Assembly: GCF_022749195.1 (NCBI RefSeq)
Contig: NZ_CP094226.1
Span: 1,638,001-1,702,000 of the forward strand
From: Streptococcus oralis
Lineage (GTDB): Bacteria; Bacillota; Bacilli; Lactobacillales; Streptococcaceae
Direction of reading: 5' to 3'
DNA: 64,000 nucleotides
Of the stretch, positions 1 through 64,000 are shown one piece after another; the first letter of the stretch is position 1; each line of letters begins with the position of its first letter. The position numbers and the translations under genes were made by a program. Below the pieces are notes generated by a model. That model was not told where the DNA came from, ran no database searches, and worked only from the letters and a program-made list of their open reading frames with translations.

Positions 1-4672
<4,672 letters not shown>

Positions 4673-4834
4673 GATGATTCTCCTTTGTAAATAAATTTCA
4701 AGCCTTGTCAATCAGGCTTTTCTAATCGTCATATGGTTTTTAAAAACCCCTATCACCGTGTCCCTTTGACAAATTTTCAGAATCTTTAAATCTTTGTTAC
4801 AAGCACTCAAAAACCTGAAAAAAAGCACAAAAAG

Positions 4835-4903
4835 AGCAGCTAAATCTGACTTTTTCAGAAGATTTAACTGCTGTGAGCCTTGTCTGGACAATATTTCAGA
4901 CAA
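4835..4903 (-). promoter_or_regulatory. rpoB leader stem-loops, possible attenuator
   Basis: Two stem-loops lie in the rpoB untranslated leader. The first has a 7-bp stem (4880-4886 with 4897-4903). The second has a 13-bp stem with one mismatch (4835-4847 with 4860-4872) and is followed, in the leftward transcript, by U-rich sequence (CTTTTTGTG then seven T). The second looks like an intrinsic terminator inside the leader. That would fit attenuation of rpoBC, but the function is inferred only from shape and position. Confidence 0.5.
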
Positions 4904-4927
4904 AACCTACGACAAATGATTACTCAT

Positions 4928-4956
4928 ATTATACCTTATCTAGCCAGATTTTTCAA
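4928..4956 (-). promoter_or_regulatory. rpoB promoter
   Basis: Leftward sigma-A promoter: -35 TTGAAA (4951-4956), 17-base spacer, -10 TATAAT (4928-4933). It would start transcription near 4921, giving a leader of about 250 bases before the rpoB TTG start. Confidence 0.85.
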
Positions 4957-5046
4957 GGTTTTTTTACTACTTTTTAAACAATCTTTTCCTATATATTATT
5001 TAAAAATTTCAAGAGAATGAAGCATTATATTTTCTCTCAAAAACTA

Positions 5047-5084
5047 GGAAAACGCTTGCACTAATGTTTACCTCGTGCTATACT
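5047..5084 (+). promoter_or_regulatory. spuA promoter with overlapping cre site
   Basis: -35 TTGCAC (5056-5061), 17-base spacer, -10 TATACT (5079-5084). The 14-mer GGAAAACGCTTGCA at 5047-5060 closely matches the CcpA catabolite-responsive element and covers the -35 box, so repression of the pullulanase in the presence of preferred sugars is expected. Confidence 0.8.
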
Positions 5085-5115
5085 GTTAGGGAACAACTAC
5101 ACAAGGAGAATTGTG

Positions 5116-8100
5116 ATGAAAAAGATCCCATCTCAAACTGAGAAAAAAATGATTTATGGTATCCGTTCCTTGAAGAACGGAACTGGTTCTGTCCTTATTG
5201 GTGCCAGCATTGTCTTCCTTTCTGCTGCAATGCCAACTATTTCAGCTAACGAAAACCTTCCTCAAACTCAGGAAAATACTAGCGCTGTGACCAAGGCCCC
5301 TACTGAGACTGAAACGAGTCAAACTCAAAAGAAAACGCCCATTTCTGAACAAAATAATGCAAACGCTTCCCTTGAAACTAAAAAGGAAGCCCCAGCTGTG
5401 GAAACTACTGCAGCACCAGAACCCCCAAAAACAGAAGACACTACTACAAACCAGCCTAACAGCAAAGAAGAAAAGGTAGATACTCCGACTTCAACGCCAA
5501 GTTCTGATCAAAAATCACAAGCAGACACATCTTCTGAAGAACCCATCGCAGACAACTACTTCCGCATCCATGTAAAGAAACTCCCTGAAGAAAACAAAGA
5601 TTCTCAAGGCCTTTGGACTTGGGACGATGTTGAAAAGAAGTCTGAAAACTGGCCAAATGGAGCCAAGTCCTTCAAGGATGCCAAGCAAGATGACTACGGC
5701 TATTATCTAGATGTCAAACTCAAAAATGAGCAAGCCAAGAAAGTCAGCTTCCTTATCAACAATACCAAGGGGGATAACCTGACAGGGGACCGTTCTGTAG
5801 AACGCCTCTCTCCAAAAATGAATGAGGCTTGGCTAGATGAAAACTACAAGGTACACAACTACCGCCCTCAACCAGCAGGAACTGTCCGTGTCAACTATTA
5901 CCGCACAGATGGCAACTATGACAAAAAATCTCTTTGGTATTGGGGCGATGTCAAAAACCCAAGCAGTGGAGAATGGCCTGACGGTACTGACTTTACCGCA
6001 ACTGGAAAATATGGACGCTACATTGATATCCCACTCAATGAAGCTGCAAGAGAATTTGGATTTTTATTACTAGACGAAAGCAAGAAAGGCGATGATGTGA
6101 AAATCAGAAAAGAGGATTATAAATTCACTGATCTAAAAAATCACAGTCAGATTTTCCTCAAGGATGATGACGAAACCATCTACACCAACCCCTACTATGT
6201 GCACGATATCCGCATGACTGGTGCCCAACACGTGGCTAAATCTCGTATCGAAAGCAGTTTTTCTACCCTAGTTGGAGCTAAGAAAGACGACATCCTCAAA
6301 CACTCCAGCATCACTGATTACCAAGGGAATAAAGTAACTATCACAGACGTGGAAGTGGATGAGGCAGGTAAAAAAGTGACCTATATCGGCGACTTCTCTG
6401 ACACTCAACACCCTTACACTGTCAGCTACAATTCAGACCGCTTTACCACACGTTCAAGCTGGCGCCTCAAGGATGAATCCTACAGTTACGATGGTCCACT
6501 CGGCGCAACTCTAAAAGAAGATGGCAAGCGTGTTGATCTCACCCTCTGGTCTCCAAGTGCTGATAAGGTTTCCGTTGTTGTCTATGACAAGAAAGACCCT
6601 GAAAAAGTAGTTGGAACTGTCGCCCTTGAAAAAGGAGAAAAAGGAACCTGGAAACAAACTCTGGATGCAAACTCTGGTCTCGGTATCAGCAACTACACTG
6701 GCTACTACTACCACTACCAAATCGAGCGCCAAGGTAAAACTGTCCTCGTTCTTGACCCTTATGCCAAATCATTAGCGGCTTGGAACAGTGACCTAGCAAA
6801 AACAGATGCCGCTCATAAGGTCGCTAAAGCTGCCTTTGTCGATCCAGCGAAGTTAGGTCCGCAAGACTTGACCTATGGAAAGATTCGTAACTTCAAATCA
6901 CGTGAAGATGCCGTTATCTATGAAGCTCATGTACGTGACTTCACTTCGGATCCTGCCATCGCAAAAGACTTGACCAAGCCATTTGGTACCTTTGAAGCCT
7001 TTATCGAAAAACTGGACTATCTCAAAGACTTGGGTGTGACCCACATCCAGCTCCTTCCAGTCTTGTCTTACTACTTTGTCAATGAATTGAAAAACCAAGA
7101 ACGTTTGTCTGCCTACGCTTCAAGCAACAGCAACTACAACTGGGGATATGACCCTCAAAACTACTTCTCCTTGACTGGTATGTACTCAAGCGATCCTAAG
7201 GATCCAGAAAAACGTATCGCAGAATTCAAAAATCTCATCAACGAAATCCACAAACGTGGCATGGGGGCTATCCTGGACGTGGTCTACAACCATACTGCAA
7301 ATGTTGATATTTTTGAAGATATTGAGCCAAACTACTATCACTTTATGGATGCAGACGGAACTCCACGTACTAGCTTCGGAGGCGGCCGTTTGGGAACTAC
7401 CCACTACATGTCTAAACGTGTCTTGGTAGACTCCATCAAGTATCTGGTTGAAACCTACAAAGTAGATGGTTTCCGCTTTGATATGATGGGTGACCACGAT
7501 GCGGCTTCAATCGAAGAAGCTTACAAGGCTGCACGCGCCCTCAATCCAAATCTTATCATGCTAGGTGAAGGCTGGAGAACCTATACTGGTGATGAAAATA
7601 CGCCTGTACAACCTGCTGACCAAGATTGGATGAAGAAAACAGATACTGTCGCTGTCTTTTCAGACGACATCCGCAACAACCTCAAGTCTGGCTATCCAAA
7701 CGAAGGTCAACCTGCCTTTATCACAGGTGGCAAACGCGATATCAATACCATCTTTAAAAATCTGATTGCCCAACCAACTAACTTTGAGGCTGACAATCCT
7801 GGAGATGTTATCCAGTATATCGCAGCCCATGATAACTTGACCCTCTTTGACATCATTGCCCAGTCTATCAAAAAAGATCCAAGCAAGGCTGAGAACTATG
7901 CTGAAATCCATCGTCGTTTGCGACTTGGAAACCTCATGGTCTTGACCGCTCAAGGAACTCCCTTTATCCACTCTGGTCAGGAATATGGACGTACCAAACA
8001 ATTCCTTGATCCAGCCTATAAGACTCCTGTTCCTGAAGATAAGGTTCCAAACAAGTCTCACTTGTTGCGCGACAAGGACGGCAAGCCATTTGTCTATCCT

Positions 8101-8832
8101 TACTTTATCCATGACTCTTACGACTCTAGTGATGCTGTCAACAAGTTTGATTGGACCAAAGCTACAGATGGCAAAGCTTATCCTGAAAATGTCAAGAGCC
8201 GTAACTACATGAAAGGATTGATCGCCCTTCGTCAATCGACAGATGCCTTCCGACTCAAGAGTCTGCAAGACATCAAAGAGCGCGTCCACCTCATTACTGT
8301 TCCAGGACAAAATGGCGTTGAAAAAGAAGATGTGACCATCGGCTACCAAATCACTGCTCCAAATGGTGATGTCTACGCTGTCTTTGTCAATGCGGATGAT
8401 AAGGCTCGCGAATTTACTCTAGGAACTGCATTTGCTCACTTGAGAAAAGCTGAAGTCCTGGCAGATGAAAATCAAGCCGGACCAGTAGGAATCGCTAAAC
8501 CTCAAGGTCTCGAATGGACTGAAAAAGGCTTAAAATTGAACGCTCTCACTGCTGTCGTTCTCCGCTTATCTCAAGGTGGTGCCATTGTCGCTCCAGCTGT
8601 GAAAGAAAAACCAGAATTTGATCTTTCTAGCTCGGAAGTTGAACCAGAACAAGGCCAAGCTCAAAGCCTAGCAGCCAATCCTGAAACTCAAGAAACCGCT
8701 GCAGAGGCTAACTCTCAGAACCTCCTTCCAAACACAGGAACTGAGAGCAAATCACTTCTTGCCCTTGCTGGATTCAGTATCCTTGCCCTTCTCGGACTTG
8801 GATGGTTGATAAAAAACAAGAAAGAGAACTGA
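5116..8832 (+). CDS. spuA: Cell-wall-anchored pullulanase (alpha-glucan debranching enzyme)
   Basis: Surface pullulanase of 1238 residues that cleaves alpha-1,6 links in pullulan, glycogen and starch. A YSIRK-like signal peptide (YGIRSLKNGTGS) is followed by a Thr/Glu/Pro-rich linker. Two CBM41 glucan-binding modules lie at about 145-245 and 255-355, each with a W-W-D/G-D motif. The GH13 region contains the type I pullulanase signature YNWGYDP (about residue 674). Catalytic residues are Asp789 (GFRFDMMG), Glu818 (GEGW) and Asp906 (AAHDN). The protein ends in LPNTG (1204-1208), a hydrophobic helix and a Lys-rich tail, the sortase A signal. The ATG at 5116 is preferred over a GTG three bases earlier because AAGGAG lies seven bases before the ATG. 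In S. pneumoniae this protein binds glycogen and contributes to virulence. Confidence 0.96.
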   Translation: MKKIPSQTEKKMIYGIRSLKNGTGSVLIGASIVFLSAAMPTISANENLPQTQENTSAVTKAPTETETSQTQKKTPISEQNNANASLETKKEAPAVETTAAPEPPKTEDTTTNQPNSKEEKVDTPTSTPSSDQKSQADTSSEEPIADNYFRIHVKKLPEENKDSQGLWTWDDVEKKSENWPNGAKSFKDAKQDDYGYYLDVKLKNEQAKKVSFLINNTKGDNLTGDRSVERLSPKMNEAWLDENYKVHNYRPQPAGTVRVNYYRTDGNYDKKSLWYWGDVKNPSSGEWPDGTDFTATGKYGRYIDIPLNEAAREFGFLLLDESKKGDDVKIRKEDYKFTDLKNHSQIFLKDDDETIYTNPYYVHDIRMTGAQHVAKSRIESSFSTLVGAKKDDILKHSSITDYQGNKVTITDVEVDEAGKKVTYIGDFSDTQHPYTVSYNSDRFTTRSSWRLKDESYSYDGPLGATLKEDGKRVDLTLWSPSADKVSVVVYDKKDPEKVVGTVALEKGEKGTWKQTLDANSGLGISNYTGYYYHYQIERQGKTVLVLDPYAKSLAAWNSDLAKTDAAHKVAKAAFVDPAKLGPQDLTYGKIRNFKSREDAVIYEAHVRDFTSDPAIAKDLTKPFGTFEAFIEKLDYLKDLGVTHIQLLPVLSYYFVNELKNQERLSAYASSNSNYNWGYDPQNYFSLTGMYSSDPKDPEKRIAEFKNLINEIHKRGMGAILDVVYNHTANVDIFEDIEPNYYHFMDADGTPRTSFGGGRLGTTHYMSKRVLVDSIKYLVETYKVDGFRFDMMGDHDAASIEEAYKAARALNPNLIMLGEGWRTYTGDENTPVQPADQDWMKKTDTVAVFSDDIRNNLKSGYPNEGQPAFITGGKRDINTIFKNLIAQPTNFEADNPGDVIQYIAAHDNLTLFDIIAQSIKKDPSKAENYAEIHRRLRLGNLMVLTAQGTPFIHSGQEYGRTKQFLDPAYKTPVPEDKVPNKSHLLRDKDGKPFVYPYFIHDSYDSSDAVNKFDWTKATDGKAYPENVKSRNYMKGLIALRQSTDAFRLKSLQDIKERVHLITVPGQNGVEKEDVTIGYQITAPNGDVYAVFVNADDKAREFTLGTAFAHLRKAEVLADENQAGPVGIAKPQGLEWTEKGLKLNALTAVVLRLSQGGAIVAPAVKEKPEFDLSSSEVEPEQGQAQSLAANPETQETAAEANSQNLLPNTGTESKSLLALAGFSILALLGLGWLIKNKKEN

Positions 8833-8948
8833 TACTCAATGAAAATCAAAGAGTAAACTAGAAAGCTAGCCACAGGCTGCTCAAAGCACAGCTTTGAAGT
8901 TGTAGATAAGGCGAAGCTGACCTGGTTTGAAGAGATTTTCAAAGAATA
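8833..8948. repeat. RUP-like miniature inverted-repeat element
   Basis: 116-bp non-coding element starting TACTCAATGAAAATC and ending GATTTTCAAAGAATA; the ends are imperfect inverted repeats (11 of 15). It directly follows the spuA stop codon. It resembles the short IS630-related RUP repeats of pneumococcus, and shares its ends with the two copies near 27.5-27.9 kb. The family name is tentative. Confidence 0.65.
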
Positions 8949-8971
8949 TAACATAGCCCTCCTATAGAGAA

Positions 8972-9018
8972 AACACCCCATGGTCAGAAGAATCTTCTAG
9001 TCATGGGGTGTTGTTTTT
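8972..9018. terminator. Bidirectional terminator between spuA and the ABC operon
   Basis: 11-bp perfect stem AACACCCCATG / CATGGGGTGTT with a T-run on the right (TTGTTTTT) and an A-run on the left. It can end both the rightward spuA transcript and the leftward seven-gene operon. Confidence 0.85.
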
Positions 9019-9034
9019 ATGATACACTTATCTA

Positions 9035-9799
9035 TCAAATCATATATTCTACACTATAGCTAGCATCTGATAAGATACGAGCCAGGAACTGCTTGGTTCG
9101 TTCTTCTTGTGGACGACTAAAGAAATCGTGGGGATTGTTCTCCTCTACGATACGGCCTCCATCCATGAAAATAACGTGGTTGGCGACATCCCTAGCAAAT
9201 CCCATCTCATGCGTGACGACTACCATGGTCACACCTTCTCCCGCCAACTGTTTCAGAACATCCAAAACATCTCCAACCAACTCAGGGTCTAGTGCCGATG
9301 TTGGTTCATCTAGCAAAATGACCTCGGGCTTAACGGCAATGGCACGCGCAATTCCTATTCGTTGTTGTTGCCCTCCAGATAGTTGTGAAGGGTAGTAGTC
9401 CTTATAGGCCAGTAAACCAACTTTTTCTAAGGCAGATTCTGCACGTTTGAGCGCTTCTTCCTTGGGAACTTTACGAGCTACGATTAGGCCTTCTAGAATA
9501 TTTTCCAGAGCAGTTTTGTTTGCAAAGAGATTGTAGTGTTGGAAAACAAAGGCTGTTTTTTGGCGAATTTCTAGAATGTCTTTCTTGCTTAATTTGGCCA
9601 AGTCATAGGTCTTTCCTGCCAAGGTCAAACGGCCACTGTCAGCTTTTTCTAAGTGGTTGAGACAACGGAGAAAGGTCGTTTTCCCCGAACCTGATGGTCC
9701 TAAAATAACGACGACATCCCCTTGGTTGACCTGGAGATTGACATCCTCCAAGACCTGCCTCTCTCCAAATGTTTTTGCGATATGTTCTACTTGTAACAT
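9035..9799 (-). CDS. Polar amino-acid ABC transporter, ATP-binding protein
   Basis: ATPase of 254 residues in the GlnQ/HisP/TcyN family, energising uptake through the two permeases encoded just upstream. Walker [10 protein letters not shown], signature LSGGQQQR, Walker B VILLDEP and the H-loop THEMGFA are all present. It is the last gene of a leftward operon that starts at the methyltransferase-like gene near 14.4 kb, and ends before a strong terminator. Closest functional analogues by overall look are the cystine/sulfur-compound importers (TcyN type), but the substrate cannot be read from the ATPase. Confidence 0.9.
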
Positions 9800-9808
9800 C
9801 CTGTCCTC

Positions 9809-10531
9809 CTATACAAAACGCGCGCTAGATGCTTTTGCACTCTTTTCTTTTTTCACATAGCCTTTCTCCAGTAGGGAGAAGCCCCACTGAATCAAACCAC
9901 AGATCAAAATATACTGCAAAAAGATCACAAAATAAGACTCGAAATACTGGTAGCCGTAGGATGCTTCTACACGAGCAATAGCGGTGATGTCCTTGATGGT
10001 CATGACAAAGACCAGGGAGGTCCCTTTGACGATATTGATCACCAGATTGGCCAAGTTAGGCAAGGCTGAGCGCAAGGCTTGAGGAAAAACAATCCTTAGA
10101 TAGGCCTGGGTCGTAGTCAGCCCAATCGCATGCGCCGCCTCTAGTTGTCCCTTGTCCACCGTCAAGATAGCTGAACGCAAAATCTCCGACAAACTCCCGA
10201 CTGTCATCAAACTATAAATGATAAAAGCATAGTAGAGAGGATCAAGCTTAAAAATATCAAAGTCACTTCCTATGCTTTTGAGAAATTGATTCAGCAAACT
10301 TGGAAACAAACTATAAAAGAAGAGAATCAATAAAATCGGAGGAGTCGCTCGGATAAATGCCAGATAGACCAGAGAAAAACTCCTCACACCTCGAACCTTG
10401 TAAATCTGCCCCAAGGCTAAAAATAGAGCCGGTAAAAAGCTTAAGACCATAGCCACAATCATGATAATCAAGGTGATTGGCACACCCTTCAAGGTCTCCA
10501 GAAAGGTCTTTACAATATAGTCTATATCCAT
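9809..10531 (-). CDS. Polar amino-acid ABC transporter, permease 1
   Basis: Integral membrane subunit of 240 residues in the HisM/HisQ family with about five transmembrane segments. The cytoplasmic EAA loop is EAAHAIGLTTTQAYLRIVFP, which docks the ATPase. It lies 9 bases before the ATPase gene and 3 bases after the second permease gene, so the three are translated from one message. The pairing of two different permeases with one binding protein is the usual build of cystine and lysine/arginine importers. Confidence 0.88.
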   Translation of the reverse strand: MDIDYIVKTFLETLKGVPITLIIMIVAMVLSFLPALFLALGQIYKVRGVRSFSLVYLAFIRATPPILLILFFYSLFPSLLNQFLKSIGSDFDIFKLDPLYYAFIIYSLMTVGSLSEILRSAILTVDKGQLEAAHAIGLTTTQAYLRIVFPQALRSALPNLANLVINIVKGTSLVFVMTIKDITAIARVEASYGYQYFESYFVIFLQYILICGLIQWGFSLLEKGYVKKEKSAKASSARFV

Positions 10532-10534
10532 TTC

Positions 10535-11227
10535 TTACCTCCCTTTTGTTTCCAAAGACTTCTCAAGCAAACGACTCAAGCTAGAAATAACCAGGGCAAT
10601 CCCCCAGTAAAGAAGCGCAACTGCCGTATAGGTTTCCAGAGAGTAGTTCCCTAAATTGCGACTAATCAAGAGATTCCCCGCCCCCATAACATCAACGAAA
10701 CCAATCGTATAGGCCAAGGCAGCATCCCGCATGAGATTTAGTATAGCGGTCGTTATATTGGGAAGAGCAACTTGAAAAGCTTGGGGAAAAATGATTCTCC
10801 AAAAAGTCTGACTTGGAGTCAAACCAATACTAAGCCCGGCCTCTGTCTGCCCCTTTGGAATAGCTTGAAAGGCCGCCTTGAAAACCTCGGCAACAATAGC
10901 CGCAAACAAGAGAATCATCGTCAAGAGAACAAAAATAGTTTTAGACCAATTGTTGATATCCAAACCAAGCCACCATTTCAGAAATTCTGGCAAGCCATAA
11001 AAAACTAGAAAAAGCAAGACAATCGGTGGTGTACAACGAAGGGTAAAGATATAGCCTTTGGAAATCGCTGCAAAACTCTTGTCTTCTCCTACTTGCGCCC
11101 AGGCCAAGAGACCTCCAAAAATTGAACCAAGAAGAGTGGTAAAAAAGAGAATGGACAAGGTCATAGGAAGTGCCTGCCATAAGGTCGGAAAAAACTGAAA
11201 GACCTTGGAAAAATCATAAGAAACCAT
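10535..11227 (-). CDS. Polar amino-acid ABC transporter, permease 2
   Basis: Second membrane subunit, 230 residues, HisM family. The EAA loop is EAGLSIGLTPSQTFWRIIFP and the segment TIGFVDVMGAGNLL near residue 175 resembles TcyL/TcyM-type permeases for sulfur-containing amino acids. It probably forms a heterodimer with the neighbouring permease. It is encoded between the binding protein and permease 1 in the same operon. Confidence 0.88.
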   Translation of the reverse strand: MVSYDFSKVFQFFPTLWQALPMTLSILFFTTLLGSIFGGLLAWAQVGEDKSFAAISKGYIFTLRCTPPIVLLFLVFYGLPEFLKWWLGLDINNWSKTIFVLLTMILLFAAIVAEVFKAAFQAIPKGQTEAGLSIGLTPSQTFWRIIFPQAFQVALPNITTAILNLMRDAALAYTIGFVDVMGAGNLLISRNLGNYSLETYTAVALLYWGIALVISSLSRLLEKSLETKGR

Positions 11228-11259
11228 GCAAAACCCTTTCTAGTCTTGGAATTTCTGGT

Positions 11260-12138
11260 CTAGTCTTTGTCTACGTAACTAAAGACATCTTCTTTAAAGT
11301 ATTGCTGAGATAGCTTAGCAAGCGTGCCATCTTCTTTCAACTCTTTAATTGCTTTTTCGTATTCTTTAGCAAATTTCTCACCCTTTTCATCACGGTGAAT
11401 CAAGGGATAAGTTGGAATGCCCTTGTATGGGAACCAACTGAGTTTATCCGCATATTGGTGGTAAGGGCCATCTTCTGCGGTAACTGCTTTTTCAAAGGAC
11501 AGTTTGATATCAAAGAAGGCGTCATAACGTCCTTCTAAGACCCAGGCATAGGCATCTGCTACTTTAAAGGATTCAGCTGCTGTTAGCTCAATCGGTGCAT
11601 CCTGATGTTTTTCATTGTAGCTGGTGATAACATTCCATTGAGCATTCTGTGGAGAGATGGGAACCAATTTCCCTTTATTCTTAGCAAAGTCATCAATGGT
11701 TTTGTATTTCTGTTCATCTTCTTTTCTGACAGTAAATCCGATGATGCTCGCTCCGACTGGTTCAGATGGAATGACAAACTTTTTAGCTCGTTCATCTGTG
11801 TACCAAGCTCCCTTGGTTCCGATGTCATACTTGCCTGATTCCAGACCAATCAAGAGGTCGTCATCACTGGTGCCCGTATATTCAAATTGATAGTTTGCCA
11901 ACTTCTCATCAACAGCCTTCAAAACAGCTACCTCATAACCATCTGATTCCCCTTTTTCATTGACAAAGTCATAAGGCACATAGTTTTGTGTATGGGCAAC
12001 CTTCAAGGTTATGACTTCAGCAGACGAAGCCGTTTCTCCATCCTTGGTTGGAGCACCAGCTAAACTTCTCCCGATAATCGTTGCCCCAATTACTGCAACC
12101 ACTGCTACACCACCGATAATCCATGCTTTTTTACTCAT
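11260..12138 (-). CDS. ABC transporter substrate-binding protein, membrane-anchored without lipobox
   Basis: Family 3 extracellular solute-binding protein, 292 residues. An N-terminal hydrophobic helix (residues about 6-26) is not followed by a cysteine, so this is not a lipoprotein as most streptococcal binding proteins are; it should stay as a signal anchor or be secreted. The mature part shows typical family features: a YVPYDFVNEKGESDGYEV motif near the N-terminus of the mature domain and the DIGTKGAWYTDERA segment. A clear Shine-Dalgarno (AAAGGAG) precedes the ATG. Encoded between the methyltransferase-like genes and the permeases, it probably binds the compound that the methyltransferases act on or make. 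Confidence 0.87.
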   Translation of the reverse strand: MSKKAWIIGGVAVVAVIGATIIGRSLAGAPTKDGETASSAEVITLKVAHTQNYVPYDFVNEKGESDGYEVAVLKAVDEKLANYQFEYTGTSDDDLLIGLESGKYDIGTKGAWYTDERAKKFVIPSEPVGASIIGFTVRKEDEQKYKTIDDFAKNKGKLVPISPQNAQWNVITSYNEKHQDAPIELTAAESFKVADAYAWVLEGRYDAFFDIKLSFEKAVTAEDGPYHQYADKLSWFPYKGIPTYPLIHRDEKGEKFAKEYEKAIKELKEDGTLAKLSQQYFKEDVFSYVDKD

Positions 12139-12149
12139 CTTTTTCTCCT

Positions 12150-13148
12150 TTAGTTTTCAAGCGCTTCTCTCACCCACTGGATACGTTCAACTGCGATATC
12201 ACTTGGAATGGTACAATCTGCCCCAAGTACCAAGCTCTGTTCCCCAGCTTCTGCAACTAGTTTCTTTGCCTCAGCCTGAATGGCATCCTTGCTACCAGTA
12301 TACAGCAAGCCTGTCTTGCCATTTTCGAATCCTCCAAGAACCGTACGTCCCTTAAAAATCTCACGACCTTCCTTGAGAGTGATTCCTTCTGGTCCTACAG
12401 CCCAGTTAAAGACTTGGGCTGGATAGTCTGCAAAAAGGTGAATATCATTTCGCGCTCCCTCGTATCCACAGATATGAAGAACTGTGACGCCACCAACAGC
12501 ACTAGCTGCTTCCAGAACAGTTATCTCGCTAGGTGCAATGACGGCTTGATAATCTGCTGCCGACACTCGTTGATCTTGGATACTCTGCACGCTGAGGTAG
12601 ATTCCATCAGCACCAGCCTCTTCGATAACAGCTCGGCTGAGACTCGCAATATCCTCTGCAATCACATCCAGCACCTTTTTAAGGGCTTTAGGATCTTCCG
12701 CCAGAAAGTCTGCAATGAGGTCATCGCCACCAGACACTGCCCCAAGCAGCCACTTGAGGTAGGTCACAGGAGCAAAAATATTGTAAATCGCAACGATATC
12801 TTCTGTGAACTCTTGCTTGATTTTCTTAACCAAGTCCACCTGCTCTTTTATCCAAGCGTGGTCTGATCCAAGTGCTTGAATGCTCGCCAACTCTTGAAGT
12901 GATTTCCCTTTGGCAATCGCTGGATTTGGATAAGCAAAGTAGCCATCACTCATGAGTTTGATAAAGTCTGGCTGAACTTCTCGGATAAAGCGCTTGTGGC
13001 CCTCGATATTCTTCTCGATAATGGCTGGATTTGAGAAACCGTGTAGCCATTCGTCTTCGGATGTGAAATGGTGCCAAAAGCCAACTGGCACACGATCAAC
13101 CTTTTCACCTCTAAATGCTTTTAAAACCCATTCTTTTTTTTCTGACAT
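12150..13148 (-). CDS. URO-D-family protein with thiol-methyltransferase zinc site (copy 1)
   Basis: 332-residue TIM-barrel protein of the uroporphyrinogen decarboxylase / MtaA / CmuA superfamily. It keeps the zinc motif of the methyl-corrinoid:thiol methyltransferases: His225-x-Cys227 (LHICG) and Cys312 (GADCTIP), a spacing close to that of MtbA/MtaA. Mitis-group streptococci do not make haem, so a decarboxylase role in haem synthesis is unlikely; zinc-activated methyl transfer to or from a thiol fits better. It starts two bases after the small membrane gene and its stop is 11 bases before the binding-protein gene. A corrinoid protein is not encoded nearby, so the methyl donor is unknown. 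Confidence 0.82.
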   Translation of the reverse strand: MSEKKEWVLKAFRGEKVDRVPVGFWHHFTSEDEWLHGFSNPAIIEKNIEGHKRFIREVQPDFIKLMSDGYFAYPNPAIAKGKSLQELASIQALGSDHAWIKEQVDLVKKIKQEFTEDIVAIYNIFAPVTYLKWLLGAVSGGDDLIADFLAEDPKALKKVLDVIAEDIASLSRAVIEEAGADGIYLSVQSIQDQRVSAADYQAVIAPSEITVLEAASAVGGVTVLHICGYEGARNDIHLFADYPAQVFNWAVGPEGITLKEGREIFKGRTVLGGFENGKTGLLYTGSKDAIQAEAKKLVAEAGEQSLVLGADCTIPSDIAVERIQWVREALEN

Positions 13149-13150
13149 TC

Positions 13151-13354
13151 TTATTCTCCATTTCTTACTTTTTCAACTAATAAACTGCTGGCGATATCAT
13201 TCGAGCGTAGAAAGGGGAGACTGGACTTGGAAAAATCCTGAACTCCACGACATCTCTCTCCATTTTGGCAGTGACCATTTTTTACGACGCTTATGGCAAC
13301 CAAGGCCAGCAAACCGACAACTGCAATGAAGATGCCCCATCTTTTACTTTTCAT
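13151..13354 (-). CDS. Small membrane-anchored protein, unknown function
   Basis: 67 residues. A transmembrane helix (about residues 6-25) is followed by a short polar tail with two cysteines (CQNGERC). I do not recognise a family. The gene looks real because a strong Shine-Dalgarno (AAGGAGGAGCT) precedes the ATG and it fits tightly between the two methyltransferase-like genes, stopping two bases before the next start. It could be a membrane tether or accessory for the adjacent enzymes. Confidence 0.6.
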   Translation of the reverse strand: MKSKRWGIFIAVVGLLALVAISVVKNGHCQNGERCRGVQDFSKSSLPFLRSNDIASSLLVEKVRNGE

Positions 13355-13365
13355 AGCTCCTCCTT

Positions 13366-14370
13366 TTAGAGAACAGCTGCCTGCCGAATCCAGTCCAACC
13401 TCTCTAAGTCAAAGTCATCTGGAACAGTACAGTCAGCTCCCAGAAGAACTCCTTTACTACCAGCTTCAGCCAGCAACCGTCTTGTTTCATTTTGCAATTC
13501 CGCCTTGGAACCTTGATACAGCAAGCTTTTCTTGCCATTTTCAAATCCACCTAAAACAGCCTTGCCTGGAAACAACTCTTGCCCCTGTGTCAAACTAACA
13601 TCCTCATGGTGGGTTGCCCAGTTGACCACTTGAGCTGGATAGTCCTTAAATATCGTCACATCGTTGCTCGCACCTTCAAAACCACAGATATGGAGGATAT
13701 TGGTCCCACCCACCTGATTGGCAGCCTCTAAAATCGCTATATTGCTCGGTTCGATATAGGTTTGGTAGAGTGCTGGTGTGATGCGCTCATCTTGAATTTC
13801 CTGGGTGCTGAGGTAAATCCCGTCAACTCCACCTTCCTGGATGATTTTCTGAGTTAGGATAGCAATATCTCCTGCAATCACATCTAGAATCGCTCTAAAT
13901 TGCTCAGGATTTTCAAGCAATAGATCAGCCACTTCCCTATCTCCTCGTGAAGTTTCTGTACGGAACCAGCGCTTGAGGTAGGAGATAGGGGAAAAGATAT
14001 TGTAGAAAGAAGCAATCTCTTCTGTAAAGGTCTCTCGAATCGCTTGTACCACTTCCACCTGTTGCTGAATCCATGGGTGTTCCTCACTAATCGACTCAAT
14101 AGAAGACAGCTCCTGAATGCTTGTAACCTTAGGACTATAGACATTACTTGGATAAAGGAAAAAACCGTCGCTCATAATTTTGACAAAATCAGGGCGAATC
14201 CTTTCCACATAGTTGCGATGCCCATCAACACTTTTTTGAAAGATACGTGGATTATTTAATCCCTGCCCCTTTTCTTCGAGTGTTACAAAATGAAACCAAA
14301 ATCCCACAGGAACTCTTTCCACTTCATCGCCTCGAATCGCTCTAAAGACTAGATCTCTTTTACTTGCCAT
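13366..14370 (-). CDS. URO-D-family protein with thiol-methyltransferase zinc site (copy 2)
   Basis: 334-residue paralogue of the protein at 12150-13148, first gene of the operon. It has the same zinc motif: His227-x-Cys229 (LHICG) and Cys314 (GADCTVP). I start it at the ATG at 14368-14370 because AAGGAGAG lies six bases before it; a longer reading from 14409 has no comparable ribosome site. Two divergent copies in one operon suggest two methyl substrates or a heterodimer. A 62-bp stretch of this gene (14039-14100) is repeated at 15744-15805. Confidence 0.82.
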   Translation of the reverse strand: MASKRDLVFRAIRGDEVERVPVGFWFHFVTLEEKGQGLNNPRIFQKSVDGHRNYVERIRPDFVKIMSDGFFLYPSNVYSPKVTSIQELSSIESISEEHPWIQQQVEVVQAIRETFTEEIASFYNIFSPISYLKRWFRTETSRGDREVADLLLENPEQFRAILDVIAGDIAILTQKIIQEGGVDGIYLSTQEIQDERITPALYQTYIEPSNIAILEAANQVGGTNILHICGFEGASNDVTIFKDYPAQVVNWATHHEDVSLTQGQELFPGKAVLGGFENGKKSLLYQGSKAELQNETRRLLAEAGSKGVLLGADCTVPDDFDLERLDWIRQAAVL

Positions 14371-14439
14371 ACCTCTCTCCTTCCATTTGGATTGAAACCA
14401 TCTTACCACTCCTTTTCCCCTTTTCCCAATATATATTGA

Positions 14440-14583
14440 CTATCAACTCGATTGGAAATTTTTATATCTATAAAGAAAAAAATCCCTGAAAAGCTTGATG
14501 TTACTAGCCTTTCAAAGATTCTCTTTATTTTCATCTATTTTTCAAAAAGGAGCTGATATAGATTTTCTATCAACTCGATTGGA
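14440..14583. repeat. 17-bp direct repeats in the methyltransferase-operon leader
   Basis: CTATCAACTCGATTGGA occurs at 14440-14456 and again at 14567-14583, each followed by a T-run and ATATC. The two lie on either side of a terminator-like hairpin. They may be operator sites or the footprint of a local duplication. Confidence 0.6.
14474..14517 (-). promoter_or_regulatory. Terminator-like hairpin in the leader of the methyltransferase operon
   Basis: A 12-bp stem (14484-14495 with 14506-14517, three or four G-U pairs) is followed in the leftward transcript by seven T. It is about 100 bases upstream of the first gene, in a divergent gap where no leftward gene needs terminating, so it is a candidate attenuator. 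I did not identify a known riboswitch class or a convincing promoter in the gap. Confidence 0.5.
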
Positions 14584-14677
14584 TTTTTTTATATCCATCT
14601 TCATTCCAAAATTAAGTACATAATTTTATCCTAATACCAAATTACTACTGAAAAATTTATTTTCTCCCGATATTCCC

Positions 14678-14706
14678 TTGCACAAATCCCGTGAAAACGC
14701 TACAAT
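14678..14706 (+). promoter_or_regulatory. Promoter of the acid-phosphatase lipoprotein gene, with weak cre
   Basis: -35 TTGCAC (14678-14683), 17-base spacer, -10 TACAAT (14701-14706). The sequence TGAAAACGCTACAA (14692-14705) in the spacer matches the cre consensus at about 12 of 14 positions. Confidence 0.75.
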
Positions 14707-14737
14707 ATTAGTAGACTATTATTAGGAGGATGGGATT

Positions 14738-15595
14738 ATGAAAATATCCAAAGTTACCATTACAATTGCTTCTACACTTGCTTCCGTCATTTTACTGACT
14801 GGCTGTGGCACAAATTCGGCAAATTCACAGACAACACAAAGTAGTACATCTGATAATCAGGTTACAATGACCTATGATCAGTTGCGTTCAAGAGAGAACA
14901 CTATGTCAACTCTTTGGTATCAAAAAGCAGCTGAGACCAAGGCACTCTATCTACAAGGTTACAATGTCGCTACTGATCGTTTGAAAGAACTACTAAAAAC
15001 ACAGACAGATAAACCCTACTCTATCGTTTTGGACTTAGACGAAACCGTATTAGACAACAGTCCTTATCAAGCTCAAAATGTCAAAGACGGAACAGCATTT
15101 ACCCCAGAAAACTGGGATGTCTGGGTAAAAAAAGCCGCAGCCAAGGCTGTACCAGGTGCTAAAGACTTTCTCCAATTTGCAGACCAAAACGGTGTCCAAA
15201 TTTACTATGTATCTGACCGCACGATAGATCAGGTAGATGATACGATCAAAAACCTAGAAAATGAAGGAATTCCTGTACAAAGCCGCGATCATCTCATGTT
15301 CTTAGAAAAAGGCGTCAAATCTAAAGAAGGTCGTAGACAAGCAGTCCAAGAAAAAACCAACTTAGTCATGCTACTAGGAGACAATCTTGTGGACTTTGCA
15401 GAGTTTTCAAAGACCTCTGAAACTGAGCGCAACCAAAAATTAGAGGAATTACAAAAAGAGTTTGGTGAGAAATTCATCATTTTCCCTAACCCAATGTACG
15501 GATCATGGGAAAGCACTGTTTACAATGGTAATAAATTGGATGCCAAGGGTCAAACTGAAGAGCGCCAAAAAAACTTACAAGGTTTTGATAAATAA
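14738..15595 (+). CDS. Lipoprotein e(P4)-type acid phosphatase / 5'-nucleotidase (LppC-like)
   Basis: Class C acid phosphatase of the HAD superfamily, 285 residues, tethered to the outer face of the membrane. The signal peptide ends in lipobox LLTGC with lipidated Cys23. The DDDD-type motif is VLDLDETVLDN with nucleophile Asp99 and acid/base Asp101; a later GDNLVDFAEF segment supplies the metal aspartates. Related proteins remove phosphate from nucleotides, including NMN, so that nucleosides can be taken up. AGGAGGA lies seven bases before the ATG. Monocistronic, with its own promoter and terminator. Confidence 0.9.
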   Translation: MKISKVTITIASTLASVILLTGCGTNSANSQTTQSSTSDNQVTMTYDQLRSRENTMSTLWYQKAAETKALYLQGYNVATDRLKELLKTQTDKPYSIVLDLDETVLDNSPYQAQNVKDGTAFTPENWDVWVKKAAAKAVPGAKDFLQFADQNGVQIYYVSDRTIDQVDDTIKNLENEGIPVQSRDHLMFLEKGVKSKEGRRQAVQEKTNLVMLLGDNLVDFAEFSKTSETERNQKLEELQKEFGEKFIIFPNPMYGSWESTVYNGNKLDAKGQTEERQKNLQGFDK

Positions 15596-15643
15596 AATAA
15601 GATCTACCAGTTTACACAAACCACAAGATATCGTATTTGCGAG

Positions 15644-15691
15644 AATATCAAAAAAGACGACTTCCAAGCGGAAATCGTCTTTTTTGATATT
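15644..15691 (+). terminator. Terminator after the acid-phosphatase gene
   Basis: Perfect 17-bp inverted repeat (15644-15660 with 15675-15691) whose arms contain six A and six T flanking GACGA/TCGTC. It can act in both directions. Confidence 0.85.
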
Positions 15692-15743
15692 TTATCTTGT
15701 ACTTGGTATAAACTAGTATATATTCCACTAGATAGTATGCTCT

Positions 15744-15805
15744 ATCGCTTGTACCACTTCCACCTGTTGCTGAATCCATGGGTATTCCTCACCAATCGAC
15801 TCAAT
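15744..15805 (-). pseudogene. 62-bp duplicated fragment of the copy-2 methyltransferase-like gene
   Basis: Matches 14039-14100 at 60 of 62 positions in the same orientation. It is an isolated internal fragment with no start and no continuation. Immediately to its right the sequence becomes AT-rich (TTGAATTTTTTTATATCC), resembling the tails of the repeats at 14440 and 14567, and then enters the 3' end of the next gene. This is a recombination or duplication scar that brackets the acid-phosphatase gene. Confidence 0.85.
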
Positions 15806-15818
15806 CAATTGAATTTTT

Positions 15819-16871
15819 TTATATCCTCTCTTTCATGGCAAAGTAAGCTCGTACTTTGGGGGCCACTTGTGTGCCGAAGAGTTCAATAGCTCTCAAAACT
15901 TGATCATGTGGCATAGAACCAAGCGGTAGATGGAGCATGAAACGGTCCAAGTCTAAATCCTCAATCATGCGAATCAATTTTTCTGCTACCTGATCTGGAT
16001 TTCCCACAAACATGGCACCATTTGGACCAACTTGCTCCAAATATTGCTCATAGGTCAACTCCTGCCAGTGTGGACGGTCCTTGGAAATCGCATCTACCAC
16101 TTGCTTAGTCGGATGGAAATAATCTTTTACAGCCTGTTCGCCATCCTCAGCAATCCAGCCCCAAGAATGAGCACCCACTTTCAGGTCTTTATCCGCATGA
16201 CCGGCATCCCTTCCAATCTTACGATAAGCTTGAATCAGCTTTTTAAAATAACGCGGATTGCCACCGATAATAGCATAGACAATCGGCAACCCCGCCTGAG
16301 CAATCTTCACTGTTGATTCGACATGACCACCTGTCGCCACCCACAATGGCAATTTGTCCTGAACTGGACGAGGATAAACTTCTTTTCCAGCAATGCTTTG
16401 GGTCAATTGCCCCTGCCAATTCACTTTGGTGCTTTCATTTGCCAACTGAAGCAGATCTAACTTTTCATCAAAGAGAGCTTCGTAGTCTTTCAAGTCATAG
16501 CCAAACAGTGGGAAAGACTCGGTAAATGATCCACGCCCAGCCATAATCTCTGCACGGCCATTTGACAAGGCATCAATAGTGGCATATTGTTGGAACAAGC
16601 GAATCGGATCCATACTCGAGAGAATGCTGACCGCACTGGTCAAACGAATCTTCTTGGTATTGACTGCCCCAGCTGCAAGAACAATCTCTGGCGCCGATAC
16701 CGCAAAGTCCTCCCGATGATGCTCCCCAATCCCGTACACATCCAAACCAACCTTATCAGCCAGCTCAATTTCTGCCACCAACTGACGAATGCGTTCATCA
16801 TGACTGTAAATCTGCCCAGTCGCTTCTAGAGCTGTTGTTTCACCAAATGTTGAAATTCCTAATTCTACCAT
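15819..16871 (-). CDS. LLM-class flavin-dependent oxidoreductase
   Basis: Bacterial luciferase-like TIM-barrel protein of 350 residues, expected to use reduced flavin (FMN or F420-like position) for oxygenation or reduction. The conserved N-terminal GISTFGE and GIGEHHR (flavin/active-site loop) and the RLTSAVSILSS strand are seen. The physiological substrate is unknown. It lies downstream of glmS, separated by a small terminator, and its stop codon lies within the AT-rich sequence next to the duplicated fragment. Confidence 0.87.
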   Translation of the reverse strand: MVELGISTFGETTALEATGQIYSHDERIRQLVAEIELADKVGLDVYGIGEHHREDFAVSAPEIVLAAGAVNTKKIRLTSAVSILSSMDPIRLFQQYATIDALSNGRAEIMAGRGSFTESFPLFGYDLKDYEALFDEKLDLLQLANESTKVNWQGQLTQSIAGKEVYPRPVQDKLPLWVATGGHVESTVKIAQAGLPIVYAIIGGNPRYFKKLIQAYRKIGRDAGHADKDLKVGAHSWGWIAEDGEQAVKDYFHPTKQVVDAISKDRPHWQELTYEQYLEQVGPNGAMFVGNPDQVAEKLIRMIEDLDLDRFMLHLPLGSMPHDQVLRAIELFGTQVAPKVRAYFAMKERI

Positions 16872-16950
16872 CCTGTTTCCTCGCTATCTCTTTTAGTTTT
16901 AGGGTATTTTATCACTAATTAGTTTTATTTTCAATAAATTTGCTCATTAG

Positions 16951-16976
16951 AAAAAGCCTAGATCAACTAGACTTTC
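16951..16976 (-). terminator. glmS terminator
   Basis: Leftward stem AAGTCTAG / CTAGGCTT with a 5-base loop followed by T-rich sequence, directly after the glmS stop codon. Confidence 0.7.
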
Positions 16977-16981
16977 TTGGT

Positions 16982-18790
16982 TTATTCTACTGTTACTGAC
17001 TTAGCAAGGTTACGTGGTTTGTCCACATCAAGGCCACGGTGGAGTGTTGCAAAGTAAGCGACCAATTGCGTTGGTACGACCATTGAGATTGGTGAGAGGT
17101 AAGGGTGTACGGTCGTAAGGACGATATCGTCTGTGTCTTTAGCAACATTTTCTTCTGCGATAGTGAGAACCTTGGCACCACGGGCTGCGACCTCTTGGAT
17201 ATTTCCACGAGTATGGTTGGCAAGGACTGGATCTGACAAGAGGGCCAAGACAGGCGTCCCTTCTTCAATCAAGGCAATGGTCCCGTGCTTGAGTTCTCCT
17301 GCCGCAAAGCCTTCACATTGGATGTAAGAAATCTCTTTTAGCTTAAGACTGGCTTCCATGGCTACATAATAATCTTGACCACGTCCGATGTAAAAGGCGT
17401 TGCGAGTTGTCTCAAGAAGCTCACGAACCTTGGCTTCAATGGTTTCTTTCTCTGAAAGAGTTGATTCGATAGACTGAGCTACGATTGACAACTCATGAAC
17501 CAAATCAAAGGCTTGCGCTTTAGCATTGCCATTTGCTTCTCCAACTGCTTTTGCCAGGAAGGCAAGGGCTGCGATTTGTGCTGTATAGGCTTTAGTTGAT
17601 GCCACGGCAATTTCAGGACCTGCATGAAGCAGCATGGTATGGTTGGCTTCACGTGAAAGGGTTGAACCTGGCACGTTTGTCACAGTCAGGCTTGGGATTC
17701 CCATTTCATTAGCCTTGACCAAAACCTGACGGCTATCCGCTGTTTCACCAGACTGGCTGATAAAGATGAAAAGTGGTTTTTTGCTGAGAAGTGGCATACC
17801 GTAGCCCCACTCAGAAGAGATTCCAAGTTCAACTGGTGTATCTGTCAATTCTTCCAGCATCTTCTTAGAAGCAAATCCTGCATGGTAAGATGTCCCAGCT
17901 GCAAGGATGTAGATACGGTCTGCGTCTTGAACAGCCTTGATGATAGCTGGGTCTACGACAACTTGACCAGCCTCATCTGTGTAGGCTTGGATGAGTTTAC
18001 GCATAACCGTTGGTTGCTCGTCGATTTCCTTGAGCATGTAGTAAGGATAAGTTCCCTTACCGATATCTGACAAGTCAAGTTCAGCAGTGTAACTAGCACG
18101 CTCACGACTATTGCCATCATAGTCTTGAACTTCCACACTATCAGCCTTGACGATGACCAGCTCTTGGTCATGAATTTCCATGTATTGGTTAGTCTCACGA
18201 ATCATAGCCATAGCATCTGAGCAGACCATGTTGTAACCTTCCCCAAGACCAATCAAAAGTGGTGATTTATTCTTAGCCACATAGATGACTTCAGGGTCTT
18301 GTGAATCGACCAAGGCAAAGGCATAAGAACCACGGATGATGTGAAGAGCTTTTTTGAAGGCTTCAAGAACTGACAAACCATCTTCTTCCGCAAATTTTCC
18401 AATCAAGTGAACAGCGATTTCCGTATCTGTTTGCCCCTTGAAGTGGTGACCTGCAAGGTGTTCTTCCTTGATTTCAAGGTAGTTCTCAATCACACCATTG
18501 TGAACCAAGACAAAACGTTCTGTCTCAGAGCGGTGTGGGTGAGCATTGTCCTCAGTTGGTTTCCCATGAGTCGCCCAACGAGTATGTCCGATACCAGTCG
18601 TTCCCTCAACACCAGTTGTCTTAGCAGACAATTCTGCAATACGACCAACAGCCTTAACTAGATGGTTTTCAGCACCACCTAGGACAAAAATCCCCGCAGA
18701 ATCATAACCACGGTATTCGAGCTTTTCAAGCCCTTGAATCAAAATATCAGTTGCATTTGTGTTTCCAACAACACCAACAATTCCACACAT
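16982..18790 (-). CDS. glmS: Glutamine--fructose-6-phosphate aminotransferase
   Basis: Makes glucosamine-6-phosphate from fructose-6-phosphate and glutamine, the first step of UDP-GlcNAc and peptidoglycan synthesis. 602 residues: N-terminal glutaminase with catalytic Cys after the start Met (MCGIVGVVG), GHTRWATHG loop, then two SIS sugar isomerase domains ([17 protein letters not shown]) and the C-terminal [12 protein letters not shown]. No glmS ribozyme is present in the leader; a promoter flanked by GntR-type half sites suggests control by an amino-sugar repressor. Confidence 0.97.
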
Positions 18791-18826
18791 AGTATATACG
18801 ACACAGGTAAGCTGTGCTTTCTCCTT

Positions 18827-18925
18827 AAATTGGTATAGTCTAATTCTCGCTTTACGGAATCAGCAAAAACAGTATATACTTGTTTTTCTCACTTGTCAAG
18901 AATAAAAATTGGTATAGTTTTTCTA
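18827..18925 (-). promoter_or_regulatory. glmS promoter flanked by NagR-like half sites
   Basis: Leftward promoter: -35 TTGACA (18894-18899), 17-base spacer, -10 TATACT (18871-18876). TTGGTATAG, the half site of GntR-family NagR/DasR-type operators, occurs downstream (18827-18845 region) and upstream (18905-18925 region) of the promoter. The layout fits repression relieved by GlcN6P or GlcNAc6P; the regulator itself is not in this window. Confidence 0.7.
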
Positions 18926-18956
18926 TCTGGTATTTTATCAAGATTTCACTTGATAC

Positions 18957-18985
18957 CTGACAAGTCACCATCAATTACTTATAAT
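18957..18985 (+). promoter_or_regulatory. Promoter of the small DMT transporter gene
   Basis: -35 CTGACA (18957-18962), 17-base spacer, -10 TATAAT (18980-18985). The ribosome site GGGGAGGAGG follows almost at once, so the leader would be very short. Confidence 0.6.
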
Positions 18986-19005
18986 AAGGGGAGGAGGTAT
19001 TTGCC

Positions 19006-19419
19006 ATGTGGTTTTTCTTCGCACTTTTATCAGCTATCTTTGCAGCCTTAACGTCAATTTTAGCCAAGATTGGGATTGAAGGAGTTCCATCCAATCTAGC
19101 AACCGCTATTCGTACAGTCGTCGTCATTCTTATGGCCTGGGCCATGGTTTTCTTGACCAATAGTCAGACCGAAATTGTCAACATCAGTAAAAAAAGTTGG
19201 CTCTTTCTCATCTTATCTGGTCTAGCCACTGGCGCCTCCTGGCTCTGCTACTATAAGGCTCTACAGATGGGCAATGCGACCGAGGTATCTGCTGTCGATA
19301 AATTCAGTCTCGTCATTACCCTCGTTCTAGCCTTTTTCTTTCTACAAGATATCCTGACGTTTAAAACAATTATTGGCTGTATCCTGATTACGATTGGGAC
19401 CTTGGTGATGATATTGTAA
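19006..19419 (+). CDS. Small EamA/DMT-superfamily membrane transporter
   Basis: 137 residues with about four transmembrane helices, the size of a half EamA transporter, which would work as a dimer. Features include the WAMVF and GLATGASWLCYYKALQ segments typical of EamA repeats. The substrate is unknown. It is transcribed divergently from glmS and ends at a bidirectional terminator shared with the beta-glucosidase gene. Confidence 0.85.
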   Translation: MWFFFALLSAIFAALTSILAKIGIEGVPSNLATAIRTVVVILMAWAMVFLTNSQTEIVNISKKSWLFLILSGLATGASWLCYYKALQMGNATEVSAVDKFSLVITLVLAFFFLQDILTFKTIIGCILITIGTLVMIL

Positions 19420-19420
19420 T

Positions 19421-19452
19421 AAAAAGTGAGATGAACACCATCTCACTCTTTT
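19421..19452. terminator. Bidirectional terminator
   Basis: Stem AAAAAGTGAGATG / CATCTCACTCTTTTT between the convergent DMT transporter and beta-glucosidase genes. Confidence 0.85.
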
Positions 19453-19457
19453 TATTC

Positions 19458-20837
19458 TTAAAATCCATTATTGTCACTGAGTTCTTTGAACCAGTGGCCA
19501 GATTTCTTAAGGCGGCGTTCCTGCGTTTCCAAATCTAGCTCAATCAAACCATAGCGGTTCTTGTAGCTATTGAGCCATGACCAGCAGTCAATAAAGGTCC
19601 AAATCAAGTAGCCCTTACAGTTGGCCCCATCTTCAATGGCACGGTGCAGTTCACGAAGATGCCCTTTGACAAAGTCAATTCGATAATCGTCCTGAATCAT
19701 GCCATTCTCACGGAACTTGTCTTCCCCTTCAACACCCATACCATTCTCTGTCAACATCCACTCAATATTACCATAATTTTCCTTGATATTTTGGGCAATA
19801 TCATAAATCCCTTGCTCATAAATTTCCCATCCACGGTGAGGATTGATTTTACGTCCAGGCATTACATACGGCTCGTAAAAATGTTCTGGCAAGAGTGGAC
19901 TCTCTGGATGCTTAGCAAATCGAGGTGCCATAACGCGCAAAGGTTGGTAGTAGTTGACTCCAAGAAAATCAACTGTATTCTCGCGAATGAGTTCTAACTC
20001 TTCAACAGTGTACTCTGGTAGCAAATCATGCTCAGCTAAAATTTCCACCAGTTCCTCTGGATAAGCTCCCAAGACAGATGGGTCTAGGAAAGATTGAGCT
20101 TGAAAGAGGTCGGCAATGCGAGCAGCCTTGACATCCGCAGGATGCTGGCTACGTGGATAAGCTGGTGTCAAGTTAAGGACAATTCCAATCTTGGAATCAG
20201 GTAAAACTTCATGACAGGCCTTAACCGCAAGACTACTAGCCAGTTGTGTGTGATAGGCTACCTTAACCGCTGCTTTGGCATCCACCTTGTGAGGATAGTG
20301 GGCGTCATAGAAATAGCCAAACTCTACAGGTACGATGGGTTCATTGAAGGTAATCCATTGGTCCACCAAGTCACCGTAAGTCTCAAAACAAAAACGAGCA
20401 TAGTCTTCATAGGCTGAGACGGTCGCCTTATTTTCCCAACCATCCCCATCTTCTTGCAAGGCAAATGGCAGGTCAAAGTGATAGAGATTGACTAAGAGAC
20501 GAATGCCTTTGGCCTTAATGGCTTCAAATACCTGACGGTAGAAAGCCACACCTTGCGGATTGACCTCTCCACGACCTTGCGGGAAAATACGAGACCACTG
20601 AATAGAAGTTCGGAAGGCTGTATGCCCAGTCTCTACCAAAAGCTCAATATCCTTTTCCCAGTTTTCGTAAAAAGTCGATGTTTTGTCAGGTCCAATTCCA
20701 TTATAGTAGCGATTTGGTTCTACTTGGAACCAATAATCCCAGAGATTGTCTCCCTTGCCGTCACCAGGAACTCGTCCTTCTGTCTGTGGTCCAGAAGTTG
20801 AGGAACCCCAGACAAAATCCTTTGGAAATTTTAGCAT
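19458..20837 (-). CDS. bglA: 6-phospho-beta-glucosidase (GH1)
   Basis: Hydrolyses phosphorylated beta-glucosides delivered by PTS transporters. 459 residues. GH1 acid/base in TFNEPIVP and nucleophile in LTENGMG are visible, as is the N-terminal FVWGSSTSGPQTEG. I start it at the ATG at 20835-20837 (MLKFPKDF) because the promoter's start point would fall near 20862, downstream of the earlier ATG at 20870, and AGAGG lies upstream of this start. No PTS gene is adjacent. Confidence 0.9.
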   Translation of the reverse strand: MLKFPKDFVWGSSTSGPQTEGRVPGDGKGDNLWDYWFQVEPNRYYNGIGPDKTSTFYENWEKDIELLVETGHTAFRTSIQWSRIFPQGRGEVNPQGVAFYRQVFEAIKAKGIRLLVNLYHFDLPFALQEDGDGWENKATVSAYEDYARFCFETYGDLVDQWITFNEPIVPVEFGYFYDAHYPHKVDAKAAVKVAYHTQLASSLAVKACHEVLPDSKIGIVLNLTPAYPRSQHPADVKAARIADLFQAQSFLDPSVLGAYPEELVEILAEHDLLPEYTVEELELIRENTVDFLGVNYYQPLRVMAPRFAKHPESPLLPEHFYEPYVMPGRKINPHRGWEIYEQGIYDIAQNIKENYGNIEWMLTENGMGVEGEDKFRENGMIQDDYRIDFVKGHLRELHRAIEDGANCKGYLIWTFIDCWSWLNSYKNRYGLIELDLETQERRLKKSGHWFKELSDNNGF

Positions 20838-20868
20838 AGCTTTACCTCTTCGTTTACTCATTTTCCCC

Positions 20869-20897
20869 ATTATATAGAAAAAACAAGGTAAAAACTA
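20869..20897 (-). promoter_or_regulatory. bglA promoter
   Basis: -35 TAGTTT (20892-20897), 17-base spacer, -10 TATAAT (20869-20874), embedded in the proS terminator hairpin. Confidence 0.6.
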
Positions 20898-20920
20898 GTT
20901 ACATTTTTGCCTTGTTTTTC
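20878..20920 (-). terminator. Terminator after proS
   Basis: About 16-bp stem centred on AACAAGG / CCTTGTT with T-runs on both sides; it ends the uppS-cdsA-rseP-proS transcript. Confidence 0.8.
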
Positions 20921-20935
20921 TTCTGATTATAGTTT

Positions 20936-22801
<1,866 letters not shown>

Positions 22802-22805
22802 TTAT

Positions 22806-24062
22806 CTAAAAGAAGAGTCGCATAATGTCATTCCATGTCACAGCTAGCATCAAGACAACCATGATAACTACACCAGCCATGGTGACATAGGTTTCAATTT
22901 CTTGTTTAAGGGGTTTCCGGCGGACAGCCTCTAGGATATTGAGCACAATCTTTCCACCATCCAAAGCCGGAATCGGAATCAAATTAAAAATTCCGATATT
23001 GATGGAAATCATAGCTAGGAAGTAGAGGACATTCTCAATTCCATTTTTAGCAGCATCGCTACTTGCCTTAAAAATGGCAACGGGACCACCGAGTTTGTTC
23101 AAATCTGGATGGAAAATCAAGTTTTTCAGAGCCGAAAGGATGCGAAGTCCTGAGTCGGCAGCAGTTGTAAATCCACCAACAAACATGGATAGAAAGTCTG
23201 ACTTGACCCCTGGTTGAACCCCAAGAATATAACGTCCTTGATTCTCTTCTGGCGTCACAGTGACTTGTTTTTCGCTACCATTTTCAGAAATGGTCACATC
23301 CAAGGTCGGGGCAGTCTTATCCTTGGTATCTGCTTCCACAGCCTGGGTCAAATCTTGCCAATTCTTAACCTCGTGCGAGCCGACCTTGGTAATTTGAGCG
23401 GTCTCAGCTACGCCTACCTTAGCCAAAGCTCCCTCTGGCATGACATGAAAGAGATTGGTCTGAGTATCTCTAACACCGCCCTGCAAAAAGATCAAAATCC
23501 AAAAAACAACAACACCTAAGATAAAGTTATTCATGGGACCTGCAAAGTTGGTGATGAGCTTGCCCCAGATAGAAGCATTTTGATACTGTACATCCAGAGG
23601 AGCGATGCGCACTTCGGTTCCATCTTCTTCAATAACCGTTGCATCATGATCCACTGTAAAAGTCTTTTCTTCTTCCAGGACCAAACCCTTGATAAAGAGC
23701 TTGTCTTCAAAGTCAAACTGGGTTACCTGCATAGGAAGAGCCGTTTGATCCAACTTCTTCCCTGAGAGGTTAATCCGTTTGACCTTACCATCATCAGCAA
23801 GTGTTAAACTGACTGGAGTTCCTGTCTTGATTTCTGTCGCATCATCACCCCAGCCTGCCATACGAACATAGCCTCCTAGAGGAAGGATTCGAATGGTATA
23901 AGCAGTGCCATCCTTACCGATATGGGAAAAAATCTTGGGCCCCATACCAATGGCAAATTCACGAACTAGAATGCCTGATTTCTTGGCAAAATAAAAATGT
24001 CCAAACTCATGCACCACCACAATAATCCCAAAAACGAGGATAAAGGTTAGCAATCCAATCAT
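22806..24062 (-). CDS. rseP: Site-2 intramembrane zinc metalloprotease (Eep/RseP)
   Basis: Cuts transmembrane substrates within the membrane; in streptococci and enterococci it processes pheromone and lipoprotein signal-peptide remnants. 418 residues. The zinc motif HEFGH (18-22) lies in the first helix, a PDZ domain occupies about residues 195-280, and the third metal ligand is in PIPALDGGK near the C-terminus. It lies between cdsA and proS with 15-16-base gaps. Confidence 0.95.
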
Positions 24063-24077
24063 TCAATATTCCTTTCT

Positions 24078-24881
24078 TTAAAACAGGCCAAATAAGTGCA
24101 TCATTGGAAAAACAATCAGCATGCTGTCAAAGCGATCCAACACACCGCCATGTCCAGGGATAAATTTTCCAGAATCCTTAACACCGAAATGGCGTTTCGC
24201 AGCACTCTCAATCAAGTCACCAAACTGACCTGCCACACTGAAGAAGGCAGCAAAGAGACTCATTCTATAAATCCCATAAGGAAGAGCAACTGTGCTGTCC
24301 ACTAACATGAAAATCACTGTTATCAGTACCGCACCTAGAATACCCCCGACAAATCCCTCAATACTCTTATTAGGAGAAACTCTCGGAGCCAACTTATGTT
24401 TACCAAAATTCATCCCTGTCAGGTAGGCTGCGCTATCTGTCGCCCAAACGATAAAAAGGGCCAAAAGTACCTTGTCAAAACCTGCCACCCGAGCATCTAG
24501 TAAGGCATTGAAGCCAAAACCAACATAAAAGCTCACAGCAATTGGAAAAGCGGCATCTTCAATCGTATAGTTTTTACTGAAGACGGTCGTCCCTAGCATT
24601 ATGGTAATCAAAACACTGTAGGCAACCACATTCCCATCAACAGGCAAAAATGTTAGGTAATTTTCTAAAGGAACTGTTAGAGCGAAGGTCGCAAAAAGAG
24701 TCAAAGCGCCCTCAATGGTCATAGTCTTTAGCCCCTTCATGTGCAAGAGTTCATGGACGCCTAGCATCGCTAACAAGCCAATCCCTATCTGCAACAAGAG
24801 CCCACCCGCAAACAAGACTGGAAGGAAAATCGCCAGGGCCAATACCGCAAACAATGTTCTCTTTTGTAAATCCTTGGTCAT
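24078..24881 (-). CDS. cdsA: Phosphatidate cytidylyltransferase
   Basis: Makes CDP-diacylglycerol, the precursor of anionic phospholipids. 267 residues, about eight transmembrane helices. The CdsA signature is seen in SPNKSIEGFVGG and PGHGGVLDRFDSM. It starts eight bases after uppS, the common order uppS-cdsA-rseP. Confidence 0.96.
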   Translation of the reverse strand: MTKDLQKRTLFAVLALAIFLPVLFAGGLLLQIGIGLLAMLGVHELLHMKGLKTMTIEGALTLFATFALTVPLENYLTFLPVDGNVVAYSVLITIMLGTTVFSKNYTIEDAAFPIAVSFYVGFGFNALLDARVAGFDKVLLALFIVWATDSAAYLTGMNFGKHKLAPRVSPNKSIEGFVGGILGAVLITVIFMLVDSTVALPYGIYRMSLFAAFFSVAGQFGDLIESAAKRHFGVKDSGKFIPGHGGVLDRFDSMLIVFPMMHLFGLF

Positions 24882-24889
24882 ATCTTCTC

Positions 24890-25648
24890 CTAAACTCCTC
24901 CAAAACGGCGATTGCGATGGTTAAAAGCAGCAATAGCTTCCTGCAAGGCGGCTTCATCAAAATCAGGCCACAAGGTATCCGTAAAGTAAAGCTCACTATA
25001 GGCTGCTTGCCATGGCAAGAAATTACTTAAACGCAACTCACCACTCGTACGGATAATCAAATCAGGATCCCGCAAATCCTTTGGCAGGTGTTGCGTAAAA
25101 AGATAGTCCCCAATCATATCTTCTGTGATGTCACCAGGGTTGATTTTAGCATCTAAAACATCTTGAGCCAAGCTCTTAAGCGCCTGCGTAATTTCAGCAC
25201 GACCACCGTAGTTAAGCGCAAAATTGAGAATCAAGCCCGTATTGTTCTTGGTCAACTCCTCTGCTTTTTTCAAAGCTTCAAAAGTCGTCTTAGGCAGACG
25301 GTCTGTCTCCCCAATCATCTGAATCTTAACGTTATTTGCGTGCAATTCAGGGACGTAGTTATCATAAAATTCGACTGGCAAATTCATGATAAACTTGACT
25401 TCTTGATCTGGGCGTGTCCAATTTTCCGTTGAAAAGGCATAAACCGTGATGACCTTAACTCCCATCTTGTTAGCTGCCTTGGTCACTTTTTGGAGGGCTT
25501 CCATCCCCGCCTTATGACCAAAAACCCGTGGTTGCATCCGTTTTTTAGCCCAACGACCATTCCCATCCATGATGATGCCAATATGAGCAGGAACCTGTGT
25601 TGGAACCTCAACTTCTACAGCTTTATCTTTCTTAAAAAATCCAAACAT
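24890..25648 (-). CDS. uppS: Undecaprenyl diphosphate synthase
   Basis: cis-Prenyltransferase that makes the C55 lipid carrier for cell-wall and capsule units. 252 residues. The conserved MDGNGRWAKKR (catalytic Asp) and FALNYGGRAEI motifs are present, as are IIRTSGELRLSNFLPWQAAYSE near the C-terminus (RxSNFLxWQ). I start at the ATG at 25646-25648 (MFGFFKK); the reading from an upstream TTG would place the ribosome site inside the gene. Confidence 0.97.
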   Translation of the reverse strand: MFGFFKKDKAVEVEVPTQVPAHIGIIMDGNGRWAKKRMQPRVFGHKAGMEALQKVTKAANKMGVKVITVYAFSTENWTRPDQEVKFIMNLPVEFYDNYVPELHANNVKIQMIGETDRLPKTTFEALKKAEELTKNNTGLILNFALNYGGRAEITQALKSLAQDVLDAKINPGDITEDMIGDYLFTQHLPKDLRDPDLIIRTSGELRLSNFLPWQAAYSELYFTDTLWPDFDEAALQEAIAAFNHRNRRFGGV

Positions 25649-25680
25649 GTTCTTATTCCTATTCAAAAATCTATCGTTTC

Positions 25681-25689
25681 ATTATACCA
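25681..25689 (-). promoter_or_regulatory. uppS operon promoter (extended -10)
   Basis: TGGTATAAT, an extended -10, about 25 bases upstream of the uppS ribosome site; no good -35 box was found. Confidence 0.6.
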
Positions 25690-25737
25690 TATTTCCCTAT
25701 TTTCTTCTATTGCTAAGTTATTAGCTCTCCGTACGGA

Positions 25738-25831
25738 CAAAAAATAAGCCGCCTGATTGGGCGACTTAATTTTATAGGGAGATTATTATGAAAAAGTTTT
25801 AGGAGTTTAAGTTAAGTTTCTCTTAACTTAT
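25738..25831 (-). ncRNA. CiaR-dependent small RNA (csRNA), copy A
   Basis: About 94 nt, leftward. It starts seven bases after a -10 TATACT (25838-25843) and ends at an intrinsic terminator (GTCGCC / GGCGGC stem, then T-run). The RNA carries two anti-Shine-Dalgarno stretches, CTCCT and TCATAATAATCTCC; the second can pair with both a ribosome site and an AUG. This is the design of pneumococcal csRNAs, which repress comC and other mRNAs. Confidence 0.82.
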
Positions 25832-25853
25832 GAGTCTAGTATACCGTCCCTAA

Positions 25854-25870
25854 CTTAAATTTTTCTTAAG
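25854..25870 (-). promoter_or_regulatory. CiaR box of csRNA copy A
   Basis: Leftward CTTAAG-N5-TTTAAG direct repeat placed 10 bases upstream of the -10 box. It overlaps the last codons of the nucleotidyltransferase-like gene. Confidence 0.8.
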
Positions 25871-26439
25871 TTTTTTGAGAAAGTCAGATTTTCCCATTTT
25901 TCTTGCCACTTTTTCTTGGACATCCGTTCTTGATAGAGTTTCATTCGGTCTCTATTCTCTATGAAGTGAGGAGTTGGAGATACCTGAAAATTCAAAATAT
26001 CCTCTAAACCATAAGGCGCAAAGAGATCTAAAGTTGCGTCAGCATGCAAGCGGAGTCCTATAGCCGTACAACGTTCTGGATACTTACTCATAGCATCACG
26101 AGAACTGGTATAGGGCGCAGTGTGAGGACTGTGCAGATGCATATAGACCTGATTTTTCAACTCCCACTGGTACTGAGGAAAATCCTCTCTCAGCTTGTTC
26201 TCTAGGGATACTGTTTCCTCATAAGAAACATCTGGATCAAAGAAAATCACATCCACATCTGTTTCACGGTCAAAAGGCGATTTGTCTGACAAGAGATTCC
26301 AGATAAAATTTCGAACTGAACCAGCTGCCAACCACGAGTCTTTCAGACCAAGGTCACGAATGATGGTCAGAATGGTCATCATATCCAGATTTTCTCTGAA
26401 AGCATCTAGAATTTCTTGTTCATTTTTCACTGTATTCAT
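25855..26439 (-). CDS. Nucleotidyltransferase-family protein (DUF925-like)
   Basis: 194 residues, resembling the DUF925 nucleotidyltransferase family: [11 protein letters not shown] and [14 protein letters not shown] give the G-S-x(n)-D-x-D pattern of a nucleotidyltransferase active site. Function unknown. The start is uncertain: the ATG at 26437-26439 overlaps the end of ruvB by 20 bases, and an earlier ATG at 26454 is also possible. It is translated from the ruvB transcript and ends over the CiaR box of a small RNA gene. Confidence 0.8.
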
Positions 26440-27418
26440 AGCCCAAATGCTCATATGCCTTAGCAGTTGCCACCCGTCCAGACCTTGTCCGCATGATAAA
26501 ACCTTTTTGAATCAGGTAAGGTTCGTACATATCTTCGACCGTCTCGCGCTCCTCAGCAATATTAACGGAGAGAGTTCCTAATCCGACAGGACCACCACCG
26601 TACATCTCAATCATGGTGCGAAGGATTTTCTGGTCCACATAGTCCAAACCTTCATGGTCTATATCTAACATGGTCAAAGCCTTATCGGTAATAACATCAT
26701 CGATAACCCCATTCCCCATAATCTGGGCAAAGTCGCGCACGCGCTTGAGAAGACGATTGGCGATACGAGGAGTTCCTCGACTACGTAAGGCCAACTCCGA
26801 AGCTGCTTCATGGGTGATTTCCATCTCAAAAATATCTGCTGTCCGCTCAACAATCTCTGTCAAGTCAGCGTGGGCATAGTATTCCATATGACCTGTAATC
26901 CCAAAACGTGCCCGCAGAGGATTTGAGAGCATCCCCGCACGTGTCGTTGCACCAATCAAGGTGAATGGTGGCAAGTCCAAATGAACACTGCGACTGCCTT
27001 CACCAGCCCCAATCATGATATCAATGTAGAAGTCTTCCATGGCACTATAAAGCACCTCTTCCACCGGCATGGGCAAGCGATGAATCTCGTCAATAAAGAG
27101 AACGTCTCCAGGCTCCAAATCATTCAAAATCGCTACCAGATCACCCGCTTTTTCAATGACAGGACCAGACGTTTGCTTGAGATTGACTCCCAGTTCATTG
27201 GCAATAACAAAGGCCATGGTTGTTTTCCCGAGACCTGGAGGACCAAATAAAAGAACATGGTCCAGTGCCTCATCCCGCATTTTGGCAGCCTCAATAAAGA
27301 TTTGAAGCTGGTCCTTGACCTTATCCTGTCCAATATATTCACGTAAATACTGAGGACGGAGGGTACGTTCTACCAACTCCTCATCCCCCATGATTTCATT
27401 GTCTAAAATTCTACTCAT
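26420..27418 (-). CDS. ruvB: Holliday junction branch-migration helicase RuvB
   Basis: Hexameric AAA+ motor that drives Holliday junction migration with RuvA. 332 residues. Walker [10 protein letters not shown], Walker [10 protein letters not shown], sensor 1 LIGATTRAG and the winged-helix C-terminus ([16 protein letters not shown]) are visible. ruvA is not adjacent, as is usual in streptococci. Confidence 0.97.
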
Positions 27419-27424
27419 GGCTCT

Positions 27425-27453
27425 ATTATATCAAAAATCCAGCCTACAAACAA
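27425..27453 (-). promoter_or_regulatory. ruvB promoter
   Basis: -35 TTGTTT (27448-27453), 17-base spacer, -10 TATAAT (27425-27430). Its -35 overlaps the terminator T-run of csRNA copy B. Confidence 0.65.
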
Positions 27454-27652
27454 AAAAGCCACCTGATTGGGTGACCTCTTTAGGGAGATTATTATGAAAA
27501 AGAAAAGTTTAGGATTTCATTAAATAAAGGGTACTCAATGAAAATCGAAATCAGACTAGGCAGATAGACGCAAGCATAACTATAGTTAGCTAAGTCGACT
27601 CTAACGAAGTATGGTGAGATTTTCGAAGAGTATTAGGAGGTCTTTATTTAAT
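27451..27652 (-). ncRNA. Enlarged CiaR-dependent small RNA (csRNA), copy B, with RUP-like insert
   Basis: About 202 nt, leftward. -10 TATTAT (27659-27664), then a stem CATTAAATAAAG / CTTTATTTAATG whose loop holds ACCTCCTA, then TCATAATAATCTCCC, then a terminator (GTCACC / GGTGGC plus T-run at 27452-27457). A 101-bp RUP-like element sits in the loop. Without it the RNA would be about 100 nt, like copies A and D. Confidence 0.8.
27532..27632. repeat. RUP-like element inside csRNA copy B
   Basis: 101-bp element with terminal inverted repeats TACTCAATGAAAATC / GATTTTCGAAGAGTA (12 of 15), bounded by TA. It splits the small RNA gene between its first anti-Shine-Dalgarno loop and the closing arm of that stem. 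Confidence 0.7.
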
Positions 27653-27674
27653 GGTTATATAATACAAGAGGAAT

Positions 27675-27691
27675 CTTAAAGCTAACTTAAC
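27675..27691 (-). promoter_or_regulatory. CiaR box of csRNA copy B
   Basis: Leftward GTTAAG-N5-TTTAAG, 10 bases upstream of the -10 box. Confidence 0.75.
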
Positions 27692-27754
27692 TTTTTCTTT
27701 GATTTATCATTTTTTAAAAATTTTTTTCCAAATGGATTTTTCCTCTCCAAGTCA

Positions 27755-27955
27755 TAAAAAAGCCACCTGATTGGGTGACTTCTTTAGGAGATTATGATGA
27801 AAAAGAAAAGTTTGGGATTTCATTAAATAAAGGGCACTCAATGAAAATCGAAATCACACCAGGCAGATAGGCGCAAGCATAACGATAGTTAGCTAAGTCG
27901 ACTCTAACGAAGGTTGATGAGATTTTCGAAGAGTATTAGGAGGTCTTTATTTAAT
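27755..27955 (-). ncRNA. Enlarged CiaR-dependent small RNA (csRNA), copy C, with RUP-like insert
   Basis: About 201 nt, leftward, closely similar to copy B at a distance of 303-304 bp and interrupted by the same element at the same position. -10 TAATAT (27962-27967). The terminator stem GTCACC / GGTGGC ends in a T-run at 27756-27761. Both anti-Shine-Dalgarno stretches are retained. The pair looks like a tandem duplication of an already interrupted gene. Confidence 0.8.
27835..27935. repeat. RUP-like element inside csRNA copy C
   Basis: 101 bp, near-identical to the element at 27532-27632; the left end has changed from TACTC to CACTC. Confidence 0.7.
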
Positions 27956-27977
27956 AACTATATATTACACAAGGAGA

Positions 27978-27994
27978 CTTAAACTTTACTTAAG
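27978..27994 (-). promoter_or_regulatory. CiaR box of csRNA copy C
   Basis: Leftward CTTAAG-N5-TTTAAG, 10 bases upstream of the -10 box. Confidence 0.78.
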
Positions 27995-28008
27995 AAAAAA
28001 TGATTTTT

Positions 28009-28425
28009 TTATCTTTTTCGATCCACCCAAATCATCCCTGTACAATCATAAGTAGATAAGATTTCAAATCCCAGAGAACGATAGAATTCCAAGGTTTTTT
28101 CTGTCTGTTCGGTCACTAGTTGGACTTGATAGGCATCTTTGTAATCACCTAAAGCCTCTTTCATTAAGGCACTGCCAATCCCTTGGCGCTGATAGCTAGG
28201 CAAAACGATCAAATCCTGGACAAAAATCGATGAAAAACCATCTCCAACCAAACGGACCAAGCCCACCACGGCATCGCCATCAAGTGCTATATAAATCGCT
28301 AATGAGTGAGACAAGGCTTTCTTCAACATCTGAGGTTGATGTGTATAATTTGTCCATCCAACTGCCTGATAGAGATGCAAAACATCCTCTAGCTTGACAA
28401 TTTCTTGCCTTCTAATAGTCATCAT
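28009..28425 (-). CDS. GNAT-family N-acetyltransferase
   Basis: 138 residues. The acetyl-CoA-binding motif A is seen in IVLPSYQRQGIGSALMKEAL (Q/RxxGxG/A), with the typical FYRSLGF near the C-terminus. The acceptor is unknown. It starts 11 bases after the larger acetyltransferase gene, so the two form an operon. Two ATG codons in tandem (28425, 28422) leave the exact start open. Confidence 0.88.
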   Translation of the reverse strand: MMTIRRQEIVKLEDVLHLYQAVGWTNYTHQPQMLKKALSHSLAIYIALDGDAVVGLVRLVGDGFSSIFVQDLIVLPSYQRQGIGSALMKEALGDYKDAYQVQLVTEQTEKTLEFYRSLGFEILSTYDCTGMIWVDRKR

Positions 28426-28436
28426 CTCAATACCTC

Positions 28437-29132
28437 TCAGAATTCTCTCAAGCTCTTGTACTGTCGTCCATTTTTATCAAAATTTTCAGGAGCCAACCAT
28501 GTTTCTAAACGAGCTTTGACTTGAGGCCAGTCCTTATCAATCATAGACAACCAATCCGTATCTCTCGTACGCCCCTTATAAACGACTGCCTGGCGGAAGG
28601 TTCCTTCATAGACAAAGCCCAAACGCTCCGCAGCTCGTCTGGATGGCAGATTAAGAGAATCACATTTCCATTCGTAGCGACGATAGTTAATCTCCTCAAA
28701 AACATACCGTGCCAGTAGATATTGAGCCTCTGTCCCTATACGTGTTCCCCTGAGCTCTGGAGAAAAAGTGACAGCTCCCACTTCTATTACTCGGTTATTC
28801 TGGTCAATGCGCATGAGAGAAAAAGTTCCCAAAGCCTTACCAGTTGCCTTATCTATAATCACGTAGTAAAAACGGTCCTTACGAGCCAACATCTGATTTA
28901 AGACGGTAACCAGTTCCTCCATATCTGCCACTGGTTCCTGAAAGAGGTAGGTCCACATCTCCCGAGGTGTATTTGGACCATAAACAGCTAGCAAATCCTC
29001 AGCATGCTTTTCCACCGAAAGAGCCTCTATCCGAGCGTAGCGCCCTTCTAAGAAATCAATGGAAGGCAATTCACCTGGTGTATAACCTTCCATTGACTCA
29101 CCAATCATCTGACCATATTCGTTTACTGGCAT
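28437..29132 (-). CDS. GNAT-family N-acetyltransferase (RimJ/RimL type)
   Basis: 231 residues, in the RimJ/RimL-like group that acetylates ribosomal proteins, amino acids or antibiotics. Motif SPELRGTRIGTEAQYLLARYVFEE and SLNLPSRRAAERLGFVYEG (Asn/Ser-rich active-site strand) are present. Substrate unknown. AAGGAG precedes the start. First gene of a two-gene operon. Confidence 0.87.
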   Translation of the reverse strand: MPVNEYGQMIGESMEGYTPGELPSIDFLEGRYARIEALSVEKHAEDLLAVYGPNTPREMWTYLFQEPVADMEELVTVLNQMLARKDRFYYVIIDKATGKALGTFSLMRIDQNNRVIEVGAVTFSPELRGTRIGTEAQYLLARYVFEEINYRRYEWKCDSLNLPSRRAAERLGFVYEGTFRQAVVYKGRTRDTDWLSMIDKDWPQVKARLETWLAPENFDKNGRQYKSLREF

Positions 29133-29225
29133 CGTTTTCTCCTTGTTTTACGCTGAAAATACTATATCATAATTTTCTCTATATGGAAACTAGCACTCTC
29201 CCCAAACTTCATTCTCAACACTACA

Positions 29226-29645
29226 TTAGTGATTCATTTTCTTTCTTTTCTCTTCTAAGGCTTGATTAATTCGTTGGGTGAGTTTGTGAGTTTGCCAGAT
29301 CTGGTACAACCATATCAGTCCATAAATTAACAAGAAAAAGAACCACAGCAAGGGACTCAACAATGCTGAACCCCAGCCAAAAAATAGGTAGGTCAATACT
29401 AAAATAGTAGCTGTCGCTAACAAATGAACTCCTACACGCATACTATAAGCAAGAAATTCTAGCCTTTCAAGGATTAAGGTCAATACTCCCATAATTCCAC
29501 TCATCAAAAACAAAGCTAGAATATTTTTTGTCGTTGGTGCGGGATAGGTAATACCTGAATAAAACTGAGCCAATAACACCAAACTCAAATAAACAAAGGA
29601 GGCCGTCCGCATTCCCGATACAAAATAAGCAATCAATCGCTTCAT
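29226..29645 (-). CDS. DUF3021 four-helix membrane protein
   Basis: 139 residues, four predicted transmembrane helices and a basic C-terminal tail (EEKRKKMNH). DUF3021 proteins are usually encoded next to LytTR regulators and are thought to hold them at the membrane, like HdrM or BrsM in S. mutans. Here it follows a LytTR gene by 9 bases. Confidence 0.8.
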   Translation of the reverse strand: MKRLIAYFVSGMRTASFVYLSLVLLAQFYSGITYPAPTTKNILALFLMSGIMGVLTLILERLEFLAYSMRVGVHLLATATILVLTYLFFGWGSALLSPLLWFFFLLIYGLIWLYQIWQTHKLTQRINQALEEKRKKMNH

Positions 29646-29654
29646 GATTTTCTC

Positions 29655-30110
29655 CTATAAACCTAGATAATCCATTAAGGACTTAACGTATTTCCGACTC
29701 ACACTCGATTTGAGACCCCGAGTCATCTTAGCCATCATGTTCCCTGAAAAGCTATCCGATAATGACTCTAAATGGTCAATGTTTATAACTGAATGACGCG
29801 ATATTTGTATAAAGTTACGTCGATTAATTCGATGCTGAAAGTTTGTCAATGTTTCCTTAGTTTTATAAATCCCATCTACCGTATAAATGGTCAACAAATT
29901 CTTATCGATATCTGCTAGAATAAGATCCTCAATTTTCACCATAACCAGATGATCATCCGTTCGAATAGGAATGACCACCTGATTAGTCGTTGAAAATTGT
30001 TCTAAATACTCCATGACTTCTCTTGCTTGGTCGGTTAACTGAGCTGCCTGAATTAAAATGTGTGGGTCTTTTTCTGAAAACTCTGTCTTCATTTCAAAAC
30101 GAATCTTCAT
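29655..30110 (-). CDS. LytTR-domain transcription regulator
   Basis: 151 residues. The LytTR DNA-binding domain spans about residues 45-150, with the VKIEDLILADIDKNLLTIYT and FIQISRHSVINIDHLESLS blocks typical of the family. There is no receiver domain, so activity is probably set by the neighbouring DUF3021 protein. Direct repeats of the LytTR kind lie in the promoter of the operon. Confidence 0.88.
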   Translation of the reverse strand: MKIRFEMKTEFSEKDPHILIQAAQLTDQAREVMEYLEQFSTTNQVVIPIRTDDHLVMVKIEDLILADIDKNLLTIYTVDGIYKTKETLTNFQHRINRRNFIQISRHSVINIDHLESLSDSFSGNMMAKMTRGLKSSVSRKYVKSLMDYLGL

Positions 30111-30128
30111 TTTCTCTCCAATACATCT

Positions 30129-30971
30129 TTATTTTCTCTTGCTAAACACTTTAACAAATAACATCCAAAGAAGAATAGCGACGAGACTGATAATAACCAC
30201 TATAAAGTATGTTTCTTCCTTTGTCAATAGTTCTTGACAGTTGATTTGGATTCCCATTTTTTCTTGAAATTCCTGTAACAGACTGTTGTTTCCTGAAAAT
30301 GCGGTCTCTAACCGATCTTTCATCAAGACTTGTCGATAAAGAGAAGCAATATAAGTTGCAGGGGTACATTTCATGAAAAGCTGTGCAGAATCAGGTAATA
30401 CTCCAATGGGGATATAAGTTCCTACTAAAAATCCAGAAGCAGTTCCCACTATCGTTGCCAGTTTCCCAAGGCTATCTACAGATTGAAAACGGTAAATCAA
30501 GAGAACATTTACCAAACTTGAAAGCAGACTGCTTAACAACATAATCAAAGCGATTTCCGGTAAATGACTGATAACTGGGCTCTCTTTAAAATAAAAACTC
30601 ATAACAGCATACATAAACACCTGCATGATAAAAGAAATGACAATACTACTGATTAGATAGGACGTCTGTAAGCCCCAGTTACCTAAATCTGTCAAGAAGA
30701 GATCTTGATCCACTTGATTTTCGCGGTCCTGTACCATTTGTGTAAGAGCCGTAAAACTAGTTGTCATCCCAGTCACAGCCAAGGTCCCACCCATCAGCCA
30801 GTTATTTAAAAGGTTCGTATTATCAGGGAGTTGGGACCAAGCATCCGTCAAGTTCTTCTGCAAAAAAATGATATAAAGGAGGAAGGAAATCAATGCCCCC
30901 AATAATGAGAAAAATACTCCCGAACGATTACGAAAATATAAGATAAAATTCCGTTTCAATAAAGCTAGCAT
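30129..30971 (-). CDS. ABC-2 type exporter permease
   Basis: 280 residues with about six transmembrane helices, DrrB/NodJ-type. The start codon overlaps the stop of the ATPase gene (TAATG), so translation is coupled. It forms the membrane part of an exporter whose cargo (drug, peptide or lipid) is unknown. Confidence 0.85.
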   Translation of the reverse strand: MLALLKRNFILYFRNRSGVFFSLLGALISFLLYIIFLQKNLTDAWSQLPDNTNLLNNWLMGGTLAVTGMTTSFTALTQMVQDRENQVDQDLFLTDLGNWGLQTSYLISSIVISFIMQVFMYAVMSFYFKESPVISHLPEIALIMLLSSLLSSLVNVLLIYRFQSVDSLGKLATIVGTASGFLVGTYIPIGVLPDSAQLFMKCTPATYIASLYRQVLMKDRLETAFSGNNSLLQEFQEKMGIQINCQELLTKEETYFIVVIISLVAILLWMLFVKVFSKRK

Positions 30972-31837
30972 TAGCGAACCTCTCTTCCTGTAAGTGCAAT
31001 AAAGGCATCATCCATAGTACCTGGGCGAAACTCAAAAGAATCAATTTCTTCTCGAACTTTTGCCAAATATTCAATGGCTTCCTGTGACGTCCTTGGATAA
31101 AAAAGATATTCCAACTCATTTTCTTCCTCTACTGTCATTCCAGTCTGTAGCAATTTTTCTAGATCCTTCATTTCCTTAAAACGAATTTTTAGGATATTAG
31201 ATGCATACTGGCTTTTAATAGCAGTCGCAGAACCTTGCGCAATCACTTTCCCATGATCAACGATATAGATCTGATCCGCTTCATCTGCTTCATCCAGATA
31301 ATGAGTCGTTAAGATAATAGTCATCCCTTCATCCTTTTGTAGTCGATACAGTAGATCCCAGATGGATTTGCGAGTCTGAATATCAAGACCTGTCGTTGGT
31401 TCATCCAAGAAAAGAATATCTGGTCGCGAAAGAAGAGCACGCGCAATATCAACCCGACGTTTTTGCCCACCTGACAAAGTCCCATATAGTTGTTTCTGGA
31501 AAGCCGTCAAACCCAGTTGATGAATCAAATCATCCACACGACTTGCCGCAATCTCCTTATACTGTTGAGCGCGAATCGTGAGATTTTCCCTAACCGTCAA
31601 CATCTCATCCAGTACACTAGCTTGAAAAACAACTCCGATTTTCGTATTTGGCGCATATCGAATCTGACCTTGTGTCGGCTTTTTCAAACCGATTAACATG
31701 GAAATAGTGGTTGATTTCCCTGCACCATTGGGTCCCAAAATAGCATTGAAACTGCCTTTTTCAAACTCTAACTGAATATCGTCAACAGCCATATGATTGC
31801 CATACCGTTTAGTCAAATGTTTAGCTTGTAAAATCAT
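30971..31837 (-). CDS. ABC exporter ATP-binding protein
   Basis: 288 residues, DrrA/CcmA family. Walker A GPNGAGKST, signature LSGGQKRR, Walker B DILFLDEP and H-loop TTHYLDEAD are present, and a C-terminal extension of about 70 residues follows. It is the first gene of the four-gene operon ATPase-permease-LytTR-DUF3021. Confidence 0.9.
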   Translation of the reverse strand: MILQAKHLTKRYGNHMAVDDIQLEFEKGSFNAILGPNGAGKSTTISMLIGLKKPTQGQIRYAPNTKIGVVFQASVLDEMLTVRENLTIRAQQYKEIAASRVDDLIHQLGLTAFQKQLYGTLSGGQKRRVDIARALLSRPDILFLDEPTTGLDIQTRKSIWDLLYRLQKDEGMTIILTTHYLDEADEADQIYIVDHGKVIAQGSATAIKSQYASNILKIRFKEMKDLEKLLQTGMTVEEENELEYLFYPRTSQEAIEYLAKVREEIDSFEFRPGTMDDAFIALTGREVR

Positions 31838-31862
31838 CTTTTTTCCTCCTCTTTACCACACT

Positions 31863-31931
31863 AGTTTAACAAAAAGAATGAAAGAAAAATCGACTTTTGA
31901 GATAAGTGGTTAAAATGAGAGGTTAAGTGGT
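31863..31931 (-). promoter_or_regulatory. Promoter and LytTR direct repeats of the ABC exporter operon
   Basis: Leftward -10 TAAACT (31863-31868) with a poor -35 (GATTTT, 31886-31891). ACCACTTA occurs twice (31924-31931 and 31903-31910), with starts exactly 21 bases apart, that is two helical turns, and the nearer copy is about 11 bases upstream of the -35. This is the layout expected for an activating LytTR regulator. Confidence 0.65.
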
Positions 31932-32002
31932 GAGATGATGGAAACAGAATTATATTTTTCAATCAAAAAATCCTCCAGATTCTACTCTGAAAGATTCATT
32001 TC

Positions 32003-32035
32003 TTATTTAATAACGATATTAACAAGTTTGGTTGG
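32003..32035 (-). pseudogene. Displaced remnant of a leuS 3' end
   Basis: Read leftward it encodes PTKLVNIVIK and a stop, nearly the same peptide as the real LeuRS end ([10 protein letters not shown]), with several synonymous differences (about 26 of 33 bases match). It lies 53 bases beyond the leuS stop codon. Confidence 0.8.
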
Positions 32036-32062
32036 CTTCAATAGTCCAGTGGACTATTGAAG
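32036..32062. repeat. 27-bp near-perfect palindrome
   Basis: Arms CTTCAATAGTCCA / TGGACTATTGAAG around a single central G. It lies between the displaced leuS remnant and the intact leuS stop. No T-run follows, so it is not a good terminator. Confidence 0.8.
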
Positions 32063-32087
32063 GTGGCAGATAGGGCTAATAAACTCG

Positions 32088-34589
32088 TTATTTAACGACG
32101 ATATTAACGAGTTTATTCGGAACTGCAATCACCTTCACGATTTCCTTACCGTCAATTTCTGCTTTAACTTTTTCATCCGCTAGAGCGATTTCTTGCAATT
32201 CTTCGCGTGACAGGTCTTTAGCGACCATGAGTTTGGCACGAACTTTACCTTTGATTTGGACGACGATTTCGATTTCGTCTTCAACCAATTTGCTTTCGTC
32301 CCATTTCGGCCAAGCTACGTAAGAGATAGAATCGTCTGTTGCTGCGACTGTTTGCCAGAGTTCTTCTGCCAAGTGAGGCGCAAATGGAGCGATCATTTGG
32401 ATAAAACCTTTAGCGTAGTCTACATAAAGTTTATCTTCCTTGTTCGCCGCATTGACAAAGACCATGAGTTGAGCAATGGCTGTGTTGAATTTCATAGACT
32501 CAATTTGCTCAGTGACAGATTTGACTGTTTCGTTGTAAACCTTGTCAAGAGCGCCATTGTTTTCCGCAACGATTTCTTTACTTGTAATCAAACGGTACAC
32601 ACGGTCTAGGAATTTACGGCTTCCTTCCAAGCCTTCCTCAGACCAAGCGATGGAAGCATCGAGTGGTCCCATGAACATTTCATAGACACGAAGGGTATCC
32701 GCACCGTATTGTTCCACCACATCATCTGGGTTGACAACGTTCTTGAGGGATTTAGACATCTTGGCTGGTGCTTGCTCCAACTCTTCTCCTGTTTCCACAT
32801 GGAAGAAGGATCCGTCGCGTTTTTCAACCTTGTCAGTTGCCACAAGAGCCCCACGGTGGTCACGGTAACTCGTTCCCAAAATCATCCCTTGGTTAAAGAG
32901 TTTTTGGAATGGTTCTTTAGTTGGAACAACACCGATATCATAGAGGAATTTGTGCCAGAAACGAGCGTAAAGCAAGTGGAGTACAGCGTGTTCTGCCCCA
33001 CCTACGTAGATATCGACTGGCAACCATTGTTTGAGGAGATCCTCGTCAGCTAATTTTTCTGTGTTGTGTGGGTCGATATAGCGGAGGTAGTACCAGCTTG
33101 AACCAGCCCATTGTGGCATAGTGTTTGTTTCACGACGACCTTTGACACCATCTTCACGAGTCACTTCAAGCCAGTCGGTCAAGTTAGCCAATGGGCTTTC
33201 CCCAGTACCTGAAGGGCGGATATCCTTGGTTACTGGCAAGATAAGTGGCAATTCACTTTCTGGAACAGCTGTTGAAGTTCCATTTTCCCAATGAATGATT
33301 GGGATTGGCTCACCCCAGTAACGTTGACGACTAAAGAGCCAGTCGCGGAGACGGTAGGTAACCTTCTCTTGACCACAACCTTTTTCTTCCAACCAAGCTA
33401 CAATTTTAGCAATCGCTTCTTCTTTGTTAAGGCCATCTAGAAAGTTTGAATTGACATGAAGACCATCTTCAGTATAGGCAGCTTCTTCTACATTTCCACC
33501 TTCAAGCACTTCTACGATTGGAAGGTCAAACTGTTTAGCAAATTCCCAGTCACGTTGGTCATGGGCAGGCACAGCCATGACAGCACCTGTTCCATAACTA
33601 ACAAGAACATAGTCGGCAATCCAGATCGGAATTTCTTTGCCATTTACAGGGTTGATAGCATAAGCACCAGTCCAAACCCCTGTTTTTTCCTTGGCAAGGT
33701 CTGTACGAGCCAAGTCTGACTTGAGGCTAGCTTGGTGTTTGTAGTCAGCAACAGCCTCTGCTTGTCCTGGACTTGTGATGGCATCTACTAGCTCATGCTC
33801 AGGCGCCAATACAGTGAAGGTCGCACCGAAAAGGGTATCCGGACGAGTGGTAAAGACAGTGAATTCCTTATCTGTTCCTTTTACTTTAAAGGTTACATTG
33901 GCACCAGTTGATTTCCCAATCCAGTTGCGTTGCATATCCTTGATAGACTCTGGCCAATCCAACTCATCCAAGTCATTAAGCAAGCGCTCTGCATAGGCCG
34001 TGATTTTAAGCATCCATTGGCGCATTGGTTTACGGACAACTGGATAGCCTCCACGTTCAGAAGTTCCGTCAGGAAGGACTTCTTCGTTAGCGATGGCTGT
34101 TCCCAACTCTTCAACCCAGTTTACTGGCACTTCCGCTTCATAGGCCAAGCCTTTTTCGTAAAGCTTAGTGAAAATCCATTGTGTCCACTTGTAGTAATTT
34201 GGATCTGTTGTGTTAACTTCACGATCCCAGTCGTAAGAGAATCCAAGCGCATTGATTTGGCGTTTGAAGTTAGCAATGTTTTCCGCTGTAAATTCTGCTG
34301 GGTCATTCCCCGTATCCATAGCGTATTGCTCTGCAGGCAAACCAAAGGCATCCCATCCCATTGGGTGAAGGACATTGTAGCCTTGCGCACGTTTGTAACG
34401 GCTGAGAATGTCCGTTGCTGTGTAACCTTCTGGGTGTCCTACGTGCAATCCGGCTCCTGAAGGATATGGGAACATGTCGAGAGCATAAAACTTCGGTTTT
34501 GACGCATCTGTTCCTGTCTTAAATGTATGATGTTTCGCCCAGTAGCCCTGCCACTTAGGCTCAATTTCTTTATGATTGTAAAAACTCAT
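32088..34589 (-). CDS. leuS: Leucyl-tRNA synthetase
   Basis: Charges tRNA-Leu. 833 residues, class I. The HIGH motif is HVGH (in [16 protein letters not shown]), KMSKS is [10 protein letters not shown], and the CP1 editing domain carries the TTRPDT threonine-rich loop. There is no T-box in the short leader, so it is driven by a simple extended -10 promoter. The 3' end has a displaced partial copy downstream. Confidence 0.98.
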
Positions 34590-34617
34590 GGTCTCTCTCC
34601 AATTTTGTGATGTTACT

Positions 34618-34626
34618 ATTATACCA
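34618..34626 (-). promoter_or_regulatory. leuS promoter (extended -10)
   Basis: TGGTATAAT with the -10 TATAAT at 34618-34623, no clear -35 box. Confidence 0.65.
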
Positions 34627-34675
34627 TTTTTGAGGGAATTTGGCCTCGTTCTATTCTACACTTTTCTATTTTACC

Positions 34676-34704
34676 TTGCTCTAGAATTTTTAAACTGCTA
34701 TACT
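34676..34704 (+). promoter_or_regulatory. Promoter of the two-component system
   Basis: -35 TTGCTC (34676-34681), 17-base spacer, -10 TATACT (34699-34704), followed by a strong ribosome site AAAGGAGGT. Confidence 0.8.
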
Positions 34705-34737
34705 TATAACAGAAACCCCTTCCAAAGGAGGTAACGG

Positions 34738-36387
34738 ATGTCTCATTCCTTTAAAAGATCTCTTCAAAAAGAAATTCTCCATAGAAGTTCTATAGCAGCT
34801 TTTATATCCTCTCTTTTATTACTAATTTTTCTTTTTGGGTTTTCCTATTTTTTACAAAAACAACAACTAGCTAAAGATACTCAACAAATTGCTCAACATG
34901 TTCATGACATGAAACAAGCGAATTATGAATTGTTGGAAACTATGAATAAAAAGATGGTTCCAGAATTTATAGAAGGTAAACACACTGACAGAGAATTGTT
35001 TAGTCTATTTTATGAAACTAAAGCTCAACTAAAACTCAGTTCTGATTTTGTCATTCTCGATGATACTGGCGAACTTTTATTTAGCACTAATCGCAATCAT
35101 AAAGAAACTCTTTTAGCTCCCTATTATTTAAAATTATTAATTCAAAATACTACCCAAGGGTCCATTTCAGAGAAAGTTGCTCTATCTATGGATAAGCAGC
35201 ATTATGCTGTCTTTATTATGCCCATAATTCAAAATCAACGAGCAATAGCTTACAGTATTTCTTTTGTTAATGAGAATGACTTCGTATCAAGTATCCCTTT
35301 AATTAATTCAAAATACGTCATCACAGATACCTTTGGTAATATATACTCTAGTAATACTAATCAATTTACACAATCAACTCTGGAAAAATTTGATGAGAAA
35401 TCGCTCCGTTCAAAAACACATTGGTTCATTGAAAATCCACTATTGATCAAAAAATATAAAGTTGATTCAATTTTTTCAATTTACACTTTCCAATCATTCT
35501 TTCCTATTCCTAGTTTACTTAGCCTTGCTTCCATACTAACACTTTGTATCTTTCTATTATATTTTTGGCAGGCTAGGAGAATCGCCCATAAAATCGCAAC
35601 TCATAATGCTGATCCTATTGAAAGTTTAGTCTTTCAATTACATGCGATTCCTAAGAAAAAAGAAAAGAAACTCAGGCTCCATACGGGGGATGAATTTGAA
35701 CTGATAGCTGAGAAAATTAACAATATGCTACAGGAGTTAGATGAGCTTCATCAAAAGATGTTGACCATTGAAAAGGAAAAATGGGTTTTTGAAAGAAAAA
35801 TGCTAGAAGCTCAGTTTAATCCTCACTTCCTATACAATACCTTGGAAACCATTAAAATCACGAGTATGATTGATGCTAGTATTACTCAAGACCTTATTCA
35901 AAATCTCACACGTATCCTGCGATATAGTGTAACTGAATTAGAGAAAGAAACGACTCTTGGGAAGGACTTAGAAATTATCGAAGCTTATCTAAAAATTCAC
36001 CAAATTCGCTTTGAACAATTTTCTTACCAAATTGACTGTTCTAAAAATCTGTATTTCCAAGCCATTCCAAAACTTTTCCTATTACCTCTTGTAGAAAATG
36101 CTCTAAAATACGGAAGGCAGTATCGTATAGATCTTTCCATCTCTATCAAAATCACTCAAAATCAGGAAGAGCTAACCTTTATCATTATGGATAATGCCGG
36201 TGGTTTAACTAAACAAGAACGCCTACATATCCTAGAATCCCTGAACAGTCCACATACTCAACACGGTATTGTCAATAGTTACAAACGATTGAATAACTTC
36301 TTTGATAATGTCGAATTGGATTTAGGAGTAAACCCTAAAGGTGAAACATTTGTTAAATTTGTCACGAAAGGAAGAACACATGTTTAA
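34738..36387 (+). CDS. YesM-type sensor histidine kinase
   Basis: 549 residues. Transmembrane helices at about 19-40 and 258-280 enclose an extracellular sensor domain, followed by a linker (HAMP-like) and the HisKA_7TM/YesM core: phospho-acceptor His363 in AQFNPHFLYNTLE and ATP-binding N/G boxes LVENALKYG and DNAGGLT. This family (YesM, HptS) commonly senses sugars or sugar phosphates, often with a binding protein. Its stop overlaps the start of the regulator gene by eight bases. Confidence 0.92.
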   Translation: MSHSFKRSLQKEILHRSSIAAFISSLLLLIFLFGFSYFLQKQQLAKDTQQIAQHVHDMKQANYELLETMNKKMVPEFIEGKHTDRELFSLFYETKAQLKLSSDFVILDDTGELLFSTNRNHKETLLAPYYLKLLIQNTTQGSISEKVALSMDKQHYAVFIMPIIQNQRAIAYSISFVNENDFVSSIPLINSKYVITDTFGNIYSSNTNQFTQSTLEKFDEKSLRSKTHWFIENPLLIKKYKVDSIFSIYTFQSFFPIPSLLSLASILTLCIFLLYFWQARRIAHKIATHNADPIESLVFQLHAIPKKKEKKLRLHTGDEFELIAEKINNMLQELDELHQKMLTIEKEKWVFERKMLEAQFNPHFLYNTLETIKITSMIDASITQDLIQNLTRILRYSVTELEKETTLGKDLEIIEAYLKIHQIRFEQFSYQIDCSKNLYFQAIPKLFLLPLVENALKYGRQYRIDLSISIKITQNQEELTFIIMDNAGGLTKQERLHILESLNSPHTQHGIVNSYKRLNNFFDNVELDLGVNPKGETFVKFVTKGRTHV

Positions 36388-37150
36388 GCTAATCATTGTC
36401 GAAGACGAGCACTTAATTCGAAAATGGCTTGAGATTGCTGTAGACTACTCTACCTTAGGTATTCAAGTCGTAGGAACCGCTAGTCATGGACAAGAAGGAA
36501 TGGAACTAATTCAAAAACTAAAACCACATATTGTACTGACAGATATCACTATGCCTATCATGGATGCCTTCATGATGTTTGAAGCCACACAGTCTATTTC
36601 CTATGAAAAAGTAATCCTATCTGGCTATGATGATTTCCAAAATGCAAAAAAAGCTATGCAATTTGGAGCTGTAGATTTTCTATCAAAACCCATAAATATT
36701 ATAGAATTAACAGAATGTCTAGAGAAAATAATTCTTCGTCTTCAAATGGATCAACATCAAAACAAGCCATTTTTACAAGATTATCAGATTTTTGTCGCCT
36801 CTCTTCAAAAAATCAATCCTCAAAACCAACTGATTCAACAAATTCTCGAATTTATACACCAACACTACTCCGAACACTTTACTATTTCTACCATTGCAGA
36901 AAATTTAGGCTATAGCGAAAGTTATCTATATAAAGTTATCAAAGAAAATTTTCCAATTACCTTGAATGAATATATCCTACAGTATAGATTAAAACAAGCG
37001 GTTGAAAAAATAATTCAACATCCTGACTATCCACTTAGCCAAATTGCTGAACAAGTGGGGTTCTCAGACTATAAGTATTTCGGGAAAGTTTTTAAGAAAT
37101 ACTTTCATATCTCTCCAAAAGAGTTAAAAAACATTGGAAGAATAGTATAG
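36380..37150 (+). CDS. AraC-type response regulator (YesN family)
   Basis: 256 residues. N-terminal receiver with phospho-acceptor Asp55 (VLTDITMP) and acidic pair EDE; C-terminal AraC/XylS double helix-turn-helix (ENLGYSESYLYKVIKE; AEQVGFSDYKYFGKVFKKYF). The ATG at 36380 gives the family N-terminus MFKLIIVEDE and couples translation to the kinase. The likely target is the ABC importer operon that starts about 100 bases downstream. Confidence 0.92.
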   Translation: MFKLIIVEDEHLIRKWLEIAVDYSTLGIQVVGTASHGQEGMELIQKLKPHIVLTDITMPIMDAFMMFEATQSISYEKVILSGYDDFQNAKKAMQFGAVDFLSKPINIIELTECLEKIILRLQMDQHQNKPFLQDYQIFVASLQKINPQNQLIQQILEFIHQHYSEHFTISTIAENLGYSESYLYKVIKENFPITLNEYILQYRLKQAVEKIIQHPDYPLSQIAEQVGFSDYKYFGKVFKKYFHISPKELKNIGRIV

Positions 37151-37207
37151 AAATTATTCTTCTTTTTTGTAGAGAATTTTCCACTATTAGGATAGAATTT
37201 TGAGTTT

Positions 37208-37233
37208 TAAAAACGCTTACATTCTTTTACAAT
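37208..37233 (+). promoter_or_regulatory. cre site and -10 upstream of the ABC importer operon
   Basis: TAAAAACGCTTACA (37208-37221) matches the CcpA site consensus at 13 of 14 positions. A -10 TACAAT follows at 37228-37233; the -35 is weak, as expected for an activated promoter. Confidence 0.7.
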
Positions 37234-37264
37234 AGATATAACAAAAACTTTGGAGGTATCCATC

Positions 37265-38311
37265 ATGAAAAAGAAATGGATGTATTTTGCTGCTTGTGGA
37301 CTTGCTATTCTAGGGCTGACTGCCTGCTCTTCTGACGACACTTCAGGAGATAAGGCAACCGAAAATGGTGGAAGCGACACTCTTGTAGTCTATTCACCAA
37401 ACTCAGAAGGTTTAATTGGTGCAACAATTCCTGCTTTTGAAGAAAAATATGGTATTAAAGTTGAACTCATTCAAGCAGGAACTGGTGAGCTCTTTAAAAA
37501 GCTAGAGTCTGAAAAAGAAGCACCTGTAGCAGATGTCATATTTGGTGGTTCCTATACTCAATATGCCACTCACGGAGAACTCTTTGAAAATTACGTTTCT
37601 CCAGAAAACGAAAATGTAATCAAAGAATATCAAAATACAACCGGTTACTCAACTCCTTACACATTAGACGGTAGTGTATTGATTGTAAATCCTGACTTGA
37701 CTAAGGGTATGAATATTGAAGGATATAGCGATCTTATCAAACCTGAGCTCAAAGGAAAAATTGCAACAGCTGACCCTGCTAACTCTTCTAGTGCTTTTGC
37801 TCAACTAACAAACATGTTACAAGCTGAGGGGGGCTATACAGATGACAAGGCTTGGACTTATGTAAAAGATCTCTTCACATTAATTAATGGTAAAATCGGT
37901 TCAAGTTCATCTGGTGTTTATAAAGCAGTGGCAGATGGAGAAATGGCTGTTGGTCTTTCATATGAAGATCCTGCAGTTAAACTTCTAAACGATGGTGCCA
38001 ACATTAAAGTTGTTTATCCAAAAGAAGGAACTGTCTTCTTACCAGCAAGTGCTGCCATTATTAAAAACGCGAAAAATAAAGAAAACGCTAAGAAATTTAT
38101 CGATTTTATCATTTCTCAAGAAGTTCAAGATACCCTTGGTACAACAACTACTAACCGTCCAGTTCGTAAAAATGCTAAAACTAGCGAAAACATGAAACCA
38201 ATTGAACAAATTAAAACACTAACTGAAGATTATGACTATGTCATCAAAAACAAATCAGAAATTGTTAAGAAATACAACGAAATCTTTACAGATATCCAAT
38301 CTAAACAGTAA
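37265..38311 (+). CDS. ABC importer substrate-binding lipoprotein (FbpA/AfuA/HptA-like)
   Basis: 348 residues. Lipobox LTAC with Cys21 and a Ser/Asp-rich linker. The fold is the family 1/ thiamine-iron type (VVYSPNSEGLIGATIPAFEEKYGI; ADVIFGGSYTQYA). Homologues are usually labelled iron(III)-binding, but the adjacent YesM/YesN system and cre site fit the hexose-phosphate branch (AfuA, HptA). The ATG at 37265 follows GGAGGT. Substrate unproven. Confidence 0.85.
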   Translation: MKKKWMYFAACGLAILGLTACSSDDTSGDKATENGGSDTLVVYSPNSEGLIGATIPAFEEKYGIKVELIQAGTGELFKKLESEKEAPVADVIFGGSYTQYATHGELFENYVSPENENVIKEYQNTTGYSTPYTLDGSVLIVNPDLTKGMNIEGYSDLIKPELKGKIATADPANSSSAFAQLTNMLQAEGGYTDDKAWTYVKDLFTLINGKIGSSSSGVYKAVADGEMAVGLSYEDPAVKLLNDGANIKVVYPKEGTVFLPASAAIIKNAKNKENAKKFIDFIISQEVQDTLGTTTTNRPVRKNAKTSENMKPIEQIKTLTEDYDYVIKNKSEIVKKYNEIFTDIQSKQ

Positions 38312-38323
38312 TAGGGGTTGACT

Positions 38324-39415
38324 ATGAGCGAGATTAAAATTATTAATGCTAAGAAAATTTACAATGATGTGCCCGTTATCGAAAATTTAAATGTTACAAT
38401 TCCTAAGGGGAGCCTTTTCACTCTCCTTGGGCCTTCAGGATGTGGGAAAACAACTTTGCTTCGTATGATTGCTGGGTTCAACAGCATCGAAGGAGGAGAA
38501 TTCTACTTCGATGATACCAAAATTAATAACATGGAACCTAGCAAGCGTAACATCGGAATGGTATTCCAAAACTATGCGATTTTCCCACATTTGACAGTGC
38601 GTGATAACGTAGCGTTTGGACTCAAGCAGAAAAAAGTTCCAAAAGAGGAGCTCATAAAACAAACTAACAAATACCTTGAGTTAATGCAGATCTCCCAATA
38701 CGCTGATCGTAGACCAGATAAACTTAGTGGTGGTCAGCAACAACGGGTTGCCTTAGCACGTGCCTTAGCTGTTAATCCTAACGTTCTCCTCATGGATGAA
38801 CCCCTCAGTAACCTAGATGCAAAACTTCGCTTAGATATGCGTCAAGCTATTCGAGAAATCCAACACGAAGTTGGTATTACAACTGTCTACGTAACTCATG
38901 ACCAAGAAGAAGCCATGGCTATTTCTGACCAAATTGCCGTTATGAAAGATGGTGTTATTCAACAAATTGGTCGTCCAAAAGAACTTTACCACAAACCAGC
39001 GAATGAATTTGTCGCCACCTTTATTGGTAGAACAAACATAATTCCTGCTCGTTTAGAAAAACAAGCTGATGGATCTTACATAGTCTTTGAAGATGGTTAT
39101 TCTCTTCGTATGCCAGCTCTTGACCAAGTCAAGGAACAAAACATCCGTGTCAGCATTCGCCCTGAAGAATTCATCCGTGATGAAAATGGTCCAATCAATG
39201 GAACAATCACCGACAGTGTTTACCTTGGGCTTAACACTGAATACTTCATTGAAACTGGATTTGCTCCAAAACTTCAAGTAAGTGAAGAATCAACATTCGA
39301 AGAGGATTTAGAAAAAGGAGATTATGTTCGTTTGAGAATCAATGCTCAAAAACTCAATGTCTTCTCTGAAGACGGTTCGCGTAATCTCATAAAAGGAGTC
39401 AGCCATGGAGCGTAA
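38324..39415 (+). CDS. ABC importer ATP-binding protein (FbpC/AfuC-like)
   Basis: 363 residues. Walker A GPSGCGKTT, signature LSGGQQQR, Walker B LLMDEP, H-loop THDQEEA, and a C-terminal TOBE-like regulatory domain of about 120 residues. It starts 12 bases after the binding-protein gene and overlaps the permease gene by 11 bases. Family members are annotated as ferric, spermidine or sugar-phosphate importers. Confidence 0.9.
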   Translation: MSEIKIINAKKIYNDVPVIENLNVTIPKGSLFTLLGPSGCGKTTLLRMIAGFNSIEGGEFYFDDTKINNMEPSKRNIGMVFQNYAIFPHLTVRDNVAFGLKQKKVPKEELIKQTNKYLELMQISQYADRRPDKLSGGQQQRVALARALAVNPNVLLMDEPLSNLDAKLRLDMRQAIREIQHEVGITTVYVTHDQEEAMAISDQIAVMKDGVIQQIGRPKELYHKPANEFVATFIGRTNIIPARLEKQADGSYIVFEDGYSLRMPALDQVKEQNIRVSIRPEEFIRDENGPINGTITDSVYLGLNTEYFIETGFAPKLQVSEESTFEEDLEKGDYVRLRINAQKLNVFSEDGSRNLIKGVSHGA

Positions 39416-41063
39416 AAAACTAAACATCTGGACTGCATCTTCCTTCTTCATCTTCCTTACCTACTTGGTTTTCTTGGTCTACCCAATTGTGACTGTATTA
39501 AAGCAAGCACTGGTACACGAAGGTAGCTTCTCTTTAGAAAATTTTGTTACATTCTTTAGTAAATCTTATTATTCTGAGACACTCATTAATAGTTTTAAAG
39601 TTTCTGTAACTGCAACAATTACTTCTGTCGTTGTTGGTACCTTGCTAGCTTATCTATTTTCAATGTATGACTTCAAGGGAAAGAAATTTTTGCAAATCTT
39701 GATTATCATCGCATCCATGTCAGCTCCCTTTGTGGGTGCCTATTCTTGGATTCTACTTCTTGGTAGAAACGGAGTTATTACAAAATTTCTAACCAACACA
39801 CTCCATTTGCCTGCTTTTGATATCTATGGTTTTAAAGGTATTGTACTTGTCTTTACACTCCAACTTTTCCCACTCGTTTTCCTTTACGTAGCTGGAACCA
39901 TGAAGAGTATTGACAACTCCCTCTTGGAAGCTGCTGAAAGCATGGGATCTTTCGGCTTTAAACGAATTGTAACAGTCGTTTTACCTCTTCTAGTCCCAAC
40001 TTTACTAGCAGCAGCGCTCCTAGTGTTTATGAGAGCTTTCTCAGACTTCGGTACTCCGATGCTGATTGGTGAGGGATATCGTACTTTCCCAGTATTAATC
40101 TATACTCAGTTTATCAGTGAAGTTGGAGGCAACTCGGCTTTCGCATCTGCCTTAGCAATCATGGCCATTACAATCGCCCTTGCTATCTTCCTCGTCCAAA
40201 AGTATATTTCAAATCGTTTCAGCTTCAGTATGAACTCGCTTCATCCAATCGAACCTAAGAAAACGACAAAAGGAAAGATGGCTGCTATTTATGTAACTGT
40301 TTATGGTATTATTTTATTCTCTGTCTTACCTCAAGTTTACTTGATTTATACATCCTTCCTTAAAACATCAGGTATGGTATTTGTTAATGGATACTCATTA
40401 AATAGCTATAAAACAGCCTTCAACCGTATGGGGTCTGCTATTTTCAATACCATTCGCATCCCTCTACTTGCCTTGATTCTCGTTGTTTTATTTGCAACCT
40501 TCATCTCATACCTTGCTGTTCGTAAACGTAACCTATTTACGAATTTAATCGATAGTCTTAGTATGGTACCTTATATCGTACCAGGAACTGTTCTCGGTAT
40601 TGCATTTATCTCTTCATTCAATACAGGAATCTTCGGAAGTGGCTTCCTTATGATTACAGGAACAGCCTTTATCCTAATCATGTCCTTATCTGTTAGAAGA
40701 CTCCCATATACTATTCGATCTTCAGTAGCTAGCTTGCAACAGATTTCTCCGAGCATTGAAGAAGCTGCAGAAAGTTTAGGAAGTAGTCGTCTTAATACCT
40801 TTACTAAAATCACCACCCCAATGATGCTTTCAGGTATCATCTCAGGTGCAATCCTATCATGGGTAACAATGATTTCAGAACTTTCTACTTCAATTCTCTT
40901 ATACAATGTTAAGACTAGAACAATGACTGTAGCTATCTACACTGAAGTACTTCGTGGAAATTATGGTGTGGCAGCTGCTTTGTCAACTATCCTCACTGTC
41001 TTGACAGTTACTTCATTATTACTATTTATGAAAATTTCTAAAAACAATAGCATTACCCTCTAG
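39405..41063 (+). CDS. ABC importer permease, fused two-domain (FbpB/AfuB-like)
   Basis: 552 residues, about twelve transmembrane helices. Two copies of the permease domain are fused, each with its own EAA loop (EAAESMGSFGFKRIVTVVLP and EAAESLGSSRLNTFTKITTP). One such protein replaces the usual pair of permeases. It is the last gene of the operon and is followed by a terminator. Confidence 0.9.
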   Translation: MERKKLNIWTASSFFIFLTYLVFLVYPIVTVLKQALVHEGSFSLENFVTFFSKSYYSETLINSFKVSVTATITSVVVGTLLAYLFSMYDFKGKKFLQILIIIASMSAPFVGAYSWILLLGRNGVITKFLTNTLHLPAFDIYGFKGIVLVFTLQLFPLVFLYVAGTMKSIDNSLLEAAESMGSFGFKRIVTVVLPLLVPTLLAAALLVFMRAFSDFGTPMLIGEGYRTFPVLIYTQFISEVGGNSAFASALAIMAITIALAIFLVQKYISNRFSFSMNSLHPIEPKKTTKGKMAAIYVTVYGIILFSVLPQVYLIYTSFLKTSGMVFVNGYSLNSYKTAFNRMGSAIFNTIRIPLLALILVVLFATFISYLAVRKRNLFTNLIDSLSMVPYIVPGTVLGIAFISSFNTGIFGSGFLMITGTAFILIMSLSVRRLPYTIRSSVASLQQISPSIEEAAESLGSSRLNTFTKITTPMMLSGIISGAILSWVTMISELSTSILLYNVKTRTMTVAIYTEVLRGNYGVAAALSTILTVLTVTSLLLFMKISKNNSITL

Positions 41064-41075
41064 TTTTCCCCTATC

Positions 41076-41113
41076 AAAAACAGCCAAAAGGATATCCCTC
41101 GGCTGTTTTTTTC
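41076..41113 (+). terminator. Terminator after the ABC importer operon
   Basis: Stem AAAAACAGCC / GGCTGTTTTT with a 15-base loop and a following T-run; usable in both directions. Confidence 0.85.
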
Positions 41114-41167
41114 TTATGTTTATATGGTTACCAAATCTCTAGTTTATGGCAAGCAGTTCTATTTTGA

Positions 41168-41860
41168 CTAAATAGAGGGCTCTTCCATCTTCTCACGTCC
41201 GAGCTCTCGATAGCTACGGTCACCAACAACTTCTACGCTAAACTGACCGTCCTCATATTCAAGAATCGTCACGCTACCATTATCCAGACCATGCGGATGC
41301 ATGCCATTGATCAGATAAACAATGGTACCAATCGTCATTCCATGGCTCACAACGAGGGCATTACCCCCACCTTGTTCTTCCATTTCTTTAGCAATCGCTT
41401 CAAAGCCTTCCTTGATTCGACCACTGAGTTTTTCCCAACCTTCAGCCCAGCCTGCAGTATCAACCTCTACCAAACCTTCTGCTAGTTCTGCATAGGACAA
41501 CTGATGAACATGGTCTACATTGAAAATTCTCGGAATCAATCCCATAAAGAGGTCCCCATCATAGGCCCCATCAAAACTACCAAAGCACCACTCTCTGATG
41601 CGCTTGTCCATGCGGTAAGGGATTTTCCCCTGTAGTCCAAGTTCTTCTAGGATAATTCCCATGGTTTGAATAGTGCGACCTGAATCACTGGAATAAGCGC
41701 GGTCAAACTGCAAGCCAGACTCTCTCAAGCCAATTCCCAGTTCATGGATTCCCAACTCACCTTCTGCAGTCAGAGGTGTATCACTCCATCCTTGAGCACG
41801 TCCAATGGTGTTAAACATCGTTTTCCCATGACGGACCAAATACAATCTTACTTTAGACAT
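41168..41860 (-). CDS. Histidine phosphatase superfamily protein (phosphoglycerate mutase-like)
   Basis: 230 residues. The RHG motif YLVRHGKTMFN carries the phosphorylated His; the second catalytic His is in VVSHGMTIG. It belongs to the cofactor-dependent mutase/phosphatase superfamily, often named GpmB, but these short proteins are usually phosphatases rather than glycolytic mutases. Substrate unknown. Confidence 0.88.
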   Translation of the reverse strand: MSKVRLYLVRHGKTMFNTIGRAQGWSDTPLTAEGELGIHELGIGLRESGLQFDRAYSSDSGRTIQTMGIILEELGLQGKIPYRMDKRIREWCFGSFDGAYDGDLFMGLIPRIFNVDHVHQLSYAELAEGLVEVDTAGWAEGWEKLSGRIKEGFEAIAKEMEEQGGGNALVVSHGMTIGTIVYLINGMHPHGLDNGSVTILEYEDGQFSVEVVGDRSYRELGREKMEEPSI

Positions 41861-41947
41861 TTTCTATCCTCCATTTTCTTCTATTATATCATGGATCAAA
41901 GAAATATTCGGCTTTCAAAAGCAAAGCCAACATTTGTAAATTATCCA

Positions 41948-42041
41948 AAAGAAAAGCTACCCTCATGGTAGCTTCCCTAGGAGATTATTATGAAAAAGTT
42001 TAGGATTTCTATTAAACAAAGTTAGGAGGTCTTCATTTAAT
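41948..42041 (-). ncRNA. CiaR-dependent small RNA (csRNA), copy D
   Basis: About 94 nt, leftward. -10 TATACT (42048-42053). The RNA forms a stem (ATTAAATGAAG with a partner near CTTTGTTTAAT) whose loop shows ACCTCCTAA, then TCATAATAATCTCCT (complementary to a ribosome site plus start codon), then an 8-bp terminator hairpin (AAGCTACC / GGTAGCTT) with a T-run. It shows the uninterrupted form of this gene family. Confidence 0.85.
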
Positions 42042-42063
42042 GATTATAGTATACACATCCATC

Positions 42064-42080
42064 CTTAAAAACAACTTAAA
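42064..42080 (-). promoter_or_regulatory. CiaR box of csRNA copy D
   Basis: Perfect leftward TTTAAG-N5-TTTAAG, 10 bases upstream of the -10 box. Confidence 0.85.
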
Positions 42081-42095
42081 TCATCTCACTTTTTC

Positions 42096-43433
42096 TCAAT
42101 TTTTAAAACTATGGATTGGAGCTGGGATTTGCCCACCGCGAGAGATGAAATCAACAGACGAAGCCCCGTTGACTTTCATCACTGGAGCTGTCCCTAGCAA
42201 GCCACCAAACTCAATCATATCGCCTTCTTTGCCCTTTGGAATAATACGAACAGCTGTCGTTTTCATGTTAATAACACCGATTGCCGACTCATCCGCAATC
42301 ATAGCTGCAATGGTTTCAGCAGGCGTATCTTCCGGAATGGCAATCATATCCAGTCCAACTGAACAGATAGCAGTCATGGCTTCTAGTTTCTCTAAATTCA
42401 GAGAGCCATCTTGCACCGCAGCAATCATCCCCTCATCTTCAGAAACGGGGATAAAAGCACCTGACAAGCCACCGACTTGGTTACAAGCCATCACTCCGCC
42501 CTTCTTAACTTGGTCATTCAAAAGAGCGAGGGCAGCCGTTGTCCCATGCGTACCAACTGTTTCTAGGCCCATTTCCTCAAGGACACGAGCCACAGAATCA
42601 CCAACTGCAGGAGTAGGTGCCAAGCTTAGGTCGACAATTCCAAAGTCAACACCAAGGCGTTCACTCGCCATTTGTCCAACCAGCTGACCGATACGAGTAA
42701 TCTTGAATGCTGTTTTCTTGACTGTTTCCGCTACTACATCAAAGCTCTCTCCACGAACCTTTTCCAAGGCACGCTTGACCACACCAGGACCCGAAACCCC
42801 GACATTGATGATAACATCTGCTTCGCCAACACCATGGAAAGCCCCTGCCATAAAAGGATTGTCCTCAACAGCATTAGCAAATACGACCAACTTGGCCGCA
42901 CCCATATCTGACATCGCAGCTGTTTCCTTGATGATACGTCCCATATCAGCGACCGCAGTCATGTTGATACCTGACTTGGTCGAGCCAATGTTAACAGACG
43001 AACAAACCTTGTCTGTCTCAGCTAGAGCGCGCGGGATAGAATTGATGAGAATTTCATCTCCTTTTTGGTAGCCTTTTTGTACCAAGGCAGAGAATCCACC
43101 GATAAAGTCAACACCAATCTCCTTGGCAGCCTTGTCAAGTGCCTTTGCCAAAACAAGATAGTCTGTCGCATCAGTCGCAGCACCAATCAATGAAATCGGA
43201 GTCACCGATACCCGTTTATTAACAATAGGAATCCCAAGTTCTGCAGCAATTTCATCTCCTACAGCCACTAGATTTGCAGCTTTAGTGGTGATTTTTTGGT
43301 AAATCTTTTCAGCAGCACGATTGATATCTGGATCAATACAGTCCAAAAGGGAAATCCCCATGGTGATGGTTCTGATATCGAAGTTCTGCTCCTCGATCAT
43401 GGCAATGGTTTCTGTAACTTGTCTAATATCCAT
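42096..43433 (-). CDS. UPF0210 / PFL-like (DUF711) protein
   Basis: 445 residues, DUF711 family, distantly related to the pyruvate formate-lyase fold, function not established. It is rich in Gly/Ala and shows the family segments [13 protein letters not shown] and [11 protein letters not shown]. It follows the small ACT-domain gene by nine bases, a pairing conserved across Firmicutes, which suggests ligand-controlled activity. Confidence 0.9.
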
Positions 43434-43442
43434 GATAAGCTC

Positions 43443-43709
43443 CTAGATATTATACATAGCGTCAAAAATCGCCGCACTTTGAATATTGATTTTGACATTC
43501 AAGGTCTGACCGAAAGTTTCAAACTCATTTCGCAGATAAGTGAAATCCTGTTTTTCGTCACTAGAAACGACCGCCATCATAGTAAAGTATTCATCCAACA
43601 CCGTCTGAGAAATATCGTCAATATTCAAACCCAACTCTGCAATCTTAGTAGACACGCCTGCAACGATCCCAGCCTTGTCCTTACCAACCACTGTAATAAT
43701 AGCCTTCAT
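43443..43709 (-). CDS. ACT-domain protein (UPF0237, GcvR-like)
   Basis: 88 residues, a single ACT domain (MKAIITVVGKDKAGIVAGVSTKIAE) of the kind that binds amino acids. It has no catalytic domain. Co-transcribed with the UPF0210 gene, for which it is probably the regulatory partner. Confidence 0.9.
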   Translation of the reverse strand: MKAIITVVGKDKAGIVAGVSTKIAELGLNIDDISQTVLDEYFTMMAVVSSDEKQDFTYLRNEFETFGQTLNVKINIQSAAIFDAMYNI

Positions 43710-43770
43710 TCTTATACCCCATTTCTACGATTTTTAGAAAACCTGAACGTTTTTGATTTTCTTTTTTCCT

Positions 43771-43779
43771 AGTATAGCA
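43771..43779 (-). promoter_or_regulatory. Promoter of the ACT/UPF0210 operon (extended -10)
   Basis: TGCTATACT, an extended -10 with TATACT at 43771-43776; the -35 is weak. Confidence 0.6.
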
Positions 43780-43798
43780 TATTTCCATAGATAATACT

Positions 43799-43858
43799 AA
43801 AAAACGCCTGCTTACGAAATTGTTCTTAAGAAAAAAACAATTTCGTAAACAAGCGTCT
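43799..43858 (-). terminator. Terminator of the ribosomal protein cluster
   Basis: Long hairpin (about 20-bp stem built on ACGAAATTGTT / AACAATTTCGT) with a leftward T-run of six, after the last ribosomal gene. Confidence 0.85.
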
Positions 43859-43861
43859 ACC

Positions 43862-43970
43862 CTATCAAATGATGATGAGTGTTCCCGCTAGGACCGAAGT
43901 CCCAGCGGTAGACCAGAGCTAGACTAAGAGCACAAGACTCCATCATCATAACACTCAACAAAATTGATGA
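43862..43970 (-). ncRNA. L17 downstream element RNA
   Basis: Structured sequence directly after the rplQ stop codon. ATGATGATG pairs with CATCATCAT, GTGTT with AACAC, and an inner hairpin CCGCTGGGACTTCGGTCCTAGCGG carries a TTCG loop. Position and structure agree with the L17 downstream element described in lactic acid bacteria and Listeria. Its function is unknown. Confidence 0.8.
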
Positions 43971-43972
43971 TT

Positions 43973-44359
43973 TTATACTAATTCGATGATCGCCATTGGC
44001 GCAGCATCACCACGACGTGGTTCAGTTTTAAGGATACGAGTGTATCCACCGTTACGTTCAGCATAACGAGGTGCGATTTCTGAGAACAATTTTTGAAGTG
44101 CTGTAGTTGAAGTGTACTTATCAGTTGCTTCATCATAGTTTTCAGATGCGATTTCATTACGTACGAAAGCAGCTGCTTGACGACGTGCATGCAAATCACC
44201 ACGTTTACCTAGAGTAATCATTTTTTCAACAGTTTTACGGATTTCTTTAGCACGAGCTTCAGTTGTAACGATTGATTCGTTGATCAAAAGGTCAGTTGTC
44301 AAATCGCGAAGCATTGCTTTACGTTGTGAGCTAGTGCGTCCTAGTTTACGGTAAGCCAT
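43973..44359 (-). CDS. rplQ: 50S ribosomal protein L17
   Basis: 128 residues, begins [20 protein letters not shown], full length. Last gene of the alpha operon, 11 bases after rpoA, followed by the L17 downstream element and a terminator. It sits near the peptide exit tunnel of the large subunit. Confidence 0.98.
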
Positions 44360-44370
44360 GTATTCCTCCT

Positions 44371-45306
44371 TTATTTATCTTTTAATCCAAGACCCAAGTC
44401 AATGAGTTTGAGTTTCACTTCTTCCAAACTCTTGCGTCCAAGATTTCGTACTTTCATCATCTCTGCTTCAGATTTTTCTGTCAAATCATGCACAGTATTG
44501 ATACCGGCACGTTTCAAACAGTTGTATGAACGCACAGACAAGTCCAGTTCCTCAATCGTACGATCCAAAATACGATCGTCAGATTCAGTATCAGCTTCTT
44601 TCATCACTTCAGTTGACTTAGCAATCTCAGTAAGATTTGTAAACAAATCAAGATGTTCTGTCAAGATACGTGCTGAAAGCCCTAAAGCATCTTCTGGAAT
44701 AATTGTTCCATTAGTCAAGATTTCAAGGGTTAATTTGTCAAATCCATCATTGCTACCTACACGAGCAGGCTCTACTTGATAGTTGACTTTTGTAACTGGT
44801 GTATAAATAGAATCTACAGCAAGTGTTCCAACTGGTGCATTATCTTTTTTGTTTTCATCAGCAGGTACATATCCACGACCACTGTTAACAGTCATTGTCG
44901 CTTTTAGAGAAGAACCTTCACCGATTGTAAAGAGATAATGATCTGGATTTACAATTTCAATATCACTATCAGTCAAAATGTCTCCAGCTGTAATTTCAGC
45001 AGGACCTTCAACGTCAAGTTCAATGATTTTTTCGTCTTCAACGTATGATTTCACTGCAATCCCTTTAATGTTCAGAATGATTTGCATCACGTCTTCACGA
45101 ACACCTGGAACTGTGTCAAACTCATGCAAGACACCTTCAATGTTGATAGATGTCACTGCTGCTCCTGGTAGAGAAGCTAGTAGTACACGACGAAGAGAGT
45201 TACCAAGAGTTGTACCGTAGCCACGTTCAAGTGGTTCGATTACAAACTTGCCATAATCTTTATTTTCATCAATTTTTGTTATATTTGGTTTTTCAAACTC
45301 AATCAT
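44371..45306 (-). CDS. rpoA: RNA polymerase alpha subunit
   Basis: 311 residues. The N-terminal dimerisation domain (about 1-230) contains [14 protein letters not shown]; the C-terminal domain (about 245-311) binds UP elements and activators ([34 protein letters not shown]). Located between rpsK and rplQ as in all low-GC Firmicutes. Confidence 0.98.
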
Positions 45307-45348
45307 TTAGTTACTCCCTCTTAAACGAAAAGCAGTGTAATGCGATGA

Positions 45349-45732
45349 TTATACACGGCGACGTTTTGGAGGACGAGCACCATTGTGTGGCACTGGAGTC
45401 ACATCACGAATTGCTGTTACTTCAAGACCAGCGGCAGCAAGCGCACGAATAGCTGACTCACGACCAGAACCTGGACCTTTTACAGTAACTTCAACTGATT
45501 TAAGACCGTGTTCTTGTGCAGATTTAGCAGCAGCTTCAGAAGCCATTTGAGCAGCGAATGGTGTAGATTTACGAGAACCTTTGAAACCAAGAGCACCAGC
45601 TGATGACCAAGCAATTGCATTACCATGCACATCAGTAATCATAACAATAGTGTTATTAAATGTAGCGTGAATATGAGCAATACCAGATTCGATATTCTTT
45701 TTCACACGACGTTTACGTGTTGGTTTAGCCAA
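45349..45732 (-). CDS. rpsK: 30S ribosomal protein S11
   Basis: 127 residues, platform protein of the small subunit that contacts the mRNA exit and Shine-Dalgarno helix. Begins [20 protein letters not shown] and ends in PPKRRRV, full length. 17 bases after rpsM. Confidence 0.98.
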
Positions 45733-45749
45733 GACTTTTACCTCCTATA

Positions 45750-46115
45750 TTATTTTTTCTTACCAGCAATCGCAACAGCTTTACCTTTACGAGTGCGAGC
45801 GTTGTTTTTAGTGTTTTGTCCACGGACAGGAAGTCCACGACGGTGACGAATACCACGGTATGAACCGATTTCCATCAAACGTTTGATGTTCAAGTTTACT
45901 TCACGACGAAGGTCACCTTCAACTTTGATTGCATCCACTTCACGACGGATAGCATCTTCTTGGTCTGATGTAAGGTCACGTACACGAACATCTTCTGAGA
46001 TTCCAGCAGCAGCCAAAATTTTCTTAGATGTTGCAAGTCCGATACCATAAACATAAGTCAATGAGATTACTACGCGTTTGTCATTTGGAATGTCAACTCC
46101 AGCAATACGAGCCAT
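45750..46115 (-). CDS. rpsM: 30S ribosomal protein S13
   Basis: 121 residues, head protein that contacts the P-site tRNA and L5. Begins [15 protein letters not shown]; basic tail [17 protein letters not shown]. Lies between rpmJ and rpsK. Confidence 0.98.
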
Positions 46116-46132
46116 GTTTTCTCCTTTCTATC

Positions 46133-46249
46133 TTATCCTTGACGTTGTTTGTGTTTTGGATTTGCTGGGCAAATTACCATAACACGACCATTACGACGAA
46201 TTACTTTACAGTATTCGCAAATTGGTTTGACCGATGGTCTTACTTTCAT
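46133..46249 (-). CDS. rpmJ: 50S ribosomal protein L36
   Basis: 38 residues, [20 protein letters not shown] at the start and KHKQRQG at the end. It is the zinc-binding form: CEYC, a third Cys in VICPAN and His in PKHK. 24 bases after infA, between it and rpsM as usual. Confidence 0.97.
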
Positions 46250-46273
46250 TTCTTATCCCTCCAAGTTTTTCGA

Positions 46274-46492
46274 TTATTTAAAGCGGTAAGTGATACGTCC
46301 ACGTGTCAAGTCATATGGACTCATCTCGACAGTAACACGATCTCCCGCTAAAATACGAATATAGTTTTTACGAATTTTACCAGAAACTGTTGCTAAAATC
46401 TGATGTCCATTTTCAAGTTCAACCGTAAACATTGCGTTAGGCATTGTATCGACTACTTTGCCTTCAACTTCAATCACATCGTCTTTTGCCAC
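46274..46492 (-). CDS. infA: Translation initiation factor IF-1
   Basis: 72 residues, single OB fold that occupies the A site during initiation. I use the GTG at 46490-46492 (protein reads [19 protein letters not shown]): GGAGGT lies eight bases upstream, whereas an earlier in-frame ATG would add 18 residues not found in the family and lacks a ribosome site. Confidence 0.97.
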
Positions 46493-46608
46493 GCAAAAGC
46501 ACCTCCATAAATTTCGATTCGATGCCTCTGAAAACAGAGACAACAATTATAAGTCAGACTATCTCAGTATAACATTTGTAGCGATTTTTTGCAAGTATGA
46601 AAAACGCT

Positions 46609-47247
46609 TTATTTCAAATTTGTCAATACTTTTTCGATGTCTTTGAACACATCATTGATATCTTGATTTCCTTCGATATCGTGGACCAAACCTTTGGCAC
46701 GGTAGTGAGCAATGATTGGTTCACCTTGGGCGATATTCACATCCAAACGACGCTTCACTGTCTCAGGTTTATCATCTTCACGTTGGTAGTAATCTTCCTC
46801 TTTATAGTCAACTGGTGGGTTGAAAACTTTATGGAAGGTTTCACCTGTTTCGCGGTGGATGATACGACCACTCAAACGTTCCAAGAGACAATCTGGATTC
46901 ACTTCGATATTGATCACGCCTTCTAGTTCGATACCAAGTTCCGCCAATGTTTTGTCCAAGGCATGGGCTTGTTCAATCGTACGTGGGTAACCATCCAACA
47001 AGAAACCTGTTTCCTTGATGTCGTCCTGTGAAAGGCGTTCTTTAACGATTCCATTTGTAACTTCATCTGGAACCAACTCACCTTTGTCAATATATGACTT
47101 CGCAAGTACACCCATTTCAGTTTGATTTGCCATAGCAGCACGGAACATATCTCCAGTTGAAATGTGTGCCACGTGGAATTGCTCCACAATTTTAGCTGCT
47201 TGCGTTCCCTTACCTGCTCCAGGTAAGCCCATAATCAAAAGATTCAT
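46609..47247 (-). CDS. adk: Adenylate kinase
   Basis: 212 residues; converts AMP and ATP to two ADP. P-loop [13 protein letters not shown]-binding segment [11 protein letters not shown], and a long-type LID domain ([20 protein letters not shown]). The LID lacks the four-cysteine zinc cluster seen in Bacillus. Located between secY and infA. Confidence 0.97.
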
Positions 47248-47392
47248 GATAGGATCTCCTTATTTTGTATTTAAATAGAAGTAGAAATTTGTTTCAACCC
47301 CTATTTAAAAACAAAATAGAAGAGGGGAGACGAAAATCTTTCTGATAGATAGATCTTCATACTCCACTCTCTAAGCAAAAGTAATTTTGCTT

Positions 47393-48703
47393 TTATTCTG
47401 TTTTATCCATGAAACCAACATACTTACGTTTCAATAGGTAACCTTCTAGCTGTTTGATTCCTTCAATACCTGTTGAGATAATGATCAAAAGACTAGTTCC
47501 CCCAAAAGCAACAGCTTCTGAAAGACCAAAGACATCTTTTGCCACAATCGGCAAGATTGAAATCACACCTAGGAAGATCGATCCGACAGTCGCAAGGCGA
47601 CGAAGAAGTTTCGACATGAATTCTTCAGTTCCCTTACCAGGACGGACACCATGAATGTAGGCTCCACTCTTTTGTAAGTTTTCTGCTGCTTTCTCTGGAT
47701 TGATCTGTACAAATGTATAGAAGAATGTAAAGAGAATGATTAACAAGGCATACATAGCAACACCTGTCGGAGATGTTGTAGATAACATTTCCTGTGCTGT
47801 ACGTACCCAAGCCCAATCATGACCTGTAGCACTCAGAAATTGAAGAATGGCTGCAGGTGCTGCTGTAATGGAACTTGCAAAGATAACTGGGATAACCCCC
47901 GCTGGGTTCACCTTCAAAGGAAGGTATGAGCTTGATGGGGCTCCTTGAGCAACTTTTGTATATTGGATTGGAATTTTATATTCTGCCTGTTGAACATAGG
48001 TTGTAAAGTAAACAATCAACAAGACAGCGATAGTCAAAATAACGACAAAGATAATAGATGAAGTCAAACGGCTACTTGGAATATTGACGAAGTAGTCAAC
48101 ATAGATACCCTTAATCATCTCAGGAATTGAAGCAACAATACCTGCAAAGATAATCATAGAAACACCATTTCCGTATCCCTTATCTGTAATTTGTTCCCCG
48201 AGCCAAGTTACAATCATACTACCTGCTGTGAGGATAATACCAATAGTAACAAAAACTTGTGGAGTTAAAGCTGTCGTTAATAATTTCGCTCCAGATAGAG
48301 TATTAAATCCTGCTGTAATCCCGATAGATTGAACAAATGCAAGTACAAGTGCAATATAACGGGTAGCCTGATTTAGTTTTCTCCGTCCTACTTCCCCTTG
48401 TTTGCCCCATTCTACAAACTTCGGTAAAATATCCATTTGTAGCAATTGAACAACGATTGAAGCAGTGATATACGGACTTACTCCGAGTGCAAAAACGGAG
48501 AAGTTCTTCATGGCATTCCCTGAAACAAGACTAAGCATGTTCAAGAAAGATAAACCACTGAGAGCTTCCAAACTTTTTGCATTCACACCTGGAACAGTGA
48601 TACTTGTCCCAATACGGAAAACAAGAATGATAAAAATCGTAAAGAGAATTTTTGATCGAACTTGTTTAACCTTGAGCGCTTCTTTTAGTAATTTAAAAAA
48701 CAT
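47393..48703 (-). CDS. secY: Protein translocase subunit SecY
   Basis: 436 residues, ten transmembrane helices, the channel of the Sec translocon. Signatures GTSITVPGVNAKSLEAL near the N-terminus and RPGKGTEEFMSKLLRR near helix 9 are present. 12 bases after rplO. A 145-base gap with a weak hairpin separates it from adk. Confidence 0.97.
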   Translation of the reverse strand: MFFKLLKEALKVKQVRSKILFTIFIILVFRIGTSITVPGVNAKSLEALSGLSFLNMLSLVSGNAMKNFSVFALGVSPYITASIVVQLLQMDILPKFVEWGKQGEVGRRKLNQATRYIALVLAFVQSIGITAGFNTLSGAKLLTTALTPQVFVTIGIILTAGSMIVTWLGEQITDKGYGNGVSMIIFAGIVASIPEMIKGIYVDYFVNIPSSRLTSSIIFVVILTIAVLLIVYFTTYVQQAEYKIPIQYTKVAQGAPSSSYLPLKVNPAGVIPVIFASSITAAPAAILQFLSATGHDWAWVRTAQEMLSTTSPTGVAMYALLIILFTFFYTFVQINPEKAAENLQKSGAYIHGVRPGKGTEEFMSKLLRRLATVGSIFLGVISILPIVAKDVFGLSEAVAFGGTSLLIIISTGIEGIKQLEGYLLKRKYVGFMDKTE

Positions 48704-48715
48704 GGGTCACCTCTC

Positions 48716-49156
48716 TTAGATGACTTCTACAGAACCACCTTTAGCAGTGATAGCTTCCTCAGCTGATTTAGAGAATTTAGCTGCTTTCACAGTCAATTTC
48801 TTAGTCAACTCACCGTTACCAAGAATTTTAACTCCTGATTTTTCAGCTTTCACAATTCCTGCTTCGATAAGTACAACTGGAGTTACTTCTGCACCGTCTT
48901 CAAAGACGTTCAATTGGTCAAGGTTTACAATTGCGTATTCTTTAGCGTTGATGTTAGTGAATCCACGTTTTGGAAGACGACGGAACAATGGAGTTTGTCC
49001 ACCTTCAAAACCAAGGCGAACTCCGCCACCGCTACGAGCTTTTTGACCTTTTTGACCGCGACCAGATGTTTTACCGTTACCTGATGAAGTACCACGACCA
49101 ACACGGTTACGTACTTTACGAGAACCTTCTGCAGGTTTCAATTCATGAAGTTTCAT
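48716..49156 (-). CDS. rplO: 50S ribosomal protein L15
   Basis: 146 residues. Begins [20 protein letters not shown] and has the Gly/Arg-rich extension [22 protein letters not shown] that threads into 23S rRNA. Full length. Confidence 0.98.
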
Positions 49157-49261
49157 TATTATTTTCTCCTCTTTTGTAAAATGCTAGCGCCGATAAGAGA
49201 GAAAAGGTTGTCTCCCTTATCAACTCGCCTATACATTGTCATCTTAGATGACTATACCTAG

Positions 49262-49295
49262 TTTTAGGGGATGAGTATTGCCACATCCCCTAAAA
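49262..49295. other. Perfect 12-bp inverted repeat between rpmD and rplO
   Basis: TTTTAGGGGATG / CATCCCCTAAAA with a 10-base loop, in the 144-base gap between rpmD and rplO. In the leftward transcript no T-run follows outside the stem, so a processing or pausing site is more likely than a full terminator. Confidence 0.55.
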
Positions 49296-49300
49296 ATTCA

Positions 49301-49483
49301 TTAGTTTACTTCTTCAACTGTTACCAAGTGAGATACTGCAGTGATCATACCACGAATAGCAGCGTTGTCTTCTTTGATAACAGAGCTGTTCAATTTGCCA
49401 AGTCCAAGTGCTACAACAGTTTTACGTTGTGATGGAATGCGTCCGATTGGAGACTTAGTCAAAGTAATTTTAATTTGAGCCAT
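49301..49483 (-). CDS. rpmD: 50S ribosomal protein L30
   Basis: 60 residues, [20 protein letters not shown], ferredoxin-like fold. The ATG at 49481-49483 gives the family length; an upstream in-frame start overlaps rpsE and adds unrelated residues. Confidence 0.97.
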
Positions 49484-49496
49484 TTTATCCCCTTTC

Positions 49497-49991
49497 TTAT
49501 GCCAAATCAGAAACTGAAATACCACGAAGGGCAGCAACTTCTTCAGCGCGTTTCAATTGTTTCAAACCTTCAACAGTTGCGCGAACAATGTTGATTGGAG
49601 TGTTAGAGCCAAGTGATTTAGATGTAATATCTGCCACACCTGCCAATTCCACAACGGCACGAACTGCACCACCAGCGGCAACTCCAGAACCTTCTACAGC
49701 AGGTTTCAACAATACTTTAGCTCCACCGAATTCTGAAAGAACTTCGTGTGGGATTGTTGTTCCAACCATAGGAACCTCAATCAAGTTTTTCTTAGCATCT
49801 TCTACTGCTTTGCGGATTGCTTCTGGAACTTCTTGAGCTTTACCAGTACCAAATCCTACGCGACCGTTGTGGTCACCAACAACAACAAGAGCTGCGAAAC
49901 GAAGACGACGTCCACCTTTAACAACTTTTGTAACACGGTTGACAGCAACTACGCGTTCTTCTAATTCAACTGCATTGTCTTTAAATGCCAT
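49497..49991 (-). CDS. rpsE: 30S ribosomal protein S5
   Basis: 164 residues, S5 double-stranded RNA-binding domain then the C-terminal domain. The spectinomycin loop ([20 protein letters not shown]) looks wild type. Lies between rplR and rpmD. Confidence 0.98.
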
Positions 49992-50008
49992 TTTCTAGTG
50001 TCCTCCTA

Positions 50009-50365
50009 TTAGAATTTCAATCCGTTTTCACGAGCTGCATCAGCCAAAGCTTTCACACGTCCGTGATATAGATATCCACCGCGGTCGAACACCACTTCTG
50101 AAATACCTTTAGCGTTTGCACGTTCTGCAACGAGTTTACCGACAGTAACGGCTTGTTCAGTTTTAGTTCCTTTTGAAACTTCTTTGTCAAGAGTTGAAGC
50201 ACTTGCGAGCGTTACACCCGCTACGTCATCAATCACTTGAGCGTAGATGCCTGTATTAGAACGGAATACGTTCAAACGTGGGCGATCAGCAGTTCCAGAG
50301 AGTTTTCCGCGAACGCGACGGTGGCGTTTTTGGCGGAGTTTGTTTTTATCTGGTTTAGAAATCAC
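50009..50365 (-). CDS. rplR: 50S ribosomal protein L18
   Basis: 118 residues; binds 5S rRNA with L5. Starts at a GTG (50363-50365; protein reads [20 protein letters not shown]). A second GTG three codons earlier overlaps the ribosome site AGAGGTG and is unlikely to be used. Confidence 0.96.
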
Positions 50366-50448
50366 AGTTTTCACCTCTTTAGTTTTAAATCATGTGCTAT
50401 GCACTAAGTTGGAAAATAGGTTGGTGGTTGAAAATCAACCACTCAACA

Positions 50449-50985
50449 TTATTTACCTGTTTTACCTTCTTTACGGCGAACGAATTCACCAACGTAACGG
50501 ATACCTTTACCTTTATATGGTTCTGGTGAACGAAGGCTACGTACGTAAGCAGCTGTTTGACCAACTACTTCTTTTGAAATTCCGCTAACAACGATTGTTG
50601 TTGGGTTTGGAAGTTCAAAAGTAATTCCTTCTGGAGCTTCAACTTCGTCTGGATGAGATTTACCAACAGCCAAAACAAGTTTTTTACCTTGAAGTTGTGC
50701 ACGGTAACCAACCCCACGCATTTCAAGTTCTTTCTTGAATCCTTCTGATACACCAATTACCATGTTGTTCAAAAGGGCACGAGTAGTTCCATGGATTGTT
50801 TTCATTTCTTTTGAATCGTTTGGACGGTGAAGAGTTACTTCAGTACCTTCCACACGAATTTCAATATCTTTTGAGAACTCACGAGTAAGCTCTCCTTTAG
50901 GTCCTTTTACAGTTACAACGTTGTCATTGTTAGTGATTTCAACACCAGCAGGCAACACGATAACTTTATTACCAATACGTGACAT
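50449..50985 (-). CDS. rplF: 50S ribosomal protein L6
   Basis: 178 residues, two repeated domains, sits near the GTPase-associated centre. Begins [18 protein letters not shown]-terminal signature [21 protein letters not shown]. Full length. Confidence 0.98.
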
Positions 50986-51174
50986 GTTTATTTTCTCCTG
51001 TTAAATTGTCAGGCCAGAATGGCCAGTTTTCACGGGGGCTTAAATCGATTTCTCGATTTAAAGGAACATTTAGGTTTCAATTCCAAAGTGAATCTAGGCA
51101 GCGTCTCGCCGGCATAACTTTGGGTTAGGCAAGAGACGATAACGACGTGTCGCAAAGAAATTGGGAGCTAAATA
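50986..51174. other. Structured spacer between rplF and rpsH
   Basis: 189 bases with no gene. Contains GGCCA-3-TGGCC (51012-51024) and TTAAATCGA / TCGATTTAA (51040-51061). Unusually long for this operon, where most gaps are under 30 bases. Confidence 0.55.
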
Positions 51175-51573
51175 TTACCAAACGTAAGCGATAACCTCAC
51201 CACCAACATTCTTTTGGCGAGCTTCTTTATCAGTAAGCAAACCTTCAGAAGTTGAAAGGATAGCAATTCCAAGTCCGTTAAGAACTTTTGGAAGATCTTC
51301 ACGTTTTTTGTAGACACGAAGTCCTGGTTTAGAAACACGTTTCAAGTTAGTGATAACTTTTTCACCGTTTGGTCCGTACTTAAGGAATACACGGATGATG
51401 CCTTGTTTGTCATCTTCGATGATTTCTACGTTCTTAACAAAACCTTCGCGTTTAAGGATTTCAGCAATCCCTTTTTTGATGTTTGATGCAGGTACTTCAA
51501 GTACTTCGTGTTTCGCTTGGTTAGCGTTACGAATACGAGTTAGGAAGTCTGCGATTGGGTCAGTCATAACCAT
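51175..51573 (-). CDS. rpsH: 30S ribosomal protein S8
   Basis: 132 residues; primary 16S rRNA-binding protein and, in E. coli, repressor of the spc operon. Begins [21 protein letters not shown]-terminal signature [20 protein letters not shown]. It is flanked by the two longest spacers inside the spc cluster. Confidence 0.98.
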
Positions 51574-51857
51574 TTTGTTTTTCTCCTCTTACTAGTAGTT
51601 TGCAAGTTGCACTTGCTAGTTAACACATGATACAAAGAGCGTAACAGCAAGAGTAAAAATAGGCAATTTGATGCAGGAGCGATGCTCCAAAGCAAATTGG
51701 TCTTTTTTGCCAAAGCTGTAGCTCGTGTTCAAATTGGCAATCCCAACTGAACCCGGGCTAAACTCTGCGTGAAAAAGATAAACTTTCCTAGAAACTTCAG
51801 TTTCTTCGTCAAGTTTCCTATTTTCACCTGGAGTTTTGACGCCCTTGATATCTTAAA
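51574..51857. other. Structured spacer between rpsH and rpsN
   Basis: 284 bases with no convincing gene. Contains GGAGC-3-GCTCC (51676-51688), TTGCCAA...TTGGCAA (51707-51713 with 51734-51740) and GAAAC...GTTTC palindromic sequence. In the leftward transcript it precedes S8, so it could be an S8 or other r-protein control region, or an inserted element. Confidence 0.5.
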
Positions 51858-52043
51858 TTACCAAGATGCTTTTGTTACACCAGGAATTTGTCCTTTGTAA
51901 GCTAATTCACGGAAGCAAACACGGCAAAGTTTAAATTTGCGGTAAACTGAATGTGGACGACCACATTTTTCACAACGAGTATAAGCTTGAGTAGAGAACT
52001 TCGCTGGACGTTTGTTCTTAGCAATCATTGATTTTTTAGCCAT
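51858..52043 (-). CDS. rpsN: 30S ribosomal protein S14, zinc type
   Basis: 61 residues, type Z form with four zinc cysteines at 24, 27, 40 and 43 (CEKC...CRVC). Begins [20 protein letters not shown]. 17 bases after rplE. Confidence 0.98.
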
Positions 52044-52060
52044 TAGATTTACCTCCTATA

Positions 52061-52603
52061 TTATTTTGCAAAAGGCATTCCAAGGCCTGTAAGCAATGCA
52101 CGTGACTCTTCGTCAGTGTTAGCAGTTGTTACGATAACGATGTCAAGACCACGAGTTTTGTCAACGTCATCAAAGTTAATTTCTGGGAAGATCAATTGTT
52201 CTTTCACACCAAGAGTGTAGTTTCCGCGTCCATCAAATGATTTTGTTGGAACACCGTGGAAGTCACGCACACGTGGAAGTGAAACTGAAACCAATTTGTC
52301 CAAGAATTCATACATACGTTCACCACGAAGGGTAACTTTTGCACCGATCGCTACACCTTCACGAAGACGGAAGCCGGCGATTGATTTTTTAGCTTTAGTG
52401 ATAAGTGGTTTTTGACCTGAGATAAGTGCCAATTCTTCAGCAGCTTTTTCAAGACTTTTAGCGTTTGATACAGCTTCACCAACACCCATGTTCAAAACGA
52501 TCTTATCTACTTTAGGCACAGCCATCACTGATGAGTAGTTGAATTGTTCTGTCAAAGCAGGAACTACTTCATTAAGATATTTTTCTTTTAAACGATTTGC
52601 CAT
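52061..52603 (-). CDS. rplE: 50S ribosomal protein L5
   Basis: 180 residues; binds 5S rRNA and contacts S13 and P-site tRNA. Begins [20 protein letters not shown]; signature [20 protein letters not shown]. Confidence 0.98.
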
Positions 52604-52626
52604 TATACTTCTCCTTTCCTTCGTGA

Positions 52627-52932
52627 TTAATCAAGCACTTCGCCTGATTTTTTGTTGTAGCGAACTTTTTTACCGTCTACAAATTTGTAACCAACACGAC
52701 CAGCTACACCATTTTTATCCAATACTTGAACGTTTGATACGTGGATAGCTGCTTCTTTCTCGATGATACCACCTTGAGGAAGCTCGTTAGTTGGACGTTG
52801 GTGTTTCTTAACGATGTTAACACCTTCAACGATAACTTTGTTTACTTTTGGAAGGGCAGTAAGGACAACAGCTTCTGTTCCCTTATCTTTACCAGCGATT
52901 ACGCGAACTTTGTCGCCTTTTTTTACAAACAT
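52627..52932 (-). CDS. rplX: 50S ribosomal protein L24
   Basis: 101 residues, KOW domain near the N-terminus ([20 protein letters not shown]), early assembly protein of the large subunit. Confidence 0.98.
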
Positions 52933-53010
52933 TAGGTTTCTCCTTGATTTTTCTTACGCCCATAAGGGCACCCTAGCTTGAAGCTAGGGGACTAGTTTGT
53001 TTTTTTAATA

Positions 53011-53379
53011 TTAAAGTACTTCTGGAGCAAGTGACACGATCTTCATGAAGCCACCTTCACGCAATTCACGTGCAACTGGGCCAAAGATACGTGTTCCGCG
53101 AGGAGTTTTGTCTTCACGGATGATAACTGCTGCATTTTCGTCAAATTTGATGTATGAACCATCAGCACGACGAGCACCTGATTTAGTACGAACGATAACA
53201 GCTTTTACAACGTCACCTTTTTTAACCGCACCACCAGGAGTAGCTTGTTTTACAGATGCCACGATAACATCACCGATGTTTGCAAATTTACGTCCTGAAC
53301 CACCAAGAACTTTGATAGTCAAGATTTCGCGCGCACCGCTGTTGTCTGCGACTTTCAAACGAGTTTCTGTTTGAATCAT
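53011..53379 (-). CDS. rplN: 50S ribosomal protein L14
   Basis: 122 residues, begins [20 protein letters not shown]. Contacts 16S helix 14 in an inter-subunit bridge and is the target of RsfS. 78 bases separate it from rplX, with a small hairpin (AGCTTGAAGCTAGGG region). Confidence 0.98.
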
Positions 53380-53404
53380 TTCAGTTTTCTCCTTTCAGGT
53401 TTGA

Positions 53405-53665
53405 TTAGATGATGACCGCTTCTTCAACAACTTCTACAAGACGGAAACGTTTTGTAGCTGAAAGCGGACGAGTTTCCATGATACGTACGATATCGCCTTC
53501 TTTGGCAACATTGTTTTCATCATGTGCTTTGTATTTTTTAGAGTAGTTAATACGTTTACCATAGACTGGGTGGTTACGTTTTGTTTCAACTACAACTGTG
53601 ATTGTCTTGTCCATTTTGTCAGATACAACACGTCCAACAAGAACTTTACGATTATTGCGTTCCAT
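53405..53665 (-). CDS. rpsQ: 30S ribosomal protein S17
   Basis: 86 residues, OB fold, primary 16S-binding protein. Begins [20 protein letters not shown]. Confidence 0.98.
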
Positions 53666-53689
53666 TGAAATTTCTCCTTCCCTAGTCTA

Positions 53690-53896
53690 TTATTTCGCTT
53701 CAGATTGAACTGTTTTGATACGAGCGATTTGTTTTTTAACTTCTTTCAAGCGAGCTGTTTGTTCCAATTGACCAGTCGCAGCTTGGAAACGAAGTTCAAA
53801 CAATTCTTTTTTCAATTCGTTTTCGCGCTTCGCGAGTTCTTCTTGAGAAAGACCACGAAGTTCTTTAACAAATTCTTTTACTTCATTAAGTTTCAT
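53690..53896 (-). CDS. rpmC: 50S ribosomal protein L29
   Basis: 68 residues, two-helix hairpin at the exit-tunnel mouth, near the trigger-factor/SRP dock. Begins [20 protein letters not shown]. 9 bases after rplP. Confidence 0.98.
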
Positions 53897-53905
53897 GCCT
53901 TCTCC

Positions 53906-54319
53906 TTATTCTGCTTCACGTTTTACGAATTTACATTTAACTGGCAATTTGTGGCTTGCAAGACGAAGCGCTTCGCGAGCGATTTCTTCAGATACACCAG
54001 CGATTTCAAACATCACTTTACCACGTTTAACTGGTGCTACCCAACCTTCAGGTGCCCCTTTACCAGATCCCATACGCACACCGATAGCTTTAGCAGTGTA
54101 TGATTTGTGTGGGAAGATTTTAATCCAAACTTTACCACCACGTTTCATGTAACGAGTCATGGCGATACGAGCAGCTTCGATTTGGCGGTTAGTGATCCAG
54201 TGGCTAGTTGTAGCTTGAAGACCGTATTCACCGAATGCTACTTCTTTTCCACCTTTTGCTTCACCGCGCATTTTTCCACGGAATTCACGACGGTGTTTAA
54301 CACGTTTAGGTACTAACAT
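53906..54319 (-). CDS. rplP: 50S ribosomal protein L16
   Basis: 137 residues, near the A site and peptidyl-transferase centre. Begins [20 protein letters not shown]. Three bases after rpsC. Confidence 0.98.
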
Positions 54320-54322
54320 TGG

Positions 54323-54976
54323 TTATTTACCTCCTTTAGTGTTCTTACGAGCTGGAAGAACTTCACCACGGTAGATCCATACTTTAACACCAAGTTTACC
54401 GTATGTAGTATCTGCTTCTTCCCAAGCGTAATCGATATCTGCACGAAGTGTGTGAAGTGGAACAGTTCCTTCAGAGTATCCTTCAGCACGGGCGATATCT
54501 GCACCGTTCAAACGACCTGATACTTGAGTTTTGATCCCTTTAGCTCCAGCACGCATTGCACGTTGGATTGCTTGTTTTTGTGCACGACGGAAAGCAACAC
54601 GTTGCTCCAATTGACGAGCAATTCCTTCACCTACAAGGTGAGCATCCAAATCAGGTTGTTTGATTTCGATGATATTGATGTGTACTTGTTTTCCAGTCAA
54701 TTTGTTAAGTTTTGCACGGAGTGCATCAACGTTAGCACCACCTTTACCGATAACCATACCTGGTTTAGCAGTGTGAAGTGAAACGTTAACTTTGTTTACT
54801 GCGCGTTCGATTTCGATAGTTGAAACTGCTGCGTCAGCAAGTTCTTTTTGAACGAATTTACGGATTGCAAGATCTTCATGAAGGTAATCCGCGTATTCTT
54901 TTTCAGCATACCATTTGGCATCCCAATCACGGATGATGCCGACACGCATACCAATTGGATGTACTTTTTGACCCAC
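54323..54976 (-). CDS. rpsC: 30S ribosomal protein S3
   Basis: 217 residues, KH domain ([19 protein letters not shown]) and C-terminal domain; part of the mRNA entry channel and helicase. Begins [20 protein letters not shown]. Confidence 0.98.
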
Positions 54977-54988
54977 GATGTTACCTCC

Positions 54989-55333
54989 TTATTTTTCTGC
55001 AACAGCCACAGTGATGTGAGCTGTACGTTTGTTGATTGGTGAAGCTGAACCTTTCGCACGTGGACGGAAACGTTTCATAGTTGGTCCTTCGTTTGCGAAT
55101 GCTTCAGATACTACCAAGTTAGCTTTATCCAAACCAAAGTTGTTTTCAGCGTTAGCTACAGCTGAATTCAAAACTTTCAAGATGATTTCAGCAGCTTTGT
55201 TTGGTGTGAATGTCAAGATTGCAATAGCATCGGCTACGCTTTTACCACGGATGTTGTCAAGAACAAGACGTGATTTACGAGGTGAAACACGTACTGTACG
55301 AGCCATTGCTTTAGCTGAAGTAATTTCTGCCAT
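54989..55333 (-). CDS. rplV: 50S ribosomal protein L22
   Basis: 114 residues; its beta-hairpin lines the exit tunnel. The macrolide-relevant tip ([19 protein letters not shown]) looks wild type, with no insertions. Confidence 0.98.
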
Positions 55334-55344
55334 TTATGTTCTCC

Positions 55345-55626
55345 TTATTTTCTACGTGTTTTCTTGTCGTCTGCAGCGTGACCTTTGTAAGTACGAGTTG
55401 GTGCAAATTCACCAAGTTTGTGACCTACCATGTCTTCTTGGATGTAAACAGGTACGTGTTTACGTCCGTCATAAACTGCAATAGTGTAACCAATGAAACT
55501 TGGGAAGATCGTTGAACGACGTGACCAAGTTTTGATAACTTTTTTCTTTTCGTCGTTAGCTTGAGCTTCAACTTTTTTCATCAAATGCTCATCGACGAAA
55601 GGTCCTTTTTTAAGACTGCGTCCCAT
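55345..55626 (-). CDS. rpsS: 30S ribosomal protein S19
   Basis: 93 residues, begins [20 protein letters not shown]. The ATG at 55624-55626 gives the family length and follows AAAGGAG; an upstream in-frame reading adds 16 unrelated residues. Confidence 0.97.
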
Positions 55627-55729
55627 TTTTATTTTTTCTCCTTTAAATGTTGTACCACAGCGGCTTGCGCTCACATGGAACGCTACCGAGCTGGCGGATT
55701 TCCTAGTTGCTTAGGCGACTAGTTTACTA

Positions 55730-56563
55730 TTATTTCTCGTTGCGACGACGAACGATAAGTTTGTCAGATTTCGCTTTCTTGTTACGAGTTTTAAGACCAA
55801 GAGCAGGTTTGCCCCATGGAGTAGATGGCGCTTTACGACCAACTGGTGCTTTACCTTCACCACCACCGTGTGGGTGATCGTTAGGGTTCATTACAGAACC
55901 ACGAACTGTTGGGCGGATACCTTTCCAACGGCTACGTCCTGCTTTACCAAGGTTTACAAGTCCATGTTGTTCGTTTCCGACAACACCAACTGTAGCACGA
56001 CAAGTTCCAAGAATCATACGAACTTCGCCAGATTGAAGACGAACAAGAACGTATTTACCTTCTTGACCCAATACTTGAGCAGAAGCACCAGCAGCACGTA
56101 CCAATTCTCCACCACGACCTGGTTTCAATTCGATGTTGTGGATCAAAGTACCAACTGGGATGTTAGCAAGTGGAAGAGCGTTTCCGACTTTGATATCTGC
56201 TTCAGGACCTGAAACGATACGTTGACCAACTTCAAGACCTTTTGGAGCGATGATGTATGCTTTCACACCGTCAGTGTAGTGTACAAGAGCGATGTTTGCA
56301 GAACGGTTTGGATCGTACTCGATAGTTTTAACAACTGCTTCAACGTTGTCTTTGTTACGTTTGAAGTCAACCAAACGGTAGAAACGTTTGTGTCCACCAC
56401 CTTGGTGACGAACAGTGATACGACCGTTGTTGTTACGACCAGCCTTGCTCTTCAAAGCAACAAGCAATGATTTTTCAGGAGTGCTTGTTGTGATTTCAGC
56501 GAAATCCAAAGAAGTCATATTACGGCGACCGTTTGTTGTTGGTTTATAAACACGAATTCCCAC
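55730..56563 (-). CDS. rplB: 50S ribosomal protein L2
   Basis: 277 residues; one of the most conserved proteins, needed for subunit joining and peptidyl transfer. The signature [20 protein letters not shown] contains the conserved histidine. A 103-base spacer separates it from rpsS. Confidence 0.98.
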
Positions 56564-56580
56564 GATATTTCCTCCTTAGA

Positions 56581-56877
56581 TTATTCAGCTTCAGCAGCGA
56601 ACAACTCGATTGCTTTTGAATCAGCTGTAAGTGTGATGATAGCTTTTTTAGTTTTGTTAGTAAAACCAGTGTAACGTCCAACACGTTTTGCTTTTGGTTT
56701 TACGTTGATTGTGTTAACGTTGGCAACTTTAACACCTTCGAAAGCAGCTTCAACAGCTTGCTTGATCAAAAGTTTGTGTGCACGGGTGTCAACTTCAAAT
56801 ACATATTTTCCTGCTTCAAGTTGAGCCATTGAGCTTTCAGTGATAACAGGTTTTTTGATAACATCATACAAATTCAT
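56581..56877 (-). CDS. rplW: 50S ribosomal protein L23
   Basis: 98 residues, docking site for trigger factor and SRP at the tunnel exit. Begins [20 protein letters not shown]. Its start overlaps the rplD stop by one base. Confidence 0.98.
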
Positions 56878-57500
56878 TATGCAAGAACCTCCTCGATTTT
56901 AGAGATAGCTGCTTGTGTGACAAGAAGTTTGTCGCTATTTGCGATGTCAAGAACACTTGCAGTTGTAGCTGTTGCAACTTTCACATTTGGAAGGTTACGA
57001 GCTGAAAGAGCTGCGAATTCATTTCCTTCTTCAAGGATAACAAGAACTTTAGAATCGATGCTCAATGCTGCAAGAACTTTTGCAAATTCAGCAGTTTTTG
57101 GAGCTGTAAATGAAAGAGCGTCTACAGCTACGAATTTGTTTTCAGCAACTTTTTCAGAATAAACTGATTTAAGAGCTAGGCGACGAACTTTTTGTGGAAG
57201 TTTGTAGCCGTATGAACGTGGAGTTGGTCCGAAGACAACGCCACCACCACGCCATTGTGGTGAGCGGATAGAACCTTGACGAGCACGTCCAGTTCCTTTT
57301 TGACGCCATGGTTTGCGTCCACCACCTGATACTGCAGAGCGGTTTTTAACAGCGTGTGTTCCTTGACGAAGGCTTGCGCGTTGGCTGATGATCACATCAA
57401 ACACAACTGATTCATTTGGTTCAATACCAAATACTGCATCGTTAAGAACAACTTGGCCAGCTTCTTTACCAGTTTGGTCAAATAATGTTACGTTTGCCAT
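56877..57500 (-). CDS. rplD: 50S ribosomal protein L4
   Basis: 207 residues; its loop reaches the exit tunnel, and in many bacteria it represses the S10 operon. The macrolide-relevant loop [19 protein letters not shown] is wild type. Confidence 0.98.
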
Positions 57501-57524
57501 TGTGACTGATTTCCCCTTTCTTTA

Positions 57525-58151
57525 TTATTTACCAGCTTTAACTGCTGATTTGATAGTGATAAGAGATTTCTTAGCACCTGGTACGTTACCTTTGATAAGG
57601 ATAACGTTCTTTTCTGGAACAACTTGTACAACTTCAAGGTTTTGAATTGTTACGCGGTCGCCACCCATACGTCCTGCAAGGTTTTTACCTTTAAATACGC
57701 GGTTAGGTGCAACAGGTCCCATAGAACCTGGACGACGGTGGTAACGAGAACCGTGAGCCATTGGTCCACGTGATTGTCCGTGGCGTTTGATAACACCTTG
57801 GAAACCTTTACCTTTAGAAGTACCAGTTACGTCAACAACGTCTCCAGCTGCGAATGTTTCAACTGTGATTTCAGCACCAACTTCCAAGCCTTCAACGTTT
57901 TTGAATTCACGAATGAAGCGCTTAGGAGCCGTGTTAGCTTTCGCTACATGTCCTTTAGCAGGTTTGTTGCTCAATACTTCGCGTTTGTCATCGAAACCAA
58001 CTTGGATAGCGTTGTATCCGTCTGTTTCAACAGTTTTAACTTGAAGAACAACGTTTGGAGTTGCTTCAATAACTGTTACAGGGATCAATTCGCCAGCTTC
58101 AGTGAAGATTTGAGTCATTCCCACTTTTTTCCCTAAGATTCCTTTTGTCAT
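57525..58151 (-). CDS. rplC: 50S ribosomal protein L3
   Basis: 208 residues, begins [20 protein letters not shown]; the long loop approaching the peptidyl-transferase centre ([20 protein letters not shown]) is intact. Confidence 0.98.
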
Positions 58152-58233
58152 GAGAAAATAGTTCCTTTTCTATATTTTTTATTCAAAAAGTTTTTAACGA
58201 GCGTTTTTTATGCTCAAGGTATCAAGCTTTAAA

Positions 58234-58542
58234 TTAAAGTTTGATTTCTACGTTTACACCACTTGGAAGATCCAATTTCATCAACGCATCAACTGTTTTT
58301 TGAGTTGGGTTAACGATATCAATCAAACGTTTGTGTGTACGCATTTCAAATTGTTCGCGAGAGTCTTTGTATTTGTGAGTCGCACGAATGATTGTGTAGA
58401 GGCTACGCTCAGTTGGAAGTGGGATTGGACCCGCAACTTGTGCACCTGTACGAGTAGCTGATTCTACGATTTTTGCAGCCGCTGTGTCAAGCGTACGGTG
58501 TTCGTAAGCTTTCAAACGGATACGGATTTTTTTGTTTGCCAT
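58234..58542 (-). CDS. rpsJ: 30S ribosomal protein S10
   Basis: 102 residues, begins [20 protein letters not shown]; also the NusE partner of NusB in antitermination. First gene of the S10 operon. Confidence 0.98.
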
Positions 58543-58585
58543 CTTTTTCTCCTTTTCGTCTATTTAAGATAATAGGCTAGCTCCA

Positions 58586-58641
58586 CAAGAAAACCGACGC
58601 GCGTTGCGTGGCAATGCAACCGAGCGTGTCGCAACCTCTTG
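58586..58641 (-). promoter_or_regulatory. Structured leader of the S10 operon
   Basis: Three-tier hairpin: CAAGA / TCTTG, CGACGCGC / GCGTGTCG, and GTTGC / GCAAC, in the leader between the promoter and rpsJ. An r-protein (L4-type) autoregulation site is possible but not shown. Confidence 0.6.
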
Positions 58642-58677
58642 CATCAAAGCTAAGGCTGTAATTTACAGCACCATAAT

Positions 58678-58706
58678 AGAATAACACAAAGCCCCTGCGA
58701 TTGCAA
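58678..58706 (-). promoter_or_regulatory. S10 operon promoter
   Basis: -35 TTGCAA (58701-58706), 17-base spacer, -10 TATTCT (58678-58683). The leader would be about 130 bases. Confidence 0.7.
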
Positions 58707-58807
58707 GGGATTTGTAAGCTTTTTTTCGTTTTTTTAAGATGAAACTGTTTTCTCTTTTTAACTTTCCAAAATTACGGATTTATATCTATAAAAAAGCGTC
58801 TTTTCTT

Positions 58808-59434
58808 CTATATAATGTGTGTCATTTTGACTTTGAATTTGTCTTGCGATTGATCCACTAAAATGTCCGCTTTAGACTCGTTTTCTCTATAGTATCGCAG
58901 ATACTGTTCCCGTCTCATCTGATGGCTAGCCAATACAAAAGATGCATCCCGATTTCTCATAGTCGTATCTCGAGCTAAGCGCCTCTTTAATTCGGTCTCC
59001 TCATCCGTGTAGAAACAGACAGTTTTTTCAAAGAGTTCCTTAGGTAGAAAGCCCACAGACATCCCTTCAACAATCAGAATCGGCTTGGCTCCAGACAAGA
59101 CCTCGCTAGCCTTCCACGGTTCATCAATCGTCAAGATGTCCATGCCTGCCTTTAAAGCTACAATATCTCTTTCTAAACTTGCCAATTCATGCGCCACTGG
59201 GAGACAAGCTGTCACTTTTTGATCTGGTGCTTGCTTTGGTATTACCAGGTGACGTTCTGAAGTGATATAGGGATCTGTTTCTAGTAAATTTACTGTAGTA
59301 GAATCTAGGGCTTGATATAATTCCTGAGCGAAGGTTGACTTGCCTGAAGCCCCATGACCGTAGATCCCTAGCGTCCTAATTCTTCCCGTTTCAATCTCTG
59401 AAACCAGTTGTTCTATCAGGTCTTTTTTCTTCAT
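58808..59434 (-). CDS. Uridine-kinase-like P-loop NTPase
   Basis: 208 residues. Walker A GIYGHGASGKST and a LIVEGMSV strand place it with the uridine kinase/phosphoribulokinase superfamily. The nucleoside specificity is not certain. Its start overlaps the nrdG stop by four bases, so it belongs to the anaerobic ribonucleotide reductase operon. Confidence 0.85.
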   Translation of the reverse strand: MKKKDLIEQLVSEIETGRIRTLGIYGHGASGKSTFAQELYQALDSTTVNLLETDPYITSERHLVIPKQAPDQKVTACLPVAHELASLERDIVALKAGMDILTIDEPWKASEVLSGAKPILIVEGMSVGFLPKELFEKTVCFYTDEETELKRRLARDTTMRNRDASFVLASHQMRREQYLRYYRENESKADILVDQSQDKFKVKMTHII

Positions 59435-60027
59435 TCTCTCTTCACCTGTTCATAGCTTTCTTTTCCGTCATTAAGCTTGTCCCAAATCACCACCTGCCCA
59501 CTTTTGAGGGATTTTTGCACATCGATAATTCGTTGATTAGAGGAACCTCGAAACTGGAGCATGAGATTGCGCTTGCTTTTATCATACCGTCCATCGACAA
59601 GGATGTCAATCAGTGATAAGAGTTCCAGTTTATCTGGAGTTTCCAGCATCATTTCTTCCCAAGTGTAGCCCGTCCAGGACCAGATGTCTTTATCTGGCAA
59701 TTCCTTTCGAATGCGTTTAACGAGAGGCAAGAGAATTCCTGTATTAAGAAAAGGTTCTCCTCCTAGCAGGGTCAAGCCTTGAACATAGGGCTGGGCAAGG
59801 TCTTCCATAATCTGTTCTTCTAACTCTGCTGTATAAGGAATGCCTGCATTGAAAGACCAAGTCGCAACATTATAGCAGCCCTCGCAGTGAAACATGCAAC
59901 CTGATACATAGAGAGAGTTGCGCACACCTTCTCCATCGACAAAGTTAAAGGCCTTATAATCAATGATCCGCCCTTTACTAAGTTCCTCACTTTTCCATTC
60001 ACCTGGTTTTGGTGTATTCCATGTCAT
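59431..60027 (-). CDS. nrdG: Anaerobic ribonucleotide reductase activating protein
   Basis: 198 residues, radical-SAM enzyme that installs the glycyl radical on NrdD. The 4Fe-4S motif is C44-x3-C48-x2-C51 (CMFHCEGC), followed by the GGEP motif (LLGGEPFLN). Four bases after the acetyltransferase gene. Confidence 0.96.
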   Translation of the reverse strand: MTWNTPKPGEWKSEELSKGRIIDYKAFNFVDGEGVRNSLYVSGCMFHCEGCYNVATWSFNAGIPYTAELEEQIMEDLAQPYVQGLTLLGGEPFLNTGILLPLVKRIRKELPDKDIWSWTGYTWEEMMLETPDKLELLSLIDILVDGRYDKSKRNLMLQFRGSSNQRIIDVQKSLKSGQVVIWDKLNDGKESYEQVKRE

Positions 60028-60031
60028 CCTT

Positions 60032-60532
60032 TTACTCCAAATCTATCCAGTAACGTTCTACGCCATTGCGAACATCCTCAAACACCCCACTATTTGCCAC
60101 AATCACCGCCCTACTAGCAGGATTTTCCGTACTACAGGTCACAAGTGCTTTTTTGATGTTCTTCTCCTTAGCAACTTGTAGACCTTGTCGGAGGGATTCT
60201 TTGGCATAACCCTTACCTCTTTCAGATGGACGAATGGAGTAGCCAATATGGCCCCCATTTCCTAGTAAGTAGTCATTTAATCGGAGACGAAGGTTGAGAA
60301 AGCCAAGAGCCTGGCCTGCTACGTCAAAACTAACCAGCTGGATAGCAGGAACCCAGTTTTCAGGAATATTGAGTCCCGCTTCCGCTTGAAGATTTTCTTC
60401 TAGCCACTCTTCATAAACAAAATTCTCAGCATCCCAAAATCCTCCATCGTGGGCTGATTGAGTCTGTTCAAACTCTGCCATCATCTCTAAAACTGTTTCT
60501 TTATCTGCTAATCTTGGTCTACGTAATTCCAT
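60032..60532 (-). CDS. GNAT-family N-acetyltransferase
   Basis: 166 residues. Motif A is IRPSERGKGYAKESLRQGLQ and the C-terminal strand region is NPASRAVIVANSG. Substrate unknown. It lies inside the nrd operon between the small 46-residue gene and nrdG. Confidence 0.88.
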   Translation of the reverse strand: MELRRPRLADKETVLEMMAEFEQTQSAHDGGFWDAENFVYEEWLEENLQAEAGLNIPENWVPAIQLVSFDVAGQALGFLNLRLRLNDYLLGNGGHIGYSIRPSERGKGYAKESLRQGLQVAKEKNIKKALVTCSTENPASRAVIVANSGVFEDVRNGVERYWIDLE

Positions 60533-60551
60533 CCTTACCTCCCGCTAAGAG

Positions 60552-60577
60552 AAAAGTGAGAGCAGACTCTCACTTTT
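60552..60577 (-). terminator. Hairpin within the nrd operon
   Basis: Perfect 11-bp stem AAAAGTGAGAG / CTCTCACTTTT with a 4-base loop, overlapping the stop codon of the 46-residue gene. The following T-run is short, so it is likely a partial terminator that lowers expression of the downstream genes. Confidence 0.6.
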
Positions 60578-60716
60578 ATTTTTTCTTGTTCTTGTTTAAA
60601 AACTGTTCTCTGAGGTTAAGCAAGCGTTCTTTTTTACCTGTTCCACCTTTCGAGTGTTTCTCGTGATAACGGGTCACTTGTGCGCGTCCCTTATCGTCTA
60701 ATTGGTATTTCCCCAT
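60576..60716 (-). CDS. Conserved small basic protein
   Basis: 46 residues, begins MGKYQLDDKGRAQVTRYHEK and ends in a Lys/Asn-rich tail, with the central SKGGTGKKERLLNLREQF. No signal peptide or membrane helix. It follows nrdD by 11 bases. I recall the same small gene at this place in pneumococcus; function unknown. Confidence 0.8.
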   Translation of the reverse strand: MGKYQLDDKGRAQVTRYHEKHSKGGTGKKERLLNLREQFLNKNKKK

Positions 60717-60727
60717 TCCATTTCCTT

Positions 60728-62935
60728 CTAATTTGTTACTTCATGTCCGGCTGTTTTAATGGTTGAACCATTCATGTGTTTAACACGCGCAGCGATTTCC
60801 TTGTGGCGTCCATTAACCATCGGACGCGCTTGAGGATTTCCCAGATAACCACACGTACGTTTGACAACATCTACTGTTTTAGGGTCGCTATTGCCACAGT
60901 TGGGACAAGCAAATCCTCGCTCAGTTGGTTCAAAATCCCCTTCAAAATCACACTTGTAGCAACGATCAATCGGAGTATTGGTCCCTAGATAGCCGACACG
61001 ATCATAGGCATAGTCCCAAACAGCTTCCAAGGCTTTAGGGTTTTGTTGAAGAACTGGATACTCACAATAATGGATGAAACCACCTGACGCACCTGCTTCT
61101 GGATAAACTTTCTCAAAGTCTAATTTTTCAAACGGTGTTGGATTTTTACGAACATCGTAGTGGAAAGAGTTGGTGTAGTATTCCTTGTCCGTGATGTCCG
61201 GAATAGAGCCGAACTTCTCTGTATCCAAGCGACAGAAGCGGTCTGTCAGACTTTCAGACGGTGTGGAGTAGATAGAGAAATGGTAACCATATTGGTCAGA
61301 CCACTCTTCCACACGACGTTTCATATCGCGAATGATATCCAATGTGAATTCCTTGGCTTCAGGATTGCTTTCCCAGCTATTTCCAAAGAAGACTGTAGCC
61401 ACTTCGTACAAACCGATGTAGCCCAGCGAAACTGTCGCGCGGCGATTCTTAAAGAGTTGATCTACACTTTCTTCTTTTTCGAGACGGCGACCGAAGGCTC
61501 CGTACTGATAAAGGATAGGGGCATTCGCTGGTGTTGCTTCCTTGGTCCGTTCAACACGGTAAACCAGAGCATCTTCTGCGATATTCATCCGCTCATTGAA
61601 GATTTCCCAAAACTTATTCAGATCCCCTTCAGACTCGAGGGCGATACGAGGCAGATTTACCGTCACAACACCTAGATTCATACGACCTGAATTGACCTCA
61701 ACACCATTCTCATCCTTCCATCCTTGAAGGAAAGAACGGCATCCCATAGGAACCTTGAAAGAGCCAGTCAGTTCGATAATCTTATCATAGGACAAGACAT
61801 CTGGGTACATCCGCTTGGTTGCGCACTCAAGAGCCAACTGTTTGATGTCGTAGTTAGGTGAACCTTCCTCTAAGTTGAGTCCTCTTTTTAACGTAAAGAT
61901 GAGTTTAGGGAAGATGGCTGTTCGATGTTCTGAACCAAGACCCTTGATACGAATGGTCAAAATAGCTTTTTGAATTTCACGCTCAAAACGACTAGTTCCT
62001 AGACCAAAACCTAGTGAAGTAAAAGGTGTTTGTCCATTTGAAGTGAAGAGGGTGTTGATTTCATACTCAAGAGATTGCATGGCATCGTAGATGTCCTTTT
62101 GCGTTTTTTTCCAAGCGTAATCTTCCCGTTTTTCGGGCAAGACCCACTCTTCCGCATCCTTGAGGTGTTTTTGATAATTCTTCTCCGCATAAGGCGCCAA
62201 GACTTCATCGATACGGTCAGCTGAACAGCCCCCGTACTGGCTAGAAGCAACGTTAGCAATGATTTGTGAAATCTGAGCGGTCGCAGTCTGGATAGACTTG
62301 GGACTCTCTACCTCTGCATTTCCAATCTTAAAACCATTTTCCAGCATGCCTTTAAAATCAATCAAACAGCAGTTGGTCATCGGAGTGTAGGGGCTGTAGT
62401 CCAAGTCATGATAGTGGATATCCCCTTTTTGGTGAGCATTAGCTACGTGCTTAGGAAGCATTTGCAGTCCGATTGATTTCCCAACAATCCCTGCTGTCAA
62501 ATCACGTTGGGTGTTGAAGACATCGCTGTCTTTATTGGCATTTTCATTGACAACTGCTTGATCTTTATTGAGAAGTTTATGGATACTAAAGTTGATATCT
62601 GTCGCTTTTGAGCGCTCAAAATCCCTTTGTGTCCGATAAGTAATATACTCCTCAGCCAGCGCATACTCTTTGGCTTCAAGGAGTTCATGTTCTACGACGT
62701 TTTGAATTTCGTAAATCTTGACACCTTGAGGGAAGCGGCTGTGAATTTCAGTCACGATTCTTTCAACTAGACCATTTAGGCGTTTTTCTACTAGAGGCGT
62801 AACGTCCATAACCTTTTCCGCCGCCTTGTGGAGAGCCTTGTCAATCTTGTCTACATCAAACACCACACGTCTACCATCTCGTTTTTCAACGAACAAGGTG
62901 GGAACGGTTGCAAGCTTTTCTTCTAATACAATCAT
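60728..62935 (-). CDS. nrdD: Anaerobic (class III) ribonucleoside-triphosphate reductase
   Basis: 735 residues; reduces NTPs to dNTPs without oxygen. An N-terminal ATP-cone (EKRDGRRVVFDVDKIDKAL) sets overall activity. Near the C-terminus four zinc cysteines (CYKC...CPNC) precede the radical Gly696 (RTCGYLG). I start at the ATG of MIVLEEK because AAAGAG lies seven bases before it; an ATG two codons earlier is too close to that site. Confidence 0.97.
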   Translation of the reverse strand: MIVLEEKLATVPTLFVEKRDGRRVVFDVDKIDKALHKAAEKVMDVTPLVEKRLNGLVERIVTEIHSRFPQGVKIYEIQNVVEHELLEAKEYALAEEYITYRTQRDFERSKATDINFSIHKLLNKDQAVVNENANKDSDVFNTQRDLTAGIVGKSIGLQMLPKHVANAHQKGDIHYHDLDYSPYTPMTNCCLIDFKGMLENGFKIGNAEVESPKSIQTATAQISQIIANVASSQYGGCSADRIDEVLAPYAEKNYQKHLKDAEEWVLPEKREDYAWKKTQKDIYDAMQSLEYEINTLFTSNGQTPFTSLGFGLGTSRFEREIQKAILTIRIKGLGSEHRTAIFPKLIFTLKRGLNLEEGSPNYDIKQLALECATKRMYPDVLSYDKIIELTGSFKVPMGCRSFLQGWKDENGVEVNSGRMNLGVVTVNLPRIALESEGDLNKFWEIFNERMNIAEDALVYRVERTKEATPANAPILYQYGAFGRRLEKEESVDQLFKNRRATVSLGYIGLYEVATVFFGNSWESNPEAKEFTLDIIRDMKRRVEEWSDQYGYHFSIYSTPSESLTDRFCRLDTEKFGSIPDITDKEYYTNSFHYDVRKNPTPFEKLDFEKVYPEAGASGGFIHYCEYPVLQQNPKALEAVWDYAYDRVGYLGTNTPIDRCYKCDFEGDFEPTERGFACPNCGNSDPKTVDVVKRTCGYLGNPQARPMVNGRHKEIAARVKHMNGSTIKTAGHEVTN

Positions 62936-62980
62936 ATCCATGCTCTTTTCTAAAATGTTGTTGAATTGTTTATATTCAGT

Positions 62981-63059
62981 ATTATACCACTCTAAAAATA
63001 AAAATCAATATCTTGTGTTAAAAATCCTAAATTTTTTAAAATTCCACAAGATATTGTTT
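62981..63059 (-). promoter_or_regulatory. nrdD promoter with two NrdR boxes
   Basis: Leftward extended -10 TGGTATAAT (TATAAT at 62981-62986), 16-base spacer, -35 TTGATT (63003-63008). Two 16-bp NrdR-type boxes (ACACAAGATATTGTGT-like, each 14 of 16) at 63003-63018 and 63044-63059 begin 41 bases apart, four helical turns. The first covers the -35. Confidence 0.8.
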
Positions 63060-63063
63060 TTTG

Positions 63064-64000
63064 TTATTTTGATTTATAAAGTTTGAACTCGCTAGTATCT
63101 GTCTGAACAAGCTCATAGTTTTCACTGAGCCAGCTCTCTACATCTGACCACAAGGCAACTTTTTGATTGACCACAATCATCTTCGGCTGATTCTCTTTCA
63201 GGTCATTCATCAGTTTGGTTTTATTTTCATCGTTTGCAGTATAGAGTGTTGGAGTTGATAGAGAAGTCGGCGCCAAGCGTTCACTTGCACGGTAGAAATC
63301 TGGACGATCATCCCAAGCATAGACACGATCCTCAGAACTCGTTTGTTGTTTGACCACGCTGGCAAGACGTTCTCTCTCCTGATAAGTCGCTGGATGCGAA
63401 AGGTAGCGACTCAGGATAGGAAGTGCAATAAGGTAGGCAAGGGCAATCAGTGGTAGATAGAAATTCCCTTTAATAAAAGAGGCTTTTTTCTCACGTCTTC
63501 TACGACGACTTCCTCCCTCCGAAACATCATCCTTGATTCCTGTCAGAAGGAGCAAGACTAAGAAAGGAAGGAGGATAACGAGACGAGTACCGTTGACAGG
63601 TTCATTTGAGAGAATTAAGATTCCCAAAGAAACCAACAATCCCAAGCTAGCAGCAATCGATAAGGCATATTGCTTGGCTGGTTTTGACTGGAATAAACCA
63701 GTAAAGAGCAAACTAAGGGAACCCTGCCCCACTGCAAGCAAACCATAGAAGGCTACATTTTCAAGTAAATGCGAATTTGAAAAAAGGCTAAGAGTATTTA
63801 CTGGATATAAGGTCTGGCTAATAGCATCCCCAAAACTTCCTGTCCATACTGTATAGTAGCCCAAAGGATAGAATAAGAGTGAGAATCCTAAGGCTGACGC
63901 AAAGAACTGATATAACCCGTGAACAAAGCGGCCTTTGCCTAGATTAAAACCAATGATGCCTAGAGCCAGTACAGCCGCAAACAAGGTTGTAGGAAGCGGT
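63064..64000 (-). CDS. Large membrane protein, C-terminal part (5' end outside the window)
   Basis: At least 312 residues, open through the right edge of the window. About seven transmembrane helices are followed, after a basic loop (GSRRRRREKKAS), by a further helix and an extracellular domain of about 110 residues with the pattern YAWDDRPDFYRASERL. The build resembles glycosyltransferase-39-like or other polyprenyl-sugar transferases, but I do not recognise the family. It ends just before the nrdD regulatory region. Confidence 0.7.
   Translation of the reverse strand, partial: PLPTTLFAAVLALGIIGFNLGKGRFVHGLYQFFASALGFSLLFYPLGYYTVWTGSFGDAISQTLYPVNTLSLFSNSHLLENVAFYGLLAVGQGSLSLLFTGLFQSKPAKQYALSIAASLGLLVSLGILILSNEPVNGTRLVILLPFLVLLLLTGIKDDVSEGGSRRRRREKKASFIKGNFYLPLIALAYLIALPILSRYLSHPATYQERERLASVVKQQTSSEDRVYAWDDRPDFYRASERLAPTSLSTPTLYTANDENKTKLMNDLKENQPKMIVVNQKVALWSDVESWLSENYELVQTDTSEFKLYKSK

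Follow-up and report, generated by a model that had tools for sequence, protein, structure and literature searches.

The 64,000-nucleotide stretch of Streptococcus oralis DNA analysed here (the window) contains two csRNA genes on the minus strand, lying between ruvB and an ORF at 28009-28425 that we take, from its look, to be GNAT-like. The name ruvB is likewise provisional and follows the ruvB-uppS locus of Marx 2010. The csRNA gene adjoining ruvB is here called copy B and the other copy C. The features of both are collected in Table 1.

Table 1 Features of the two csRNA genes and of their downstream neighbour. Positions are those of the window.
Feature	Position	Strand	Basis or remark
ruvB	26420-27418	-	332-residue ORF; downstream neighbour, and anchor for finding the locus in other genomes
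Copy C, assigned as csRNA6 orthologue, 200-nt RNA	27756-27955	-	Rfam RF02379; maps to csRNA6(Uo5) through L093 and Marx 2010 Table 2
CiaR box, copy C, CTTAAG-N5-TTTAAG	27978-27994	-	Sequence; consensus NTTAAG-N5-TTTAAG (Marx 2010)
-10 element, copy C, TAATAT, 10 bp after CiaR box	27962-27967	-	Sequence
First-stem 5' arm, copy C	27945-27955	-	Fold and sequence
ACCTCCTAA, first anti-Shine-Dalgarno loop, copy C	27936-27944	-	Fold; unpaired probability 0.85 with insert, 1.00 without
101-bp BOX-related insert (boxA-boxC type), copy C	27835-27935	-	Sequence; homology to genomic relatives
First-stem 3' arm, copy C	27822-27832	-	Sequence; follows extra CC at 27833-27834
Linker, copy C, anti-AUG/anti-SD UUUUUCAUCAUAAUCUCC	27787-27804	-	Sequence, fold and predicted pairing; predicted comC-binding site
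Terminator, copy C	27756-27785	-	Fold and sequence
Copy B, csRNA2 position adjoining ruvB, 201-nt RNA with insert	27452-27652	-	Rfam RF02379
CiaR box, copy B, GTTAAG-N5-TTTAAG	27675-27691	-	Sequence
-10 element, copy B, TATTAT	27659-27664	-	Sequence
First-stem 5' arm, copy B	27642-27652	-	Fold and sequence
ACCTCCTAA loop, copy B	27633-27641	-	Unpaired 1.00 with and without insert (203-nt version of B folded)
101-bp BOX-related insert, copy B	27532-27632	-	8/101 differences from copy C; 99% to inserts of DD15, G005, G236 and G119
First-stem 3' arm, copy B	27519-27529	-	Sequence; follows extra CC at 27530-27531
Linker, copy B, UUUUUCAUAAUAAUCUCCC	27483-27501	-	Sequence, fold and predicted pairing; predicted comC-binding site
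Terminator, copy B	27452-27481	-	Fold and sequence

In both copies a first stem with the arms ATTAAATAAAG and CTTTATTTAAT encloses the loop ACCTCCTAA, an insert of 101 bp and a further CC. Both are intergenic, have the box NTTAAG-N5-TTTAAG 10 bp upstream of the -10 element, and end in a terminator. They match Rfam family RF02379 with 64.2 and 63.8 bits, the gathering score being 57. For the conserved nonamer (A/C)UCCUAAA(A/C), B reads AUCCUAAAC and C reads AUCCCAAAC, the latter with one mismatch. The two copies are 90% identical, without gaps over a shared 207 nt and with a 1-nt shift elsewhere, and are spaced by 303-304 bp. The original prediction of two leftward CiaR-driven csRNAs with this period, each with its first stem kept around an insert, is therefore borne out. 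It had also given the RNAs a doubled length of 201-202 nt; the doubling stands, with lengths of 200 nt (C) and 201 nt (B). Of the 101-bp RUP-like element that it placed in the loop, the size and the shared hairpin site hold good; the position is more exactly the 3' edge of the loop, and the name RUP does not survive.

The Rfam model finds five csRNA loci in the genome, two of which are the csRNA6-type genes B and C. Two further csRNA genes, csRNA4-like (25742-25832) and csRNA1-like (41950-42041) by position and sequence, have no insert, and the fifth is at G000:C1:21777-21874. The Rfam matches to the two filled genes (27452-27539 and 27756-27842) begin inside the 3' end of the insert, so that annotation based on Rfam sets the 5' end of these RNAs 113 nt too far downstream, counted from the promoter-linked start. 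This is a warning that Rfam places the start of these RNAs far from their promoter.

In S. oralis Uo5, csRNA6 is found at 1714673-1714474 (200 nt) and csRNA2 at 1714371-1714274 (98 nt) (Marx 2010 Table 2, PMC3091779). A filled copy identified here (L093, from genome G126) maps to 1714474-1714673, the coordinates of csRNA6(Uo5). Copy C aligns with it without gaps, the csRNA6 type being defined by an identity of 80% or more without any consecutive indel that reaches three nucleotides (Marx 2010). Judged by this alignment, copy C is the orthologue of csRNA6 of Uo5. csRNA2(Uo5) occupies the same place as copy B and has no insert. All the predicted csRNAs of three species were reported to be verified on Northern blots with the anticipated sizes, and the signals to be absent in a S. 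oralis ciaR mutant (Marx 2010, PMC3091779). Because the size on the blot was as anticipated (200 nt predicted) and the signal CiaR-dependent, an RNA spanning the insert is on record for the orthologue csRNA6(Uo5), and the proposal that a mobile repeat now forms part of a regulatory RNA gains corresponding weight. Transcription under CiaR control, reported for the Uo5 csRNAs, is by analogy predicted for copies B and C in the window strain.

The nature of the insert is best seen from its relatives in the same genome. Besides the two inserts there are at least 11 full-length and at least 13 partial relatives, with 71-86% identity over the matched parts (40 of 43 candidates scored). The BOXA1R primer site, the letters of which were checked against print, is found in 10 of the 11 full-length relatives with 2-4 mismatches of 22, and the same ten match the BOX-locus primer of Croucher 2011 with 0-4 mismatches of 20. 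The interior of the insert scores 28 (B) and 22 (C) against the genomic relatives, and none of 500 single-base shuffles reaches either score. The GC content is 37.6% for B and 41.6% for C, well above the mean of 27.5% given for RUP (Croucher 2011, PMC3049150). Judged by the published description of RUP (about 107 bp and AT-rich) rather than by a RUP sequence, inserts of this size and composition do not belong there. The boxA and boxC modules are each given as about 50 nt (Croucher 2011, PMC3049150), and the insert of about 101 bp therefore fits two modules.

We name the insert BOX because of the primer site in ten relatives, the interior homology and a GC content above the RUP mean; on the same grounds the RUP identity was rejected. 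As in BOX elements of the boxA-boxC type (Croucher 2011, PMC3049150), the ends are TACTCTTCGAAAATC and GATTTTCATTGAGTA, there is full-length homology to the copies with the primer site, and the RNA is predicted to form a hairpin. The insert differs from them in belonging to a diverged subfamily (67-77% identity to genomic copies) that does not keep the BOXA1R site, both inserts having 8 mismatches of 22. By its sequence, then, it is a diverged BOX element of the boxA-boxC type, a derivative rather than a standard member.

Identity to the ten genomic BOX copies is 67-76%. The nearest genomic relative, at 77%, is L118 (G000:C1:1755466-1755565), a BOX-like copy outside the csRNAs that also lacks the BOXA1R site (8 of 22 mismatches, and 7 against the Croucher 2011 primer). 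It is possible that L118 represents the source subfamily of the inserts. A phage match was also seen (78%, covering 13% of the query).

Empty csRNA sites read CCTCCTAA up to the insertion point and CTTT beyond it. Filled minus empty gives 103 nt in the window copies, made up of the 101 bp and CC. There is TA on both sides of the insert; the difference of 103 nt leaves one or two bases unexplained, and no clean target duplication was seen. The extra bases are CC in S. oralis-like sequences (TC in L089) and AC in most of the S. infantis type (AT in L106). All 5' junctions read have the same insertion base and the same orientation. The junction pattern itself matched 133 of 284 genomes at up to three mismatches; among the matches listed these were mostly ordinary BOX ends, and they were not used. 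Two inserts are of unusual length: that of G206 (L100) is 26 bp shorter, at 75 nt, and that of S. infantis SK970 (L049/L114, probably the same genome as G069) has grown to 113 nt through additional short repeats close to the 3' end.

The insert subfamily was found in at least 28 of 284 Streptococcus genomes, with at least 41 matches at 86% identity or more when the best three candidates per genome were scored; in the same search seven further genomes match at 78% only. Recurrence in so many genomes, at the same base and in the same orientation in the 5' junctions read, excludes chance. Among the matches listed, 37 of the 41 were placed in csRNAs by reading the flanks and two more, in G117 and G121 (the second copy in each), by a match that ran on from csRNA into insert; the last two are pieces from a contig end of G206 that looks scrambled. 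That contig end (L205, G206:C1:2037000-2041142), which includes pieces of BOX and csRNA, is probably an assembly fault. The consensus CiaR box is missing from three of the 37 (G140, G214 and G215).

A narrower survey covered 52 named mitis-group loci (L006-L057) found through RuvB, some of which hold less than 4 kb upstream. A filled csRNA lies upstream of ruvB in eight of these (L011, L031, L046, L049, L050, L053, L054 and L056). Pairs of csRNA genes are found empty-empty (L020, L035), filled-empty (L031, L056, Uo5), empty-filled (L050) and filled-filled (the window, G236, G120). A comparison with relatives had been suggested as a way to look for uninterrupted copies, and these are present in both the empty and the single-insert pairs.

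On the basis of these observations, we consider it probable that B and C are csRNA6-type, CiaR-dependent RNAs that go back to a single BOX insertion, passed on afterwards to neighbouring csRNA genes by recombination. The first hairpin loop of an ordinary csRNA would have received one boxA-boxC type element, in an ancestor common to several mitis-group lineages or in a lineage that passed it on to others. Homologous recombination between csRNA copies would then have carried the filled hairpin from one neighbouring gene to the next, both where a metabolic island separates them and where none does, and the window now has it in the csRNA6 gene as well as in the one that occupies the csRNA2 position. 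At the corresponding locus of pneumococcus, the tandem genes ccnA and ccnB are on record as having recombined (PMC9764711). The direction and the route of the spread we infer from the alleles.

The original prediction was that one csRNA gene took up the insert and the filled gene was then duplicated in tandem. The common site, the common orientation and the spacing of 303-304 bp agree with this. It is nevertheless highly improbable, since older pairs exist with one insert (Uo5) or none (other strains), and the spacing is accounted for by the filling of an older pair of csRNA genes. The two copies also differ in kind: B has a promoter and linker like those of empty csRNA2 copies, C has both in the csRNA6 form, and inserts occur with both types of linker. 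Finally, each insert is closer to inserts of other strains than to its neighbour. B and C are 92% identical, yet the B insert is 99% like those of DD15 and G005 (at the island end, adjoining ruvB), of the B-type copy of G236 and of the C position of G119. It is also 97% like several C-position inserts, the gap to 99% being two or three bases. The C insert is nearest to the C-position inserts of G236, G120, G118 and G222, at 96%. One diagnostic 12-mer, CACCATACTTCG, accompanies the B promoter type in the window and G236, the island-end type in DD15 and G005, and the C type in G119; a second, CATCAATCTTCG, is found with the B promoter type in G120 and at the island end in G119. The presence of each in several positions implies that insert alleles have moved between positions.

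A preference of BOX elements for one target might instead have led to two independent insertions into the same loop of two paralogues. The hairpin does have the same sequence from one csRNA to the next, target duplications are attributed to BOX elements (Croucher 2011, PMC3049150), and a related copy outside the csRNAs, L118 at 77%, is available in the same genome. We regard this as unlikely. The inserts form one diverged group against ten genomic BOX copies of the same genome (100/100, in a tree whose bootstrap had not settled), and with L118 and two foreign BOX copies (L199, L200) added they still group together (97/90), L118 joining their side. B and C share their orientation and also the extra CC, which is not invariant, the S. 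oralis-like L089 having TC. Moreover, 39 of the 41 matches at 86% or more (best three candidates per genome) are in csRNAs, the remaining two being the scrambled G206 fragments. These trees have about 100 columns and most of their inner forks are not resolved. A grouping of the B insert with S. infantis inserts in the first tree (89/89) was dropped, as it was gone once L118, L199 and L200 were added.

Duplications of csRNA6, and a four-gene island between csRNA copies, have been reported (Denapaite 2016, PMC4863584). In DD15 (L201, 1153-6761 in csRNA orientation) we find an island of 5.5 kb between the csRNA genes; at its ruvB end lies a BOX-filled csRNA whose promoter is of a third type. From the ORF names and Denapaite 2016, the island encodes a flavoprotein/fumarate reductase-like protein, an FMN reductase-like protein, an MFS transporter and an AraC-type regulator. 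The csRNA spacing of DD15 recurs in L202, L203 and L207.

Within our preferred reading of one insertion followed by recombination, the B insert may have arrived with this island, in the order csRNA2, island, BOX csRNA and ruvB, and stayed behind when recombination between the flanking csRNAs removed the island. The arrangement in DD15, where an empty csRNA2 with the B promoter type is followed by the island and then by a BOX csRNA with an insert 99% like that of B, would provide for this, and G236 has the same combination of promoter and insert as the window. We hold this route only tentatively, at rather less than an even chance. In G120 the B position is filled and the island is still there, and G119 carries a B-like allele in the C position; conversion without loss of the island must therefore also happen. 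In G236 the filled B-type copy does not adjoin ruvB, and an empty copy lies beside ruvB about 26 kb further on. The outcome would, besides, be indistinguishable from direct conversion by transformation with the DNA of another strain.

The effect of the insert on the RNA was then modelled. Copy B was folded and paired as a 203-nt form with two extra 5' bases. In the predicted fold the first stem is followed by the BOX hairpin, and ACCUCCUAA is an unpaired internal loop, with unpaired probabilities of 0.85 in C and 1.00 in B and in the empty forms. The folds of linker and terminator are unchanged by the insert. Of the 33 distinct filled RNAs, 32 fold with the first stem, the BOX stem and an open loop, with 9-11 of the 11 first-stem pairs (9 of 11 in the 201-nt form of B); L091 is the exception. 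The alignment (A1) covers 33 of 34 distinct sequences, L100 of G206 with its 75-nt insert being left out; L106 of G240, which departs from the 3' pattern used, and L176, the second copy of G117, which departs from the 5' pattern, are absent from the counts of filled RNAs. There is little covariation, with a two-sided change in 2 of 45 consensus pairs.

In G140, G214 and G215 one stem pair changes from A-U to G-C and the loop sequence is altered. These copies (L196, L193 and L195, respectively) come from a distant lineage, in which the filled csRNA, besides the two-sided stem change, has a modified anti-SD loop and lacks the consensus CiaR box.

In the folds with and without the element, the first anti-Shine-Dalgarno loop stays open, and linker and terminator are unaltered. 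The BOX part would form a separate hairpin above the conserved first stem, the anti-Shine-Dalgarno sequence changing from a hairpin loop to an internal loop that is not paired, and the linker would still pair with start regions such as that of comC, a csRNA target known from pneumococcal work (Laux 2015). The predicted pairing of the linker with the comC start region has a ddG of -19.1 kcal/mol for C and -21.3 kcal/mol for B, equal with or without the insert. The BOX arm alone does no better against comC than shuffled sequences, 73 of 200 and 149 of 200 of which are as low. A change of targets, which had also been suggested, finds no support in these identical comC predictions. Since linker and terminator are untouched, the RNA should act like other csRNAs, and from these models we infer that the B and C RNAs would behave as ordinary csRNAs with a bulky 5' domain.

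Two additional roles for the BOX arm have been considered. BOX hairpins are said to lengthen the half-life of mRNAs (Mann 2012, PMC3395615, citing Knutsen 2006), which by analogy makes an effect on stability the most plausible added role in csRNA6. Alternatively, the arm might be a second trans-acting recognition domain that pairs with oppositely oriented BOX elements in the untranslated regions of mRNAs; this would link the CiaR stress response to BOX-tagged transcripts. For the 11 genomic BOX copies, the predicted duplexes of the arm of copy C reach -81 to -98 kcal/mol with the opposite orientation, before unfolding costs, as against -45 to -51 kcal/mol with the same orientation, and, judged by the nearest ORFs, five of the 11 copies follow an ORF that reads into the antisense strand. 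We nevertheless think such a role quite improbable.

Whether the arm has a function can be approached through its conservation. At the C position in 15 genomes (from 18 loci listed, L099 being dropped by its box spacer and L031/L098 and L056/L095 counted once each), the ends of the BOX vary in 1 of 37 columns, with a mean difference of 0.7%, and the middle in 14 of 64 (5.3%; Fisher 0.009 for ends versus middle). The corresponding figures are 3 of 49 columns (1.0%) from insert to terminator, 36 of 120 (6.1%) for the 120 bp upstream and 47 of 65 (23.2%) for the spacer between C and B. Of 21 relatives, which were picked after the insert matches were known and so favour it, 16 have the insert; with five S. 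oralis-like genomes without a match added (G125, G169, G201, G230 and G242) the figure is 16 of 26. For three other BOX loci, full-length matches occur in 5, 7 and 4 of these 21 genomes, the first two loci each being matched in split form in one further genome. These controls, 3 of 11 and picked by hand, show insert/flank divergences of 2.2/3.2%, 6.7/5.4% and 0.7/5.1%. In one of them, L124, the matched stretch is about 48 bp longer in most relatives.

We would give about an even chance to the BOX arm being a tolerated passenger with no function at all. Relatives free of the insert are common (5 of the 21 picked, and the five added), the modelled comC pairing appears indifferent to the arm, G206 carries its insert in a form shortened by 26 bp, and the control locus L128 is conserved as strongly with no csRNA involved. 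Against this stand the lower variation of the BOX ends relative to the middle, and the wider occurrence of the insert than of the other BOX loci, among relatives chosen with the insert matches in hand. The conservation is thus suggestive of a function, and because the control loci are mixed we do not claim selection as proven. Shared recent ancestry could explain part of it.

csRNA6 of S. oralis Uo5 and S. mitis SF100 (Marx 2010, PMC3091779) resembles the RNAs described here in its 200 nt, in adjoining csRNA2 and ruvB and in its CiaR promoter; the window differs in that the gene at the csRNA2 position is filled as well. The long form of csRNA6 is itself already known. The main text of Marx 2010 contains none of the terms RUP, BOX, repetitive or repeat element. 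The duplicates of csRNA2 and csRNA6 in S. oralis DD05 and DD15 and S. infantis DD18 (Denapaite 2016, PMC4863584) are the same pair at a recombination-prone locus, from which the window copies differ in having no island between them; the csRNA section of that paper does not mention a repeat insert. In the passages looked at of accessible papers on RUP and csRNAs, no tie between RUP and csRNA6 was seen, and in those on BOX elements and csRNAs no link between BOX and csRNA6. Within that literature, the presence of a BOX-type element in csRNA6 seems to have gone unreported. A concrete origin, as a csRNA with a BOX-type repeat in its loop, would thereby be supplied for an RNA that was named in 2010 with none stated in the main text. 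Since filled, empty and chimeric alleles occur naturally in close relatives, the effect of the repeat on the stability or strength of the sRNA can be tested with no need for construction.

BOX hairpins within regulatory RNAs have precedents in the pneumococcal trp leader, where a BOX lies between two T boxes (Croucher 2011, PMC3049150), and in the BOX-containing sRNAs of Mann 2012 (PMC3395615). In contrast to these, the BOX of the window lies within the loop of an sRNA that acts in trans and whose promoter and terminator can be recognised. The prophage-altered csRNA3 and the ccnA/ccnB chimeras of pneumococcus (PMC9764711) are similar in that mobile DNA and recombination between csRNAs have reshaped csRNAs; they are described as the result of phage attachment or of a deletion chimera, whereas here a short repeat has entered the loop. 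A further parallel is provided by CbsR3, CbsR13 and CbsR16 of Coxiella burnetii, in which short mobile repeats (QMITEs) supply sRNA sequence (PMC5896051). Those sRNAs are described as originating from the repeat, while the insert in the window would be a domain added to an sRNA that already existed.
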